Assembly (NCBI RefSeq): GCF_000768335.1
Contig: NZ_AVPT01000012.1
Coordinates: 1 to 64,000 of the forward strand
DNA: 64,000 nt
Direction of reading: 5' to 3'
Origin: Lysobacter arseniciresistens ZS79
GTDB taxonomy: Bacteria; Pseudomonadota; Gammaproteobacteria; Xanthomonadales; Xanthomonadaceae
Positions 1 through 64,000 of this stretch are shown here, one piece after another (the first letter of the stretch is position 1; each line of letters starts with the position of its first letter). The notes below the pieces were generated by a model that did no database searches, had not been told where the DNA came from, and saw only the letters and a program-made list of their open reading frames with translations. The translations under genes were made by a program, and so were the position numbers.

Positions 1-31
1 ACAACCGTCCGTGATTTCGGGGTAGAACCCT

Positions 32-424
32 TTCAACCGCGAGGGCCTGGCGATCGAGGCCGATCTGTCGTTGCCATCGGCGCGGGTGATCCGGGCACTG
101 GAGCAGATCATCGAGTGGCGCGGCAAGCCCAAGGTGATCCGCTGCGACAACGGCCCCGAGTACATCAGCGGCGCGCTGCTGTCCTGGGCGGAACTCCAGG
201 GCATTCGGATCGAGCATATCCAACCGGGCAAGCCGCAGCAGAACGCGTACGTCGAACGCTACAACCGCACGGTGCGCTACGCCTGGCTGGCCCGGATCCT
301 GTTCGACTCGATCGAGCAGGTGCAGGACAAGGCCACCCGCTGGCTATGGACGTACAACCACGAGCGCCCCAACATGGCGCTCGGCGGCATCACCCCGATG
401 CAGAAATTGGCGCTTGCCGCCTAG
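32..424 (+). pseudogene. IS3-family transposase orfB, C-terminal fragment
   Basis: The readable frame starts FNREGLAIEADLSLPSARVI and contains the rve integrase-core signatures CDNGPEYIS (the second Asp of the DDE triad) and QQNAYVERYNRTVR (the catalytic Glu), ending with the family tail NHERPNMALGGITPMQKLA. About 130 residues remain of a protein usually near 270-280, and the first catalytic Asp is lost with the N-terminus. The only start in frame is an internal TTG at 71, so no functional transposase is expected. The stop at 422-424 is in the same frame as the receptor remnant downstream. Confidence 0.85.
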
Positions 425-463
425 CTCCACTTCTGGAGTCCGCTAAAAACGGGGGGATTACCG
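32..463 (+). mobile_element. IS3-family (IS407-group-like) insertion sequence remnant, right end only
   Basis: This is the 3' part of an IS3-family element: the last third of the orfB transposase followed by about 40 bp reaching the right terminal repeat. The end sequence, about 425-463, contains GTCCGCTAAAAACGGGGGG, typical of IS407-group termini. Homology begins near base 32; the first 31 bases carry an in-frame stop (23-25) and do not read as transposase, so the left part of the element is missing. No matching left terminus is in the window, so a target duplication cannot be checked. The element abuts the truncated receptor gene that follows. Confidence 0.8.
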
Positions 464-2971
464 GGTGATGCCGGCTTCGGCAACCTCGCTTCGTTCGGTG
501 GTGCCACCGTCGGCGAGAACGCCTACTACATCAACGGCTTCAACGTCACCAACTTCCGCAACGGCCTCGGTTTCAGCAACGTGCCGTTCGACATGTACTC
601 GCAGTACCAGGTCAAGACCGGCGGCTACGGGGCGGAGTTTGGTCGCTCGACCGGCGGCGTGATCAACGCCACCACCAAGCGCGGCACCAACGAGTGGCAC
701 TGGGGCGCTTCCGCCTATTGGACGCCGGACCGCTGGCGCCAGAGCGACAGGGACATCGTCAATCCGCAGGGTGACCCGATCGCCAGCAATCGGTTCGACA
801 AGTACGACAAGCTCGAAACGAGCATGTACGCCAGCGGCCCGCTGATCGAGGATCGCCTGTTCTTCTATGCCATTGGCAGCCTGCGCGACAACACGCAGAC
901 CACCTACGCGTTCTCGGGTGATCTGGAGACCAAGGGCGCCGCGACCAACGGTTCCAGCGACAGCCCGTTCTGGGGCCTGAAGCTGGACGCCTACCTCACC
1001 GACAACCATCGTGTGGAGTACACCGGTTTCCGCGACGAGAGCGAGTTCATCACCTCGGGCATGCGCAGCCAGCAAAGTGCGCTTCCCGGTGAGGTTGTCG
1101 GCTACGAGGGCGCGACGTCCTACGCCCAGCTCAGTGGCGGTGATAACCACATCCTGAAGTACACCGGCTACCTGAGCGACAGCTTCACGCTGTCGGCGCT
1201 GTGGGGGCAGGGCGAGTACTCGGTGTCCGACTACAACTCGGGTATCAGCGCGAACGCGAACTCCAGCTATGTCACCTACAACTCGCTCAGGGGGCCGACC
1301 CGCGTGCTGACGCCGGCGCTCGGTTCGCTCAACAGTCTTGGCGAAGACAAGCGCGTGGCGTACCGCGTGGACGCGGAGTGGGATCTCGGTGAGCTCTTCT
1401 ATGGCAGCCACTTCCTGCGCTTCGGCGTGGACCGGGAAGAGAACTCCGCGTCCAACAACAACACCATCCAGGGTGCGGATGGCTACCGCTACGCGGCCAT
1501 CGAGAATGACGGCGCCGACAATGAGATCGGTACCGCCGACGACTTCTGGTACGTGCAGCGCGATGTTTACAACAACGTCGGTGATTTCGAGACGCTATCG
1601 CAGGCGTTCTACGTCGAGGACCAGTGGCAGGTGACCGACAACCTGCTGTTGAGCATCGGCGTGCGCAACGAGCAGTTCGAGAACATGAACGCTGGCGGCG
1701 AAGCTTTCATCAAGATCAAGGACCAGTGGGCTCCGCGTCTTGGCCTGTCGTGGGACATCGGCGGTGAAGGCACGCAGAAGCTGTTCGCCAACGCAGGCCG
1801 TTACCACCTGCCAGTGGCAACCAATACCAATATCCGGCTTGCGGGCCAGGAGTTGTACCTGCGTGACTACTTCTTCTGGGATGGCACGTCGGTCGACGAG
1901 AACTTCATTCCGATCCTCGACCCGGCGGATCAGTTCGATGCCGCTGTCTTCGCCGACGGTACCGTGCATCCGACCGAGTCGAGCGTCGACCAGGAGATCG
2001 ACCCGATGTACCAGGACGAGTACATCCTGGGTTACCAGTGGCAGTTCATGCCCAAGTGGTCGGTGGGCGTGCGCGGCATCTACCGCGAACTGGGCAGCAC
2101 CATCGAGGACATGGCGGTGGACGCGGGTCTGATCCGCTATGCCGAGCAGAACGGCTATGACGATTTCACCGCCGGCGGCTTCGACTACTACGTGCTCGGC
2201 AACCCGGGGTTCCCGATCAGCATCCAGGTCGACATGGATGGTGATGGCGTGCTTGACCCGGTCGAGCTCAGCGCGGACATCCTTGGTTACCCGAAGTCCG
2301 TTCGAAAGTACAAGGCGGTCGAGCTGTTCTTCGCCCGCGCCTGGGATGAGCAGTGGTTCGTTGAAGGCTCGTACACCTGGTCCAACAGCTACGGCAACAA
2401 CGAAGGCTTCGTGCGATCCGACAACGAGCAGACTGACGCCGGTCTGACCACTCTGTTCGACCAGCCGGGTCTCATGCATGGTGCCTACGGCGACCTGCCG
2501 AACGACCGTACCCATACCGTCAAGGTGTGGGGCGCATGGCAGTTCGCGCCGGAGTTCCTGCTCAGCGGAAACTACGTCGGCAAGTCCGGCCGTCCGATCA
2601 ACTGCTTCGGCTTCCACCCCACCGACCTGTTCGCCCAGGCGTATGGCCAGGAGTCGTTCTACTGCAACGGCGAACTGGTGGAGCGCGGTTCGGTTGGTCG
2701 CACCAGCTGGACAAACCAGCTCGACCTCGGACTCGAGTATCGCCCGATGTGGGCGGACGAGAAGCTCGCGTTCAAGATCGACATGATCAACGTGCTGGGC
2801 GACCAGGAAGCCACCGAGTTGAATGAGGTGGGTGACCTGGCACAGGTGGAAGTCTTCGATGCCGCTGGAAACCTCACCGGCTACGACTACACCGCCAATC
2901 CGAACTATCTCTCGCCGACCAACTTCCAGCAGGAGCGGTCCGTGCGTCTGAGCGTTTCATTCGACTGGTAG
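464..2971 (+). pseudogene. TonB-dependent receptor (Oar-like) missing its 5' end
   Basis: Outer-membrane TonB-dependent receptor. The frame picks up in the plug domain (GDAGFGNLASFGGATVGENAYYINGFNV, with QYQVKTGGYGAEFGRSTGGVINATTKRG as the plug end) and runs through the full beta barrel to a C-terminal aromatic residue (SFDW). The signal peptide, TonB box, any carboxypeptidase-regulatory-like domain and half the plug are gone, replaced by the IS end. The first usable start is GTG at 581, which has no signal peptide, so the remnant could not reach the outer membrane. The frame is open back to the transposase stop. The barrel shows no internal stop or frameshift, so the disruption looks recent, or this junction is an assembly edge. 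Confidence 0.8.
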
Positions 2972-3013
2972 TAGAAACCAGAGCCTGTCTCTCTCGTTAC
3001 TTTGTTTCTTTTT

Positions 3014-3047
3014 CGGCCGCCTCCCCCCGGGGGGCGGCCGATTTTAT
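3014..3047 (+). terminator. Rho-independent terminator after the receptor remnant
   Basis: CGGCCGCC (3014-3021) pairs with GGCGGCCG (3033-3040) around a C/G-run loop, followed by ATTTTATT. It lies 42 bp after the receptor stop. Confidence 0.7.
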
Positions 3048-3086
3048 TGGGGATCGCATAGCCGCTGCCATAGCGCACGGCGGACA

Positions 3087-3115
3087 ACAAAAAAGCCGCG
3101 GCTGGGCCGCGGCTT
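3087..3115 (-). terminator. Rho-independent terminator of the rpsB-tsf operon
   Basis: On the minus strand a 9-bp stem (AAGCCGCGG pairing with CCGCGGCTT, 3093-3115, loop CTGGG) is followed by a U-tract (A-run 3089-3094 on the plus strand). It lies 30 bp beyond the tsf stop codon. Confidence 0.85.
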
Positions 3116-3144
3116 CTTCGTACTGCGTAGTCCCGGAGTGTGGT

Positions 3145-4014
<870 letters not shown>

Positions 4015-4041
4015 GGGGGTTACCTCTGGATTCGGGGGTGT

Positions 4042-4114
4042 GTAGGAGCGGCTTCAGCCGCGAAGGACGTCAGGCGCCCGTCCGGATCGGGATCGCGGCT
4101 CAAGCCGCTCCTAC
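4042..4114. repeat. REP-type inverted repeat, copy 1 (between rpsB and tsf)
   Basis: Arm 1 (4042-4063) has the core GTAGGAGCGGCTTCAGCCGC; arm 2 (4093-4114) is its inverse with one mismatch, separated by 29 bp. The same two arms recur at 16063-16139. Placement inside a ribosomal-protein operon means it is transcribed and could affect mRNA stability or the relative levels of rpsB and tsf. Confidence 0.8.
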
Positions 4115-4161
4115 ATAGAAAGTGCGGTCGCGCAGCATGGCGCGACCGCATGACATCGCTC

Positions 4162-5010
4162 TTACTCGGCAGCCGGGGCTTCGGCCGACGCGCCCTCGGC
4201 GGGCTTGTCCTCGGCCTTGGCGGCGTCCTTCTTCGCGGCGGCCTTCTTGGCCGGGGCACGGCGCGGCTTGTCGCCGGCTTCGCCGTCGGCGTTGAAGTCT
4301 TCCTCGCGGACGCTGGCGGCCTGCGGCGCGGCGGCCTTGCCTTCCAGCACGGCGTCGGCGGCGGCGCGGGCGTACAGCTGCACGGCGCGGATGGCGTCGT
4401 CGTTGCCCGGGATCGCGTAGTCGACCAGCGCCGGGTCGTAGTTGGTGTCGACCACCGCCACGACCGGGATGCCGAGCTTGCGGGCTTCCTTGATGGCGAT
4501 GTCTTCGTGGCCGATGTCGATCACGAACAGGGCGTCGGGCAGGCGGTTCATCTCCTTGATGCCGCCCAGCGAGGCCTCCAGCTTCTCGCGCTCACGGCGC
4601 AGGCCGAGCACTTCGTGCTTGACCAGCTTCTCGAAGGTGCCATCGGTCTCGGCCGCTTCCAGCTCCTTCAGGCGGGCGACCGACTTCTTCACGGTGGCGA
4701 AGTTGGTCAGGGTGCCGCCCAGCCAGCGCTGGGTCATGTACGGCATGCCGCAGCGCTCGGCCTCTTCCTTGATCGACTCGCGCGCGCTGCGCTTGGTGCC
4801 GAGGAACAGGATCATGCCGCGCTTCTGGGCGACGCCCGAGATGAAGTTCATCGCGTCGTTGAACAGCGGAACGGTCTTCTCGAGGTTGATGATGTGGATC
4901 TTGCCGCGGGCGCCGAAGATGTACGGGCCCATCTTCGGGTTCCAGTAACGGGTCTGGTGGCCGAAGTGGACGCCGGCTTCCAGCATCTGGCGCATGGTGA
5001 TCTGGGGCAT
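4162..5010 (-). CDS. rpsB: 30S ribosomal protein S2
   Basis: Structural protein of the small ribosomal subunit. The 282-residue product begins [27 protein letters not shown] and contains the S2 signatures, including FLGTKRSA and the region around [16 protein letters not shown]. The frame extends upstream to 5148, but homology starts at the ATG at 5010, preceded by CTGGAG. The C-terminus carries about 40 extra residues beyond the E. coli length, rich in Lys, Ala and Glu ([20 protein letters not shown]). It heads the rpsB-tsf operon. The 286 bp upstream (5011-5296) probably hold its promoter and S2 leader, but I could not identify a convincing -35/-10 pair. Confidence 0.97.
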
Positions 5011-5296
5011 TGCTTGTAACTCCAGGCAGTGGAACCCGGGCCGCCGGATAGGTGGGGCGGCTGCCTCGGCAGGGCCGGGGCGTGGGCTCCGGGGTTGGGC
5101 CTCCCTGCGGCTTCCGTGTCCGAACCTATTGATCCGCAAGGATTTCAAGGCACCCCGGCACGGGTGTTGGCAGCAGGTGTGTATTCACCGGTGACGCCCG
5201 GCGTGGGCGGTGCACGGACGCAGTCCGGGCAGCCGGCGGATTGTACCGGTGCACGGGCCCGGGAAGCAATCGGGCGTGGCCGCCGAGGGCGGGCGG

Positions 5297-5584
5297 CTAG
5301 AACGTCAGCGTGGCGATCCGGGCGTCGGCGCGCTCGTCGGGGACGATGGCCACGCGGTGTGCGGCGTGCGCGTCGGGGTCGGTGGTGGTCACCCGGTAGG
5401 GCACCCCGCCGGTGCAGTCCACCTGCATCGGCCGGTTGCGGGCGGGGGCCGGCGCGGTGTCGGCGGTGCAACCGTGCACGATGGTGATGCCGACCCGGAT
5501 GACGCCCTTCGAGTCCGCCCGGGCAGGCCCGCACGCCAGGCATGCGGCCACGCTGAGGGCGGCGATGGGCTTCCAGACGTGCAT
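5297..5584 (-). CDS. Small secreted SCPU-like protein at the end of the chaperone-usher cluster
   Basis: A 95-residue protein with a signal peptide (MHVWKPIAALSVAACLACGPARA) and a short mature part containing two cysteines (HGC and VDC). It ends in ATLTF, which resembles the C-terminal donor strand of SCPU/fimbrial subunits (compare VTLTY in the neighbouring gene). The frame extends to 5608, but ATG 5584 has a clear ribosome-binding site (AGGAG, 7-nt gap) and gives a clean signal peptide. It is about half the length of an SCPU domain. It could be a minimal subunit or a cluster-associated protein of unknown role. A CRP/Clp-like palindrome lies 124 bp upstream. Confidence 0.7.
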   Translation of the reverse strand: MHVWKPIAALSVAACLACGPARADSKGVIRVGITIVHGCTADTAPAPARNRPMQVDCTGGVPYRVTTTDPDAHAAHRVAIVPDERADARIATLTF

Positions 5585-5707
5585 TGGCTGCTCCTGGCGC
5601 TCGTCCACGGGGAACGAGACGGGTCAGACAATCTGTCGGCCGGCTCCAGAGGAAGTTGAGCCGATTTCGGGCACGTCCCGAGACTATTCGCGGTTTTGTC
5701 TCCGATT

Positions 5708-5723
5708 TGTGAGGTGGATCACG
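5708..5723. promoter_or_regulatory. CRP/Clp-like palindrome TGTGAGGTGGATCACG
   Basis: Matches the CRP/Clp consensus TGTGA-N6-TCACA at nine of ten positions. It sits in the 171-bp gap between the adhesin gene and the small SCPU-like gene, about 124 bp before the latter's start. Xanthomonads carry the CRP homologue Clp, so a regulatory role is plausible but inferred from one match. Confidence 0.4.
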
Positions 5724-5755
5724 CGGCGCGCGGGAAGAACGCCGCCACCCCTTGG

Positions 5756-6763
5756 TCAGTACGTCAGGGTGACCTTGACCGTGTCGCTGTAGCGACCGGC
5801 CTGCTCCAGGGGCTGGTCGTCCACCCGGCCGTGCACGGTCAGCGACTGGCTGGTGCCGGCGCTGGAGCCTTCCATCGTGTCGACGTCGATGTAGTTGCCC
5901 CAAGGGGAGGCGCCATCAGGCTTGTACAACTGGTAGGCGATGCAGGCGCCGTCGGCGTTGCACATCTGCCGGACGCCGGCGGGCGTGGCGTGCAGGCCGT
6001 CATCGAGGCCCACCTGCCAGCTGGTGCGCCGGGTACAGGTCAGGTCGATGGTGGAAGTGCTGAGGAGGTTGCCGGTGCGGGTGCCCGACAGTGGCATGCC
6101 GCCGGGGTTGAAGCTCATGTTGCTGGCGGTGATGACGCTGCAGCTGCCCGGGACGCTGGCGCGTGCGGTGAAGGTGAAGTCGTCGGGCATTCCGGTTTTA
6201 CCGGGGCCGCTATCGCAGCTCCTCGGGTCGTTGTTGCCGCGCCCGTCGTTGTACTGGTAGGTCAGTCGGCCATCCGCGAAGAAGCTGCTGTAGTCACCGG
6301 GCGGGATACCGGCGAGGTCAGGAATCACGCCGTAAACCGTGACGGTTCCGCTCCCGTGACCCAACCCGAAGATGCGGGTCGAGTAGGAAATCGAAAGTTG
6401 CCGGTAACCGGGGGGCGCAGGGCTGTCGCCCCACGGCCGGGTATGCGCCGGATCCTGGAAAAGCTGGAACGGCAGCGACTCCCCGTAGGGGTTGACCATT
6501 CGCCGTGCCGGTACCGTGCTGCCGGGCGCGGATCCCGGGCCGATTGCAAAGCACATGTGAACAGTGGCCTGCTCGCTGGAAGCGCCGTAGGTGAGGCAGT
6601 CGTAGCGGATGGTGCCGCTGGCGGTGCGATTCCCCGGGTCGGCCAGATTGAACTCCAAGTCCGTCATTTCCGCCCAACAGGTGGTCTCCGCCGATGCTTC
6701 GGGCGCGGCGAACAGACCCGTCATTCCCAGGCACAGGACGATCACACAGCGCAGCCAGTTCAT
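5756..6763 (-). CDS. Two-domain spore coat U (SCPU) protein, probable pilus tip adhesin
   Basis: A 335-residue secreted protein (signal peptide ending APEASA) with two SCPU-type immunoglobulin-like domains: one near residues 26-195, and a C-terminal one beginning SVPGSCSVITASNMSFNPGG and ending SDTVKVTLTY, the typical donor strand. Two-domain subunits at the 3' end of SCPU chaperone-usher operons usually act as the tip adhesin. The gene overlaps the usher stop by 4 bp (ATGA), so it is translationally coupled. The N-terminal domain is divergent, with Cys pairs that could form disulfides. Confidence 0.85.
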   Translation of the reverse strand: MNWLRCVIVLCLGMTGLFAAPEASAETTCWAEMTDLEFNLADPGNRTASGTIRYDCLTYGASSEQATVHMCFAIGPGSAPGSTVPARRMVNPYGESLPFQLFQDPAHTRPWGDSPAPPGYRQLSISYSTRIFGLGHGSGTVTVYGVIPDLAGIPPGDYSSFFADGRLTYQYNDGRGNNDPRSCDSGPGKTGMPDDFTFTARASVPGSCSVITASNMSFNPGGMPLSGTRTGNLLSTSTIDLTCTRRTSWQVGLDDGLHATPAGVRQMCNADGACIAYQLYKPDGASPWGNYIDVDTMEGSSAGTSQSLTVHGRVDDQPLEQAGRYSDTVKVTLTY

Positions 6764-9141
6764 GGCGCTTCCTCCGGAATGCAGGTCAACGGGCCGATCC
6801 GCGGGATCGGGACATCGCTGACGGGATAGTCGAAGCGGGCGTGGCAGGTGCCGGTCGCGGTCGAGACGCGCAGGACATTGTGGTCGCCGAGCGCATCCAG
6901 GTAGACCTCGCCGTCGTAGCCGACGAAGGTCGCCGACGCCGGGTTGCCCTCCAGCACGGCACCCCCGCCGGCAGCGAGCGGCTCGCCCGCGGCGTCGTGC
7001 AGCACCACCACCGCGGCGCGCACCGGCTGGATGTCGAACCGCACCTCGGTGCCGGCGCGGTCGCTGGGCACGGCGAACATCTCGACCTGGCCCAGCCGCG
7101 TGTTGGCCGGCAGGTCCATCGGATCGATCGCCAGGCGGTTGCGCTGCCAGGCGCTAAGCGGCGTCACCAGCAGCAGGCCGTTGTCGTTGGTGCTGCCGAT
7201 CAGGCGGTTCTCCAGCTTGACCGGCACCCCGGCGATGTCGCCGGTGGAGACCACGGCGAAGGCGTCGTTGACGCTGCGCGAGGCGAACACGTCGCCGCTC
7301 ATCAGCACCAGCCCGCCGTTGGCGCCGGCGTAGCCGTACCAGTTGCCCGCCGAGCCGGCGATGCCGCCATTGACCCGGCCGTGCTCGCCCAGCCAGCCGG
7401 CCTCGGCCAGCGCGGTGGCTTCGCCGCCTTCGGCGTGGCTGGCCCGCAACCGCCAGCTCAGGCCGCCGGCGGTCGGCACCGACTGGCTGAGGTCGACGTT
7501 GGCGGTGTCGCGTTCGGCGTTGCGCTGCAGAGAGGTGTTGAGCGCGCGGCGCTCGCCGAGGTTGACCGAGACGCCGAGGTAGAAGCTGCGGTCGCCGGAG
7601 TCGTCGAGGTTCTGGTTGACGCTGAAGTTCAACGCCAGGTTGCGGCCGAAGTTGCGGTTCCAGTAGGCGCTGGCGTAGCGGCTGGCGTCGCTGTCCGGGT
7701 ACCGCAGGCGCAGGTAGCTGGCGCCGAAGCTGCCGAGCAGGGCGGAGTTCCAGCCGACCAGGGCGCGGTCGCTGGCACGCGCGGGGGACTGGCCGTAGCC
7801 GGAGGCGAGGTCGCGGTAGTCGTCGTGGGTGCGCTGGGTGCCCAGCGACACGTTGAAGCGCGTGTTGTTCCAGCTGTAGGCCAGCGCTGTCTGGTTGCCG
7901 CTCTGGTCGTGCCAGTCGCTGCCGGCCCACGAGCCGCTGACGATGCCGGCGCGGCCGAGCGACCACACCGCGCCGATGCCGCCGTTGGCGAGGCCGTCGC
8001 CGCCTTCGCCGTGCGCCTCGATCGTGAACGCGTCGCCCACGCCGTAGCGAAGGCTGCCGCTGGCGACCGGCGGGCTGCCGTAGGAGAACGAGCGCAGGCC
8101 GTAGTCCTCGCGGATCACGCCGGCGGTGACCGACCAGTCGGACAGCCCTTTGGCCAACAGGTTCTGGCTGGCATAGAACGGGAAGCTCAGCGTCCGCACC
8201 GCGCCGAACGCGTCGGTGATGACGAGCTGCGCGTTGCCGGCGCCGTTGATGCCCGGTTGCGAGATCAGCTGGAACGGCCCGACCGGCACTTCGCCCGAGT
8301 ACTGCCGGATGCCGTTGACGTACAGCTCCAGCTCCGACGGCACCGCCACCTCACCGAGGAATGCAGGCAGCGGCGTGGTCACGCGGTAGGGCTGCAGGCC
8401 GAAGTCGCGCCCGATGCGGATGCCACCGAGCCGGATCGCCCGCGTCCAGCCGAGGTTGCCGGTGGTGGTGTCGCCGACGGCGAGGCTGAGCATCGACCCG
8501 GGGAACGACCACTGCCAGCTGGAATCCAGCCGCACGCTGTCGCCACGCCAGCGGTTGTCGGCGTCGCTGCGGAACGCGCGGGTGACCGCGGTGGTGCTGA
8601 ACACGCCGGCGTTGCCGCCGAATGCGCGCAGTTCGCCGTAGGCGGTGGCGTTGCTGGAGTGGCCGGAATGGTTGGCGTAGAGGTCGTAGTTGAGCAGCAG
8701 GCCGGGGGCGTTGCTGGCCGGCAGCGGTTCACGGCGGTCGGCGCCGATGACGGTGGGCTCGAGCGCCAGTCGCGACAGCGGCGCGTTGATCGCGACCCGC
8801 TGCAGGCTGGCGTCGTAGTCGACCTGCACGCCGGGGATTTCGTCGAGCGCGAGCAGCTGGCCGGGCGGGACGCCGGGCAGGGCGAAGTCGAGCCGGGCGA
8901 GCGTTTCGGCGTTCGCATGCAGGCGGCCGTCGCGCAGCACGAACGGCAGCAGCAGTCCGGTCGGCTGGTGGTTCAGTTCGACGTCGAGATACAGCGGGAT
9001 GTCGGCCTGCGCCGGCGATGGCGCGGGTGCGGGCACGGCGGTGCCGGCCAGCGCCGGCGCCGGCAGGCAGCAGGCAAGCAACAGCAGGGGTTCAACGCGC
9101 CGCGCGGTCGAGCGCGAGCGTCTGCTCGGCGGCTTCGCCAT
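6760..9141 (-). CDS. Outer-membrane usher (FimD/PapC family, SCPU type)
   Basis: A 793-residue outer-membrane pore that accepts chaperone-bound subunits and polymerises them at the surface. It has a signal peptide (VEPLLLLACCLPAPALAG), an N-terminal PapC_N-like domain (about 45-170), a central beta barrel containing the plug region (ELYVNGIRQYSGEVPVGPF), and a C-terminal PapC_C-like domain that ends RIGPLTC. The length fits the shorter SCPU-associated ushers. The start at 9141 lies 50 bp inside the 3' end of the chaperone gene; no later in-frame ATG would preserve the signal peptide. Confidence 0.92.
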   Translation of the reverse strand: MAKPPSRRSRSTARRVEPLLLLACCLPAPALAGTAVPAPAPSPAQADIPLYLDVELNHQPTGLLLPFVLRDGRLHANAETLARLDFALPGVPPGQLLALDEIPGVQVDYDASLQRVAINAPLSRLALEPTVIGADRREPLPASNAPGLLLNYDLYANHSGHSSNATAYGELRAFGGNAGVFSTTAVTRAFRSDADNRWRGDSVRLDSSWQWSFPGSMLSLAVGDTTTGNLGWTRAIRLGGIRIGRDFGLQPYRVTTPLPAFLGEVAVPSELELYVNGIRQYSGEVPVGPFQLISQPGINGAGNAQLVITDAFGAVRTLSFPFYASQNLLAKGLSDWSVTAGVIREDYGLRSFSYGSPPVASGSLRYGVGDAFTIEAHGEGGDGLANGGIGAVWSLGRAGIVSGSWAGSDWHDQSGNQTALAYSWNNTRFNVSLGTQRTHDDYRDLASGYGQSPARASDRALVGWNSALLGSFGASYLRLRYPDSDASRYASAYWNRNFGRNLALNFSVNQNLDDSGDRSFYLGVSVNLGERRALNTSLQRNAERDTANVDLSQSVPTAGGLSWRLRASHAEGGEATALAEAGWLGEHGRVNGGIAGSAGNWYGYAGANGGLVLMSGDVFASRSVNDAFAVVSTGDIAGVPVKLENRLIGSTNDNGLLLVTPLSAWQRNRLAIDPMDLPANTRLGQVEMFAVPSDRAGTEVRFDIQPVRAAVVVLHDAAGEPLAAGGGAVLEGNPASATFVGYDGEVYLDALGDHNVLRVSTATGTCHARFDYPVSDVPIPRIGPLTCIPEEAP

Positions 9142-9868
9142 TGATCCTCACCTGGAAGCGGCCGCCGTCGGCGTAGCGGGAAGCGGAGGCCGGGAGTGCC
9201 CAACGCATGGTCTGGCCGGGCAGCACGTAGCCGACCAGCCCGGACAGCAGTTCGTGGCGATTGCCGCCCGCATCGACGTAGGCGAGGTCGGCCAGCTGTG
9301 CGTGGCGGCCACCGTGGTTGGCGACCACGAGGGTCGCGGCGTCGCCGTCGTGCTCGAGACGCGGGGCGAGCTGGTAGGTGATCGGCGCCTCGCCGGCCGG
9401 TAGCACGAACACCGGGATCGAGTAGCGCAGCAGGAACTGCAGGCCGGTCCGGTCGGCGGCCGTGCCGTCGGGCACCTCGTCGACGATGATCCGGTAGCTG
9501 GTCTCGGTGTCGGTCGGCGGCGGGCCGGTGCGGATGACGCGAACCAGCTGGCGCGCGCCGCCGGCGAGTTCCACCAGCGGCGGGCTGATCGCGAGGTCGC
9601 GGGTCGGTTCCAGCGTGTCCTCGCCGTTGTGCTGGGTCCAGCGGAACAGCCGCACTTGCGCGCGGACGGGCGTGTCGGCGTCGGTGTTGCTCAGCCAGAC
9701 CGCCTCGCCGTTCTCGCTGGCCTGCAGTTCCACCGAGGTCGGCGCGACCTGGAGGCTGGCGGCGACCGCGGTCGTGGCGAGGCCGGGCAGCATGGCCAGG
9801 GCGAGGGCGGCGCAGGCTGCGCGGGCACCGATCACGGGGATGCGGAATGTCGGGAAACGTCGGCTCAT
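9092..9868 (-). CDS. Periplasmic pilus chaperone (PapD-like)
   Basis: A 258-residue periplasmic chaperone for the SCPU subunits. The signal peptide (LALAMLPGLATTAVAA) is followed by LQVAPTSVELQASENGEAVWLSNTDADTPVRAQVRLFRW, the first beta strands of the PapD fold, with the Arg of the subunit-anchoring cleft. The second domain runs from about residue 145. The long frame reaches 10018, but the ATG at 9868 gives the correct N-terminus, 13 bp after the upstream subunit gene. No Shine-Dalgarno sequence is visible, so translation is probably coupled. Confidence 0.9.
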   Translation of the reverse strand: MSRRFPTFRIPVIGARAACAALALAMLPGLATTAVAASLQVAPTSVELQASENGEAVWLSNTDADTPVRAQVRLFRWTQHNGEDTLEPTRDLAISPPLVELAGGARQLVRVIRTGPPPTDTETSYRIIVDEVPDGTAADRTGLQFLLRYSIPVFVLPAGEAPITYQLAPRLEHDGDAATLVVANHGGRHAQLADLAYVDAGGNRHELLSGLVGYVLPGQTMRWALPASASRYADGGRFQVRINGEAAEQTLALDRAAR

Positions 9869-9881
9869 GGCGGGTGGGCGT

Positions 9882-10406
9882 TCAATACGTGATCGTCGCG
9901 GTGACGGTGTCGCTGTAGCTGCCAGCGCGTGGGTTGTCGATCGTAAGCCGGCCGTGGACCTCGATGTCCTGCGGGGTGCCGGCGTAGGTGCCGCGGTAAA
10001 TGCAGCCGCCACTGGCATCGCCCCACTGGGTGCCGGCCGCGGCGGTGCAGGGCGAGGTGCCGCCGGGGCCGCTGTAGAGCTGGTAGGCGATGGTCTCGCC
10101 GGTGTCCGAAGCCATCCTGCGGTCGGTCACGCTGCCGTGCCGGCCACCATCAAGGCTGATCGCGTAGGCCGCCGGCACGTTGCAGCGGACGGTGAGCGAG
10201 CCGTAGGCGTCCAGTTGCTGGCCGGGTACCACCGCGTGGCTGCCGAAAGCGACGTCGGTGCTGCCGGTGAACTCGCAACTGGCGACCACGTCGAGGTAGA
10301 CCTCGAAACTGGTGGTGCACACGCCACCGCAATCATGTGCCGTGGCCGGCGCGGCGATGCAGCCGGCCAGCATCGCCGCGAAAAGCGTCGACTTGATGGC
10401 GTTCAT
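9882..10406 (-). CDS. SCPU-domain pilus subunit (second gene of the operon)
   Basis: A 174-residue secreted subunit: signal peptide MNAIKSTLFAAMLAGCIAAPATA, then one SCPU domain with paired cysteines and the C-terminal donor strand YSDTVTATITY. It lies between the first subunit gene and the chaperone. The frame extends far upstream, but ATG 10406 gives the only signal peptide. No strong ribosome-binding site is visible; the gene is probably read from the transcript of the upstream subunit, through two hairpins (10446-10498). Confidence 0.88.
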   Translation of the reverse strand: MNAIKSTLFAAMLAGCIAAPATAHDCGGVCTTSFEVYLDVVASCEFTGSTDVAFGSHAVVPGQQLDAYGSLTVRCNVPAAYAISLDGGRHGSVTDRRMASDTGETIAYQLYSGPGGTSPCTAAAGTQWGDASGGCIYRGTYAGTPQDIEVHGRLTIDNPRAGSYSDTVTATITY

Positions 10407-10445
10407 GGCGGAGCGGGAGGCGGTGGGGAGACGTCGGGTCGGGCA

Positions 10446-10498
10446 GCACGGGCGGGTTGCCCGTGCGCCTGGGCCGCGGGCGGGCCGGCAGCCCGCCC
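10446..10498 (-). promoter_or_regulatory. Twin perfect hairpins between the two pilus subunit genes
   Basis: Two adjacent stems of 8 bp, each with a 5-nt loop: 10478-10485 pairs with 10491-10498, and 10446-10453 pairs with 10459-10466. No U-tract follows either. In this position they could stabilise the upstream subunit mRNA or dampen transcription into the distal genes, so that the first subunit is made in excess. Confidence 0.6.
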
Positions 10499-10510
10499 GA
10501 AGCCGGTCCG

Positions 10511-11026
10511 TCAGAACGTCACGGTGGCGGTGATGGTGTCGCTGTAGTTGCCGGCCAGCGCGGTGCCCGGGATGGTCGCGGTGGCCAGGACGGTGTGCGG
10601 CTGGTCGTACGGTGCGCCGGTGCCGAAGCCGGTGCCGGTGCCGGTCTCGGTGTCGGTGCCGGCGGTCTCGCCCCAGACCTGCGACGGTGCGGATCCGCGG
10701 TACAGCTGGTACGGGATGGTCGCGGTGCCGCCGTCGATCTGCATCTGGCGGGCGCCGATGTCGTTGCCGCTGTGCTGGCCGGCGTCCAGCGCGAGGTTGT
10801 AGGTGGTGCCGACCGAGCACTGCACGGTCACGCCGCCGGTCGCGTCGACGCTGCCTGCGCTGGCCAGGACGTTGGTGCCGAACGAGATGTTCTGGGTGGA
10901 GGTCACGTCGCAGGACTCGGCGATCGAGATCGTGACGTCGAAGGTCTGGTTGTCGGCGGCGTGGGCCGGGGCGATGGCGGCGGCCGACAGGGCAACGGCG
11001 ATCAGGGAGGCGTTCACAAGCTTCAT
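10511..11026 (-). CDS. SCPU-domain pilus subunit, probable major subunit
   Basis: A 171-residue secreted protein with signal peptide MKLVNASLIAVALSAAAIAPAHA, one SCPU domain (FDVTISIAESCDVTSTQNISFGTNV onward) and a donor-strand C-terminus YSDTITATVTF. As first gene of the operon with a good ribosome-binding site (GGAG, 9-nt gap), it is the best candidate for the major subunit. A Thr/Gly stretch (TDTETGTGTGFGTG, DNA about 10615-10660) is encoded by GT-dipeptide 6-bp repeats that could vary in number without frameshift. The upstream Met at 11101 would spoil the signal peptide. Confidence 0.9.
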   Translation of the reverse strand: MKLVNASLIAVALSAAAIAPAHAADNQTFDVTISIAESCDVTSTQNISFGTNVLASAGSVDATGGVTVQCSVGTTYNLALDAGQHSGNDIGARQMQIDGGTATIPYQLYRGSAPSQVWGETAGTDTETGTGTGFGTGAPYDQPHTVLATATIPGTALAGNYSDTITATVTF

Positions 11027-11328
11027 CAGGTTGGACTCCGGCGCGGGTCGGCGCTCGACGGGAAAGGACTGCGAACCCCGTCGCAATTCGCGTGCCAACA
11101 ATTTGTCGGAGTTGGGTGCCGGGAAGTTGCCTTAACGAAACGTTCTCAAAGGTGACCGGGCAATAATTGACGTTCGGCGTCACATTTCCGGCTTGAACGG
11201 CATCCCGTTTGTGACGCGACGCCGGTTGCGGTCCCCGGAAAGTGGGACGAGGCGCGGCCCGGCTGGGCGATCGGCCGGGGTAACACGGCTCCGGCCCGGC
11301 GCCGTGCCGAATGGGCGATAATGGCCGG
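11027..11328. promoter_or_regulatory. Divergent intergenic region between the pilus operon and map
   Basis: 302 bp without a gene. It holds an interrupted inverted repeat, GCGTCACA (11177-11184) and TGTGACGC (11210-11217), spaced by 25 bp, and a relatively AT-rich block (about 11095-11170) that should contain the pilus promoter; I could not assign a convincing -35/-10 pair there. The map promoter lies at its right edge. Confidence 0.5.
11317..11322 (+). promoter_or_regulatory. Candidate -10 (GATAAT) for a leaderless map transcript
   Basis: GATAAT ends 6 nt before the map ATG at 11329, so the predicted transcription start coincides with the start codon. No Shine-Dalgarno sequence is present. 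No good -35 is visible. Confidence 0.5.
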
Positions 11329-12105
11329 ATGCCAGTGCCCATCAAGACTCCGGAAGAAATCGAGAAGATGCGCATCGCCGGCCGCCTGGCCGCCGAGGTG
11401 CTCCAGGTCGTCGCCCCGCATGTGAAGCCGGGGGTGACCACCGAGGAGCTGGACCGCATCTGCCATGACCACATCGTCGACGTGCAGGGCGCCATCCCCG
11501 CCAACGTCGGCTACAGGGGCTTCCCCAAGACCGTCTGCACCTCGGTCAACAACGTCATCTGCCACGGCATCCCGAGCGAGGCCAAGGTCCTGAAGGACGG
11601 CGACATCGTCAACATCGACGTGACCGTCATCAAGGACGGCTGGCACGGCGACACCAGCCGGATGTTCGTCGCCGGCACCCCGTCGGTGCTGGCCCAGCGG
11701 TTGATCGACGTGACCCGCGAGGCGATGTTCCGCGGCATCCGCGCGGTCAGGCCCGGCGCGACCCTGGGCGACATCGGCCATGCGATCCAGAGCTACGCCG
11801 AGTCCGAGCGCTTCAGCGTGGTGCGCGAGTACTGCGGCCACGGCATCGGCAAGGTCTACCACGACGAGCCGCAGGTGTTGCATTACGGCAACCCGGGCCA
11901 GGGCCTCGTGCTGCAGCCGGGGATGACCTTCACCATCGAACCGATGATCAATGCCGGCAAGCGCCACACGCGGCTGCTCCCCGACGGCTGGACCGTGGTC
12001 ACCAAGGACCGCTCGCTGTCGGCGCAGTGGGAGCACATGGTGGCCGTCACCGATGACGGGGTCGAGATCCTGACCCGCGTGCCCGGCGACGACAACGACC
12101 TGTGA
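11329..12105 (+). CDS. map: Methionine aminopeptidase, type I
   Basis: Removes the N-terminal Met from nascent proteins in the cytoplasm. The 258-residue protein has the full metal site at the same numbering as the E. coli enzyme: D97, D108, H171, E204, E235, plus H79. Signature stretches are YRGFPKTVCTSVNNVICHGIP and REYCGHGIGKVYHDEPQVLHY. ATG 11329 is preferred over the in-frame ATG at 11311 because homology starts at MPVPIKTPEEI and because 11311 lies upstream of the -10-like element. It is the first gene of a run with glnD and dapD. Confidence 0.96.
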   Translation: MPVPIKTPEEIEKMRIAGRLAAEVLQVVAPHVKPGVTTEELDRICHDHIVDVQGAIPANVGYRGFPKTVCTSVNNVICHGIPSEAKVLKDGDIVNIDVTVIKDGWHGDTSRMFVAGTPSVLAQRLIDVTREAMFRGIRAVRPGATLGDIGHAIQSYAESERFSVVREYCGHGIGKVYHDEPQVLHYGNPGQGLVLQPGMTFTIEPMINAGKRHTRLLPDGWTVVTKDRSLSAQWEHMVAVTDDGVEILTRVPGDDNDL

Positions 12106-12113
12106 GCCCCGCC

Positions 12114-14753
12114 ATGCCCGCCGACCGGACGACGATCGGCCCGGCCGGGCAACCGGGGCCCGCTGACGTCGACGACGCCGGCTGGGCCGCGCTCGCACGC
12201 GAGGAGCTGGCGACGGCCGACGCCGGCTTCGCCGCCCGCTTCGACCAGGGCGGCGAGATCGACCGCCTGCTGGCCGAGCGCGCCGCCGCGGTCGACGCGC
12301 TGGTGCAGGCGGCGTGGCAGCGGGCGATCCCGCTGGAGGCCGAGCTGGCCCTGTTCGCGGTCGGCGGCTATGGCCGCGGCGAGCTCTACCCCCAGTCCGA
12401 CATCGACCTGCTGGTGATGGCCGCGCCGGCCCACTCGCAGGCGCACGCCGACTCGCTGGCGCGGCTGTTCGCGCTGCTGTGGGACTGCGGCCTGCCGGTC
12501 GGCCACGCGGTGCGCTCGCTGGAGCAGTGCACTGAGGCCGCGGTGGGGGACATTACCGTGCTGACCGCGCTGCTGGAGGCCCGCCCGCTGGCCGCCAACG
12601 AGCACGAGCGGCGCGAGCTGCAGTCGGCGGTTTCGCCGCGGCAGGTCTGGCCGCCGCAGGCGTTCTTCGAGGCCAAGCGCGACGAGCTGCTGGAGCGCCA
12701 TGCCCGCTACGGCGACACCGCCGACAACCTCGAACCCAACCTCAAGGAAGGCCCCGGTGGCCTGCGCGACGTGCAGACCCTGCACTGGATCGCGCTGCGG
12801 GTGATCGGCACCGCCGACATGGAGTCGCTGGTCGCGTTCGGCCAGCTCGGCGCCGACGAGGTCGCCACCATCGAGCGCGAGCGACGCGCGCTGGCGCGGC
12901 TGCGCTACGGCCTGCACCTGGTCGCCGGCAAGCGCGAGGAGCGGTTGCGGTTCGACTACCAGAAGTTGCTGGCGGCGCGGCTGGGATTCGAGGACGCCGG
13001 CGGCACGCTCGCGGTCGAGCAGATGATGCAGGGCTTCTACCGCAGCGCCTCGCTGGTGCTGCGGATCGGCGAGCGGCTGCTGCAGCGGTTCGAGGAGCAG
13101 CTGCAGGGCGAGGCCGAACCCGAGCCGCTGGACGAGCTGTTCGAGCTGCGCCGTGGCTACCTCGCCGCGCGCGACCCCGACTGGCCGCACGCGCCGGCCG
13201 AGGTGCTGGCGCTGTTCGAGACCTGGGCGCGCCGCGGCGAGACCCGTGGCCTGCACTCGCACACCGCCCGCGCGCTGGCCGAGGCGCTGCCGCGGTTCCC
13301 CGCCTACGACCGTGCCGACGACGCCCTGCGCGAGCGGTTCATGGGGCTGCTGCGCGGCGCCCAGCCGGTCCGCAGCCTGACCCGCATGGCCCGCCTGGGT
13401 GTGCTGGGGCGCTGGATCCCGGCGTTCCAGAAGGTGTCGGGGCGGATGCAGTTCGACCTGTTCCACGTCTACACCGTCGACCAGCACACGCTGGCGGTGC
13501 TCAAGTACATGCAGGCCTTCGCCTCGGGCGAGCGCGATCCGCGGTTCGCCCTCGTCCACGAGGCCTGGCCGCGGCTGCGCAAGCCGGAACTGCTTCTGCT
13601 GGCCGGCCTGTTCCACGACATCGCCAAGGGCCGCGGCGGTGATCATTCCGAACTCGGCGCCGACGACGCCCGTGTGTTCTGCCTGGCGATGGGGCTGGGC
13701 GAGTCCGAGGCGGCGCTGGTCGAGTGGCTGGTGCGCAGGCACCTGTTGATGTCGATGACGGCGCAGAAGCAGGACATCGCCGACCCCGACGTGATCCACC
13801 GTTTCGCCACCGAGGTGGCCGACCGCGAGCGGCTCGACCACCTCTACCTGCTGACCTGCGCCGACATCGCCGGCACCTCGCCCAAGCTGTGGAACGCGTG
13901 GAAGGACCGGCTGCTGGCCGACCTCTACAGCGCCACCCGGCTGGCGCTGCGGCGCGGGCTGGAGCACCCGCTGGCGGCCGAGGAGCGCGGCGCCGAGACC
14001 CGCACCGCGGTGCGGGCGATGCTGGCCGAAAGCGGCGTGGACGATGAGATGGTGGCGGCGCTGTTCGAGCGCATGCCGGCGGTCGGCTTCCAGCGCGGGC
14101 GGGCCGACCAGCTCGCCTGGCAGGCCGATGCGCTGCGCGAATCCACCGTCGGCGCGACCGTCGTCCGGGTGCGGCCGGTGCCGGCCCACGCCGGCGCGCT
14201 GGAAGTGTTCGTCCACGCGCCGGACGCCGATGGCCTGTTCGCCGCCATCGTCGCCACCCTCGACCGCGCCGGCCTGGCGATCCAGCAGGCGCGCGTGCTC
14301 GACGGCCCGGGCGACACGATCTTCGACACCTTCGAGGTGATCCCGGCCGACAGCCGCCACCTGCCGGTCGCCGCCGACGTCGAGCAGCGGCTCGCGCGCG
14401 CGCTGGCCGGACCGCTCGAAGGGATCCGTCCCGCGCGGCGCACGCTGCCGCGCCACCTGCGCCACTTCCGCATCGCGCCGAAGATCGCCTTCGACGACGG
14501 CGAGCTTGGCCGCACCACGCTCAGCCTGGTCTGCACCGACCGCCCCGGCCTGCTGGCCGACGTCGCCCAGGCGCTGCGCAACCAGCACATGCGCGTGCAC
14601 GACGCACGCATCGCGACCTTCGGCGAGCGCGCCGAGGACGTGTTCCAGATCACCGCCACCACCAGCGACGGCCGCGACCGGCCGCTGGACCCCGCACGGC
14701 AGCAGGCGCTCAGCGAGGCGCTGCTGGCCTGCCTTGAAGGAGAAGCACGATGA
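12114..14753 (+). CDS. glnD: Bifunctional uridylyltransferase/uridylyl-removing enzyme
   Basis: Nitrogen sensor that uridylylates and deuridylylates PII proteins. About 880 residues: nucleotidyltransferase domain with [20 protein letters not shown] (about 80-100), GlnE-like middle, HD domain with [16 protein letters not shown] (about 498-514), and two C-terminal ACT domains ([20 protein letters not shown] and [19 protein letters not shown]) that sense glutamine. A GTG at 12102 overlaps the map stop (GTGA) and is an alternative start; neither has a ribosome-binding site. It overlaps dapD by 4 bp at its end. Confidence 0.96.
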
Positions 14754-15676
14754 GTCCGCCAAAGAAGGCCCCCGCACGGAAGTCGCCCGCGAAGTCGCCC
14801 GCGAAGAAGGCGCCTGCCCGCAAGGCGGCGCCGCCGGTGTCGCCCACCGACGAATTGCGGGTGGTGATCGAAAGCGCGTTCGAGCGGCGCACGATGCTGA
14901 CGCCGGAGGAAGTGGAAGGTTCCACCCGACCCACCGTCGAGCGCGTCATCGAGGGGATCGAGAGCGGCGAGTTCCGCGTCGCCGAGCCGGACGGGCAGGG
15001 CGGCTGGAAGGTCAACGAGTGGCTCAAGAAGGCGGTGCTGCTGTACTTCCGCACGCAGGACATGGAGGTGGTCGAGGCCGATCCGGCGCCGTTCTGGGAC
15101 AAGATCCCGGCGCGTTTCGCCGACTTCGACGAACCCGCGTTCCGCCAGCTCGGCGCGCGCGTGGTGCCGGGCGCGATCGTCCGCCGCGGCGCGCACATCG
15201 GCAAGGACGTGGTGCTGATGCCGAGCTTCGTCAACATCGGCGCGCACGTCGGCGAGGGCACGATGGTCGACACCTGGGCCACGGTCGGTTCTTGCGCGCA
15301 GATCGGCAAGCACTGCCACCTGTCCGGCGGCGCGGGCATCGGCGGGGTGCTGGAGCCGCTGCAGGCGACGCCGACGATCATCGAGGACCATTGCTTCATC
15401 GGTGCGCGTTCGGAGGTGGTCGAAGGTTTCGTGGTCGGCCACCACAGCGTGATCGGGATGGGCGTGTTCCTCGGCCAGAGCACGCGCGTCTACGACCGTG
15501 CGACCGGCGAGATCAGCTACGGATCGGTGCCGCCGTACAGCGTGGTGGTGTCGGGCCAGCTGCCGGCGAAGGACGGTTCGCACTCGCTGTACTGCGCGGT
15601 GATCGTCAAGAAGGTCGACGCGAAGACGCGGGCCAAGACCAGCATCAACGATCTGCTGCGCGGGCTGGCTGACTGA
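14750..15676 (+). CDS. dapD: Tetrahydrodipicolinate N-succinyltransferase
   Basis: Transfers succinyl from succinyl-CoA in the succinylase branch of lysine/diaminopimelate synthesis. The core shows the N-terminal helical domain, then a left-handed beta-helix of hexapeptide repeats ([46 protein letters not shown]). At 308 residues it is about 30 longer than the E. coli enzyme because of a Lys/Ala/Pro-rich N-terminal tail (residues 1-30, [16 protein letters not shown]). Homology begins near [15 protein letters not shown]. The ATG overlaps the glnD stop (ATGA). dapE follows two genes later. Confidence 0.96.
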
Positions 15677-15678
15677 GC

Positions 15679-16035
15679 ATGGCCACGCTCTATGGTCTGA
15701 AGAACTGCGATACGTGCCGGAAGGCGCGCAAATGGCTGGACCGCTTCGGCGTCGGGCATGGATTCGTCGACTACCGCGACGAGCCGCGGACGCCGGAGGA
15801 GTTCGTCGCCTGGAAGGACGCGCTCGGCGGCTGGGACGCGATGATCAACAAGTCGTCGACGACGTGGCGGCAGCTGCCGGAGCATCGCAAGGCGCCGGGC
15901 AGTGACGCCGAGTGGAAACTACTGCTACGCGAGTACCCGCAACTGGTGCGCCGCCCGGTGGTGGTCACGGGCGACGGCGTGGTCACCCAGGGCTTCAGCG
16001 ACAACGGTTTCAAGAAGCGCTTCGGCGTCGGCTGA
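15679..16035 (+). CDS. ArsC/Spx-family reductase (YffB-like)
   Basis: A 118-residue thioredoxin-fold protein of the ArsC/Spx/YffB family, cytoplasmic. MATLYGLKNCDTCRKARKWLD has a CxxC-type active site (CDTC, residues 10-13), and RPVVVTGDGVVTQGFSDNGF matches the family C-terminus. In E. coli yffB also precedes dapE, so the neighbourhood supports the YffB subgroup over true arsenate reductase. It starts 2 bp after the dapD stop and is probably co-transcribed with it. Its physiological substrate is not established. Confidence 0.88.
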   Translation: MATLYGLKNCDTCRKARKWLDRFGVGHGFVDYRDEPRTPEEFVAWKDALGGWDAMINKSSTTWRQLPEHRKAPGSDAEWKLLLREYPQLVRRPVVVTGDGVVTQGFSDNGFKKRFGVG

Positions 16036-16062
16036 GCCCGCGCAAGCGCGATCCACGCTCGT

Positions 16063-16139
16063 GTAGGAGCGGCTTCAGCCGCGATCGTGGAGTCGGCGTG
16101 TGCGCACGGTTACTCAATCGCGGCTGAAGCCGCTCCTAC
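16063..16139. repeat. REP-type inverted repeat, copy 2 (before dapE)
   Basis: Two perfectly inverted 22-bp arms (16063-16084 and 16118-16139) separated by 33 bp; arm 1 is identical to arm 1 of the copy at 4042. It fills the gap between the YffB-like gene and dapE and ends 21 bp before the dapE start. Confidence 0.85.
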
Positions 16140-16148
16140 GACGACAGG

Positions 16149-16154
16149 TAACCT
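16149..16154 (+). promoter_or_regulatory. Candidate -10 (TAACCT) close to the dapE start
   Basis: TAACCT ends 6 nt before the ATG at 16161, the same spacing as at map and the PCuAC gene, consistent with a leaderless mRNA. The hexamer is a weak match; AGGT in the same stretch could instead be a poor ribosome-binding site. Confidence 0.3.
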
Positions 16155-16160
16155 CTCCGC

Positions 16161-17297
16161 ATGTCCGACGTCCTCCAACTCACCCAGGACCTGATCGCCC
16201 TGCCGTCGGTCACGCCCGACGACGCCGGTTGCCAAACGCTGATCGCCAACCGTCTCGCGGCCGCCGGCTTCGCCTGCGAGCACCTGCGCTTCGGCGCGGT
16301 CGACAACCTGTGGGCCACGCACGGGAGCGACGGCGATGGGCCGACGCTGGTGCTGCTCGGCCACACCGACGTGGTGCCGCCCGGCCCGCGCGAGGCGTGG
16401 GCGAGCGATCCGTTCGCCCCGGAGATCCGCGACGGCGTCCTGTACGGTCGCGGCGCCGCCGACATGAAGGGCAGCGTTGCGGCGTTCGTGGTCGCGGCGG
16501 AGCGCTTCGTCGCCGCGCACCCCGGGCACCCCGGCCGGCTCGCGCTGCTGCTGACCTCGGACGAGGAAGGCGACGCGATCGACGGTGTCCGCCAGGTCGC
16601 GCAGCTGTTCCGCGAGCGCGGCGAGCGGCTCGACTGGTGCATCACCGGGGAGCCGTCGTCGACCGCGCGGTTGGGTGACCTGCTGCGGGTCGGCCGGCGC
16701 GGTTCCCTCACCGGAACGCTGACGGTGCGCGGCGTGCAGGGCCACGTGGCGTATCCGGACAAGGCGCGCAATCCCGTCCACCAGGCGCTGCCGGCGCTGG
16801 CCGAACTGGCCGCGCGGCGTTGGGACGACGGCTTCGAGACCTTCCCGCCGACCAGCCTGCAGATCAGCAACGTCGATGCCGGTACCGGCGCCAGCAACGT
16901 GATCCCGGGCGAGCTGCGGGTGCTGTTCAACCTGCGCTACAACCCGCACTGGGATGCACCGCGGCTGGAGGCCGAGTGCGAGGCGGTGCTGGCGCGGCAC
17001 GGGCTGGACTACGCGCTGTACTGGCACCGCAGCGGCGAGCCGTTCCACACACCCGAAGGGCCACTGCGGCAGGCCGCGCGCGAGGTGCTGGCATCGTTTG
17101 CCGGTGCGCCGCCGGAGGAGAGCACCGGCGGCGGCACCTCCGATGCGCGCTTCATCGCGCCGCTGGGCGCGCAGTGCATCGAGGTCGGCCCGGTCAACGC
17201 GAGCATCCACCAGGTCGACGAACACGTGCGCGTCGCCGACCTCGAAGCCCTGCCGGATCTCTATTTCGCGCTGATCGAGCGGTTGCTCGCGGACTGA
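16161..17297 (+). CDS. dapE: Succinyl-diaminopimelate desuccinylase
   Basis: Di-zinc amidohydrolase releasing LL-diaminopimelate for lysine and peptidoglycan synthesis. The 378-residue protein shows the M20 ligands H68 ([11 protein letters not shown]), D101 ([10 protein letters not shown]), E135/E136 (TSDEEGDAI), E164 (ITGEPSS) and H350 ([10 protein letters not shown]), with the dimerisation domain around residues 180-290. The 3' end overlaps the convergent M28 peptidase gene by 37 bp. Confidence 0.96.
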
Positions 17298-19582
17298 TCG
17301 CCGGCGCCGGTGCTGGCGGCCTGCGGCAGCTCGATCGTGGTCCATGCGATCGCCGCATCGCCGCCGCCGATCGGCACGCCGATCGCGTCGCGCGCGGCAG
17401 TTGCGGCGTCCAGCGCCGCCGGCAGGCCGTGGGAGCGGTCGAAGGCATGGAGCGGCCCGGCGTCGAGCGGCAGTTCGAACACGAACACAGCGCCATCGGC
17501 CTCGAGCCCGACCACCGAGATCCCGCGCCACGGCTCGCTGCCGGCATGCCAGCGCGACGTCGCCAGCGGCTGTCCGTCGACGCGCACCGAACCGAGGTCG
17601 ACCGTGCCCGGCAGCATCAGCCCGCCGGTCGTTGCGCCACGTGCCGAACGCAGCCGAACCTGCAGGCGCTGTCGCTCGCCGACCACCTCGCGCTGCTCGA
17701 TCACGACGATTGGCGCCGCCAGCGCCGGGCCCGCCGGCCCCGGCAGGCCACGGGTGCCCCACGGGTTCATCGGTTCGCGCTCGCGGCCGAAGCCGGCGTC
17801 GCGCAGGAACGCCTCCGGCAGCTGCGCGCGTGACTGCGCGAACAGCTGCGAGCCGTCGGGTCCCGCCACCAGCAGCAGGTTGGCCGGGCGCGGGGTATCG
17901 GCATCGAAGGCGGGCCGCGCCAGCGCCAGCAGCGTGCATGCCGCCGCACCGAGCCAGCCCGCTGCGGTCGCGATCGTCGTGCCGCGCGGCAGCGACAGCA
18001 CCGCCGGCAGCAGCGGCAACAGCATGTAGCCGACCACCGCCGGCACCGGCACCAGCCCCTCGTGGCCGACGGCGTCGTACGCGCCCTCGGCGTACGGCAT
18101 CCACAGCAGCGCGGCAGGCAACGCGGCCAGCCCGGCCCACAGCACGGCCCGGCGCGGCGCGACGTGCCCGGCCACCACGCCCACCAGCAGCGGCAGCAGG
18201 CCGATGTGGGCGCCGCCGGGCATCCACAGCACCGCACCGACCGCGATCAGCGCCGACGGCAGCAACGCCGCCCAACCCAACGCGGCCTCACCGCAGAGCC
18301 GGCGCACCAGCCAGCCCAGCGGCACCAGCAACCCAACCGCGAGCAGCAGCATGGCGCCGACCATCGCGCCGCCCTGTGCGGTCCACGTCGCCGGCATCGC
18401 GCCGAGGGCACGCAGCAGCAGGTGGCCGAGCAGGCCGGCCACCAACAGCGCGGCGACGCCGCCCAGCACCAGCCCGCCGGCGACCGGCAGTGCCATCGCG
18501 CGCGCCGCGCGGACCCTCACCAGCCGCCAGCCCAACGCCAGCCAGCCGAGCACCGCCAGCGCCAGCAGCAGCGGGTTCCATGCCACCGGCCAGCCGGCCA
18601 TCACCCCGCCGGGCAGGCTGAAGAAGACCGCGTCGTCCGCGCTCTCCACCGGCGGTTCGGCCGCGGCGAATGCACGCGCCAGCGACAGTGCGTGCTCGCC
18701 GTGGTGCTGCAGCGAGCCCGGGTCGAGGTGGGCGATGTCGTCCAGCGGCGTGTGGTAGCGCGCCGGCGCCCGCGCCCAGGCGAAGTTGGCGCCGGCCAGC
18801 CCGTCGCGCTTGTAGACGGTGAAGTCGGTGTCGTTGGGCAGCGTCCTGTAGATCTCGTACTCCAGCGACGAGCCGGCCGGCGCGGCCAGAGACCGGCGCA
18901 GCAGCTTCGACAGCGCCGCGTTGCCGGCGTGGGTCTCGATCAACAGGCTGGCGCCGGTGGTGCCGCGCGCCTCCAGGTTGACCACCCGGGCGATGTGGGC
19001 GAACGCGGGTTCGCGCACGAAGGCCTCGGCGCCGACCAGTCCCAGCTCCTCGCCGTCGTTGAGCAGCAGCCAGACGTCTCGGGCGGGCGCCGGCCCGGCC
19101 AGCAGCGCCCGCGCGGCCTCGATGACCGCCGCCACGCCGGCGCCGTCGTCGGACGCGCCCGGCCCCGCGGCGACCGAATCGTAATGCGCCGACAGCAGCG
19201 CGGCGTCGTCGGGCGAGGCGCCGGGCACGCGCGCGACGATGTTGTCGACCGTCGCGCAGGTGAAGCCGCCGCAGGCGAAGCGTCGCTGCACCTCCGGCTC
19301 CAGTCCGATCGCGCGCAGCTCGGCGACGATCGCGTCGCGGACCGCGGCGTTGGCGGCGCTGCCGGTGGGGTGGGGACGCTGGTCGCCGAGGATGCGCTCC
19401 AGCACGGCCATTGCCCGCGCGGCGGAAAATTCCGAGGCGGGGGCGTCGGTTCCGGCCGGCGCGGGCGGACGGTTCTGCATGAAACCCAGCCACGTCGCCA
19501 GCGCGAACGCCAGTACGAGGATGGCGGCGATTGCGCGCGGGCTACTTGCATCGCGGCCGCGTTCGATTGAAAGTGTCGGCAT
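17261..19582 (-). CDS. Membrane-anchored M28 family metallopeptidase
   Basis: A 773-residue protein with an N-terminal membrane anchor ([18 protein letters not shown]), a periplasmic M28 aminopeptidase domain and, from about residue 330, several hydrophobic segments followed by a C-terminal soluble domain, as in ER-aminopeptidase-like relatives. Zinc/catalytic residues visible: H133 (SAHYDS), D145 (GASDDGAG), E178-E179 (NDGEELG), E204 (LEARG) and H277 (YHTPLDD). The substrate is unknown. It is convergent with dapE, overlapping it by 37 bp, and divergent from asnB. GGGAA precedes the ATG. Confidence 0.85.
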
Positions 19583-19609
19583 TGTCTGTTCCCGGCAGGC
19601 CCCACCCGG

Positions 19610-19615
19610 ATCATA
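19610..19615 (-). promoter_or_regulatory. Candidate -10 (TATGAT) for the M28 peptidase gene
   Basis: TATGAT on the minus strand, 27 bp before the start codon. No convincing -35 is visible. Confidence 0.35.
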
Positions 19616-19704
19616 CGGGCGGTTGGCCGGTCACCCCGCCGGGGCGCGTTGATCGATTTCGAAAGGGGCGTGTGCCCGCGTTTCCAGTCCAGGCCGACCC
19701 TCCA

Positions 19705-19767
19705 ATGTCGATGTCCCTCAACAACCGCAGCAATAACAACGCCAGCCCTCCGCAGGCCGGCGATTAG
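19705..19767 (+). CDS. Asparagine-rich leader peptide of asnB
   Basis: A 20-codon reading frame (starts MSMSLNNRSNNNAS, ends in TAG at 19765-19767). Five of seven consecutive codons (19720-19740) are Asn (AAC AAC CGC AGC AAT AAC AAC). The peptide precedes an asparagine synthetase gene and is followed by mutually exclusive hairpins, the hallmark of amino-acid operon attenuation. Starts at ATG 19705 or 19711 are both possible; the ribosome-binding site is weak. It has no role as a protein beyond sensing Asn-tRNA supply; this function is inferred. Confidence 0.75.
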   Translation: MSMSLNNRSNNNASPPQAGD

Positions 19768-19794
19768 CACCTAGTACCCGCTCATCGTTCTCCC

Positions 19795-19824
19795 AGGCCT
19801 GCACTGCGAAGTGCGGGCCTTTTT
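19795..19824 (+). terminator. Attenuator terminator upstream of asnB
   Basis: An 11-bp stem (19795-19805 with 19810-19820, one G-U pair) closed by a GCGA tetraloop and followed by a run of five T at 19820-19824. It lies between the leader peptide and asnB, with no gene end that it would otherwise serve. Confidence 0.9.
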
Positions 19825-19886
19825 GTTGCCGCGACGCAGCTGCCGGTGATCCCCACCACCCAACCACCGCATAAGGAAATCCGCAC

Positions 19887-21581
19887 ATGTGTTCGATCCT
19901 CGGCATCTTCGGCCTCGCTCCCGGCGACGACCTTCCACGCCTGCGCCGCGAGGCGCTGGAGCATTCACAGCGACAGCGCCATCGCGGCCCCGACTGGAGC
20001 GGCGTGCACGCCGACGACGGCGCGATCCTCGTCCACGAGCGACTGGCGATTGTTGATCCCGCCGGTGGCGCCCAGCCGATCCGCTCGGCCGACGGCCGGC
20101 TCGTGCTCGCCGTCAACGGCGAGATCTACAACCACCGCGAGCTGCAGGGCGCGCTGGCGCAGCCGTACGACTTCCAGACCGGTTCCGACTGCGAGGTCAT
20201 CAACGCCCTGTACGCGCAGGACGACGACATCGCCGCCTGGCTCGACCGGCTCAACGGCATCTTCGCCTTCGCCCTGTGGGACCGCGAGGGCAGCCGCTAC
20301 CTGATCGCCCGCGACCCGATCGGCGTCTGCCCGCTGTACTGGGGCCACGATGGCAACGGCCGGCTGTGGGTGGCTTCGGAGATGAAGGCGCTGGCCGGCA
20401 CCTGCAGCGACGTCGCCCAGTTCCCGCCCGGTCATTTCTACGACAGCGCGACCGGCCAGCTGCAGCCCTATTACCGGCGGCCGTGGCGTGCGCACGACGC
20501 CACCGCCGGCGTGCAGGTGGCGCCCGATGAGCTGCGCGAGGCGTTCGAGCGTGCCGTGCACCGCCAGATGATGACCGACGTGCCGTACGGCGTGCTGCTG
20601 TCGGGTGGCCTCGACTCGTCGCTGGTCGCCGCCTGCGCCGCACGGTTCGCCCGCCGTCGCATCGAGGAGGACGACCGCGCCGAGGCCTGGTGGCCACGCC
20701 TGCACTCGTTCGCGATCGGCCTGGAAGGCTCGCCGGACCTGGCCGCCGCCGAGGTCGCCGCGCAGGCGCTGGGCACCGTCCACCACGGCTTCACCTACAC
20801 CATCGAGGAGGGGCTGGACGCGCTGCCGGACGTGATCCGCCACGTCGAGACCTACGATGTGACGACGATCCGCGCCTCCACCCCGATGTACCTGCTGGCG
20901 CGGCGGATCAAGGCGATGGGCGTGAAGATGGTGCTGTCGGGCGAGGGCAGCGACGAGATCTTCGGCGGCTACCTGTACTTCCACAAGGCGCCCAACGCGC
21001 GCGAGTTCCATGACGAGCTGGTGCGCAAGCTCGACGCGCTGCACAACTACGACTGCCTGCGCGCCAACAAGTCGATGATGGCGTGGGGCGTGGAGGCGCG
21101 CGTGCCGTTCCTCGACGTCGAGTTCCTCGACGTGGCGATGCGGATGGACGCGAGCGCGAAGATGGTCGGCGTCGGCCCGGACGGCCGCCTGCGGATCGAG
21201 AAGACCGTGCTGCGCGAGGCCTTCGACGGCTACCTGCCGGACTCCATCCTCTGGCGGCAGAAGGAGCAGTTCAGCGACGGCGTCGGCTACGGCTGGATCG
21301 ACTCGCTCAAGGCCCATGCCGGGGCGCACGTCGGCGACCGCGAGTTCGCCGCCGCGGCGAGCCGGTTCCCGGTCAACCCGCCGCAGAGCAAGGAGGCGTA
21401 CTTCTACCGCCGCATCTTCGAGCGGCTGTTCCCCGGCGAGGCCTGCGCGCAGACCGTGCCCGGCGGCAAGTCGATTGCCTGCTCGTCACCGGCGGCGATC
21501 GCGTGGGATGCCGCGTTCGCGAATGCCGCCGATCCGTCGGGCCGGGCGGTTGCGGGGGTGCACCGGGCGGCGCTGGCGTGA
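19887..21581 (+). CDS. asnB: Asparagine synthase (glutamine-hydrolysing)
   Basis: Makes asparagine from aspartate, ATP and glutamine. The 564-residue protein has the N-terminal class-II amidotransferase domain with nucleophile C2 (MCSILGIFG), the glutaminase residues RHRGPDWSG and NGEIYNH, and the synthetase domain with PP-loop SGGLDSS (about residue 240) and SGEGSDEIFGGY. E. coli AsnB has 554 residues. ATG 19887 follows AAGGA. It is transcribed behind the Asn-rich attenuator. No terminator is visible after it; the convergent lipoprotein gene ends 41 bp on. Confidence 0.96.
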   Translation: MCSILGIFGLAPGDDLPRLRREALEHSQRQRHRGPDWSGVHADDGAILVHERLAIVDPAGGAQPIRSADGRLVLAVNGEIYNHRELQGALAQPYDFQTGSDCEVINALYAQDDDIAAWLDRLNGIFAFALWDREGSRYLIARDPIGVCPLYWGHDGNGRLWVASEMKALAGTCSDVAQFPPGHFYDSATGQLQPYYRRPWRAHDATAGVQVAPDELREAFERAVHRQMMTDVPYGVLLSGGLDSSLVAACAARFARRRIEEDDRAEAWWPRLHSFAIGLEGSPDLAAAEVAAQALGTVHHGFTYTIEEGLDALPDVIRHVETYDVTTIRASTPMYLLARRIKAMGVKMVLSGEGSDEIFGGYLYFHKAPNAREFHDELVRKLDALHNYDCLRANKSMMAWGVEARVPFLDVEFLDVAMRMDASAKMVGVGPDGRLRIEKTVLREAFDGYLPDSILWRQKEQFSDGVGYGWIDSLKAHAGAHVGDREFAAAASRFPVNPPQSKEAYFYRRIFERLFPGEACAQTVPGGKSIACSSPAAIAWDAAFANAADPSGRAVAGVHRAALA

Positions 21582-21622
21582 AAGACGGCACGACGCGCAT
21601 GGATCGACCATGCGCATCGCGG

Positions 21623-22165
21623 CTATTCGAGGGCGTACGAGCTCCCGGCCCACCTGATCGAGTCGAAATCCCCGCATTGCAGGCATTTGTACCAGCGGAC
21701 CTCGTCACCCTGCGCGAGCAGTGCGCTGAAACCGGCCGTGCCGGACTGGGTGAAGTGATGCAGCAACCGCCCGTCCCGGGTGATGGCGAGGAAGCGGCCG
21801 CGGCTGCCGTCATTGGCGGCAAAGACGCCGACGAAGAAGTCCTCGTCGGTGCCGTCGCCGTCAAGGTCAGCCGTGAGCGAGAGCGACAACCCCGAGTCGT
21901 GGAACTCCGAAAGCCCACCAGGCTCGACGCGGGATTCCAGCATTCTCGCGCCGAGTGCATCGGCACGGCTCCAGGAAGAATCGAACCGTGCGACATCGAT
22001 TCCGTGGACGATGCGCGAAACCGGCTCGAACTCCATGGCGTACCACCAGGCAGCGGCCGGGGTCGACTCGGCATGGCCGGGATCCACACCGTCCGACCGG
22101 CAGCCCGCCAGCGAAAAGGCGACCGACAGCGTGAGCGCCGCGCCAGCAAATTTACCAATCGACAT
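21623..22165 (-). CDS. Putative lipoprotein with a DxDxDG calcium-binding-like stretch
   Basis: A 180-residue lipoprotein: MSIGKFAGAALTLSVAFSLAGC gives a clear lipobox, and Arg-Ser follows the Cys. The mature part has TADLDGDGTDEDFF, resembling an FG-GAP/VCBS-type calcium loop, and a late KCLQC pair. The family is not recognised. ATG 22165 has a strong ribosome-binding site (GGGAGG) and overlaps the 3' end of the upstream M15-like gene by 14 bp, so the two are translationally coupled. The pairing of a putative peptidoglycan hydrolase with a lipoprotein recalls effector-immunity pairs. Confidence 0.75.
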   Translation of the reverse strand: MSIGKFAGAALTLSVAFSLAGCRSDGVDPGHAESTPAAAWWYAMEFEPVSRIVHGIDVARFDSSWSRADALGARMLESRVEPGGLSEFHDSGLSLSLTADLDGDGTDEDFFVGVFAANDGSRGRFLAITRDGRLLHHFTQSGTAGFSALLAQGDEVRWYKCLQCGDFDSIRWAGSSYALE

Positions 22166-22622
22166 GCCAGTGCCTCCCGCTGGCTGCATGGGGTTCGCGC
22201 AGCACCGAGGCGCCGAGCTCGTTGATCCTCGCCTCAATCGCGTCGAGTTGCTGGTGACTGCCGACAGGCCAGCTGATGTCGCGCGCGGTATTGGACAGGT
22301 GATTCGATACCAGCGCGCCGCGGGCGCGGGCCTCTTCGATCAGGCGTTCGAACTCGTCCACCGTTTCACGCTCGGAGGCACTGGGATTGCGAAGCAGCCA
22401 GCGGTCCATTTTCTCGATGTGCCGGGTCTGACGGTAGGTTCTCAGGAACTCGGTACGACTGGCCCTGATTCGCTGGGCCATGAGTTCAGCCTGCCGTCGT
22501 ATCGTACGGGCACGCCCGGTGACTCGAATCCTGGCGGATGGATATTCCCGCTGGACGATCGAGATGAGCTGGTCGATGTTCGCGGGACGCACCTGCGCGG
22601 TGCGTTCGATGGTTGCCTGCAT
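22152..22622 (-). CDS. Small putative zinc peptidase of the M15/DD-peptidase fold
   Basis: A 156-residue protein without signal peptide or membrane segment. The pattern VSNHLSNTARDISWP (H108, D115) plus the C-terminal GRHWHVDW (H151/H153) resembles the SxHxxGxAxD...HWH zinc ligands of M15 D,D-peptidases, with RVTGRARTIRRQAELM upstream matching the usual Arg region. The canonical Gly of the first motif is absent. It could hydrolyse peptidoglycan peptides or be a non-catalytic relative. AAGGAG precedes the ATG with a 5-nt gap. It lies between the alcohol dehydrogenase and the overlapping lipoprotein gene. Confidence 0.65.
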   Translation of the reverse strand: MQATIERTAQVRPANIDQLISIVQREYPSARIRVTGRARTIRRQAELMAQRIRASRTEFLRTYRQTRHIEKMDRWLLRNPSASERETVDEFERLIEEARARGALVSNHLSNTARDISWPVGSHQQLDAIEARINELGASVLREPHAASGRHWHVDW

Positions 22623-22743
22623 ACCTTCTCCTTGGCATCAGCAAATTCGACTGTTGGTGCAGCCATGTCGTGGCCGGAATCTTCCACGCCAGCCGCGGCA
22701 ACGCTAGCACAAGGCGTTGCGTTCGCGGTTGCCGTCGCCTGGA

Positions 22744-23796
22744 TCAATCGACCAGCGACGCGCAGTCGATCACGAACCGGTATTTCACGTCGCTGCGCTG
22801 CATCCGCTCGTAGGCCTCGTCGATCCGTTGCACCGGGATCATCTCGATCTCCGACACGATGCCGTGCTCGGCGCAGAAGTCGAGCATTTCCTGGGTTTCG
22901 GCGATGCCGCCGATCAGCGAGCCGGCGATCGAGCGGCGGCCGAAGATCAGCTGGCCGATGTTCGGGGTCGGGTGCGGGTGCTCGGGCACGCCGACCAGAC
23001 ACAGGGTGCCGTCGCGCTTGAGCAGGGCGGTGAGCTGGTCGAGGTCGTGGCTGGCGGCGACGGTGTCGAGGATGAAGTCGAAGCTGCCGGCATGCTGCTT
23101 CACCTCGTCGGCGTTGCGCGAGTTGACCACCTCGTGCGCGCCGAGGTCGCGGGCGTCCTGGCGCTTGCTTTCGGAGGTGGTGAAGGCAACCACGTGCGCG
23201 CCCATCGCGCGGGCGAGCTTCAGGCCCATGTGGCCGAGCCCGCCGATGCCGACGATGCCGACCTTCTGGCCGGGGCCGACGTTCCAGTGGCGCAGCGGCG
23301 AATACGTGGTGATGCCTGCGCACAGCAGCGGCGCGACCGCGGCGAGCTGCTCGGCGGGATGGCCGATCTTCAGCACGAAACGCTCGCTGACGACGATCCG
23401 CTCCGAGTAACCGCCCAGCGTGTGGCCGGGCGGATCCTGCGTGCGACCGTTGTAGGTGCCGGTGAAGCCGCGCTCGCAGTACTGCTCCAGCCCGTCGCCG
23501 CAGGCCGCGCACTGCTGGCAGCTGTCGACCATGCAGCCGACGCCGACGGTGTCGCCCACCCCGAAGCGGGTGACCGCCTCACCGACCGCGCTGACCTGGC
23601 CGACGATCTCGTGGCCGGGCACGCACGGGTAGCGGGTGCCGCCCCACTCGGAACGGACCGTATGCAGGTCGGAATGGCAGACGCCGCAGTAGGCGATGTC
23701 GATCTGTACGTCGTGCGGGCCGGGTGCGCGGCGCTGGATCAGCATCGGTTCCAGCGGCTTGTCGCCGGCATGTGCGCCGTAGGCGTTGGTGGTCAT
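22744..23796 (-). CDS. Zinc-dependent alcohol dehydrogenase (YahK/CAD type)
   Basis: A 350-residue cytoplasmic medium-chain dehydrogenase, probably an NADPH-dependent aldehyde reductase. Catalytic zinc ligands are in GVCHSDLHTVRSEWG and PGHEIVG; structural zinc cysteines in SCQQCAACGDGLEQYC; the nucleotide-binding loop is GIGGLGHMGLKLARAMG. Length and motif spacing match E. coli YahK (349). The frame extends to 23832, but ATG 23796 follows GGAG and starts with the family-like MTTNAYGAHAGDKPL. The gene is downstream of parC in the same direction, with a 69-bp gap. Confidence 0.9.
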   Translation of the reverse strand: MTTNAYGAHAGDKPLEPMLIQRRAPGPHDVQIDIAYCGVCHSDLHTVRSEWGGTRYPCVPGHEIVGQVSAVGEAVTRFGVGDTVGVGCMVDSCQQCAACGDGLEQYCERGFTGTYNGRTQDPPGHTLGGYSERIVVSERFVLKIGHPAEQLAAVAPLLCAGITTYSPLRHWNVGPGQKVGIVGIGGLGHMGLKLARAMGAHVVAFTTSESKRQDARDLGAHEVVNSRNADEVKQHAGSFDFILDTVAASHDLDQLTALLKRDGTLCLVGVPEHPHPTPNIGQLIFGRRSIAGSLIGGIAETQEMLDFCAEHGIVSEIEMIPVQRIDEAYERMQRSDVKYRFVIDCASLVD

Positions 23797-23865
23797 GGGG
23801 TGGCTCCGGAGGGGGAGGGGCGATTCTCTCACCCCCGCCTTTCCGCCCGGTCAACGCCGTCGCGG

Positions 23866-26109
23866 TTACTCGACCGAAAGCCCTTCGACCTTCTGCCAAC
23901 CGCGCGGCAACAATCCACCACGCGTCGCCCGCGCGCCGACGTAGCCGTCGAGGTCCTTCCACGGCAGCGTCATCGTGCGGGCGCCGGACTTCACCGACAG
24001 CGTGCCGCCCGGCGCAACCACCGCCACCGCGACCACGCGCTCGGTGCCGAGCTTGGCCTTGGGGATGTCGATAAGCTTGTTGCCCTTGCCCTTGTCGAGC
24101 TCCGGCAGCTCGGACACCGGGAACGCCAGCAGGTGCCCGGCGCTGGTGGCGACGACGACGCGGTCCTGTTCGACATCGCCGACCTGTGCCGGCTGCACCA
24201 CCTTCGCGTTGGGCGTCAGCGACAGCATTGCCTTGCCGGCCTTGTTGCGGCTGGTGAGGTTCTCGAAGCGGGTCACGAAGCCGTAGCCGTGGCTGGACGC
24301 GAGCACGAAACGGGTGTCGTTGTCGCCGCTGGCCACCGCCTGGAACGACGCACCCGGCGCCGGCGAGAAGCGCCCGGTCAGCGGTTCGCCGTTGCCGCGC
24401 GCCGACGGCAGGCTGTGGACGATGGTCGAGTAGCTGCGGCCGGTGGAGTCGAGGAACGCCACCTGCTGGTTGCTGCGCGCACGGGCGTAGGCCTGCAGCT
24501 CGTCGCCCTCGCGGTAGCTGAGCGCGGCGGCGTCGACGTCGAAGCCCTTGGCCGCGCGCACCCAGCCCTTTTCGCTGACGACCACGGTCATCGGTTCGCT
24601 TGGCGCCAGGTCGGTCTCCGACAGCGCCTGCGCGGCACCCCGGGCGACCAGCGGCGAGCGGCGGGCGTCGCCGAACTTCTTCGCGTCGGCCAGCAGCTCG
24701 TCCTTGATCAGCTTGCGCAGCTTGGCCTTGCTGCCCAGCGTCGCGACCAGCTTCTCGCGCTCGGCCTCCAGCTCGGCCTGCTCGCCGCGGATTTTCATCT
24801 CCTCCAGCCGCGCCAGCTGCCGCAGCCGGGTTTCGAGGATGTAGTCGGTCTGCTCCTCGCTGAGCTCGAAGCGCTTCATCAGGACGGGTTTGGGCTCGTC
24901 CTCGGTGCGGATGATGCGGATCACTTCGTCGAGGTTGAGGAAGGCGACCAGCAGGCCTTCCAGCAGGTGCAGGCGGCGCTCGACCTTCTCCAGCCGGTGG
25001 GTCAGGCGGCGGGTCACGGTGTCGGCGCGGAACTGCAGCCACTCCGACAGGAACGCCTTCAGGCTCTTCACCTGCGGGCGGCCGTCGAGGCCGATCACGT
25101 TGAAGTTGACCCGGAAGCTCTTCTCCAGGTCCGTGGTGGCGAACAGGTGGCCCATCAGCTGGTCGATGTCGACCCGGTTGCTGCGCGGGACCAGCACGAT
25201 GCGGGTCGGGTTGGCGTGGTCGGACTCGTCGCGGATGTCCTCCAGCCACGGCAGCTTCTTGGCGCGCATCTGGGTGGCGATCTGCTCGATCACCTTGCTC
25301 GGCGAGACCTGGTGCGGCAGGGCGGTGACGACGATGTTGGCGCCGTCCTTTTCGAACACCGCGCGCGCCCGGACGCTGCCGTTGCCGCTTTCGTACATCG
25401 ACACCAGGTCGGCGCGCGGGGTGATGATCTCGGCCTCGGTCGGGTAATCCGGGCCGAGCACGTGCTCGCACAGGTCACGCGTCGTCGCGTCGGGGTCTTC
25501 CAGCAGCCGGACGCAGGCGCTGACGACCTCGTTGAGGTTGTGCGGCGGCACGTCGGTGGCCATGCCGACGGCGATGCCGGTGGTGCCGTTGAGCAGCAGG
25601 TGTGGCAACCGCGCCGGCATCCACGAGGGTTCTTCCAGCGTGCCGTCGAAGTTCGGGTCCCAGTCGACCGTGCCGTGGGCGAGCTCACCCAGCAGTATCT
25701 CGGCGATCGGGGTCAGCTTGGACTCGGTGTAGCGCATCGCCGCGAACGACTTGGGGTCGTCGGAGGAACCGAAGTTGCCCTGGCCCTCGATCAGCGGATA
25801 GCGGTACGAGAACGGCTGCGCCATCAGCACCATCGCCTCGTAGCAGGCGCTGTCGCCATGGGGGTGGAACTTGCCGATGACGTCGCCGACGGTGCGCGCG
25901 GACTTCTTGGGCTTGCTGGCGGCGTTGAGGCCGAGCTCGCTCATCGAGTAGATGATGCGGCGCTGCACCGGCTTGAGCCCGTCGCCGAGGAACGGCAGGG
26001 CGCGGTCCAGCACCACGTACATCGAGTAGTCGAGGTAGGCGCGCTCGGCATACTCGCGCAGGGGGATCTGTTCGAAACCGTGGAAGGTCGGACGTACGGA
26101 TTCAGTCAT
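23866..26109 (-). CDS. parC: DNA topoisomerase IV subunit A
   Basis: Cleavage/religation subunit of topoisomerase IV, which decatenates chromosomes. 747 residues, close to E. coli ParC (752). The active-site Tyr is Y127 (FAAMRYTES). The quinolone-resistance region [10 protein letters not shown] carries Ser87 and Glu91, the wild-type residues equivalent to E. coli S80 and E84. A degenerate C-terminal beta-pinwheel follows from about residue 500. No ribosome-binding site is evident before ATG 26109. Upstream on the same strand is rnk. Confidence 0.96.
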
Positions 26110-26139
26110 GCGGGAGGTTCGGTCCTGGGCGGCCGGGGT

Positions 26140-26556
26140 TCAGCGGTGCAGTTCGCCGGAGGCCTCGGGCTGGTAGGCGATCGACAGCACCTGCAGGCTC
26201 ACGGTGCGCCCGCCCGGGACGGGCCATTCGATGGTGTCGCCCACGCGCAGGCCGAGCAGGGCGCTGCCGACCGGCGCCAGGATCGAGACCCGGTCGGCCT
26301 GGCCGTTGACGTCGCGCGGGTAGACCAGGGTCAGCTCGCGCTCCTGGCCCTGGTCGCCGCCGTCCATCACGCGGAAGCGGGCGGTGGAGTTCATGGTGAT
26401 GACGTCGGCCGGCATCTGCGCCGGCTCGAGGATCTGCGCACGCGACAGCTCGGCTTCCAGCGCGGAGGTATCGAGGTCGGCGCTGCCGGGAGCTTCGAGC
26501 AGCGCTTCGAGGCGCTCGCAATCCAGGCGCGAAACGAGAATGGTGGGGGCGGTCAT
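26140..26556 (-). CDS. rnk: Regulator of nucleoside diphosphate kinase (GreA/GreB family)
   Basis: A 138-residue Rnk-like protein: an N-terminal short helical region (SRLDCERLEALLEAP) and a C-terminal GreA/GreB FKBP-like domain (YPRDVNGQADRVSILAPVGSALLGLRVGDTIEWPVPGG). Rnk binds RNA polymerase but lacks the long coiled coil needed for transcript cleavage. ATG 26556 has TTGGAG at a 7-nt gap and is preferred over ATG 26574. It is followed by parC after 30 bp. Confidence 0.9.
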   Translation of the reverse strand: MTAPTILVSRLDCERLEALLEAPGSADLDTSALEAELSRAQILEPAQMPADVITMNSTARFRVMDGGDQGQERELTLVYPRDVNGQADRVSILAPVGSALLGLRVGDTIEWPVPGGRTVSLQVLSIAYQPEASGELHR

Positions 26557-26708
26557 GCGTGGGCTCCAATGCATGCGGGCGACGCAAGATGCGCCGCCCG
26601 CGACTGGAGTGAGTCTACTCCAGACCCCGGCCGCGGCGCAGTGGGGGCGTCGGCGGCATCTCCCGGGGCGTCATTGCCGCCGCCCCGCGCGATCCGGTGA
26701 AGGAAGTG

Positions 26709-26737
26709 TTGACATCGCCACCGCCGCCCGCCAATAT
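26709..26737 (+). promoter_or_regulatory. Promoter of tRNA-Leu (TTGACA-17-CAATAT)
   Basis: A consensus -35 (TTGACA, 26709-26714) and CAATAT (26732-26737) at 17-bp spacing, with a GC-rich discriminator (GCGCGG) before the likely start near 26744. GC-rich discriminators are typical of stringently controlled stable-RNA promoters. Confidence 0.75.
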
Positions 26738-26768
26738 GCGCGGCCCGCACAGCAACAACGTGCGGTTT

Positions 26769-26855
26769 GCCCAGGTGGCGGAATTGGTAGACGCACTAGC
26801 TTCAGGTGCTAGCGGGGGCAACTCCGTGGAGGTTCGAGTCCTCTCCTGGGCACCA
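26769..26855 (+). tRNA. tRNA-Leu (anticodon CAG)
   Basis: An 87-nt class II tRNA: acceptor stem GCCCAGG pairing with CCTGGGC, D-arm, anticodon stem CTAGC/GCTAG with loop TTCAGGT (anticodon CAG, reading CUG), a long variable arm, T-arm GGTTCGAGTCC, and an encoded CCA end (26853-26855). Confidence 0.97.
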
Positions 26856-26892
26856 AACACCGACCGGTGACTACCGCACCGGACACACGAAG

Positions 26893-26916
26893 AACCCCGC
26901 TCCGGCGGGGTTTTTT
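26893..26916 (+). terminator. Rho-independent terminator of tRNA-Leu
   Basis: AACCCCGC-TCCG-GCGGGGTT (26893-26912) followed by TTTTTT, 37 bp after the tRNA. Confidence 0.9.
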
Positions 26917-26989
26917 GTTGCCCCGGCGCCTGCCCGGACGCGCACGCGGCCGCACGGGGCGTTGACGGTCGGCGTGTACCATCGCTTCG

Positions 26990-29464
26990 ATGAACAAACC
27001 CCCCAGCAAGCGCGGCGCGAAAGCCCGCAAGTCGCCCGGCAAGGCCGGTGGTCAGAAGGCCGGAGGCGCGAAGGCACCGGCGTCGCGCAGCGGCGGAGCG
27101 AAGGCCGCCGGCGGCCGCGGCAAGCCGGCAGGCAAAAAGCCCGGCTGGCTCCCCGAACCGCCCCCGCGCGGCGCTCGCAAACCACCGCTGGCGCCGCTCC
27201 ACGGCGAGCCCCAGCGCGGCAAGGATGGCCGGCCGGCCGACCCGTATGCCGACCGCGAGGCCGCGCGCTACGAACAGCCGATCGCCAGCCGCGAGATGAT
27301 CCTGCAGCTGCTGTCGGCGTCCGACGGCCCGATCGAGGCCGAGGCGCTGGCGGAGAAGCTCGGGCTGACCGCGCCGGACCGCTTCGACGCGCTGACCGCG
27401 CGCCTGCGGGCGATGGTCCGCGATGGCCAGCTGCTGCAGAACCGCCGCGGCGGGTTCGTGCCCGCCGAACAGGTCGACCTGGTGGCCGGCAGCGTGATCG
27501 CCAACCCGGACGGTTTCGGCTTCCTGCGGCCGGACGCGGGCGGCGACGACCTGTTCCTGCCGCCGTACGAGATGCGCAAGGTCATGCATGGCGACCGCGT
27601 GCTGGCCAGCATCACCGGCATGGACCGGCGCGGCCGCCAGGAAGGCGCGATCGTCGAGGTGCTCGAGCGTCGTCTGAGCCGGATGATCGGCCGCTACATC
27701 CTCGACGACGGTGTGAGCTACGTGGAGCCGGACGATCGCCGGATCCAGCGCAACGTGCTGATCCCGCCGGAAAGCCGCGGCGACGCGCAGGCCGGGCAGC
27801 TCGTCGTGTGCGAGCTGACACGCGCCCCCGACGCCCGCCGGCCACCGATGGGCCGGGTGCTGACCGTGCTCGGCGAGCGCCTGACCGCTTCGCTCGCGGT
27901 GCAGGCCGCGATCCACGGCCACGACATCCCGCACGAGTTCCCGCAGCCGGTGCTCGACCAGGCCGCCGCGGTGCCGCTGGACGTGCCGGATGCGGATGCG
28001 CGCGGCCGCGTCGACATCCGGGACCTGCCGCTGGTCACCATCGACGGCGAGGACGCCAAGGACTTCGACGACGCGGTCTGGTGCGAGCCGAACCGCGAGG
28101 GCTTCCGCCTCGTCGTCGCGATCGCCGACGTGTCGCACTACGTCCGCCCCGGCACGCCGCTGGACGACGAGGCGCAGAAGCGCGCGACCTCGGTGTATTT
28201 CCCGGGCTTCGTCGTGCCGATGCTGCCGGAGACGCTGTCCAACGGCATCTGCTCGCTCAAACCCAGGGTCGACCGCCTGTGCTTCGTCTGCGACATGCAG
28301 ATCGACCGCAAGGGCGAGGTGACCGGGTCGAAGTTCTACGAGGCGGTGATGCATTCGCACGCGCGCCTGACCTACACCCAGGTCTGGAACGCGGTCGGCG
28401 ACGATGCCAGCGACGAGGACCGCGAGGACGCGCTGGGCCGGATCGGCACGTTGCTGCCGCAGGTGCAGCGCCTGCACCAGCTCTACCAGGTGCTGGCGAA
28501 GGCGCGCGCCAGGCGCGGTGCGATCGAATTCGAGTCCAGCGAGGTGCGCTTCGTGCTCGGGCCGAAGGGCGAGGTCACCCAGGCCGGCATGATCCTGCGC
28601 AACGACGCACACAAGCTGATCGAGGAATGCATGATCGCGGCCAACGTCGAGGCCGCGAAGTTCCTGATCGAAGCGGAAGTGCCGGCGCCGTACCGCATCC
28701 ACGACCGCCCGCCGGAGCAGAAGTACGCCGACCTGCTGGAGTTCCTCAAGGAGTTCAAGCTGCGCATGCCGCCGTGGACGAAGGTGCAGCCGCGCGACTT
28801 CACCAGCCTGCTGAAGAACATCCGCGAGCGCGCCGACTCGACCCTGATCGAATCGGTGCTGCTGCGCAGCCAGTCGCTGGCGGTGTACCAGCCCGAGAAC
28901 GTCGGCCATTTCGGCCTGGCGCTGGAGGCCTACGCCCACTTCACCTCGCCGATCCGGCGTTACCCGGACCTGCTGGTGCACCGGGCGATCAAGCATGCGC
29001 TGAGCGGGAAGAAGCCGGAGAAGTTCAAGTACTCGCCCAGCGACATGGCCCAGCTCGCGCTGCAGTGCTCGGAACGCTCGCGCCGGGCGGAGGAAGCCGA
29101 ACGCGAGGTCGACGAGCGCTACCGCGCGGCGTGGATGGAGCAGCATGTCGGCGGCGAGTTCGACGGCGTGATCAGCGGCGTGACCAGTTTCGGCCTGTTC
29201 GTCGAACTGGACCAGTCGAAGGTCAACGGGCTGATCCACGTGACCCAATTGCCGCACGACTACTACCACTTCGACCCGATCCGCAAGACGCTGACCGGCG
29301 AGCGCCACGGCCGCGAATTCCGTCTCGGCGACCGCGTCAGCATCATCGTGATGAAGGCCAGCGTGGAGGAGCGCAAGATCGATTTCAGGCTGGTCGAGGA
29401 GCGCGGGGCCAAGCCGCTGCCCGAGCGTGGCAAGCCGGCGAAGCGGGTGAAGCAGAAGTACTAG
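26990..29464 (+). CDS. rnr: Ribonuclease R
   Basis: Processive 3'-5' exoribonuclease of the RNB family that degrades structured RNA. 824 residues: basic Lys/Ala/Gly-rich N-terminal tail (1-60), winged-helix and cold-shock domains (about 90-330), RNB catalytic domain with the Asp cluster in TIDGEDAKDFDDAVW (about 349-364), and a C-terminal S1 domain (VGGEFDGVISGVTSFGLFVEL). The Lys-rich tail is at the N-terminus, whereas E. coli RNase R has its basic tail at the C-terminus. TACCAT lies 7 nt before the ATG and no ribosome-binding site is seen. rlmB follows, as in E. coli. Confidence 0.96.
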   Translation: MNKPPSKRGAKARKSPGKAGGQKAGGAKAPASRSGGAKAAGGRGKPAGKKPGWLPEPPPRGARKPPLAPLHGEPQRGKDGRPADPYADREAARYEQPIASREMILQLLSASDGPIEAEALAEKLGLTAPDRFDALTARLRAMVRDGQLLQNRRGGFVPAEQVDLVAGSVIANPDGFGFLRPDAGGDDLFLPPYEMRKVMHGDRVLASITGMDRRGRQEGAIVEVLERRLSRMIGRYILDDGVSYVEPDDRRIQRNVLIPPESRGDAQAGQLVVCELTRAPDARRPPMGRVLTVLGERLTASLAVQAAIHGHDIPHEFPQPVLDQAAAVPLDVPDADARGRVDIRDLPLVTIDGEDAKDFDDAVWCEPNREGFRLVVAIADVSHYVRPGTPLDDEAQKRATSVYFPGFVVPMLPETLSNGICSLKPRVDRLCFVCDMQIDRKGEVTGSKFYEAVMHSHARLTYTQVWNAVGDDASDEDREDALGRIGTLLPQVQRLHQLYQVLAKARARRGAIEFESSEVRFVLGPKGEVTQAGMILRNDAHKLIEECMIAANVEAAKFLIEAEVPAPYRIHDRPPEQKYADLLEFLKEFKLRMPPWTKVQPRDFTSLLKNIRERADSTLIESVLLRSQSLAVYQPENVGHFGLALEAYAHFTSPIRRYPDLLVHRAIKHALSGKKPEKFKYSPSDMAQLALQCSERSRRAEEAEREVDERYRAAWMEQHVGGEFDGVISGVTSFGLFVELDQSKVNGLIHVTQLPHDYYHFDPIRKTLTGERHGREFRLGDRVSIIVMKASVEERKIDFRLVEERGAKPLPERGKPAKRVKQKY

Positions 29465-29477
29465 GCGGCGGGCGCCG

Positions 29478-29483
29478 TACAAT
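29478..29483 (+). promoter_or_regulatory. Candidate -10 (TACAAT) of rlmB
   Basis: TACAAT lies 29 bp before the rlmB start, in the short rnr-rlmB gap. No clear -35. rlmB may have its own promoter in addition to readthrough from rnr. Confidence 0.4.
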
Positions 29484-29512
29484 GGCGCCCCGCCTCCCAC
29501 GCCCCACGCCCC

Positions 29513-30259
29513 ATGAGCCAGAAACAATGGATCGCCGGCATCAACGCCGTCGCCGCCGCGGTCGAGCACGATGCCGACAACGTCCGCGAGGTGCTGATCG
29601 AGGCCGGGGCGAAGAATCCGCGGCTGGCGGAGATCGAATCGTCTGCGCGTCGGGTCGGCATCGATGTCCGGCGCGTCGCGACGCAGGCGATCGACGGCGT
29701 GGTCGGCAACCTGCGCCACCAGGGCGTGGTCGCGCGCTACGCGGCGGCCAGGACCTGGAGCGAGAACGAGCTGAAGGAGCTGGTCGATGCGGCGGCAGGC
29801 CGCGCGCTGGTGCTGCTGCTCGACGGCGTGCAGGACCCGCACAACCTCGGCGCCTGCCTGCGCAGTGCCGCCGCGGCCGGCGCGACCGCGGTGGTGATCC
29901 CCAAGGACAAGTCGGTGCAGGTCAATGCGACCGTGCGCAAGACCTCCGCCGGTGCCGCCGACAGCATCCCGGTGGTGCCGGTGACCAACCTCGCCCGGAC
30001 CATGCGCGATCTGCAGCAGATGGGTGTCTGGTTGTACGGGCTGGCCGGCGAGGCCGAATCGCCGCTGTACGCGCTCGACCTGCGCGGCAACGTCGGGCTG
30101 GTGCTCGGTGGCGAGGGCGACGGCCTGCGCCGGCTGACCCGCGAGAACTGCGACCAGCTGGTGCGTATCCCGATGCCGGGTGAAGGGGTGGAGAGCCTCA
30201 ACGTTTCGGTGGCGGCCGGCGTGACCCTGTTCGAGGCGGTGCGCCAGCGGCAGGGCTGA
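29513..30259 (+). CDS. rlmB: 23S rRNA (guanosine-2251-2'-O)-methyltransferase
   Basis: SPOUT-class methyltransferase that 2'-O-methylates G2251 in the ribosomal P loop. The 248-residue protein has the N-terminal substrate-binding domain and the trefoil-knot motifs LDGVQDPHNLGACLRSAAAAGA, LVLGGEGDGLRRLTRENCD and IPMPGEGVESLNVSVAAGVTLFE. It lies 48 bp after rnr, the conserved rnr-rlmB order. It is convergent with rnt, leaving only 12 bp. Confidence 0.95.
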   Translation: MSQKQWIAGINAVAAAVEHDADNVREVLIEAGAKNPRLAEIESSARRVGIDVRRVATQAIDGVVGNLRHQGVVARYAAARTWSENELKELVDAAAGRALVLLLDGVQDPHNLGACLRSAAAAGATAVVIPKDKSVQVNATVRKTSAGAADSIPVVPVTNLARTMRDLQQMGVWLYGLAGEAESPLYALDLRGNVGLVLGGEGDGLRRLTRENCDQLVRIPMPGEGVESLNVSVAAGVTLFEAVRQRQG

Positions 30260-30271
30260 ACGCGGCCTGGC

Positions 30272-30934
30272 TCAGCCGGCGGAGGCGCCGCGTGGCCAGC
30301 TGTTGACGATGCGGCAGAACAGCTCGGAGGTCCGCTCGGTGTCGTAGACGGCCGAATGCGCCTCGTTGGGGTCCCAGTGGAAGCCGGCGGCCTGCACCGC
30401 GCGGGCGAGCACGGTCTGGCCGTAGGCGACGCCGGCCAGCGTCACCGTGTCGAACACGCTGAACGGGTGGAACGGATTGCGCTTGTGGCCGACCCGCGCG
30501 ACCGCGGCGTTGAGGAAATTCAGGTCGAAATGGGCGTTGTGGCCGACCAGGATCGCGCGCTGGCAGCCGTGCTTCCTGCACGCTGCGCGCACCGGCGCGA
30601 ATACGTGGTCGAGCGCCGCGCGTTCGGGCTTGGCGAGGCGGAACGGGTGGTCGAGCCTGATCCCGGTGATCTCCAGCGACTTGGGGTCGATCTCCATCCC
30701 TTCGGCCGGCACCAGGTGCGCATTGGTGGTTTCGCCGGGTACCAGCAGGCCGTCGTCGTCGAGTTCGACCGGCTGCACGGCGATCTCCAGCAGCGCGTGG
30801 CGGTTCCAGTCGAAACCACCGGTCTCGACATCGACCACCACCGGCAGGTAGCCGCGGAAGCGGGTGGCCAGCGGTGACGCGGAACCGGGCGTGGACACCG
30901 GTTCCGCGGGCGTGGTGGGGGCGGGGGCTGTCAT
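30272..30934 (-). CDS. rnt: Ribonuclease T
   Basis: DEDDh 3'-5' exonuclease that trims tRNA CCA ends and other stable RNAs. 220 residues: exo [20 protein letters not shown] (Asp and Glu), exo [16 protein letters not shown], exo [19 protein letters not shown] (His and Asp). The first 25 residues are a Pro/Thr/Ala-rich extension. It begins 10 bp after the hvfC-like stop and may be read with that operon, although TAGGCT 7 nt before its ATG could be a -10 for a leaderless transcript. Confidence 0.94.
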
Positions 30935-30944
30935 CGCGGGAAGC

Positions 30945-31796
30945 CTAGCAGACGGGGATGGCCGCCCCGCTGCGCGTGCCCAGGACGATGCCGTCGCGTC
31001 GCAGCTCCGCTAGCGTCCGCCTGCCTTCGTCGATGAAGGCGTCGATCGACGGCGCCGCGGCTTCGGTGGCAAGCGCTTGCAGCTGGCTGCGGCCGTCGAG
31101 TTCCGGGTGCTGGTCGAGCCGTTGCAGCAAACGGAACGTGAGCGCGCTGAGCTGCCGGAAGCGGACCGTGCCGTCGTCGTCGCGGGTCAGCAGCAGGCAG
31201 GTGGCCTCGGCCGGGGGCGCGTCGGGCAGGAAGCCGGGGCCGATGCGGTGCACCGGCCACGCGTAGGCCAGCGGCCACGCCAGCGGCGAGACCAGCGGAG
31301 CGCCGGCCAGCAGGTCGCCGTGGGGATCGTGGGCGATGTCGCCGATGCGCGCCTCGCTGATCTGCAGGGCGAGTTCGACCCACTCGTAGTGGGCGAGTTC
31401 GGCCAGCCACGGCGGGTCGCCGCGGGCATTGTCGGCGCGGCCCTCGACGTAGCGCAGGAACTCGCGCGCGATCTCGGGGAACAGCGGGGTGCGGACCGGG
31501 TGTTCGCGGTAGAAGTCACGCACGAACGTCGACCAGCGGCCGGCGTCCGGCGCGGCCGACAGGATCCGCCGGATCACCGGGAAGTTGCCGCCCAGCATCG
31601 ACTCCATGTTGTTGAAGAACAGCTCGCGGTAGACCCTCAGCCGCCGAGGCTCGATGCCTTCCGGGGCGGGCGCGTGGTCGGGGTCGCGGATGTAGTCGGC
31701 AAGCGCGCGCTGGGTGTCGGCGAACGCATCCGGGGTGCTTGCATGCCGGGGTGACTCCGGCGACGGTGCGCCGGGACGGTCGGCCTCAGGCGGCAT
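30945..31796 (-). CDS. HvfC-like partner of an MNIO enzyme (DUF2063, putative DNA-binding domain)
   Basis: A 283-residue protein of the DUF2063/HvfC (BufC) family, the partner of MNIO enzymes in copper-related RiPP clusters. The characteristic N-terminal segment is [29 protein letters not shown], followed by [26 protein letters not shown]. It is thought to present the precursor peptide to the MNIO; the DNA-binding label is historical. It overlaps the HvfB-like gene by 11 bp, so the two are translationally coupled. Confidence 0.85.
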
Positions 31797-32643
31797 GGCG
31801 CCGGCCGTTGCGGGTCGCTGACAGGTGGCTGCGGACGGTGTCGAGTTCGCCCATCAGTTCGGCCAGCGGCGGCAGGTTGAAATCGCGCTCGAGCAGGGTC
31901 GGGCGCGGGCCGAACACGCGGTATGCCTCGGACAGCAGTGCCCAGACCGGGTCGCTGACCGGCGCGCCGTGGGTGTCGATCTTGAAGTCCGCGGCCTCGT
32001 CGTAGTGGCCGGCGACGTGGATGTACGCGATGCGGTCGCCCGGCAGCGCGTGCAGGAAGTCGACCGCGTCGTAGCCGTGGTTGGTCGCGTTGACGACGAT
32101 GTTGTTGACGTCCAGCAGCAGGTCGCAGTCGGCGCGGTCCAGCACCGCGCGGATGAAGTCGATCTCGGCCATGCCGCGGGGCTCCAGCGTCGCGTAGTAG
32201 GAGATGTTCTCGACCGCGATGCGGCGGCCTAGCACGTCCTGAACGTGGCGGATGCGGCTGGCCACGTGCGCCACTGCGGCGTCGGTGAATGGCAGCGGCA
32301 TCAGGTCGTACAGCTGGCCGCGGGCGTCGCTGCAGGCGCTCAGGTGCTCGCTGTAGACCGGGCTGCGGAGGCGGTCGAGGAACCGGCGCAACCTGCCGAG
32401 GAAGGTCTCGTCGAGCGGCCCGGGCCCGCCCAATGACAGCGACAGGCCATGGCAGACGATGGGATGGTGCGCGGCGAGCTCGTCGAAGCCGTCGCCGAGC
32501 GCGCCGCCGACGCCGATCCAGTTTTCCGGCGCGGCCTCGAGGAAGTCGAAGCCGCCGGGCGCCGCCGCACGCAGCGGACCCAGCAGCGCACGCCGCAGGC
32601 CGAGGCCGACGGCGTCCTCGGCGAGCGGCGCCGGTGCGGTCAT
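31786..32643 (-). CDS. HvfB-like multinuclear non-heme iron oxidative enzyme (MNIO, DUF692)
   Basis: A 285-residue TIM-barrel enzyme of the MNIO/DUF692 family, which uses a multi-iron centre to modify cysteines in precursor peptides. Metal-ligand motifs visible: H65 ([10 protein letters not shown]), H100 (YSEHLSAC), E145 (VENISYY), D178 and N180-N181 (LLLDVNNI), H209 (YIHVAGH), H225 (DTHG) and E252 (LLERDFN). The gene lies between the precursor candidate (42 bp upstream) and the HvfC-like gene. In characterised hvf/buf systems the product binds or buffers copper; here that is inferred. Confidence 0.9.
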
Positions 32644-32685
32644 CGCGTCAGGTGGATAGCGCGCGCGGAGTGCGTCCGTCGCGGG

Positions 32686-33057
32686 CTACATGCCGCCGCA
32701 CTTGCCCTCGCCGCACTTGCCTTCCATGCCGGCCTTGTCGTCCTTGCCGTCCTTCATGGCGGCGTGGCGCGCGTCCATCTCTGCGGCGCTGATGAAGCCA
32801 TCGCTGTCCGCGTCGTACTCGGCGAAGCGGCTGTCGTCACCGCCGTGGGCCGCGGCAAATTCGGCAGGCGAGAGCCGGCCGTCCTTGTCGGTGTCCATGT
32901 TCTCGATGCCGTGCGAGACGTGGTCGGCGTGATCCTGCGCGGCGCCGAGCATGTAACCCTGCGCGAGCGGCGTGGCGGCAAACGCGGTACCGGCCAGGAG
33001 CAGGCTGCCGGCGATGCCGGCGGCGGCGAGGACGGGCTTGTTCGACTTGCTGGACAT
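32686..33057 (-). CDS. HvfA-like RiPP precursor carrying two EF-hands
   Basis: A 123-residue secreted protein: signal peptide ending GTAFAA, two canonical 12-residue EF-hand loops (residues 55-66 DTDKDGRLSPAE; 82-93 DADSDGFISAAE), and a C-terminus with two EGKCG motifs (C115 and C120). EGKCG motifs are the modification sites in HvfA-type precursors, where an MNIO converts Cys-containing units to copper-binding heterocycles. The presence of calcium-binding EF-hands in the same polypeptide is unusual as far as I know. GGAGA precedes the ATG. It is the first gene of the hvfABC-type operon; no hvfD (DoxX-like) gene is present. Confidence 0.8.
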   Translation of the reverse strand: MSSKSNKPVLAAAGIAGSLLLAGTAFAATPLAQGYMLGAAQDHADHVSHGIENMDTDKDGRLSPAEFAAAHGGDDSRFAEYDADSDGFISAAEMDARHAAMKDGKDDKAGMEGKCGEGKCGGM

Positions 33058-33096
33058 CGGCTGTCTCCGTGGGGGCGGCGTGGCCGCGGTGGAGCG

Positions 33097-33102
33097 ATGC
33101 TA
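33097..33102 (-). promoter_or_regulatory. Candidate -10 (TAGCAT) of the hvfABC-type operon
   Basis: TAGCAT on the minus strand, 39 bp before the precursor start, in the 80-bp gap after phoU. The -35 is weak. Confidence 0.3.
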
Positions 33103-33137
33103 GCGCGGTTTGCCCCCGGAGCGACCAGCCCGCCGCC

Positions 33138-33845
33138 CTACGGGGCGACGGTGTTGCTGTCGTCGCGCTTCTCGCGCGGCGGCAGTTCGTCGTTGCCGCG
33201 GACCAGGAACCACACGTTCTCGGCGATGTTGGTGGCGTGGTCGCCGATACGCTCGATGTTCTTGGCCATGAACAGCAGGTGGGTGCAGCCGGTGATGGAG
33301 CGCGGGTCCTCGGCCATGTAGGTCAGCAGCTCGCGGAACAGCGCGGTGTAGGCGGCATCGAGCTCGGCATCGCGGTCGCGGACCGCCTGCGCGGCGGTGA
33401 CGTCGTTGTCGCGGTAGGCCACCAGCACGTCGCGCAACTGCTGCACCGCGATCCGGCCGATCACCTGCAGCCCGCCCACGTGCGGCAGCGGAGGGGCGAG
33501 GTTCAGCGCGGTCGAACGCTTGGCGACGTTGGCGGCGTAGTCGCCGATACGCTCGATGTCGGAGGCGATGCGGATGGCGGCGAGGATCTCGCGCAGATCG
33601 CGCGCCATCGGCCCGCGCAGGGCCAGCTTCATGACATCGTGGCTGATCTCCTGCTCCAGCGCGTCGATCGCCTCGTCGTTGCCGATGATGCGTTCGGCGG
33701 CCTTGTCGTCGCGGCGGGCGACCACGTCCAGCGCGGCCTCCAGCTGCGCGGCGGCCATCCCGCCCATGCGCAGGGTCTCGCCGAGCAGGCGACGCTGCTC
33801 GTCGTCGTAGCTCTTGACGATGTGGTCGTGGGGCTGGCTGCTCAT
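33138..33845 (-). CDS. phoU: Phosphate transport system regulator PhoU
   Basis: A 235-residue all-helical cytoplasmic protein that links the Pst transporter to PhoR signalling and restrains phosphate uptake. Two PhoU repeats are visible, each with the metal-site motif (ASDIERIGDYAANVAKRS and AKNIERIGDHATNIAENVWF). It is the last gene of pstSCAB-phoU, 10 bp after pstB, in the usual order. Confidence 0.96.
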   Translation of the reverse strand: MSSQPHDHIVKSYDDEQRRLLGETLRMGGMAAAQLEAALDVVARRDDKAAERIIGNDEAIDALEQEISHDVMKLALRGPMARDLREILAAIRIASDIERIGDYAANVAKRSTALNLAPPLPHVGGLQVIGRIAVQQLRDVLVAYRDNDVTAAQAVRDRDAELDAAYTALFRELLTYMAEDPRSITGCTHLLFMAKNIERIGDHATNIAENVWFLVRGNDELPPREKRDDSNTVAP

Positions 33846-33855
33846 GGTGGTCTCC

Positions 33856-34716
33856 TCAGCCGAACCGGCCGGTGATGTAGTCCTCGGTCTGCTGCTTTTC
33901 CGGCGCCGAGAAGATCCGGTCGGTCGGTCCGTGCTCGACCAGGTCGCCCAGGTACATGAAGGCGGTGAAATCGGAAACGCGCGCGGCCTGCTGCATGTTG
34001 TGGGTCACGATCGCGATGGTGTAGTCGTTCTTGAGTTCGGCGACCAGCTGCTCGATGCGGCTGGTGGAGATCGGGTCCAGTGCCGAGGTCGGCTCGTCCA
34101 GCAGCAGCACGTCCGGCCGCAGCGCCACCGCGCGGGCGATGCACAGGCGCTGCTGCTGGCCGCCTGAAAGCCCGAGCGCGCTCTGGCCGAGCTTGTCCTT
34201 GACCTCGTCCCAGAGCGCGCCCTGGCGCAGCGCCAGCTCGACCCGGTCGTTCATCTCCGCCTTGGACAGCTTCTCGTGGTGGCGGATGCCGTAGGCGACG
34301 TTCTCGAAGATCGTCATCGGGAACGGTACCGGCTTCTGGAACACCATCCCGACCTTGCTGCGCAGCCGGTTCATCGGGTACTTCGGGTCGAGGATGTTCT
34401 CGCCGTCCAGCAGCACCTCGCCCGAGGCGCGCAGCTTCGGGTACAGCGCGTAGATCCGGTTGAACACGCGCAGCAGGGTCGACTTGCCGCAGCCGGACGG
34501 GCCGATCAGCGCGGTGACCTGCTTCTCGGGGATCTCCAGGTCGATGCCCTTGAGCGCGTGGAACCGGTCGTAGTGGAAGTCGAGCCCGCGCGCGGCGAGC
34601 TTCACCGGCGCCTGCGTGGCGATGGCGGGGGCGATGGCGTCGTTCATGGCGGGTATCTGGAAAGTGGAAGGGTGCGGCGCAGCGACGGTGCGGCGGGACA
34701 GGGCGGCCTCAGTCAT
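33856..34716 (-). CDS. pstB: Phosphate ABC transporter ATP-binding protein
   Basis: ATPase of the high-affinity Pst phosphate importer. Walker [15 protein letters not shown] signature [14 protein letters not shown], Walker [14 protein letters not shown], and the switch His in IVTHNMQQ. 286 residues from ATG 34716, which overlaps the pstA stop by 8 bp; an internal Met at 34647 would give 263 residues and is also possible, since homology begins only at [13 protein letters not shown]. Confidence 0.95.
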
Positions 34717-35596
34717 GGTTCACCCGCTTGCGCGAGACGATCGCGCGGGCCACCAGGCTGATCAGCAGCACGAACGCGGTCAGCACCAGCGCGCCGGCCC
34801 AGGCGATGCCCTGCCAGGTCTCGTACGGGCTGCCGGCGTACTGGTACATCACCACCGGCACGCTGGCCATCGGCCCGGTGATGTCGGTGCTCCAGTACTG
34901 GTTGCCGAACGCGGTGAACAGCAGCGGCGCGGTCTCGCCGGAAATGCGGGCCAATGCCAGCAGGATGCCGGTGACGATGCCCGGCATCGCCGAGCGGTAC
35001 ATCACCTGCACCGTGACCTTCCACTGCGGCACGCCCAGCGACAACGCCGCCTCGCGCATCTGCGACGGCACCAGCCGCAGCATCTCGTCGGTGGTGCGCA
35101 ACACCACCGGCAGCACGATGAAGGCCAGCGCGATCGCACCGGCGATGGCGGAGAAGTTGCCGCCGGCCTGCATCACCACCAGCGTGTAGACGAACAGGCC
35201 CAGCACGATCGACGGCGCCGACAGCAGGATGTCGTTGACGAAGCGCACCACCGTGCCGACCCGGCTGGCGGCGCCGTACTCGGCCAGCCAGGTGCCGGCG
35301 GCGATGCCCAGCGGCGTGCCGATGCCGATCGCCATCAGGCACATCACCGCGCTGCCGAAGAAGGCGTTCTTCAGGCCGCCCTCGGCCATCGGCGGCGGCG
35401 TGTTCTGTGTGAACAGCGCCCCGTCGATGCCCGAGATGCCCTTGGCCACCAGCGTCCACAGGATCCAGCCGAGGAACAGCAGGCCGAGCCCGGCAGCGAG
35501 GCAGGCCAGCACCAGCGACACCGCGTTGGTGATCCGGCGCCGGCGGTACAGGGCGTTGGAGTTGCGCAGGGCGCGGTTGCCGGCAACGACGGCCAT
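34709..35596 (-). CDS. pstA: Phosphate ABC transporter permease PstA
   Basis: A 295-residue inner-membrane permease with six predicted membrane spans; first span about residues 25-50 ([21 protein letters not shown]). The EAA-like coupling loop is around [25 protein letters not shown], followed by [16 protein letters not shown], typical of PstA. It lies directly downstream of pstC (1-bp gap) and overlaps pstB. Confidence 0.94.
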
Positions 35597-35597
35597 G

Positions 35598-36554
35598 TCA
35601 GTTGCCCTCCCGGCGCGACAGGTGGTTGAGCATCAGCCGCGCGATCGCCAGCACGATGAAGGTCACGATGAACAGCACGAAGCCGAGCAGCAGCAGCGCC
35701 GAGCGGTAGGTCTCGGTCGCCTCGCCGAAGTCGTTGGCGATCAGCGCGGCGATGGTGGTGCCCGGTTCCAGCAGCGAGGCGGTGAAGCGGGTCGAGTTGC
35801 CGATGACGAAGGCCACCGCCATCGTCTCCCCAAGCGCCCGGCCGAGGCCGAGGAAGATGCCGCCGATCACCGCCGAACGGGTGTAGGGCAGCACGATGTC
35901 CCAGCTGACCTCCCACTTCGTCGAGCCCAGCGCGTAGGCCGATTCCTTCAGCCGGGTCGGCACGGTCAGGAACACTTCACGCATCACCGAGGAGATGAAG
36001 GGAATGACCATGATCGCCAGCACGATGCCAGCGGTGAGCATGCCGATGCCGATCGGCGGACCCTGGAACAGCGGACCGACCACCGGCAGCGTGCCGAGGT
36101 GCTCGTTGGCCCACGGCGTGACGTGCTGGGTCATCACCGGCACCAGCACGAACAGGCCCCACATGCCGTAGATGATCGACGGGATGCCGGCCAGCAGCTC
36201 GATGGCGGTACCGACCGGGCCGCGCAGCCAGCGCGGCGCCACCTCGGTCAGGAAGAAGGCGATGCCGAAGCTGACCGGGATCGCGATCAGCATCGCGATG
36301 ACCGCGGTGACCACGGTGCCGTAGATCGGCACCAGCGCGCCGTACCGGTTTTCGACCGGGTTCCAGTCGGCGCTGAAGAAGAAGTCGAGGCCAGACGCCT
36401 CGAGCGCATGGCGACCACCCCACAGCATCGACAGCGCGGCGCCGGCCAGCGCCAGCAGCACGAACACCACGGTCGCGACCAGCGCGTATCGGAACAGCCG
36501 GTCGTTGCGGGCGTCCTTGTGGTCGCGGGTGGCTGGCAGGGCGATGGCGTTCAT
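35598..36554 (-). CDS. pstC: Phosphate ABC transporter permease PstC
   Basis: A 318-residue inner-membrane permease partner of PstA. First span about residues 25-50 (YALVATVVFVLLALAGAALSM); the loop ESAYALGSTKWEVSWDIVLPYTRSAVIGG and LGRALGETMAVAFVIGN are characteristic of PstC. It follows pstS after 75 bp. Confidence 0.94.
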   Translation of the reverse strand: MNAIALPATRDHKDARNDRLFRYALVATVVFVLLALAGAALSMLWGGRHALEASGLDFFFSADWNPVENRYGALVPIYGTVVTAVIAMLIAIPVSFGIAFFLTEVAPRWLRGPVGTAIELLAGIPSIIYGMWGLFVLVPVMTQHVTPWANEHLGTLPVVGPLFQGPPIGIGMLTAGIVLAIMVIPFISSVMREVFLTVPTRLKESAYALGSTKWEVSWDIVLPYTRSAVIGGIFLGLGRALGETMAVAFVIGNSTRFTASLLEPGTTIAALIANDFGEATETYRSALLLLGFVLFIVTFIVLAIARLMLNHLSRREGN

Positions 36555-36629
36555 GCGGGTATTCGGTTCCTTGGCCGGCAGTACGCCCCCGGTGCGCGAG
36601 GCAACCGGGGGCGGTCCGACGAGACGCGG

Positions 36630-37748
36630 TTACTGCGCGGCGGGGGCCTTGAACTCGGTGGCCCAGTACTGCTCGATCTGGCCGACCAGCTCGGGCGGCA
36701 GCGGCACGTAGTCCAGCGCCGACGCCTGCTGCTGGCCGTTGTGCAGCGCCCACTCGAAGAACGCACGCGCGGCGGCGCTGCGCTGCGGATCGGCCGGCTG
36801 CTCGTACATCAGGATGAAGTTGGTGGCGGTGATCGGCCACGCCTGCTCGCCCGGCGCATTGGTGATGACCAGGTTGAAATCCTGCACGCTGGTCCAGTCC
36901 GCGGTCGCGGCGGCCGCGGCGAAGGCCTCGGCGCTCGGCGCGACGAAGTTGCCGGCCGCGTTCTGCATCATCGCGTAGGCCATGTCGTTCTGCAGCGCGT
37001 AGGCCAGTTCGACGTAGCCGATCGAACCGTCGATCTGCTGCACGTAGGACGCAACGCCCTCGTTGCCCTTGCCGCCGACGCCGTCGGGCCACTGCACCGA
37101 CTTGCCTTCGCCGACCGCGTCGGCCCACGCCGGGCTGACCTTGGTCAGGTAGTTGGTGAAGTTGAAGGTGGTGCCCGAGCCGTCCGAGCGCTGCACCAGG
37201 TTGATCTTGGTGGCCGGCAGCTCGACGCCCTCGTTGACCGCGGCGATCGCCGGGTCGTTCCAGGTCTTGACCTTGCCCAGGTAGATGTCGGCCAGCAGCG
37301 GGCCGGTCAGCTTCAGCTCGCCGGCCTCGATGCCCTTGACGTTGACCACCGGCACCACGCCGCCGATCACCGACGGGAACTGCAGCAGGCCGGCCTCGGC
37401 CAGCTCCTCGCTCGACAGCGGTGCGTCGGACGAACCGAAGTCGACGGTGCCGGCCTTGATCTGGGCGATGCCGCCACCCGAGCCGATCGACTGGTAGTTG
37501 ACCTGGTTGCCGGTGGCGGCGTTGTAGTCGGCCGACCACTTGGAGACCAGCGGGAAGATGAAGGTCGCGCCGGCGCCGGTGATCTGCGCGGCGACCTTGT
37601 CACCGGTGCCGGTGGCGGCGTCCGGGGCGGCGTTGCCGGTGCCCGCGGCCGGGGCGGCGTCGTTGCCGCCACACGCGGCGACCGCCAGCGCAACGGCGAG
37701 GGAAAGGGCGGCGGTGCGGAGGTTGAAACCGGCCGACGAGGTGTTCAT
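36630..37748 (-). CDS. pstS: Phosphate-binding protein PstS
   Basis: Periplasmic phosphate-binding component of Pst. A 372-residue protein with a lipoprotein-type signal (SLAVALAVAACGGND), so probably membrane-tethered. Phosphate-site motifs: GAGATFIFPLVSKW, GSGGGIAQIKAGTVDFGSSDAPL and QRSDGSGTTFNFTNYL. GGAG precedes the ATG by 9 nt. It heads pstSCAB-phoU, and a double Pho-box region lies 67-103 bp upstream. Confidence 0.95.
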   Translation of the reverse strand: MNTSSAGFNLRTAALSLAVALAVAACGGNDAAPAAGTGNAAPDAATGTGDKVAAQITGAGATFIFPLVSKWSADYNAATGNQVNYQSIGSGGGIAQIKAGTVDFGSSDAPLSSEELAEAGLLQFPSVIGGVVPVVNVKGIEAGELKLTGPLLADIYLGKVKTWNDPAIAAVNEGVELPATKINLVQRSDGSGTTFNFTNYLTKVSPAWADAVGEGKSVQWPDGVGGKGNEGVASYVQQIDGSIGYVELAYALQNDMAYAMMQNAAGNFVAPSAEAFAAAAATADWTSVQDFNLVITNAPGEQAWPITATNFILMYEQPADPQRSAAARAFFEWALHNGQQQASALDYVPLPPELVGQIEQYWATEFKAPAAQ

Positions 37749-37803
37749 GCGGGAACTCCGTGACGAGGAAATGCCGGCACCTGCCGGCGGGTGCGACCAT
37801 GAA

Positions 37804-37851
37804 ATGATGTTTTTGTTACGCCGATATGACAGTTGCGGACGTTTGTTACAG
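37804..37851 (-). promoter_or_regulatory. Pho boxes and candidate -10 of pstS
   Basis: On the minus strand, CTGTAAC-AAAC-GTCCGCA (37851-37834), one base, then CTGTCAT-ATCG-GCGTAAC (37832-37815): 7-4-7 arrangements typical of PhoB sites, with one half exactly CTGTCAT. CATCAT (37809-37804) a few bases downstream could be the -10. TGTAAC-N13-TGTCA recurs at the same spacing before the porin gene. Confidence 0.75.
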
Positions 37852-37873
37852 CCGCGGTCACGCCGGCGCGGGC

Positions 37874-37903
37874 AAAAAAACGGGCGCGACCTTGGTCGCG
37901 CCC
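37874..37903 (-). terminator. Rho-independent terminator of the porin gene
   Basis: A 10-bp stem GGGCGCGACC/GGTCGCGCCC (37882-37903) followed on the minus strand by a run of seven U (37880-37874). It separates the porin from pstS. Confidence 0.9.
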
Positions 37904-37991
37904 TGCCGTGGAGGAGAGAGAGTGGGTGGCCCGGCGGGCCGTGCGGCCTATTGGAGCCGCCGGATGTTGCAGGCGTGTGTCGCCGCGTGCC

Positions 37992-39131
37992 TTACCAGTA
38001 GAACTGCAGGCGGGTCTCGATGATGTTCGGGTCGTCGCTGACGCCCCCGCGCTCGCTGTCGACCTGAACGTAGTTGAGCGCGAACTTGAAGTTCCTGCGC
38101 CAGTACCAGTTGACGCCGGCGGTGATGGCGTCCATCCGGCCGCCCTGCACGCTGCCGTCGTCGAGGTCGATCGTGTCGTAGCGCAGGCCGACCTGCCACA
38201 GCCCGCGCGCCGGGTCCTCGGCCTTGCCGGTGCCCGGGGTGCCGTTCTTGTAGCTCCAGGTCTCGCCAGTCAGGTTGTACAGCGCGCTCAGGTAGCCGCC
38301 GGTGGCGGCGTAGTCGGCGTTGTCGTGGCGGCTGACGTCGGCGTGCATGTACTCGCCCTGCAGCTTCAGCGGGCCGCGCACCCAGAAGCTCTCGAGCCCG
38401 GTGGTGGCGATGCGGTCGGTGTCGCGCAGGGTGCCGGTGTCGGCCAGCCGCACCGCGGCGAGGTCGGCCTGCGGGCGGGTGCGCAGGCGCAGGGTATCGG
38501 CGTCGGTGTCCTGGTCCACGTAGGACAGGCCGAGGTGGAAGATGTGGCCGTCACTGTTGACCGGCGCGAACGTGCCGCGCACGCCGTAGCCGGCGCCGTG
38601 GGCACCGCCGCTGGTCAGCTCGCGGCCGAAGCTGGAGGCGGTGACGCCCCAGTTGTCGGCCGAGTAGCTGTAGGCCGCGCCCAGCCGGCGCGAGACGGCG
38701 AAGGTGTTGGTGCTCATCGCCTTGGAAATGAAGTCGTTGTTCTTGGTCGACGACAGTTCCTCCATCCCGTGGGGCTGCTTGAACTGGCCGACGGTCAGGC
38801 CGTGGCCGCCGCCGAAGTCGTAGCCGACGTTGACGTCGAGCCACTTGTCGGACTTGGCGTCGTAGCCGATCACCCAGTCGAACGCGCCCGGGCCCTTGCC
38901 CTTGAGCACGAGTTCGGCGCGGCGCAGCTCGCTGTCGCTGTCACTGCCGTCGCCGGCATCGCCGTCGAGGTCGGCCAGGTCGTTGTCGTACCAGCTGTTG
39001 TCGGCCTGGACGAGGCCCTCGAAGCTGATCTCGGAGCCGCCGATGGTGTCGATCACCACGCCGGCCTGGGCCAGCGGGGCGAAGCCGGCGAGGAGCATCG
39101 CGGCAACAAGACGGTTCGGTGTGATTTTCAT
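37992..39131 (-). CDS. Phosphate-selective porin (OprO/OprP family)
   Basis: A 379-residue outer-membrane porin for phosphate or polyphosphate. Signal peptide ends PLAQA; then SEISFEGLVQADNSWYDND, VGQFKQPHGMEELSSTKNNDFISKAMSTNTF and a C-terminal QFYW, all typical of OprO/OprP. It sits immediately upstream of pstSCAB-phoU in the same direction but is separated by a terminator, so it has its own promoter, with a Pho-box-like site and a perfect palindrome. Confidence 0.92.
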   Translation of the reverse strand: MKITPNRLVAAMLLAGFAPLAQAGVVIDTIGGSEISFEGLVQADNSWYDNDLADLDGDAGDGSDSDSELRRAELVLKGKGPGAFDWVIGYDAKSDKWLDVNVGYDFGGGHGLTVGQFKQPHGMEELSSTKNNDFISKAMSTNTFAVSRRLGAAYSYSADNWGVTASSFGRELTSGGAHGAGYGVRGTFAPVNSDGHIFHLGLSYVDQDTDADTLRLRTRPQADLAAVRLADTGTLRDTDRIATTGLESFWVRGPLKLQGEYMHADVSRHDNADYAATGGYLSALYNLTGETWSYKNGTPGTGKAEDPARGLWQVGLRYDTIDLDDGSVQGGRMDAITAGVNWYWRRNFKFALNYVQVDSERGGVSDDPNIIETRLQFYW

Positions 39132-39184
39132 GACGGTTTGGTGTCACCACTGGGGAAGTGCGCGCAGGTTAGGCGGCGAATCTT

Positions 39185-39218
39185 GCAGCAATGTGACATT
39201 GCTGCGGTGTGGTTACAC
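39185..39218 (-). promoter_or_regulatory. Pho-box-like site overlapping a perfect palindrome, porin promoter
   Basis: GTGTAAC (39218-39212, minus) and ATGTCAC are spaced as in the pstS promoter (TGTAAC-N13-TGTCA). Overlapping it, 39185-39205 is a perfect palindrome with 10-bp arms (GCAGCAATGT) around one base. The palindrome is not needed for a Pho box, so a second regulator may bind here. It lies 54-87 bp before the porin ATG. Confidence 0.55.
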
Positions 39219-39260
39219 CCGTTTTGCAGTCTGGTGAATCCCCGCGCCCCGCCGTCACGC

Positions 39261-39749
39261 TCAGGGGGGCGGGAGCTGGAAGGCCACCTCCGCCCTCAGT
39301 GAGCCGTTGCGCTTGCCGATGTCGAGCGATGCCGGCGCGATGCCGTGGCGGTTGCGCAGGCCGTCGAGCCAGCCGAACAGGGCCGGCGCCGCCACCGCGT
39401 CGATGCCGATGACCAGTAGGCCGGCGTCGCTGCGCTGGCGGGTGACCGGCACTTGCGCGGCCGTGGCGCTTTCGAGTACGGCCCGGGTGAAGGCGTCGCC
39501 GGTCGTGATGGCCGGGCGATCGGCCTGCAGCTCGCGGATCGCGCGGATGGCGGCGGCGAGTTCGGCGTGGTCGGCGGCGGCGCGCCGGTGGTCGCGGACG
39601 GCGGCATCGGCACGGGCCTGCAGCGGGCGCAGCACGCCCAGCCACAGGACGAAGGCCGCGACTGCCACGGCCATCAGCGCCAGCATGGCGCGCTCGCGCG
39701 GGGCGAAGGTGTCCCAGCGGTCGCGGAAACGGTGGTGCGGGGTGGTCAT
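39261..39749 (-). CDS. gspM: Type II secretion system protein M
   Basis: Inner-membrane assembly-platform protein that partners GspL. 162 residues: short cytoplasmic N-terminus, one membrane span (ERAMLALMAVAVAAFVLWLGVL, about 19-40), a coiled-coil-like segment (LQARADAAVRDHRRAAADHAEL) and a C-terminal ferredoxin-like domain. Last gene of the gsp operon, overlapping gspL by 4 bp. No gspN follows. Confidence 0.88.
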   Translation of the reverse strand: MTTPHHRFRDRWDTFAPRERAMLALMAVAVAAFVLWLGVLRPLQARADAAVRDHRRAAADHAELAAAIRAIRELQADRPAITTGDAFTRAVLESATAAQVPVTRQRSDAGLLVIGIDAVAAPALFGWLDGLRNRHGIAPASLDIGKRNGSLRAEVAFQLPPP

Positions 39750-40855
39750 GGCTGCGCTGCCAGTTCGACGGTGGTGTGGATGCGGCCACTGGTGTTGCGG
39801 CTGCCGGTGGCCTCCAGCGACAGGCCGGACGCGGCGACGGCGTCGCGCAGGCGGTCGACGTCGCGCGGGTCCGCGTGGGCGATGGTGGCGACGAGGGTTT
39901 CGCCACTGAAGGAAAGCGTGTCGATTTCGGCGCCGTCGATGGCGGCGACCGTGGCGGACAGGGCGGCGGTGGCACGGGCGAAGGTATCGCCGGCGCGCAG
40001 TCCGGCCAGCTGAGCGCGGACCGCGGGCAGCGGTGTGTCGGTGGCGGCCAGCGACGGCAGCACGGTGCGGGCGAGGGCGCGCGACTGCACGGCGAGCGCA
40101 TCGGCGGCGCGGGCGTGGTGGATGGCCTTCGCCCCGAGCAGCAACGCCGGCGAGGCCGCCAGCACCGCGGCGAGGACGGCGGCGCGACGCCAGGCCGGCC
40201 AGCCTTCGCGCTGCGGCGGGATGCGGGCGAAGTCGTGCTGCAGCAGGTCGATGGGCGGCGAGAGCGCGCCGGCGGCGAGTGCTTCGTCGAGGTCTTCGAT
40301 GGGCGCCCGGCGCCGTTCATCGATGACCGCGTCGGCCAGTGCGGGCTCGGCGGCGAAGGCGAGTCGCTCGCCGCGCACCAGCCATTCGCCGGCGTGCCCG
40401 GCGACGGTCACCGCATCCGGATCGTCGGGCATGGGCAGCAGCAGCGGTGCCGGCACCACGGCGTCGGCGGTGATGCCCTGCGCGGCTGTGCGGTCGAGCC
40501 AGCCGCGCATGCGGGACGCATCGACGCAGACCACGAGCCGTTGCCGGCCCTCGGTGGTTTGCGGGCCGATCGCGACGTGCTGGCAGTCGGCCGCGACCGC
40601 GAGGTGGTCGGCGACCAGCAGGCGGGCGGCGGCCAGCGCCTGCAGGGGGTTGCGCGCCGGCAGGTCGAGCCACAGCACGTGGCAATCGGCGCCGGGGACG
40701 ACGAGGAGGTTGCGCGCGCCGGCGTCGACGGGACCCGGCTCGGAATCGGCAAAACGTTCGCGGGCGAGCACGCGGCCGGCGGCGTCGACCCGCAGCCGGA
40801 CGATGTCGCCGTCGGGGTCGGACGGGAGCAGGAACAACTGCAGGGCAGGGGTCAT
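39746..40855 (-). CDS. gspL: Type II secretion system protein L
   Basis: Bitopic inner-membrane protein linking the GspE ATPase to the platform. 369 residues from the ATG at 40855: cytoplasmic actin-like domain (1-230), one membrane span (WRRAAVLAAVLAASPALLLGA, about 236-256) and a periplasmic ferredoxin-like domain. The frame continues upstream to 41479, but that part is antisense-like and overlaps gspK; ATG 40855 overlaps the gspK stop by 4 bp. Confidence 0.9.
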   Translation of the reverse strand: MTPALQLFLLPSDPDGDIVRLRVDAAGRVLARERFADSEPGPVDAGARNLLVVPGADCHVLWLDLPARNPLQALAAARLLVADHLAVAADCQHVAIGPQTTEGRQRLVVCVDASRMRGWLDRTAAQGITADAVVPAPLLLPMPDDPDAVTVAGHAGEWLVRGERLAFAAEPALADAVIDERRRAPIEDLDEALAAGALSPPIDLLQHDFARIPPQREGWPAWRRAAVLAAVLAASPALLLGAKAIHHARAADALAVQSRALARTVLPSLAATDTPLPAVRAQLAGLRAGDTFARATAALSATVAAIDGAEIDTLSFSGETLVATIAHADPRDVDRLRDAVAASGLSLEATGSRNTSGRIHTTVELAAQP

Positions 40856-41838
40856 TCGGGCAGGGTCCAGCGGCGGGCGACCAGCCGTGCGCGGCCGGCG
40901 GCGAGTTCGAACAGAGCGCTCGAGACGAACTGCGCGCCGCCGTGTTCGACCCGGGTCTGGAGGGCGAAGTAGTGCGGTTTCAGCTCGATCCCGGTGAATA
41001 CGGCGTCGGGCAGGCCGAGCGCCGCCAGCACCGGCTCGGCGCGCAGCGTGGCGATGTCCGGCCAGCCGGCGCGCGGGCGCGACTGCAGCAGCCGGCGCGC
41101 GGCGGGCGCGGACAGCGCACCGTCGGTCAGCGCCACCAGCAGCACCGCGTGGTCGGCGTCCAGCGCGTTGAGGTTGACGGGCGAGCGCGCATCGATTGGC
41201 AACGCGCAGATGTACGGGCGCAGCGACTCGTAGAGTTCGGCGTCGAAACCGGCGACCGCGCGCAGCTCGCTGGTCTCGGCCAGCAGGGCGCCGGCGGTCC
41301 GGTATGCCGGCGCGCGCAGGGCGTAGTAGCTGTCCTCGGCGCCGTTGGAACCGGGTACGGCATCGGTGTCGATCCAGTCGACCAGTGCATCGACCAGCGC
41401 AGCGGAGCGATGCGCGGGCACGCCGAGTTCGCGCAGCAGCATCCCGAACTGGCGCGCGCCGGCCTCGCGACGCTGCCACAGCTCGCCCGCACCCTCGACC
41501 ACGCTGTTGAGGTTGAAGCAGGTGCTGGCGTCGTCGAGCTGCGCCTGGACCAGGCCGTCGCCGGTCGGGAACACCATCGGCCGGCCGTTCCAGCGTTCGG
41601 CCGGGACCGTGCCCGCACCGGCCGCGGCCAGCCGCTCGATCTGCGCGCGCGCCAGCGTCTCGGCGCCGAGCGCATGCCAGCGCGCCTGCGCCATCGCCTG
41701 CGCGTTGGTCGCGCGGCGCAGGCCGAAGCGGATGTCGTCGAGCACGCTGGTCACCAGCACCGCCATCACCGCGACCAGCAGCAACACGGTCAGCAATGCG
41801 ACGCCTTGCTGACGGGCGCGCGGAGCGGGTGCCGGCAT
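40852..41838 (-). CDS. gspK: Type II secretion system minor pseudopilin K
   Basis: Large minor pseudopilin that caps the pseudopilus. 328 residues from ATG 41838: a prepilin-like hydrophobic N-terminus (RQQGVALLTVLLLVAVMAVLVTSV) with the G/V cleavage context, then the GspK alpha domain with DLVDWIDTD-type motifs (ALVDALVDWIDTDAVPGSNGAEDSYY), which bind calcium in the homologue. As in other GspK proteins, the usual Glu at position 5 after cleavage is absent. It overlaps gspJ by 1 bp. Confidence 0.92.
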   Translation of the reverse strand: MPAPAPRARQQGVALLTVLLLVAVMAVLVTSVLDDIRFGLRRATNAQAMAQARWHALGAETLARAQIERLAAAGAGTVPAERWNGRPMVFPTGDGLVQAQLDDASTCFNLNSVVEGAGELWQRREAGARQFGMLLRELGVPAHRSAALVDALVDWIDTDAVPGSNGAEDSYYALRAPAYRTAGALLAETSELRAVAGFDAELYESLRPYICALPIDARSPVNLNALDADHAVLLVALTDGALSAPAARRLLQSRPRAGWPDIATLRAEPVLAALGLPDAVFTGIELKPHYFALQTRVEHGGAQFVSSALFELAAGRARLVARRWTLPE

Positions 41839-42446
41839 CACGTCGCCGTCCCCGGTAGCAGCAACAGCTGCTCGATCCGGCCCAGTCCGTCCAGTTCCAG
41901 CGTCAACCGCACGGCGTCGGGCATCGCCGCGGCGCCGCCGGCCCAGCCGCGGTTCCATTGGCCGCGATGGTGGTATTCGATGGACGCCGCACGGATGCCG
42001 GTCAGCAGCACCTGCGGCGTACCGGTCGCGGCGCCGTCGAGCGCGGCCCGGCTGGCGCGTTCGAGCTGGCCGTCGACGATCCGGTATTCGATGTACTGGA
42101 GTGACGCGCGCGGCTCGCCGTCGGGGTTGGCCCAGCCACGGCGGACCAGCGCCAGCAGCGGTTCGCCGCCGCGCCCGGCGCCATCGGTGCGGCCGACGAA
42201 GGCGTTGCGCGCGGGCGCACCATCGCGCCCGCGCACGCGCCGCACCGCGGCCTGGGCGAGGTCGGCCTGCAGCAGCCCCCGCGCGCGCTGGAACTCGCCG
42301 AGCCGGTCCATCCGCGCCTGGACCACGCCCTGGTTGTCGGCCGCGTAGGCCATCACCCCGACGCCGACCGCCGATAGAAGCGCGAAGATCAGCAGCGCCA
42401 CCAGCATTTCGACCAAGGTGAAACCGGCGGTGCGCGCGGCCATCAC
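41838..42446 (-). CDS. gspJ: Type II secretion system minor pseudopilin J
   Basis: A 202-residue minor pseudopilin of the tip complex with H, I and K. Prepilin peptidase site G-FTLVEMLVALLIFALLSAVGVG near residue 8, followed by the GspJ globular domain. The ATG overlaps the gspI stop by 4 bp. Confidence 0.92.
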   Translation of the reverse strand: MMAARTAGFTLVEMLVALLIFALLSAVGVGVMAYAADNQGVVQARMDRLGEFQRARGLLQADLAQAAVRRVRGRDGAPARNAFVGRTDGAGRGGEPLLALVRRGWANPDGEPRASLQYIEYRIVDGQLERASRAALDGAATGTPQVLLTGIRAASIEYHHRGQWNRGWAGGAAAMPDAVRLTLELDGLGRIEQLLLLPGTAT

Positions 42447-42826
42447 GGCGCCTCCCGGAACACGGTCGCCTCGGCGGCGACGCGCTCCTCGCCGGCCGGC
42501 ATCACCGCGACGTCGATCCGGACGATCGCCGCCATGTCGGTCGGGCTGACGCTGCGGGTCCAGCGCCAGGCGCGATCGCCGAGCAGCGTCTCACCGGCGT
42601 CGGCGCCGGCCGCCAGTTGCGCGGGCGTCGCCAGCAACGCTTCGGCGGCGCGGTTGTCGGCCACCACGCCCGCCAGCACCTGCTCCTCGACCACCACCGC
42701 GGTGCGGGTGTTCTCGCCGGCGAGGTTGAGCAGGGCAAGCACGGTCAGGCCGAACACCGCCAGCGCGACCAGCAGTTCGATCAGCGAGAAGCCGCCGATG
42801 GCCCGGCGCGCGTCAACGCAGGCCAT
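42443..42826 (-). CDS. gspI: Type II secretion system minor pseudopilin I
   Basis: A 127-residue minor pseudopilin. Prepilin site GG-FSLIELLVALAVFGLTVLALLN. ATG 42826 gives the short basic leader expected (MACVDARRAIGG) and overlaps the end of gspH by 14 bp; the upstream extension to 42952 is not homologous. Confidence 0.9.
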   Translation of the reverse strand: MACVDARRAIGGFSLIELLVALAVFGLTVLALLNLAGENTRTAVVVEEQVLAGVVADNRAAEALLATPAQLAAGADAGETLLGDRAWRWTRSVSPTDMAAIVRIDVAVMPAGEERVAAEATVFREAP

Positions 42827-43283
42827 CGACCACCACCTCGCCGGCGGCGTCGACCGCCACCCGCACCTTCTGCCCGTCGCGCTGCAGCTGCACCTCACCG
42901 GTGCGGGCGCCGCCGGCCGGATCGAAGCGGAAGCTGACACGGTGATCCGCATCGCCGACGAGCGCGGTGCCTTCGTTCCACGTGACCGGCCCGAATGGAC
43001 CGTCGTCGAGCGGCTGCCAGTCGCCGAAGTCCTGCCGCGCGAACGTGTAGCCGCCGGCGTCGACCGTCACCTGCACCGCGCGGGTGGTCAGGATCGCCTC
43101 CTCCTGCGCGCGCACCAGCCGCGCCGCCAGCGTGTCGGCCTCCAGCGCGAGCCGGCGGCCGTCACCGGGTGCGGTCAGCGCCACCGCCACCCCGGCCAGG
43201 CCGAGGATCACCAGCACCACCATCAGCTCCACCAGCGTGAAGCCGTGGGGCAGGCGCGCAGGATGGCGGCCGCGACGGTGCAT
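42813..43283 (-). CDS. gspH: Type II secretion system minor pseudopilin H
   Basis: A 156-residue minor pseudopilin. Prepilin site HG-FTLVELMVVLVILGLAGVAV, then a GspH/FimT-like domain with RLVRAQEEAILTTRAVQVTV. It lies 9 bp after gspG. Confidence 0.92.
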   Translation of the reverse strand: MHRRGRHPARLPHGFTLVELMVVLVILGLAGVAVALTAPGDGRRLALEADTLAARLVRAQEEAILTTRAVQVTVDAGGYTFARQDFGDWQPLDDGPFGPVTWNEGTALVGDADHRVSFRFDPAGGARTGEVQLQRDGQKVRVAVDAAGEVVVDGLR

Positions 43284-43292
43284 CGGCGTCGC

Positions 43293-43742
43293 TCAGTTCC
43301 AGTTGCCGATGTCGGCGGCGTCGCCCTCGCCACCCTCGGCGCCGTCGGCACCGAACGAGTAGATGTCGAACGCGCCGCTGCGGCCCGGCTGGCGGTACTG
43401 GTACGGGTTGCCCCACGGATCGGCCGGCAGCCGGCGCACGTAGCCGCCCTTGCGGTAGCGCTCCGGCCGCGCCAGTCCGGCGGGCGCCTGCACCAGGGCG
43501 TCCAGTCCCTGCTCGGTGCGCGGATAGGCCAGGTTCTCCAGCCGGTAGGTCTCGACCGCCTGCTCCAGTACCGACACGTCGGCGCGGGCCTTCTCGACCA
43601 TCGCGCGGTCCTGGCTGGGCATCACGTTGATCATCACCACCGTTGCCAGCAGGCCGATGATGACGATGACCACCATCAGCTCGACCAGGGTGAAACCGGC
43701 GGCGTGGCGGGCGGAGCGGGGCGTGCGGCGGGGTGCGCGCAT
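43293..43742 (-). CDS. gspG: Type II secretion system major pseudopilin G
   Basis: A 149-residue major pseudopilin. Prepilin site AG-FTLVELMVVIVIIGLLATVV, then the conserved YRLENLAYPRTEQGLDALV and DPWGNPYQYRQPG. The C-terminal SFGADGAEGGEGDAADIGNW matches the calcium-binding loop of GspG. The prepilin peptidase needed to process it is not in this window. Confidence 0.95.
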   Translation of the reverse strand: MRAPRRTPRSARHAAGFTLVELMVVIVIIGLLATVVMINVMPSQDRAMVEKARADVSVLEQAVETYRLENLAYPRTEQGLDALVQAPAGLARPERYRKGGYVRRLPADPWGNPYQYRQPGRSGAFDIYSFGADGAEGGEGDAADIGNWN

Positions 43743-43751
43743 GGGTGTACC

Positions 43752-44960
43752 TCAGCCAAGGACAAGGGAGTTGAACTGCAGGATCGGCAGCAGGATGGCG
43801 AGCACGATCACCGCGACCACGCCGCCGAGGACGACGATGATCAGCGGCTCCAGCAGGCTCATCGCCACCGAAGTGAAGGTGTTGAACTCGCGTTCGAGGT
43901 AGTCGGCGGCGCGCTCGAGCATCGGCCCGAGCCGGCCGCTGTCCTCGCCGCTGGTGGTCATGTAGAGCAGCGTCGGCGGGAACACGCCCGCGCGTCGCAT
44001 CGCGCCCGACAGACTGCCGCCCTCGCGGATCGACGCGACCATGCGGTCGGTCGCCTCGCGCAGCACCCGGTTGTGCACGGTGCGCGCGGTGATGACGAGC
44101 CCTTCCAGCATCGGCAGGCCGCTGCCGACCATGATCGACAGGGTCCGCGACATCCGCGCGGCGTGGACGTCGCGCAGCAGCCGGCCGAGCAGCGGCAGCC
44201 GCAGCACCATCGCGTCGAAACGGCGGGCAAACACGGGCTGCTTCATCAACTGGCGGAACGCGACCGCACCGACCGCCAGCAGCGCCAGCGCCGGCAGCCA
44301 GCCCGCGGCCATCAGGTCGGATACGCCGATCACCAGCCGCGTCAGCAGCGGCAGCTCGCGACCCATCGAGTCGAACTGCTCGACCACCTTCGGCACCACG
44401 AACGCCATCAGCGCGATGACCACCGCTACCGCGGTCATCGCCAGCGCGGCCGGGTAGACCAGCGCGGTGACCAGCTTGCCGCGCACCTGCTGCTCGCGTT
44501 CGAGCAGGTCGGCCAGTCGTTCGAGGATGTCGGGCAGGGCGCCGGAACCTTCGCCGGCGGCGACCATCGCGCGGTACAGCGGCGGGAACGCGTTGCCCTG
44601 CCGCGCCATCGCGTCGGACAGCCGGAAGCCCTCGAGCACATGGGCGTGGGTCGCCATCAGCACGCGGCGCACTGCGCGTTTCTCGGCCTGCGCGCCGACC
44701 GTGCGCAGCGCTTCCTCCAGCGTCATCGCCGCCGCCAGGGTCGACAGCTGGCGGGTGACGAGGGCGAGGTCCTTGGCGGTGAAACGGTCCAGCAGCGGAC
44801 GTGGGCCGGTGTCGGCGCCGGTGGCGGCTGGCTCGATCCGTACCGGCACCAGCCGGCGGCGGGCCAGCCGCTCGCGCGCGTCGACCGGGCTGGCGGCGTC
44901 GATCACGCCCTGGCGGGTCAGTCCGCGGGTGTCCAGCGCGGCGTAGTCAAACGCGGGCAT
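43752..44960 (-). CDS. gspF: Type II secretion system inner-membrane protein F
   Basis: A 402-residue polytopic platform protein with the duplicated GspF domain: GNAFPPLYRAMVAAGEGSGALP in the first half and AGVFPPTLLYMTTSGEDSGRLG in the second. Three membrane segments are predicted (about 170-190, 220-240, 370-395). It overlaps the end of gspE by 14 bp. Confidence 0.95.
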   Translation of the reverse strand: MPAFDYAALDTRGLTRQGVIDAASPVDARERLARRRLVPVRIEPAATGADTGPRPLLDRFTAKDLALVTRQLSTLAAAMTLEEALRTVGAQAEKRAVRRVLMATHAHVLEGFRLSDAMARQGNAFPPLYRAMVAAGEGSGALPDILERLADLLEREQQVRGKLVTALVYPAALAMTAVAVVIALMAFVVPKVVEQFDSMGRELPLLTRLVIGVSDLMAAGWLPALALLAVGAVAFRQLMKQPVFARRFDAMVLRLPLLGRLLRDVHAARMSRTLSIMVGSGLPMLEGLVITARTVHNRVLREATDRMVASIREGGSLSGAMRRAGVFPPTLLYMTTSGEDSGRLGPMLERAADYLEREFNTFTSVAMSLLEPLIIVVLGGVVAVIVLAILLPILQFNSLVLG

Positions 44961-46479
44961 GGCTGTTGTCCGATGCTGCGGTGGTCATCGGCGGAGCGTC
45001 GTCCTGGCGGACCACGCGCAGGGCTTCCTCCGGCGTGGTGTCACCGCGCGCCACCGCCGCGCGCGCCGAGGCCGCCAGCGTCGCCGTGCGGCTGAAGGCG
45101 GCGTGTGCAAGCGCGTCCTCGTCGGCGTTGTCGCCGATCATCCGGCGCAGGGTGTCGCCGATCACCACCGCCTCGTACACGCCGAGCCGGCCGGCGTAGC
45201 CGGTGTGGTTGCAGCGGGCGCAGCCGGCGGCGCGGTACACGGTGCCGTGGTGGTCGGCGCCCATCACCTGCCGCACCAGCGCGTCGTTCTCGCGCGGTGC
45301 GCGGCAATGCGGGCACAGCCGCCGAACGAGCCGTTGCGCCAGTACCAGCCGCACGGTCGACGCGAGCAGGAACGGCTCCATGCCCATGTCGCGCAACCGC
45401 GTGATCGCGCCGACCGCGTCGTTGGTGTGCACGGTCGACAGCACCAGGTGGCCGGTCAGGCTGGCCTGCACCGCGATCTGCGCGGTCTCCGGGTCGCGGA
45501 TCTCGCCGACCATCACCACGTCCGGGTCCTGCCGCAGGATGGCACGCAGGCCGGCGGCGAAGGTCATGCCGACCTTGGTGTTGACCTGGGTCTGGCCGAC
45601 GCCGTCGATCGCGTACTCGACCGGGTCCTCGACGGTGAGGATGTTGCGGCTGCCGTCGTTGAGCGAGGCCAGCCCGGCGTACAACGTGGTGGTCTTGCCC
45701 GATCCGGTCGGGCCGGTGACCAGCACGATGCCGTTGGGTACCTGCAGCGCCTTCGCGAACGAGGCTTGCACAGCAGGAGGCATGCCCAGCTGCTCCAGCG
45801 TCAGCGTGCCCTGGTCCTTGTCGAGGATGCGCAGCACCACGCGCTCGCCGCCGCGCGCGGGCAGGGTGGACACGCGCACGTCGAGCGCCTTCGCGCCCAT
45901 CGCGACCGAGATTCGGCCGTCCTGCGGCACGCGCTTCTCGGCGATGTCGAGCCGCGCCATCACCTTCACCCGCGACACCAGCAGCGGTGCGATCCGGCTC
46001 GGCAGCCGCGCGGCCTCGCGCATCACGCCGTCGACCCGCAGGCGTACGCGCAGGATCGATTCGAACGGCTCGATGTGGATGTCGGACGCGCCGACGCGCG
46101 CGCCCTCGGCGATGACGCCGTTGATCAGGCGGATGATCGGCGCGTCGTCGTGGTTCTCCAGCAGGTCGGCGGTGGCGGGAATGTCCTCCACCAGCGAGTC
46201 GAGGCTGCCGTGGGCGTCGAGCGCGTCGACCGTGCCGGCATCGCCGATGCCGGCGTCGGCGTAGACCTCCGACAGCCGGCGGTCGAACACCGCGCGCGCC
46301 AGCGGCTGCACCGACAGCGGGCGGCCGAGCACGCGCCGCACCTCGACCAGCGCCACCGGGTCGGCGCCCTCGCGCAGGGCGACGGCGATGCCGGTGTCGT
46401 CGCCAGCGTCCAGCAGCAGCACGCCGTGGCGCTTGGCGAACGCATAGGGCAGGGCGGGCGCGGTGCTCATCGCGGTCAT
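44947..46479 (-). CDS. gspE: Type II secretion system ATPase E
   Basis: A 510-residue secretion ATPase. N2 domain, then Walker A GPTGSGKTTTLYAGL, Asp box VEDPVEY, Walker B DPDVVMVGEIRDPETAQIA, His box TGHLVLSTVHTNDA, and the tetracysteine zinc motif CPHC...CARC (RRLCPHCRAP and AGCARCNHTGYAGRLGVYE). The ATG overlaps the gspD stop by 4 bp. Confidence 0.95.
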   Translation of the reverse strand: MTAMSTAPALPYAFAKRHGVLLLDAGDDTGIAVALREGADPVALVEVRRVLGRPLSVQPLARAVFDRRLSEVYADAGIGDAGTVDALDAHGSLDSLVEDIPATADLLENHDDAPIIRLINGVIAEGARVGASDIHIEPFESILRVRLRVDGVMREAARLPSRIAPLLVSRVKVMARLDIAEKRVPQDGRISVAMGAKALDVRVSTLPARGGERVVLRILDKDQGTLTLEQLGMPPAVQASFAKALQVPNGIVLVTGPTGSGKTTTLYAGLASLNDGSRNILTVEDPVEYAIDGVGQTQVNTKVGMTFAAGLRAILRQDPDVVMVGEIRDPETAQIAVQASLTGHLVLSTVHTNDAVGAITRLRDMGMEPFLLASTVRLVLAQRLVRRLCPHCRAPRENDALVRQVMGADHHGTVYRAAGCARCNHTGYAGRLGVYEAVVIGDTLRRMIGDNADEDALAHAAFSRTATLAASARAAVARGDTTPEEALRVVRQDDAPPMTTAASDNSHARV

Positions 46480-48566
46480 GGGGTGCCGGCGTCGCCGGTC
46501 GTTGCCGGCGTGGCGGCGGGCGGCACGGCGGGGACGGCCGGGGCGTCGGCCGGCAGCACCGGCGGCCGGGTGCGCAGGTAGTCGCGCACCAGCACGTCGA
46601 GCGCGGCCTCGCGCGCCTTGCCGTCGTCCAGCTGCAGCTGCGAGTCGCGCATGTAGTCGTAGCGCGGCGCGGTCACCCGTTGCGCGTCCTCGCGGCCGCC
46701 GACGATCGTCGGGCGGATGAACACCATCAGGTTGGTCTTGCTGCGCGAGCGCCCGGTCGAGCGGAACAGGTTGCCCAGTAGCGGGATGTCGCCCAGCAGC
46801 GGCACCTTGTCGACCGAGTGGCGGTCGGCCTGGTCGAGCAGGCCGCCGAGCACGACGATCGCGCCGTCGTCCACCAGCACGCGGGTCTCGACCTCGCGCT
46901 TGTTGAGGATCAGCTCGTCGAAGTCGGCGGACACCGGCCCGGCGATGGACGACACCTCCTGCCGCAGCTGCAGGGTGATGCCGCCGCCGGCGTTGATCTG
47001 CGGCGTGACCTCCAGCTGGATGCCGACGTCCTGCCGCTCGATGGTACGGAACGGGTTGGAGTTGCTGTCGCCAAGCACCTCGCCCGAGGTCACCGGCACC
47101 TCCTGGCCGACCAGGATGCGGGCCGGCTCGTTGTCGAGGGTCATGATCGACGGCGTCGACAGCAGGTTGGAGCCGTTGTCGCTCTTGACCGCGTTGATGA
47201 CGAGGCCGAACAGGGTGTCGCCGGCGCTGCCGGCGATGCCGGCCAGCCCGCCGGTCAGGCCGAGCAGTGACTGCAGCGCGGCGCGGCGGGCGGTCTCGGC
47301 GAGGTCGGAATCGTCGTCGTCGTCCAGCAGCGCGGCGCCGGCCAGTTCGGTGATGCCGGGCGTGCCGTTGCGGCGGAACTGGGTGGTGCCGAACGGCACG
47401 CCCTTGCGGTTGGCGGCGGCGATCTGCACGCCGAGTTCGCGCGCGGCGTCGTCGGAGATCTCCACCACGATCGCCTCCACCAGCACCTGCTGGCGGCGAA
47501 CGTCGAGCTGCTTGATCACGCCGACCAGGGTGCGCTGGGTTTCCGGGTCGGCGTTGATGATCAGCGCGTTCTGGCCGGGCGCGCGGACGATGGTCGGGCG
47601 TTTGCCGGGGACGGCCGCGATCACCTGCGCCTGCCCGGCATCGACGCTGGCGCCGGCATTGCCCGCGGTGACCCGCACGGCAGCGCCGCCACCGTCGGCC
47701 GCCACCGGCTGCCCGACCAGCTGTTGCAGCACCGGCAGCAGTTGCTCGGCGCTGGCGTGCTGCAGCATCACCACCTGCACGTCGCCGGTGCTCTCGGCAC
47801 GGCGGTCGAGCTCGAGGATCATCTGCACCACGCGCTGGATCAGCGCCGGGTCGCCGCGCACCACGATCGAGTTGCTGCTGGCCACCGGCAGCACCGACAG
47901 CGCCGCGCTGCCGCCCTCGGCGCCCGCACCGCCGAACAGCCCGTTGACGGTCGCGGCGATCTCGCGCGCCGAGCTGTTGCGCAGGGTGACGGTATCGATG
48001 GTCGCCCGGTCGGTGTCGATCTGCGCGATCAGGGCGCGGATGCGGCGCAGGTTGTCGGCGTAGTCGGCCACCAGCAGGCTGTTGCCCTGTGGCGTGGCGA
48101 TGACCACGCCGCCGCGGCCGACCAGCGGCTTGATGGTCTCGGCGGCGATGCGCGCATCGACCCGCGCCAGCGGGATCACCTCGGTGGCGAAGCCGAGCGC
48201 GCCGGCGCCGGCGGTGCGTGGCTGCTGGGCGGCGGTGTCGTCGGGCACCACCCGGTAGGTCGCCGGGCCCGCGGGCACCGCCACCAGCCCGTTGGCGCGA
48301 AGGATGGTCAGCAACACGCCGAGCAGTTCGGACTCGCTCAGCGGCTGGTCATTGGAGTAGTTGACCGTGCCCTGCACGCCGGGGTCGACGATGAAGCTGG
48401 TGCCGGTGGCGCGCGCGACATCCTCGATGAAGGCGCGCAGGTCGGCATTGCGCACGTTGAACGCCTGCGGCGCATCGGTGGCCGGCGCGGCCTGGGCGAA
48501 GGCGGCGGGGGCTGGCTGGACGGCCAGCAGCAGCGCGAGCAGGGCACCGGTGGAGCGACGGATCAT
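46476..48566 (-). CDS. gspD: Type II secretion system secretin D
   Basis: Outer-membrane secretin. 696 residues: signal peptide (LLALLLAVQPAPAAFA), N0 domain (FNVRNADLRAFIEDVARATGTSFIVDP), N1-N3 domains (N1 with VIPLARVDARIAAETIKPLVG; N3 with QVVMLQHASAEQLLPVLQQL), and the secretin core with LLSTPSIMTLDNEPARILVGQEVPV and VPLLGDIPLLGNLFR. A Pro/Ala-rich tail follows. The start overlaps the gspC stop by 4 bp. Confidence 0.95.
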   Translation of the reverse strand: MIRRSTGALLALLLAVQPAPAAFAQAAPATDAPQAFNVRNADLRAFIEDVARATGTSFIVDPGVQGTVNYSNDQPLSESELLGVLLTILRANGLVAVPAGPATYRVVPDDTAAQQPRTAGAGALGFATEVIPLARVDARIAAETIKPLVGRGGVVIATPQGNSLLVADYADNLRRIRALIAQIDTDRATIDTVTLRNSSAREIAATVNGLFGGAGAEGGSAALSVLPVASSNSIVVRGDPALIQRVVQMILELDRRAESTGDVQVVMLQHASAEQLLPVLQQLVGQPVAADGGGAAVRVTAGNAGASVDAGQAQVIAAVPGKRPTIVRAPGQNALIINADPETQRTLVGVIKQLDVRRQQVLVEAIVVEISDDAARELGVQIAAANRKGVPFGTTQFRRNGTPGITELAGAALLDDDDDSDLAETARRAALQSLLGLTGGLAGIAGSAGDTLFGLVINAVKSDNGSNLLSTPSIMTLDNEPARILVGQEVPVTSGEVLGDSNSNPFRTIERQDVGIQLEVTPQINAGGGITLQLRQEVSSIAGPVSADFDELILNKREVETRVLVDDGAIVVLGGLLDQADRHSVDKVPLLGDIPLLGNLFRSTGRSRSKTNLMVFIRPTIVGGREDAQRVTAPRYDYMRDSQLQLDDGKAREAALDVLVRDYLRTRPPVLPADAPAVPAVPPAATPATTGDAGTP

Positions 48567-49468
48567 CGTGGCGCCTTGAGGGTGGTGGTGTGGACCCGGC
48601 CGTCGCGGCGGAAGCGCAGTTGCACCTCGCTGCGGCCCTGCAGCTGGCTGGCCAGCCCGGAAACGCTGGCGACGGTCAGCGGCTTGCCGTCGAGCGCGAG
48701 CAGTACGTCGCCGGGGGCGAGCCCGGCCTGCGCGAGCAACGCGCCGTCACCGCCGGACGACAGGGTGAAACCGCCGGCGAGGTTCGGTCGCAGGCCGGCT
48801 TGGGTGACGAGCTTGCGGATGTCGAGCGTGAGTGGAGCCGAGTTGGCGGGTTCCGGCCGGGCAGGCGAGGTGGCCGCGGGGCTGCGGTCGGCGTTCCGGG
48901 TGCTGGCTCCGGTGATCGGAGCTGCGACTTGATCGGCACTGGCCGGGCGGCTTGCCGCGCCTGTGCGGCGTGCCGGCCGGCTTCCCGGCCCCATCGCCGC
49001 GACCGCGTCGTGTTCCGGCAACTCCAGCCGGTGGCGGGTGCCGCCCGCAAGCAGCACCGCGTGGTCGTCGCCAACCGATTCGAGTACGACGCCCGGCGCG
49101 ACCTCGCGGCCGACCGCGTACGACGCCTGCAGGTCGTCCTTGCCGAGGATGGCCGAGCCGCCGTCTCCGTCGCGGCGCACGCCGAACAGCCGGTAACCCA
49201 TCGCTTCGCCGCGCGATGCCGCGGGCGTGGTGGTGCGGAAGAACACGTCGATCGACGGCAGGGCGGGTGCAGGCGAAACGTCCGCCATTTCGGCCGCGGC
49301 GACATCGGCCGGAGCACCCGCGTCGACCGGCGCCGGCATGGCGAACACCAGCGCGATCCGCCCCGCCTGCAACACCAGCAGCGATGCCAGCACGATCTCG
49401 GTCGCGACGGGCAGCCAGCGACGCCAGTCGGCGAGGACACTGCGGTGGGGCAATGCGGGGAAGTGCAT
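48563..49468 (-). CDS. gspC: Type II secretion system protein C
   Basis: Inner-membrane protein that connects platform and secretin. 301 residues: one N-terminal span (TEIVLASLLVLQAGRIALVF), a homology region with AMGYRLFGVRRDGDGGSAILG and ASYAVGREVAPGVVLESVGDDHAVL, a Pro/Ala-rich linker, and a C-terminal PDZ domain (LLAQAGLAPGDVLLALDGKPL). ATG 49468 follows AGGA; the upstream extension to 49552 crosses the putative Pho box and is rejected. It heads the operon. Confidence 0.9.
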   Translation of the reverse strand: MHFPALPHRSVLADWRRWLPVATEIVLASLLVLQAGRIALVFAMPAPVDAGAPADVAAAEMADVSPAPALPSIDVFFRTTTPAASRGEAMGYRLFGVRRDGDGGSAILGKDDLQASYAVGREVAPGVVLESVGDDHAVLLAGGTRHRLELPEHDAVAAMGPGSRPARRTGAASRPASADQVAAPITGASTRNADRSPAATSPARPEPANSAPLTLDIRKLVTQAGLRPNLAGGFTLSSGGDGALLAQAGLAPGDVLLALDGKPLTVASVSGLASQLQGRSEVQLRFRRDGRVHTTTLKAPR

Positions 49469-49516
49469 GGTTCCTGGGGTGCCGGGGCACTGACGTTTCA
49501 GGCGTGCGCACAGGAT

Positions 49517-49552
49517 GAGACGGTTTGGTGACGGTTTGATTGCAACTGACAC
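49517..49552 (-). promoter_or_regulatory. Pho-box-like site upstream of gspC
   Basis: On the minus strand CCGTCAC-CAAA-CCGTCTC (49534-49517) has the 7-4-7 layout with an A-rich spacer and matches CTGTCAY at 6/7 and 5/7. A further GTGTCAG lies at 49552-49546. It falls between the upstream receptor's terminator and gspC. No clear -10 follows, so confidence is moderate. Confidence 0.5.
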
Positions 49553-49578
49553 ATGGCCTGCGGGGCCGTGTCACATAC

Positions 49579-49607
49579 AAAAAAACCCGGCAGGTTTCCC
49601 TGCCGGG
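49579..49607 (-). terminator. Rho-independent terminator of the lipoprotein-receptor unit
   Basis: A 9-bp stem CCCGGCAGG/CCTGCCGGG (49586-49607) followed on the minus strand by seven U (49585-49579). It lies 51 bp after the receptor stop and separates it from gspC. Confidence 0.9.
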
Positions 49608-49658
49608 CCGCCGCGTCCGGGCACTTCCCCAAGCCCCGGACGCCGCACACGCACGCTC

Positions 49659-52364
49659 TTAGAATGAAGCGCTGATCTCGAACGAATAGCTGGTGCCCAG
49701 GTCGTAGCGCATCACGTCGGCGCGGCCGCCGCCGAACTCCTGGTACTCGCTGTACTCCTCGCCCAGCAGGTTGCGCGCCTCGAACGACAGGGTCACGTCG
49801 GTGTCCCAGAGGTTGAAGCCCTTCTTCAGCACCAGGTCGACCGTGGTGCCCGGGTCCTGCATGTAGTCGGGCTGCACCACCACGATGCCGTCGGGCGAGT
49901 AGCCGTTGATGCCGCGGGCGTTGATGCGCTCGCTGGCGTAGCCGACCAGCAGGGTGGCCTGGCTGCCCGTGGCCTCGTTCTCGATACCGAACTGCAGGTT
50001 GGCGAGGTGCTCGGACTGGCCCTGCAGGCGGCTGCCGTCCAGCACCAGCTCCGACGCGTCCTGCGGGCGGCCGTTGCCGGCGAGCGTGTAGGCCACGTCG
50101 CCCTCGTCCACCTGCACCTCGGAATCCGACCAGGTGTAGTTGGCACCGAGGAACAGGCGGCTGCCGCCGGCCCAGTCGAACGGGCTGTCGTAGTACTTGC
50201 GGAAGTCCAGCTCGACGCCGAGCACCTCGGCCGCCGGGGCGTTGATGAAGCTCTGCTGCCAGCTCGAACCCGAGCGGCCGTTGAGCACCATCTCCACCGG
50301 CTTCTCGATGTCCTTGTAGAACAGCCCCGCGCTGAAGTACTCGCCCTGGTCGAAGTACCACTCGTAGCGCAGGTCGAGGTTGGTCAGCTCGCTGTCGACC
50401 AGGAACGGGTTGCCGATGACGAGGCGGTTGCTGTCGAGGTCGAGGTACTGCTGCGGTGCCAGCTCGCGGAACTGCGGACGGGCAATCGTCTTCGATGCAC
50501 CGAAGCGCAACTGCTGGTTCTCGGCGACGTTCCAGGTGACCGACAGCGCCGGCAGCAGGTAGTCGTTGTCGAGCGGACGCGCGGTCGGCAGCGGCTGGCC
50601 CTCGTTGAACAGGTCGATCGGGCGGACGCCCTGGTAGGCCTCCTCGTAGCGCACGCCGAGGTTGGCCCGCACGGTGCCGGTCAGCTGCGCCTCGATCTCG
50701 GCGTAGGCCGCCTTGGTGTCGAGGAAGCCGTGGTACGCCGCCGCGCCGGTGCCGCCGGTGGTCTCGCGCAGGGTCAGGTAGCCCTGGCTGATGTTGTAGT
50801 CCGACAGCAGGTAGTCCGGGCGCTGGTAGCGCTCGTAGAAGGGCAGGTTGCCCAGCGACAGCAGGCGGAACTCGCGCGACACCGCGTCGCGGTCGGTCTC
50901 CGACCAGGCCGCGCCGAAATTCAGCGTCGCGTCCATCTCGACCGGCAGGCGCCACCCCGCGTCCACGCCCGCGCTGTCGACGCGCTCGTCGACGTTGCTG
51001 AAGCGGGTGTAGTTCTGCGCCTGCGAGGCGTCGTGCTGCCAGAAACCGTCGGCGTCCTCGCGGTAGCGGAACCCCTTCTCGTAGGGCGCGTCGCGGCTGG
51101 CGCGCGAGTGGCTGGCGCGCCAGTCGACGGTCAGGTCGCGGTATTCGCCGAACGCGTGCTTGCCGGTCAGCTGGGTGTTGATCATCTCGCGCTCGAACCA
51201 GTGGGTGGTGTCGTCGCGCACGTTGTCGCCGGTCAGCAGGCTGTAGCCCTCGCTGCTGCGGGTCTCCTTGTCGGTGTCGTGGACGTACATCGTCATCAGG
51301 CCGACGCGGTGCGCGCCCCAGTCGACCGCGGCGCCGAACAGTCCGTTGACGGTGGCGTTGTTGGTGGTCGACATGAAGTCGTAGTCGCTCTGCACGGTCA
51401 TCACGCCGTCCTCGACCGCGCCGTCCTGCTGCACGCCCAGCTGGGTGCGCCAGCTGTTCTTCATCGCGGCGGTGGCGACCAGGCCCAGCCGCGCATCGCC
51501 GCCGACGTCGAAGGCGCTGCCCATGCTGATCTCGGCGTTGACGTCGGGGTCGACGCTGTCGGTCGCCTGCAGCAGGTTGAGCGGGGCGTTGGTGAAGCTG
51601 CGCGCGATCTTCTTGACCTCGTCGCTGCTGAAGTCGCGGCCCGGGGTGATGCGGTTGCCGGTGGCGATCGCGTCCTTCAGCTCGGCGGTCATCTTGCGGG
51701 TGCCGTCGTCGTAACCGAAGAAGTCGGAGTCGCCGCCGCCGTAGTGGGTCAGGCCGGCCTGGAAGGTGGTCTCGCTGTTGCCGCCGGTGCCGATCTTGAC
51801 GTCGAGGAAGGGCTCGTCCGGGATCACTGCGCTGGACAGGTTGATGGTGCCGCCGCCGAACTCGGCCGGCATGCTGGCCGAGTAGGTCTTCTGCACCTCG
51901 ATGGTCTGCAGCACGTTGGTCGGGAACAGGTCCAGCGGCACCACGCGCTTCAGCGGTTCGGGGCTGGGCAGCGGCGAGTTGTTGAGCAGGGCGGCGGAGT
52001 AGCGCTCGTTGAGGCCGCGCACGTAGACGTAGCGGCCGTGGTTGAGGCTGATGCCGGCCACGCGCTGCAGCGCGTCGGCCGCGGTGCTGTCGCCCTGGCG
52101 TTCGAGGTCTTCCTTCGACACGTGGGTCATCACCGCCGAGCTGAGCAGCATCGGTTCGGGGATGTAGTCGCCCTTGACCTGCACCACGTCGAGTTCGGTA
52201 GCCTGCATCGGCGCCGCGGCGGCGGCCGTGGTGCCACCGCTGACGGCCGACGGGGTGGCCGGGGCGGGCTGGGGTTGTTGGGTGGACTGGCCCAGCACCA
52301 CGCCGGGCGCGAGCAGGGCGGAGATCGCCAGGAACAGGCCCGTGCGGGCGGGTGTGAGCTTCAT
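49659..52364 (-). CDS. TonB-dependent receptor next to the T2SS operon
   Basis: A 901-residue outer-membrane TonB-dependent receptor. Signal peptide ends APGVVLG; after a Gln/Pro/Ala/Thr-rich stretch comes the plug (VMTHVSKEDLERQGDSTAADALQRVAGISLNHGRYVYVRGLNERYSAALLNNSPLPSPEP) and a 22-strand-type barrel ending in FEISASF. No carboxypeptidase-regulatory-like domain. The ligand is unknown. It is downstream of the Pro-rich lipoprotein gene with 144 bp between, containing a perfect 11-bp hairpin, and upstream of gspC. Receptors in this position accompany T2SS operons in xanthomonads. Confidence 0.9.
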   Translation of the reverse strand: MKLTPARTGLFLAISALLAPGVVLGQSTQQPQPAPATPSAVSGGTTAAAAAPMQATELDVVQVKGDYIPEPMLLSSAVMTHVSKEDLERQGDSTAADALQRVAGISLNHGRYVYVRGLNERYSAALLNNSPLPSPEPLKRVVPLDLFPTNVLQTIEVQKTYSASMPAEFGGGTINLSSAVIPDEPFLDVKIGTGGNSETTFQAGLTHYGGGDSDFFGYDDGTRKMTAELKDAIATGNRITPGRDFSSDEVKKIARSFTNAPLNLLQATDSVDPDVNAEISMGSAFDVGGDARLGLVATAAMKNSWRTQLGVQQDGAVEDGVMTVQSDYDFMSTTNNATVNGLFGAAVDWGAHRVGLMTMYVHDTDKETRSSEGYSLLTGDNVRDDTTHWFEREMINTQLTGKHAFGEYRDLTVDWRASHSRASRDAPYEKGFRYREDADGFWQHDASQAQNYTRFSNVDERVDSAGVDAGWRLPVEMDATLNFGAAWSETDRDAVSREFRLLSLGNLPFYERYQRPDYLLSDYNISQGYLTLRETTGGTGAAAYHGFLDTKAAYAEIEAQLTGTVRANLGVRYEEAYQGVRPIDLFNEGQPLPTARPLDNDYLLPALSVTWNVAENQQLRFGASKTIARPQFRELAPQQYLDLDSNRLVIGNPFLVDSELTNLDLRYEWYFDQGEYFSAGLFYKDIEKPVEMVLNGRSGSSWQQSFINAPAAEVLGVELDFRKYYDSPFDWAGGSRLFLGANYTWSDSEVQVDEGDVAYTLAGNGRPQDASELVLDGSRLQGQSEHLANLQFGIENEATGSQATLLVGYASERINARGINGYSPDGIVVVQPDYMQDPGTTVDLVLKKGFNLWDTDVTLSFEARNLLGEEYSEYQEFGGGRADVMRYDLGTSYSFEISASF

Positions 52365-52404
52365 GTATGGCTGCCTTTCAATGGATTCGCTTGTCCGGAT
52401 GAGC

Positions 52405-52432
52405 CGATGCCGCGGACGGGGCCGCGGCATCG
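52405..52432 (-). promoter_or_regulatory. Perfect 11-bp hairpin between lipoprotein and receptor genes
   Basis: CGATGCCGCGG (52405-52415) pairs with CCGCGGCATCG (52422-52432), 6-nt loop, without a U-tract. It could partially terminate or stabilise the lipoprotein mRNA so that it exceeds the receptor mRNA. Confidence 0.5.
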
Positions 52433-52508
52433 ATCAGGGAGCGGGGCCACGGACGTCCTGCCCCGTTCGCCGGGACGTGGCGGCCGCGACCGCCACGCCC
52501 GTTGCCGA

Positions 52509-53957
52509 TCAGCAGTCGTCGGCGGTCAGGCCGCAGGTCCAGCCCTGCCACCAGGTGTCGCCCGCGTCCTTGACCGCGCCGATGTAGTCGACGTCGGCGA
52601 AGGCGGCGTTGACCGAAGCGAGGCCGGCATAGGCCGGGACCGCGGCCTCGTTGGCGCCGTTGATGAAGCCGCCGGTCAGGGTCGATGCACCGGTGGCGTT
52701 GTTGGTGCCGGCGTTGAACGCGGCGGCTTCGCGGCCACTGGCGCCGCCCGCGAACGGCACGTCGCACGACAGGTAGGTGGAGTGGAAGACGCCGTCGGTG
52801 GTGTCGGACTGGAACTCGACGCAGGCCGGCGCGCCGCCGGTGACCACCGCGTTGTAGTAGCCCACCAGGGTGCCCTGGTTCAGCACGATGGCGTTGTCGT
52901 GGCCGGCACCGACGAAGGTGACGTTGGCCAGGTTCGGCATCGAGCGGTACGGCAGGTCCTGCGAGCTCATCTCGTTCATGCGGTCGCCGCCGCCGGCGCG
53001 CTGCAGGATCAGGCCGAACTGGATGCCGCCGCGGTAGCCCGAGTCGGTGTCGAAGGTGTCGTCGTCGTTGCCGGTGCCGACCAGGTACTTGGCGTTGACC
53101 GTGCCGCCGAACCACTCGAAGCCGTCGTCGGAGCTGTTGTGCACCTGCACGTACTCGACCGTGGTGCCGCTGCCGAGGCCGGCCAGGGTGATGCCGTTGA
53201 GCTCGACGTCCGGCAGGACCTCGAAGCCGGAGTGCATCACGCGGACGTACTTGAGCACGCCGGTGTTGTCGTCGTTGGCGTTGCCGCCGTAGTAGCCGTT
53301 CGCACCTTCGACCTGAGCTTCGCAGGTGGCGGTGCCCGGCTGCGCGGTGCCCGGGCAGGTGCTGATGGCGGCGCGGCCGAGCAGCACCAGGCCACCCCAC
53401 TGGCCGATCGAGTCGACGTCGGTGGTGCCTTCCACGCTCTGGCGGCTGGTGAACACGATCGGGTTGGCGGCATCGCCCTCGGCGAAGATCTGCGAACCGC
53501 GGTTGACCATCAGGAAGTCCGCACCGGCCGAGCCGAACACGGTCACGCCCGGCTCGATCCGCAGGGTGCCCTTGCGCGCCTGCGGCGCCGGGTTGGCGGC
53601 ATCGCCACCCATGTCCTCGCCGACGTCGGTGCGGCCGTTGACCGAGTACACCAGGCCGTCGACCTGCGGCAGCAGCAGCTCGCCGATGATGCGCGAGGGC
53701 AGCTGGCAGTTGGTCAGGCCGGCGACTTCGCCGACGTCGGTGGTGCCGGTCGGGCACTCGGCCGCGGTCGGCGGCGGGGTGGTCGGGGGCGGCGTGGTCG
53801 GCGGGGGCGTGGTCGGCGGCGGGGTGCTGCTCGGCGGCGGCGGGAAGGCGCCTTCGCCCGGCGAGGCCACGTTGTCGGAACCACCGCCACACGCGCTCAG
53901 CGCAAGCGCCGCGGTGAGGGTCATCAGGAGGGTCTTGGTATTGCTGGAAGCAGCCAT
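52509..53957 (-). CDS. Pro-rich surface lipoprotein with predicted beta-helix, probable T2SS substrate
   Basis: A 482-residue lipoprotein (lipobox LALSAC, C23) with a Pro/Thr linker (residues 39-64, PPPTT repeats) and a long Gly/Asn/Asp-rich domain resembling a right-handed beta helix (RIEPGVTVFGSAGADFLMV, QWGGLVLLGRAAI, GVLKYVRVMHSGF, VEYVQVHNSSDDGFEWFGG). Six or more Cys occur outside the lipobox. Position beside a TonB receptor and gspC, and a strong Pho-type promoter, recall the phosphate-starvation lipoprotein ElpS that Caulobacter exports by its T2SS. Homology to ElpS is inferred from context, not shown. Confidence 0.75.
   Translation of the reverse strand: MAASSNTKTLLMTLTAALALSACGGGSDNVASPGEGAFPPPPSSTPPPTTPPPTTPPPTTPPPTAAECPTGTTDVGEVAGLTNCQLPSRIIGELLLPQVDGLVYSVNGRTDVGEDMGGDAANPAPQARKGTLRIEPGVTVFGSAGADFLMVNRGSQIFAEGDAANPIVFTSRQSVEGTTDVDSIGQWGGLVLLGRAAISTCPGTAQPGTATCEAQVEGANGYYGGNANDDNTGVLKYVRVMHSGFEVLPDVELNGITLAGLGSGTTVEYVQVHNSSDDGFEWFGGTVNAKYLVGTGNDDDTFDTDSGYRGGIQFGLILQRAGGGDRMNEMSSQDLPYRSMPNLANVTFVGAGHDNAIVLNQGTLVGYYNAVVTGGAPACVEFQSDTTDGVFHSTYLSCDVPFAGGASGREAAAFNAGTNNATGASTLTGGFINGANEAAVPAYAGLASVNAAFADVDYIGAVKDAGDTWWQGWTCGLTADDC
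53766..53825 (-). repeat. Four tandem 15-bp repeats encoding PPPTT
   Basis: Four in-frame 15-bp units (53766-53780, 53781-53795, 53796-53810, 53811-53825) differing mainly at wobble positions. They encode the Pro-rich linker of the lipoprotein. Copy number could vary between strains. Confidence 0.85.
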
Positions 53958-54070
53958 TTGCGCGATGTCTCCGATCGTCGGGTTGGGTCAACGCACGGAA
54001 ACCGGATGCAGGCCGGACTTTCCCGTCCGGACCCGAATCCCGCGTCCCCTGTAGCGAAGATTCGGAGCGG

Positions 54071-54105
54071 ATTTATAGGCGCCATTTGTGACAGCGGGCT
54101 TTCAG
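54071..54105 (-). promoter_or_regulatory. Pho-type promoter of the Pro-rich lipoprotein gene
   Basis: Minus strand: CTGAAAG-CCCG-CTGTCAC (54105-54088), 10 nt, then TATAAAT (54077-54071). A Pho box placed 10-11 bp before a good -10 is the classical PhoB-activated layout, in which it replaces the -35. The predicted start is near 54064, giving a leader of about 107 nt. Confidence 0.75.
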
Positions 54106-54156
54106 CGATAACGGTTTCGTAATTACCGGCCGGAAACCCCGCAAATCGCCTCCCGG

Positions 54157-54190
54157 GTGAAACCGCGCTGTCATAAAGAAACTGCAATGA
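54157..54190 (+). promoter_or_regulatory. Pho-type promoter of the prolyl hydroxylase gene
   Basis: GTGAAAC-CGCG-CTGTCAT (54157-54174), 10 nt, then CAATGA (54185-54190). It is nearly the same box as that of the divergent lipoprotein gene (TGAAA-N6-CTGTCA). The -10 overlaps the ATG at 54187, so translation more likely starts at 54211. Confidence 0.6.
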
Positions 54191-54210
54191 AGCACCCGCA
54201 CACTCGGCGC

Positions 54211-55059
54211 ATGACACGCGAAATCGCCCCCTCGACCGTTGAATGGATCCTCGCCCAGGCGCGCGCGGGACAACCGCCGGACGTGCTGCTCAAGCCGTTG
54301 CTCGACGAGGGCTGGAGCGAGGACGATGCGGTCGCCGCGGTCGAGGCCGCGGTGCGCGACTGGGCCGCCACGGGCAGCCGCGACGCCGGCCTGCCGCCCG
54401 CGGTGCGCGTGCCATCCCCGGTCGAACTCAATGGCGCGTCGGTGCTGCGAGCGGGCGACCGCGACGTCACCGTGCTGGCCAACCTGCTGCTGCCGCGCGT
54501 GGTGGTGTTCGGCGGCCTGCTGTCGGATGTGGAGTGCGACGAACTGGTGGTGTTGTCACGGCCGAAGCTGCAGCGCTCCACCATCCTCGATCCAGACACC
54601 GGCGACGACGCGGTGCACGTCGACCGCACCAGCGCCGGCACCCACTTCCCACGCGGCGGCAGCGCGCTGGTCCGGCGCATCGAGGCGCGCATCGCCGCCC
54701 TGCTGGACTGGCCGGTGGAGAACGGCGAGGCGATGCAGATCCTGCGCTACGGCCCGGGCGCTCAGTACCGCCCGCATCACGACTACTTCGACCCGGCGTG
54801 GCCGGGCAGCACGAAACAGATTGCGCGCGGCGGGCAGCGCGTGGCGTCGCTGGTGATGTACCTCAACACACCCGCACACGGCGGCGCGACGACCTTCCCC
54901 GATGCCCATTTCGAGGTCGCGGCGGTCAAGGGCAACGCGGTGTTCTTCAGCTACGACCGGCCGCACCCGATGACGCGCACGCTGCATGCGGGCGCGCCGG
55001 TGCTCGACGGCGAGAAGTGGATCGCGACCAAGTGGCTGCGCGAAGGCCGCCACGACTGA
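54211..55059 (+). CDS. 2OG-Fe(II) oxygenase, prolyl 4-hydroxylase family
   Basis: A 282-residue cytoplasmic dioxygenase of the P4H alpha-subunit type. Iron ligands H189 and D191 (YRPHHDYFDP) and H259 (RTLHAG), and the 2-oxoglutarate Lys K269 (GEKW), at the family spacing. The first 60 residues are a helical N-terminal region. In-frame starts at 54157 (GTG) and 54187 (ATG) lie within the putative promoter, so ATG 54211 is chosen. It is divergent from the Pro-rich lipoprotein gene and shares the same type of Pho box, which suggests the PPPTT linker as a possible substrate. The substrate is unproven. Confidence 0.85.
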   Translation: MTREIAPSTVEWILAQARAGQPPDVLLKPLLDEGWSEDDAVAAVEAAVRDWAATGSRDAGLPPAVRVPSPVELNGASVLRAGDRDVTVLANLLLPRVVVFGGLLSDVECDELVVLSRPKLQRSTILDPDTGDDAVHVDRTSAGTHFPRGGSALVRRIEARIAALLDWPVENGEAMQILRYGPGAQYRPHHDYFDPAWPGSTKQIARGGQRVASLVMYLNTPAHGGATTFPDAHFEVAAVKGNAVFFSYDRPHPMTRTLHAGAPVLDGEKWIATKWLREGRHD

Positions 55060-55063
55060 GCCG

Positions 55064-55768
55064 TCAACCGGCGGCGCGGGTCGCCGGCACCGGCTCGCCC
55101 GGCGTCTTGTCCCTGTAGCGGCAGATGTCGCGGATGGCGCAGTGCGGGCAGTCGGGCACGCGCGCCTTGCACACGTAGCGGCCGTGCAGGATCAGCCAGT
55201 GGTGGGCGTCGTGCAGGTACTCGGCCGGGATCACCCGCACCAGCAGGTCCTCGACCTCGCGCACGTTTTTCCCCGGCGCCAGCCCGGTGCGGTTGGAGAC
55301 GCGGAAGATATGGGTGTCGACCGCCATCGTCGGCTCGCCGAAGGCGGTGTTCAGCACCACGTTGGCGGTCTTGCGGCCGACGCCGGGCAGTGCTTCCAGC
55401 GACGCGCGGTCACGCGGCACCTCGCCGCCGTGGTGCTCGATCAGCTGGTGGGCCATCGCCACCACGTTGGCCGCCTTGGTGTTGAACAGGCCGATCGTGG
55501 CGATGTAGGGCTTGAGCCCGTCGACGCCGAGTGCGGCGATCCGCGCGGGCGTGTTGGCGACCGGAAACAGCTTGCGCGTGGCCTTGTTGACGCCGACGTC
55601 GGTTGCCTGCGCCGACAGCGTGACCGCGACCAGCAACTCGTACGGGCTGGAAAACTCCAGTTCGGTGGTCGGCTTGGGGTTGAGCGACTTCAGCCGCGCG
55701 AACATCTCCGCGATCTCGGCGCGGCTCAGCTTCGAGCGGGCGGGGCGTTTCGCCTTGGGTGCGGGCAT
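55064..55768 (-). CDS. nth: Endonuclease III
   Basis: DNA glycosylase/AP lyase for oxidised pyrimidines. 234 residues: helix-hairpin-helix LPGVGRKTANVV with catalytic Lys, catalytic Asp in AVDTHIFRV, and the 4Fe-4S cluster C-x6-C-x2-C-x5-C (CKARVPDCPHCAIRDIC). It carries about 15 extra basic residues at the N-terminus. Third gene of an operon with the enoyl-CoA hydratase and a Cys-rich protein. Confidence 0.95.
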   Translation of the reverse strand: MPAPKAKRPARSKLSRAEIAEMFARLKSLNPKPTTELEFSSPYELLVAVTLSAQATDVGVNKATRKLFPVANTPARIAALGVDGLKPYIATIGLFNTKAANVVAMAHQLIEHHGGEVPRDRASLEALPGVGRKTANVVLNTAFGEPTMAVDTHIFRVSNRTGLAPGKNVREVEDLLVRVIPAEYLHDAHHWLILHGRYVCKARVPDCPHCAIRDICRYRDKTPGEPVPATRAAG

Positions 55769-55795
55769 GTGGCGTCGAAGCGGTCGGGCGACGGA

Positions 55796-56200
55796 TCAGG
55801 GTGCGCGGTTGCCGGCTGCCTTGGCGCGCGCCCGGGCCAGGGCGGCGGCGGCGGCCGGTGGCAGTGCGGGGCGCGTCGGCGGCGCGGCGGAACCTGCTGA
55901 CGTGGTGTTGTCAGGCGCTGCGGTTCGTATCGCCCGGGCGGCGTCGCGTTCGGCCGCCCGGCGTTGCAGGCGCGACTCGCGGCTGCGGAAACGTTCGCGC
56001 GCGGCCAGTGCCGCGAGCCGTGCGTCGCGGGTGGCGGCCACCGCGTCGCGACAATCCGTCGTGCAGGCCGGGCAGGAGCCGCAGGCCAGCAGGCCGGCCT
56101 CGATCGCGCGGTCGACATCGCCGTCGGCGACCGCGGTCGCGACCCGGTGCGCATTGTCGCGACCGGGCGCGGTGCATCCGCAGCGGCAGCCGACTTCCAT
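55796..56200 (-). CDS. Cys-rich small protein of unknown function
   Basis: A 134-residue protein. The N-terminal half holds MEVGCRCGCTAPG (three Cys) and LLACGSCPACTTDC (four Cys), suggesting a metal or Fe-S site; the C-terminal half is an Arg/Ala-rich helix (LAALAARERFRSRESRLQRRAAERD) and then a Pro/Ala-rich tail. It starts 1 bp after the hydratase stop and ends 27 bp before nth, so it is probably co-expressed with them. The family is not recognised; rnfB commonly neighbours nth, but no RnfB ferredoxin domain is present. Confidence 0.65.
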   Translation of the reverse strand: MEVGCRCGCTAPGRDNAHRVATAVADGDVDRAIEAGLLACGSCPACTTDCRDAVAATRDARLAALAARERFRSRESRLQRRAAERDAARAIRTAAPDNTTSAGSAAPPTRPALPPAAAAALARARAKAAGNRAP

Positions 56201-56201
56201 C

Positions 56202-56996
56202 TCAGCGGCCGTTGAACGCCGGCTTGCGACGTTCGAGAAACGCCCCGGTGCCTTCGCGCATGTCGTCGGTCGAGAACATCAGGCCGAACTGGGCGGTCTC
56301 GTACTCGAGTCCTTCCTCGATCGCGCACTCGCCGCCGACGTTCACGCAGTCGAGCACGCCACGCAGCGCCAGCGGCGCCGATTCGGCCAGGCGGGTCGCC
56401 AGCTTCATCGTCTCGGCCTCGAGTTCGGCCGCCGGCACCACCTGGTTGACGATGCCCAACTCGCGCGCGCGGGCGGCGTCGACCGGGGTGCCGACCAGGC
56501 ACAGCTCCAGCGTCGCCGCACGGCCGGCCAGCCGCAGCAGGCGCTGGGTGCCGCCGAAGCCGGGGATCAGGCCGAGGTTGACCTCCGGCTGGCCGAGCTT
56601 GGCGTTGTCCCCGGCGATCCGCAGGTGGCAGCCCATCGCCAGCTCCAGTCCGCCGCCGAGGGCGAAGCCGTTGATCATCGCGACCACGGGCTTGGGCATC
56701 TTCTCGATCCGCCGCATCAGGCGCTGGCCGCGCAGGGAGAAGTCGCGGCCCTGCACCGGGGTCAGCGTGTTCATCTCGCTGATGTCGGCGCCGGCGACGA
56801 ACGCCTTGCTGCCAGCGCCGGTCAACACCACGCAGCGCACCGCGTCGTCGGCCGCGGCATCGTCGAAGGCCTGGTGCAGCGCGTCGAGGGTGGCCGCGTT
56901 GAGCGCGTTCAGCTTGTCCGGGCGGTTGACGGTGATGGTGCGGACGGCGCCGTGGTCGGCGATGGCGACCGGTGCGGAGGCGGCGGTATCGGACAT
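56202..56996 (-). CDS. Enoyl-CoA hydratase
   Basis: A 264-residue crotonase-fold enzyme. Oxyanion-hole region AFVAGADISEM and NGFALGGGLELAMGCHL, and QPEVNLGLIPGFGGTQRL; both catalytic Glu (GLELA and PEVNLG) are present, consistent with active hydratase. ATG 56996 follows GGGAG; the extension to 57095 is not homologous. It is the first gene of the unit with the Cys-rich protein and nth. Confidence 0.92.
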   Translation of the reverse strand: MSDTAASAPVAIADHGAVRTITVNRPDKLNALNAATLDALHQAFDDAAADDAVRCVVLTGAGSKAFVAGADISEMNTLTPVQGRDFSLRGQRLMRRIEKMPKPVVAMINGFALGGGLELAMGCHLRIAGDNAKLGQPEVNLGLIPGFGGTQRLLRLAGRAATLELCLVGTPVDAARARELGIVNQVVPAAELEAETMKLATRLAESAPLALRGVLDCVNVGGECAIEEGLEYETAQFGLMFSTDDMREGTGAFLERRKPAFNGR

Positions 56997-57094
56997 GCGG
57001 GTGCTCCCTGTGGACGGGGAATTCTGGCTGGAAGATGAAGATCCGGCACGCCGTGGAACTCGCGCGGCGCCGGATTGTCTGAGGCTGGACGTCA

Positions 57095-57124
57095 TTGGCA
57101 GTTAAGCCATGGCGTCGCTATCCT
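57095..57124 (+). promoter_or_regulatory. Promoter of the FKBP-like gene (TTGGCA-18-TATCCT)
   Basis: TTGGCA (57095-57100) and TATCCT (57119-57124) at 18-bp spacing, about 88 bp before the ATG at 57213, in the 216-bp divergent gap. Confidence 0.5.
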
Positions 57125-57212
57125 AGCGCGTCCATCCGGGGCGGTTCGACCGGCTGGGCCACCCAATACGGGGCGGTGCCGCCGCTCGCGTCATCACCGG
57201 AGGTTCCACCGA

Positions 57213-57896
57213 ATGAAGTTGCGTTTGATTGCGGTCGCCGTTGCGGCCCTGACCCTGACCGCGGGCCACGCCGTAGCGCAGGACACCTCGTCCGAGAAGG
57301 GCAAGCTGAGCTACGCGCTCGGTTACGACCTGGGCCGCAATGCCGCCGAGAGCGGCGAGGCGCTGGACGTGAACACCATCGTCAAGGGTCTGCAGGACGG
57401 CTTCGCCAAGAAGGACCCGTCGGTGCCGGTCGACCAGCTGCGCGTCGCCGTGGAGAACATGCAGAAGCGCCAGCAGGCCGCCGCCAAGGCCGCCTGGGAC
57501 AAGGCCGCCGCCGAGAACAAGACCCGCAGCGACACCTTCATCGCGCAGAACAAGGCCAAGGCCGGCGTGAAGACGCTGCCCAGCGGCGTGCAGTACCGCG
57601 TGATCGAGAACGGCAGCGGCGCCAAGCCGACCCAGGCCAGCACCGTGCAGCTCGAGGTGGCCGGCCCGTTCCCCTGGGGCCAGCGTGGCGAGAACGCGCA
57701 GGCGCGCGCGATGCCGCCGCTCAAGGTCAGCGAGGTCGAGATGCCTGCCATGCGCGAGGCGCTGCTGCAGATGCAGCCGGGCGCGAAGTGGGAGATCACC
57801 CTGGCCCCGCAGCAGGCCTACGGTGCCGACCCGCGCACCGGCGTGCCGCCGAACATGGCGGTGCAGTTCGAGGTCAAGCTGGTCAGCGTCAAGTAA
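57213..57896 (+). CDS. Periplasmic FKBP-type peptidyl-prolyl isomerase-like protein (divergent)
   Basis: A 227-residue secreted protein: signal peptide MKLRLIAVAVAALTLTAGHAVAQ, an FkpA-type N-terminal dimerisation domain (KGKLSYALGYDLGRNAAES onward) and a C-terminal FKBP-like domain ending QQAYGADPRTGVPPNMAVQFEVKLVSV. The usual YxGxLxDGxxFDSS stretch of active FKBPs is missing, replaced by VAGPFPWGQRGENAQARAM, so isomerase activity is doubtful; it may act as a holdase chaperone. GGAGG precedes ATG 57213. Confidence 0.85.
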   Translation: MKLRLIAVAVAALTLTAGHAVAQDTSSEKGKLSYALGYDLGRNAAESGEALDVNTIVKGLQDGFAKKDPSVPVDQLRVAVENMQKRQQAAAKAAWDKAAAENKTRSDTFIAQNKAKAGVKTLPSGVQYRVIENGSGAKPTQASTVQLEVAGPFPWGQRGENAQARAMPPLKVSEVEMPAMREALLQMQPGAKWEITLAPQQAYGADPRTGVPPNMAVQFEVKLVSVK

Positions 57897-57952
57897 CACC
57901 GGCCGCGTACGACCCACCGCGCCGCGGGAATCCCTGCGGCACTCGAAACACC

Positions 57953-57987
57953 CAGTGCGCCGGCCTTCGTGTCGGCGCATTGTTTTT
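57953..57987 (+). terminator. Rho-independent terminator after the FKBP-like gene
   Basis: A 10-bp stem (57953-57962 with 57973-57982, one G-U pair), 10-nt loop, then TTTTT. Confidence 0.75.
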
Positions 57988-58024
57988 GTGGACCCGCGCG
58001 CGGGCCGCGACCGATGGATGCCCG

Positions 58025-58210
58025 ATGACCACCTTCCTGCCCGCCGTCCTCACGCCCTGCATCGGCGTCTGCGTGCTCGACGCGCAGGGCCTGTGCGAGG
58101 GCTGCCACCGCACCGGCGACGAGGTCGCGCGCTGGTCGGGGATGGGGGACGCCGAGCGCCTGCGGATGATGGAAGAGGTGCTGCCGGCACGGGAGGCGAC
58201 CCGGACGTGA
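58025..58210 (+). CDS. DUF1289 family protein
   Basis: A 61-residue protein with the DUF1289 pattern TPCIGVCVLDAQGLCEGCHRTGDEVARWSGM: four conserved Cys likely bind a metal or Fe-S cluster. Function unknown. The gene overlaps the CoA pyrophosphatase start by 4 bp (GTGA). Confidence 0.85.
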   Translation: MTTFLPAVLTPCIGVCVLDAQGLCEGCHRTGDEVARWSGMGDAERLRMMEEVLPAREATRT

Positions 58211-58842
58211 GCGTCTTCGGCGCCGCCGGTGCGCTGCGCGAGTTCGCCCGGCTGCGGTCGGCCCTGCGTCCGCTGGACGCCCCCGTCGTCGCCGATGGCT
58301 GGAACCGCGACGAGCTCGCCGACCTCCTGCACCCGGAGGTGGAGCTGGCCGACGCCGCGGTGCTGGTCGGCCTGGTCGCGCGCGACCACGGCACCGGCGT
58401 GGTGCTGACCCGCCGCACCGAGGACCTGCGCCACCATGCCGGGCAGGTCAGCTTCCCCGGTGGCCGGGTCGAACCGGACGATGTCGATGCGATCGCCGCG
58501 GCGCTGCGCGAAACCCGCGAGGAGATCGGCGTCGGCGCCCCGTCGATCCATCCGGTCGGGCTGCTCGACCCGCTGCTGACGATCACCGGCTTCCGCGTGC
58601 TGCCGGTGGTCGCCGCGATCGACCCGGACTACGTCGCCCGGCCCGACCCGCGCGAGGTGGCGGAGGTGTTCGAGGTGCCGTTGGCATTCCTGCTCGACCC
58701 CGGCAACCTCGAGCGACGGCAAGTGGAGTACAAGGGGCGGACCCGGCAGGTGCTGGAGTTCCGCTACCCGGCGCAACGCATCTGGGGCGCGACCGCCTCG
58801 ATCCTGTGGAACCTGCGGCAACGACTGGAGGACGTGCGATGA
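58207..58842 (+). CDS. CoA pyrophosphatase (Nudix, NudL-like)
   Basis: A 211-residue Nudix hydrolase that cleaves CoA derivatives. The CoA-specific signature LTRRTEDLRHHAGQVSFPGG precedes the Nudix box with REEIG-type residues (ALRETREEIGVG). GTG 58207 overlaps the DUF1289 stop by 4 bp; the end overlaps sseA by 4 bp, so the three genes are coupled. Confidence 0.92.
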   Translation: MSVFGAAGALREFARLRSALRPLDAPVVADGWNRDELADLLHPEVELADAAVLVGLVARDHGTGVVLTRRTEDLRHHAGQVSFPGGRVEPDDVDAIAAALRETREEIGVGAPSIHPVGLLDPLLTITGFRVLPVVAAIDPDYVARPDPREVAEVFEVPLAFLLDPGNLERRQVEYKGRTRQVLEFRYPAQRIWGATASILWNLRQRLEDVR

Positions 58843-59696
58843 ATGATTCCGCCGAGCGGTGGCAGACCCTGGTCGACGTCGACGCGCTGGCGGCGGCGCT
58901 CGGGCGCGACGACCTGGTGGTGCTCGACGCCCGTGTCTCGCTGGCCGACCGCAGCGCCGGCGAGGCGTGGTACCGCGAGGGCCACGTCCCCGGAGCCCGC
59001 TTCGCCGACCTCGATCGCGACCTGTCCGACCATGCCCGCACGGGCGGTCGCCACCCCTGGCCCGGCGCCGACGACTTCACCGCCCGGCTGGGACGCTGGG
59101 GTATCACCCCGTCGCACCAGGTGGTGGTCTACGACGCCGGCGATGGTGCGCTGGCCGCGGCGCGGGCGTGGTTCCTGCTGCGCGCGCTCGGACACCGCGA
59201 CGTGGCGGTGCTGGACGGTGGCTGGAAGGCGTGGACGGAACGCGGCGGCGCGGTGCAGACCGACGTGCCGGTGCCGGCCCGCGCGGAGTACGACGCCGGT
59301 TTCGACCGCGCGCGCCTGCTCGATGCCGAAGGCGTGCAGGCCCACCTCGACGGCGGCGGCATGCTGGTCGATGCGCGTGCGGGCGAACGCTTCCGCGGCG
59401 AGGTCGAGCCGCTGGACCGTGCCGCCGGGCACGTGCCGGGCGCCGTCAACCGGCCGTATGCCGACAACCTGCAGGACGGCCGGTTCAAGCCGGCCGGGGT
59501 GCTGGCGCGTGAGTTCGGAGAGCTGCTGGATGGCCGTGACGCCGGCGACGTCGCGGTGATGTGCGGCTCCGGTGTCACCGCCTGCCACCACCTGCTGGCG
59601 ATGGAGCACGCCGGCCTGCCGGGCGCGAAGCTGTTCACCGGCTCGTGGAGCGGGTGGCTGGAAGACCCCGCGCGGCCGGTGGCGACCGGCGCATAA
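58839..59696 (+). CDS. sseA: 3-mercaptopyruvate sulfurtransferase
   Basis: A 285-residue tandem-rhodanese enzyme. The active site is CGSGVTAC, the mercaptopyruvate-type loop (CG[ST]GVT) rather than the thiosulfate type. N-terminal rhodanese signature YREGHVPGARFADLD. The in-frame ATG at 58839 overlaps the preceding stop; convergent with the crotonase gene. Confidence 0.93.
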   Translation: MNDSAERWQTLVDVDALAAALGRDDLVVLDARVSLADRSAGEAWYREGHVPGARFADLDRDLSDHARTGGRHPWPGADDFTARLGRWGITPSHQVVVYDAGDGALAAARAWFLLRALGHRDVAVLDGGWKAWTERGGAVQTDVPVPARAEYDAGFDRARLLDAEGVQAHLDGGGMLVDARAGERFRGEVEPLDRAAGHVPGAVNRPYADNLQDGRFKPAGVLAREFGELLDGRDAGDVAVMCGSGVTACHHLLAMEHAGLPGAKLFTGSWSGWLEDPARPVATGA

Positions 59697-59722
59697 CGCG
59701 GCCCCGGACTTCTGGGCTTCGC

Positions 59723-60481
59723 TTACTTCCCCAGCCGCGCCAGCACCGCGCGCAACGCCGCCTGCGTGCCTTCGCCGTACCAGGCCTCGACGAAGCGCTC
59801 CATCTCGATGTGCTCGGGCTTGAGTGCCTCCACCAGGTCGGCGCGGGCGATCCGTCGGGTCTGGAGCATTGCCTCGCGGGGCAAGGCCAGCAACTGCTGC
59901 AGCCACTCGCGGGCGCGCGTGGCGACGTCCTCGGTCGCGGCCAGTTCGTCGACCAGGCCGATCCGGGCGGCGCGTTCGGACTCGACCAGCTCGCCGGCGA
60001 CCAGCAGCCGCTCGGCGCGGGCCACGCCCACCGCGCGGCGCATCAGCCGCTGGATTCCCTCGGGCGCGACCAGGCCGACCTGGGTCTCGTTGAGGCCGAT
60101 GCGGAAGTCGCCGGCGGCCATCACCCGGTAGTCGCAGCACAGGGCGAGGACGCAACCACCCGCCGGCGCGTGGCCGGTGATCGCAGCGGCGACCGGCACC
60201 GGGCAGGCGGCGAGTGCCCGCGCGGCGGCGAAGAACGCCTGCCACGCGGCGGTGAGCGCCTCGCGGTCGTCGCCCAGGCCCATCAGGTACGGCACGTCCA
60301 GCCCGGCGGAGAACACCTTCGCTCCGCCCGACAGCACGATGCCACCGGCCTCGGCCACCACCGCCGCGTCGACCGCGGCGCGCAGCTCGCGGCAGAGTTC
60401 GGGGTCCAGCGCGTTGACCGGCGCGCGCGCGAGCCGCAACTCGACGATCGCGCCGTGGGTGATGACCTCGACCTGGCTCAC
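59723..60481 (-). CDS. Enoyl-CoA hydratase/isomerase family protein
   Basis: A 252-residue crotonase-fold protein starting at GTG 60481, which overlaps the upstream DUF4139 gene stop by 4 bp. GHAPAGGCVLALCCDYRVM lacks the first catalytic Glu of hydratases; NETQVGLVAPEGIQRL keeps the second. Loss of one Glu is typical of delta3-delta2-enoyl-CoA isomerases, so an isomerase is more likely than a hydratase. Confidence 0.85.
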   Translation of the reverse strand: MSQVEVITHGAIVELRLARAPVNALDPELCRELRAAVDAAVVAEAGGIVLSGGAKVFSAGLDVPYLMGLGDDREALTAAWQAFFAAARALAACPVPVAAAITGHAPAGGCVLALCCDYRVMAAGDFRIGLNETQVGLVAPEGIQRLMRRAVGVARAERLLVAGELVESERAARIGLVDELAATEDVATRAREWLQQLLALPREAMLQTRRIARADLVEALKPEHIEMERFVEAWYGEGTQAALRAVLARLGK

Positions 60482-62028
60482 GGGGTCACGCCCTCCGGCC
60501 AGCGGTAACGGACGGTGTAGGTCAGGCGGGTCTCGCCGCCGGCCGGTACCGCCACGGTGAACTCGGCATGGCGCGCGTCGCGGCGTTCGGCCGGGACACT
60601 GCTGGACACCACCTCCCAGTCGCTCCAGCGCGGCAGCGGCTCGACCACGTTGATGGTGGCGTCGGTGTCCTTCGCGTTGGCGAGGGTGATCGCGAACGAC
60701 TCGGTGATCGTGCGGCCGCCGCGGTCGACGTTGAAACCGGTGGCCTCGCGCCGTGCGGTGAGGTCGAACGCGGTGCCGACCTCGAACCGCAGCTCGGCGC
60801 CCGCGGGCGTGTGGCCGAGCGTGGACTCGCCGAGGAACTCGCCGCCTTCCTGGACGCGCGCGCGGCCGGCGGGGAGTGGCTGGCCGAGCCCGGCCTCCTC
60901 GGTGTTCTGGATCGACACCGCGGCGGTGACCGGCAGGTCGCCGGTCTCGCCGCGGAATCCGGGGTCGAGCAGCGGCCGCGGCGGTTCCCAGTCCGGGCCG
61001 CCGGCGTCGACCACGTAGGCGCGCTCGCAGGCGACCCCGTCGACGCGGGCGAACAGCGGCACGCGCTCGGTCGAGCCGGCGCGCACGGCGGTGGTGCCCG
61101 GCACGTCGTAGGCGTGGTACTCGCCGGACCCGCGGCGAACCGCCATCTCCGGCGCGGGCGCCGCGGCGACCGCGTCCTGGGCGTAGCCGCGGGCCATGTA
61201 GCGGCGCTCGGGCTGGACCCGGTTGGGCTCGCCCGCGACCAGCGTCAGGCTGGCATCGGAGAAGGTCACGCCGGCGCGGTTGGCGACCATCGCCGCGCCA
61301 TCGAGCGACAGCCGGCAGCCTTCGCCTTCGGCGATCGTCGCGAGGTATTCGGCGCGCCACGCCAGCCCGCCCATCGGGTAGCTCAGCACGAAGTCGGCGT
61401 CGCCGCCGCTGCCGGCCCGCACGGTCCACTGCAGTTCGGCGTGCTGCGGCAGCAGCCGGGTGCCGTCGATCACGCTGAAGCTGTCGTACTCGCGGATGAC
61501 CTTGATGCGACCGTCGGGCAGCGCGAGGGTCAGGCCTTCGCCTGCCGCCACCAGCGTGCCGGTGTCGGTCTGCTTGGCACCGCCGGCGGTGTGCTCGACC
61601 GTGACCCGCTGGCCGATCACCTGCGCGGTGACGTCGCCGCTGCCGGTGAGCGGGGCGACGTAGCGCTGCGACTCGACCGTGACGCCGGCCGACTGCGCCC
61701 GCAGCACCGCCGCCTCGGCATCGATCGCCGGTGGTACGCCGGTGGCGGAGACCGTGTTCAGGCCTTCCTTGAGCGAGTAGTGCAGCGGCCGCTCGACCAG
61801 CGCGTAGCCGGGCATGCCGGGCTGGGCGATGTCGACGCCGGCCAGTGCCGCGTAATCGCCGCTGTAGACGGTCAGCCGGGTGGTGCCCGTGGGCTCGTCG
61901 CTGTCGCCGCGCGGGGCCGGGACCGGGGTCGCGGCGGGGGCGGCGGCGTCGCGCGCGGGGGCCGGGGCCTCGGACGAACAGCCGGCCAGGGCGCAGGCGA
62001 CGGCAAGCAACGACAGCGAACGGTGCAT
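60478..62028 (-). CDS. DUF4139 domain lipoprotein
   Basis: A 516-residue lipoprotein (MHRSLSLLAVACALAGCSSE, lipobox LAGC) with the DUF4139 domain: YSGDYAALAGVD near the start, WTVRAGSGGDADFVLSYPMGGLAWRAEY in the middle and the final beta-rich TETFAITL-like region (GRTITESFAITLANAKDTDATINVVEPLPRW). Function unknown. GGAG precedes ATG 62028. It is divergent from the PCuAC gene across 39 bp. Confidence 0.85.
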   Translation of the reverse strand: MHRSLSLLAVACALAGCSSEAPAPARDAAAPAATPVPAPRGDSDEPTGTTRLTVYSGDYAALAGVDIAQPGMPGYALVERPLHYSLKEGLNTVSATGVPPAIDAEAAVLRAQSAGVTVESQRYVAPLTGSGDVTAQVIGQRVTVEHTAGGAKQTDTGTLVAAGEGLTLALPDGRIKVIREYDSFSVIDGTRLLPQHAELQWTVRAGSGGDADFVLSYPMGGLAWRAEYLATIAEGEGCRLSLDGAAMVANRAGVTFSDASLTLVAGEPNRVQPERRYMARGYAQDAVAAAPAPEMAVRRGSGEYHAYDVPGTTAVRAGSTERVPLFARVDGVACERAYVVDAGGPDWEPPRPLLDPGFRGETGDLPVTAAVSIQNTEEAGLGQPLPAGRARVQEGGEFLGESTLGHTPAGAELRFEVGTAFDLTARREATGFNVDRGGRTITESFAITLANAKDTDATINVVEPLPRWSDWEVVSSSVPAERRDARHAEFTVAVPAGGETRLTYTVRYRWPEGVTP

Positions 62029-62055
62029 CGTGGACTCCGGTTTTCGGCCTGCCCG

Positions 62056-62062
62056 TATCATA
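62056..62062. promoter_or_regulatory. Overlapping bidirectional -10 (TATCATA)
   Basis: TATCAT (62056-62061) on the plus strand serves the PCuAC gene, and TATGAT (62062-62057) on the minus strand serves the DUF4139 gene. On plus the ATG is 6 nt away (leaderless); on minus the start codon is 28 nt away with a GGAG site. Confidence 0.55.
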
Positions 62063-62067
62063 GGCGC

Positions 62068-62514
62068 ATGAACAGGATCAGTGCTCCCGCCGTGCTCCTC
62101 GCCGTGCTTGCCGCATCGGCCGCCCTGCCGGCCTGTGCCCGCGATTGCGCACCGACCGTCCGCGAAGGCTGGCTGCGCATGCCGCCGGTGGAGATGCCGA
62201 TGCTGGCGGGCTTCGGCCGCATATCCAACGACTGCGATGCGCCGGTGACCATCACCGGCGTCCGCAGCACGCGGTTCGGCGACGCCAGCCTGCACGAAAC
62301 CCGCATCGTCGACGGCGTCAGCCGGATGCGCGCTGTGCCGGCGCTGGAGCTCGAGGCGGGCGGGGAGGCGGTGCTGGCGCCGGGCGGCCTGCACCTGATG
62401 CTGATGCAGCCGGTCGGCGCGTTGGCGCCGGGCGCGACGGTCGAGGTCGAGTTCCTGCTCGAGGGTGGCGGCGTGCTGCGCGGCAGTTTCGAAGTGCGCG
62501 GCCCCGGCGGCTGA
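62068..62514 (+). CDS. PCuAC copper chaperone
   Basis: A 148-residue periplasmic copper chaperone. The signal peptide ends PACA; the copper motif H-x10-M-x21-H-x-M is exact (LHETRIVDGVSRM ... GGLHLM). PCuAC proteins deliver Cu(I) to cytochrome oxidase. No Shine-Dalgarno sequence is visible; a -10 lies 6 nt before the ATG. The usual Sco neighbour is absent. Confidence 0.9.
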   Translation: MNRISAPAVLLAVLAASAALPACARDCAPTVREGWLRMPPVEMPMLAGFGRISNDCDAPVTITGVRSTRFGDASLHETRIVDGVSRMRAVPALELEAGGEAVLAPGGLHLMLMQPVGALAPGATVEVEFLLEGGGVLRGSFEVRGPGG

Positions 62515-62537
62515 AGCCGGACGCCACTGACCGGACG

Positions 62538-63139
62538 CTACGCCGAACAGGCCTCGCGCACGGCTTCCGGCAGCGCGGCGGCGGCGCCGCTGTCGCGGTC
62601 GATCCACACCATCACCACATGGCCGTCGCAGAACAGCACGCCGGCGTCGTCGGCATCGACGATGCGGTGGCCGACGGTGAGGCTGGTGTTGCCCAGTCGC
62701 TCGACGAACAGTTCGATCACCACCTGCGCCGGCCAGGTGATCGGCCGTCGGTAGTTGAGCTGGGCGGCGGCGACCACCGGCGCGACGTGGTCGTCCATGC
62801 CCATGCCGGGCACGGTCAGCATCCAGTGCAGGCGCGCTTCCTCCAGGTAGCTCAGGTACTTGGAGTTGTTGACGTGGTTGAACGCGTCCAGGTCGCGCCA
62901 GCGCACCGGCATCGGGATGCGGATCAGGCTGGTGGGGGCGGGGCGCGCGGCTTCCGTGCTCGCCGGTTCGGCGACGTTCCCGGCGCGGCCTGCCGTCGGC
63001 GCGTCTGCCTTCGCCGGCGCAGGCTTGTCGCCCACGGACTTGGTCGCCTTCTTGCGCGCCGGGGCCTTGCGGCGCGCCGCTTTCTTGGCCGGCTTGGTCG
63101 CTTCCGGGGTGTCGGTCCGGTCGTTGGCGTCGGTGTCGC

Positions 63140-63143
<4 letters not shown>
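62538..63143 (-). CDS. 4HBT-type acyl-CoA thioesterase with basic N-terminal tail
   Basis: A 201-residue protein: residues 1-70 are Lys/Ala/Pro-rich ([20 protein letters not shown]), then a hotdog thioesterase domain with [25 protein letters not shown], holding the catalytic Asp. The ATG at 63143 overlaps the uvrA stop by 4 bp. The substrate is unknown. Confidence 0.85.

Positions 63144-64000
<857 letters not shown>

Follow-up and report, generated by a model that had tools for sequence, protein, structure and literature searches.

The trp, his, leu, thr, ilv and phe attenuators of Gammaproteobacteria share a short ORF with codons for the cognate amino acid, a series of 1:2, 2:3 and 3:4 helices, and an intrinsic terminator before the structural gene. 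In the Firmicutes, genes for asparagine carry T-box leaders, which sense the charging of tRNA-Asn by direct binding of the tRNA, act by termination and have no leader peptide. The leader-peptide anatomy is in part laid out in sections of PMC1183508, and the passages on amino-acid specificity in a comparative study of 2013 list His, Leu, Thr, Trp, Ile/Val and Phe, with Asn not among them (PMC3766115). According to the description of rnTrpL in PMC7298713, the trpL attenuator leader ORF of Sinorhizobium meliloti stands on an mRNA that begins at its ATG. No leader-peptide attenuator for Asn was found in the open literature; subscription papers lay mostly outside this search, so an earlier report is possible. 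The relevant passages of PMC6685928 use the phrase ‘Asn codons’ only in the context of mistranslation.

Here, we analyzed the region upstream of asnB in Lysobacter arseniciresistens ZS79, located within the window, i.e., the whole stretch of 64,000 nucleotides under study. The original prediction, made from the sequence of the window, had read this region as an asparagine-sensing ribosomal attenuator.

Leader ORF, hairpins and proposed switch upstream of asnB

The asnB gene (19887-21581; this and all features below lie on the forward strand) encodes a glutamine-hydrolysing asparagine synthase, the product of which scored 846.9 bits against the equivalog model for asparagine synthase B (NF006949, cut-off 499). 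It is preceded by AAGGA (19873-19877) as its likely ribosome-binding site, with a similar core present before asnB in 113 of 118 loci. Further upstream, an ORF of 20 codons extends from an ATG at 19705 to a TAG ending at 19767 and would encode MSMSLNNRSNNNASPPQAGD. Five of seven consecutive codons specify Asn (19720-19740), arranged as AAC AAC (19720-19725) and AAT AAC AAC (19732-19740), and AAT accounts for 2 of the 50 Asn codons counted in four window genes. The cluster is the only stretch with at least five Asn codons in seven in any of the six frames of the window, which has a G+C content of 70.4%, and none occurred in 100 first-order Markov simulations of the window.

Four segments can be distinguished in the leader. 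Segment 1 (19740-19747) is able to pair with 19755-19762 to form a 1:2 hairpin; it appears in the fold of the window and in an alignment of 56 sequences, and a thermodynamic test of it did not rise above the null. Segment 2, GCAGGCC (19752-19758), lies within the last codons of the ORF and is exactly complementary to GGCCTGC (19796-19802) in segment 3, the 5' arm of the terminator (AGGCCTGCACT, 19795-19805). Segment 4 (19810-19824) comprises the 3' arm AGTGCGGGCCT (19810-19820) and the U run, resulting in a terminator with an 11-bp stem (19795-19820), the loop GCGA and the tail TTTT (19821-19824). The anatomy given by the original prediction, from the 20-codon ORF with its five Asn codons in seven to the GCAGGCC complement, the 11-bp terminator and asnB, thus proved correct to the base. 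Our analysis adds a likely upstream 1:2 hairpin and a promoter spacing from which a leaderless leader ORF is predicted for the majority of relatives.

A terminator scan of 401 bp returned three terminator-like sites against a mean of 0.2 in shuffled sequence, namely the attenuator hairpin, one nested in the same hairpin and one on the opposite strand, and folding indicated that the terminator of the window is strong on its own. An RNA ending at 19806 folded as the antiterminator (-23.0 kcal/mol, z -1.0), and the complete leader folded as the 1:2 hairpin plus the terminator (-36.6). The complementarity of 7 nt is unexceptional by itself, as it was equalled by 27% of synonymous recodings that preserved the peptide of the window and followed the codon usage of four of its genes. 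Its significance appears to come from the comparative data.

Taking the observed parts, conservation, spacing and covariation of the alternative helices together, the element very probably controls asnB as a ribosome-mediated (leader-peptide) transcription attenuator with charged tRNA-Asn as the sensed signal, and this is our best reading. Its function would depend on ribosome stalling, on a race between the ribosome and RNA polymerase and, ultimately, on a response to asparagine. When Asn-tRNA is ample, the ribosome would clear the Asn codons and halt at the UAG, covering segment 2; segments 3 and 4 would then form the terminator and transcription would end near 19824. When Asn-tRNA is scarce, the ribosome would wait on the Asn codons and cover segment 1, segment 2 would pair with segment 3, the terminator could not form and asnB would be transcribed. 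Without any translation of the leader, segments 3 and 4 would be left free by the 1:2 hairpin, again leading to termination.

The supply of asparagine was assessed in the genome of the window, which is listed as 100% complete. It contains one AsnB at E <= 1e-150 and an AsnRS scoring over the cut-off, and neither AsnA nor GatB was found in it. Asparagine for translation should therefore depend on AsnB or on uptake, which fits direct sensing of Asn-tRNA, and this genome seems to have no means of synthesizing asparagine other than AsnB. If the proposed mechanism is borne out, the leader would be a natural reporter of Asn-tRNA charging in such cells.

Distribution of the leader among relatives

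The DNA upstream of asnB was compared between 80 named loci (L002-L081) and further loci from genomes of the same family, the two sets overlapping in part. A script identified an Asn-rich short ORF before asnB in 40 of the 44 named loci L002-L045. The script found none at L007, L025, L040 and L044, where asnB is 67-85% identical to that of the window and the records are labeled Holophagales, Rhodococcus, Deltaproteobacteria and Palauibacter; either the bare gene was transferred or the labels are wrong. The leader was also missing in the up to 400 bases searched at each of the 36 remoter loci (L046-L081), where six ORFs with three to four Asn codons in eight were not counted as leaders, and the scores of an RNA model of the leader did not exceed 12.2 bits over the few hundred bases upstream of asnB at these loci.

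Within the family, asnB was detected at E <= 1e-150 in 178 of 198 genomes. The leader was present at all 28 usable family loci of L083-L111 (L087, with 6 bases upstream, was left out) and in 59 of 60 further regions from 59 genomes, 58 of them by script and one, L123, by eye with confirmation by the RNA model at 82.2 bits. Counting each genome once, the DNA upstream of asnB was examined in 89 family genomes, and 87 of these possess the leader. The set of 89 includes the window, the 28 loci, the 59 genomes (one of which, G119, has its region also among the 28) and G040, and covers genomes among those listed down to 71% AsnB identity and, of the weaker ones, G040. The two genomes without the leader are G040 (asnB 63% identical) and G003, for which the script match was false. 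G003 belongs to the genus of the window; it has asnB (L112), and the 450 bases upstream display neither a leader nor a terminator, an apparent loss. The conservation of Asn codons in asnB leaders, proposed as a test of the original prediction, is therefore positive across the lineage.

The 94 distinct leaders contain 5.6 Asn codons on average and at least 3. The rarer codon AAT makes up 233 of the 526 Asn codons in these leaders compared to 71 of 462 in 56 asnB genes from the same loci, which may reflect a tuning of sensitivity or merely a region kept unpaired. A hairpin with a T-rich tail follows 120 of 127 leaders; it was not found by the applied rule in the other seven, three of which still show a G+C-rich hairpin.

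The RNA model was then run on an order sample of 151 genomes and a class sample of 229 genomes. Matches above 41 bits in the order sample were confined to the families f1, f12 and f2, anonymous codes of which f1 and f12 were matched by inference to family names taken from record titles. In f12, a strong match lies just before asnB in 19 of the 20 genomes with asnB, G256 being the one without. This count gives the frequency for f12, as the eight regions read there, part of a hand-chosen set of 40, had been picked from genomes with strong matches. Three matches in f2 stand before asnB, one of them at 40.4 bits. Among the weaker matches read in the order sample, the one at 40.4 bits (L225) is the exception in standing before asnB; the others are ilv leaders, terminator-bearing tRNA genes, three hemD-like loci of f9 and other terminators. 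The three f9 loci (L227, L228, L245) share a conserved stretch, with VRPPTANANTQAP in one frame, and a terminator before an ORF which we take to be hemD-like from its sequence. The best class-sample match outside the order scored 37.1 bits, and those read from this group (L231, L248, L249) are not Asn leaders.

Among 30 upstream regions from the families f5, f7, f9 and f10, a single one (L270) resembles the asnB leaders above in its ORF, hairpin and spacing; L262 and L279, which the script had also flagged, were dismissed on inspection by eye. L270 (G268:C49:28296-28764) belongs to the more distant and A+T-richer f7. Its asnB is 64% identical, and the gene is preceded by MFAIYNTINTTNNRLLRSAGSF and a terminator, with a GCGGG segment located 15 nt upstream of the stop-codon end; the RNA model scores this locus at 30.5 bits. 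The element may accordingly be older, or it may have arisen twice. Beyond the family of the window, the element thus occurs in two other families of the order and in one of nine genomes of another. To judge from these sequences, it is probably a feature of the Lysobacteraceae (Xanthomonadaceae), the Rhodanobacteraceae and some near kin. The taxa covered include Xanthomonas, Stenotrophomonas, Lysobacter, Rhodanobacter and Dyella.

The genomic position of the element also bears on the possibility that the terminated leader mainly yields a small RNA or peptide acting in trans, with the control of asnB being secondary. A trans role is described in the parts of PMC7298713 that deal with the leaderless rnTrpL RNA and the peptide peTrpL of Sinorhizobium. 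However, every match above 41 bits that was read places the element immediately upstream of asnB, and its covarying part is an alternative pairing within the leader itself (see below), so that we give very little credence to this explanation as the main role; a role in trans may exist in addition to control of asnB. The terminated leader RNA may, as a guess, already sit unlabeled in published lists of small RNAs.

Spacing and covariation of the alternative helices

The best-pairing place near the stop was taken as segment 2, which defines its core and register. Of the 94 distinct loci, 75 have segment 2 starting exactly 16 nt upstream of the stop-codon end, 12 have it at 21, 22 or 25 nt and seven at 10, 11, 12, 17 or 37 nt. 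Stop and stem lie 19-37 nt apart in the 120 leaders for which the rule gave a hairpin. This arrangement suggests that the stop codon is placed for a ribosome located there to mask segment 2, as such a ribosome presumably would. All five core pairs of the antiterminator form in 82 of the 94 loci. In leaders of the Xanthomonas type the complementarity is as long as 13 bp, reaching into the terminator loop, and at L006, L088, L094 and L104 the helix is shifted by a few bases, using GGGCCGG.

Covariation was scored in the 56-sequence alignment, which omits four loci with unusual spacing (L017, L022, L030, L155) as well as rows too similar to others. The antiterminator helix 2:3 was paired in 87.4% of cells, compared to at most 43.7% when the strands were slid, and the terminator helix 3:4 in 95.0%. 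The percentage paired, the number of cells with double changes and the covariation score of 2:3 were above those of all 500 shuffles. The counts of changed pairs and of pair types for the 2:3 and 1:2 helices did not exceed those of the shuffles (347 and 488 of 500; 154 and 234 of 500), indicating that the covariation of the antiterminator rests largely on one column pair.

This pair, 19754:19800, is GC in 44 and AU in 12 of the 56 sequences and unpaired in none; at the same columns the wider set of 94 loci has G-C in 79, A-U in 13 and C-C in 2. In 10 of the 12 A-U cases segment 4 keeps its G, leaving a weaker G-U pair in the terminator. As segment 4 mostly stays G, the switch to A-U serves the 2:3 helix and not 3:4. 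On a tree of the asnB protein from the 56 loci, 54 of which were scored, co-changes of the two columns were found in three independent pairs on supported branches and in four on all branches, with none against; three pairs are too few for a sign test (p 0.25). Covariation of 19752-19758 with 19796-19802, which had also been set as a test, was thus detected, mainly at this one column pair. Together with the conserved Asn codons it supports the interpretation as an Asn-sensing ribosomal attenuator, in which asparagine would be the signal.

The 1:2 helix was paired in 81.2% of cells of the alignment versus at most 44.3% when slid, and its covariation score was above all 500 shuffles. In the thermodynamic test, segment 2 was held by upstream sequence before the terminator in 85 of 94 leaders compared to 117 of 153 shuffled ones, which is not clearly above the null, and leaders of the Xanthomonas type prefer a different upstream hairpin. 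The 1:2 hairpin is therefore a likely but not settled part of the element.

Further controls addressed the fit between segment 2 and the terminator. Shuffling the 3' part of the leader gave a median p of 0.025, with 83 of 114 loci below 0.05, and leaders fitted their own terminator with a mean score of 22.0 compared to 17.9 for swapped ones. The control by synonymous codons was weak at individual loci (median p 0.26, with 12 of 114 below 0.05), probably as a result of the constraint that the peptide puts on most bases of segment 2; the combined p of 3e-9 treats related loci as independent. In-register covariation is the better test.

The conserved Asn codons, the conserved spacing and the covariation of the antiterminator, together with the absence of the Asn cluster from the 100 simulated windows, leave almost no probability for the view that the ORF arose by chance and that the hairpin merely ends a transcript coming from upstream or restrains asnB in a fixed manner, even though the terminator is strong on its own. 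The same RNA logic would apply if the Asn-rich peptide itself, or another signal, stalled the ribosome in place of Asn-tRNA charging, making the leader an arrest peptide or a sensor of an antibiotic. The C-terminal residues of the leader peptides are indeed conserved within subgroups. However, the peptides share little except their richness in Asn, their C-termini vary between subgroups in step with the RNA pairing (PQAGD with CCTGC, PRAGD with CCCGC), and the gene downstream makes that very amino acid. Stalling by the peptide or another signal is hence highly unlikely, and sensing of charged tRNA-Asn remains the preferred reading.

Promoter spacing and comparison with known attenuators

Upstream of the leader, the relatives exhibit a hexamer beginning with TTGC and, after a spacer of 17-18 nt, a -10-like hexamer ending 6-7 nt before the leader ATG. 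TTGC occurred at exactly that place in 109 of 118 distinct start contexts, which had been chosen with help of the promoter score, compared to 3.5 on average and at most 25 at shifted positions. Corrected for relatives, the number is 108 of 117, after exclusion of one context in which an upstream TTG had been wrongly taken as the start in the window, and under a neutral rule using the nearest in-frame ATG the placement was found in 92 of 116 relatives. A Shine-Dalgarno core precedes 34 of the 118 leader starts versus the 113 of 118 for asnB, for which the pattern was slightly wider. In 33 of the 118 the -10 box is CAGGAT or CAAGAT, a box that can itself supply a Shine-Dalgarno-like core. On the simplest reading, the transcript of most relatives would begin with the A of the leader ATG or with a neighboring base, making the ORF leaderless.

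The ATG of the window at 19705 does not fit a -10 box at a spacing of 6-7 nt. No recognizable sigma-70 promoter was found in the upstream stretch of the window, and no good ribosome-binding site was seen before its leader ATG. Within the same genus, L083 and L113 are also without the leaderless spacing, and L084, L114, L116 and L117 fit it. We consider it probable that an Asn-specific attenuator is ancestral to the Lysobacteraceae (Xanthomonadaceae) and the Rhodanobacteraceae, and that its sensor ORF is leaderless in the majority of this lineage; a secondary move to another promoter or start would then account for the window and a few congeners. If so, the 5'-terminal AUG would be occupied by a ribosome immediately upon its emergence from RNA polymerase, removing a delay that the attenuation race relies on, and the predicted leaderless arrangement would offer a clean test of how the mode of initiation affects attenuation.

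The same kind of control seems to operate in the lineage beside the asnB attenuator. In six loci from family genomes (L217, L219, L221, L233, L251, L253), a short ORF with a run of Leu, Val and Ile codons, a LITSPTGAGRTGV-like end and a terminator precede a gene which, from its sequence, we take to be ilvC. By the look of them, these are ordinary branched-chain attenuators; they share the short ORF, the G+C-rich end and the terminator with the asnB leader and differ from it in their Leu/Val/Ile codons and in having ilvC as the target. In addition, L229 (G282:C189:300-2100) has a Val/Leu/Ile-rich ORF, VLVLVLIITILVLNGTGSGYV, and a terminator before a presumably ilvD-like ORF.

Compared to the T-box leaders of Firmicutes Asn genes, the asnB element would share tRNA-Asn charging as the signal and termination as the mode of action, whereas it would employ a leader peptide and has no T-box match: T-box models of Rfam gave no match at gathering thresholds, the sole Rfam match of the window being a tRNA gene and 17 relatives having none. 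As in rnTrpL of S. meliloti, an attenuator leader ORF would be placed at the very start of the mRNA, and the account of that RNA in PMC7298713 provides a precedent for a leaderless attenuator ORF; unlike there, where the amino acid is Trp, the host an alphaproteobacterium and the 5' end is stated, the 5' end here is predicted from promoter spacing, for most relatives and not for the window.

The element also resembles the trp, his, leu, thr, ilv and phe attenuators of Gammaproteobacteria, with which it has in common the short ORF of cognate codons, the 2:3 and 3:4 helices, probably the 1:2 helix, and the intrinsic terminator before the structural gene. It differs from them in its specificity for Asn, in asnB as the target, in the lack of a match to Rfam amino-acid leader families (at gathering thresholds, in the window or 17 relatives) and in the leaderless-type promoter predicted in most relatives. 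If borne out, asparagine would join the amino acids sensed by leader-peptide attenuation. On our best reading, the mechanism is classical, and the amino-acid specificity, asparagine, is new.
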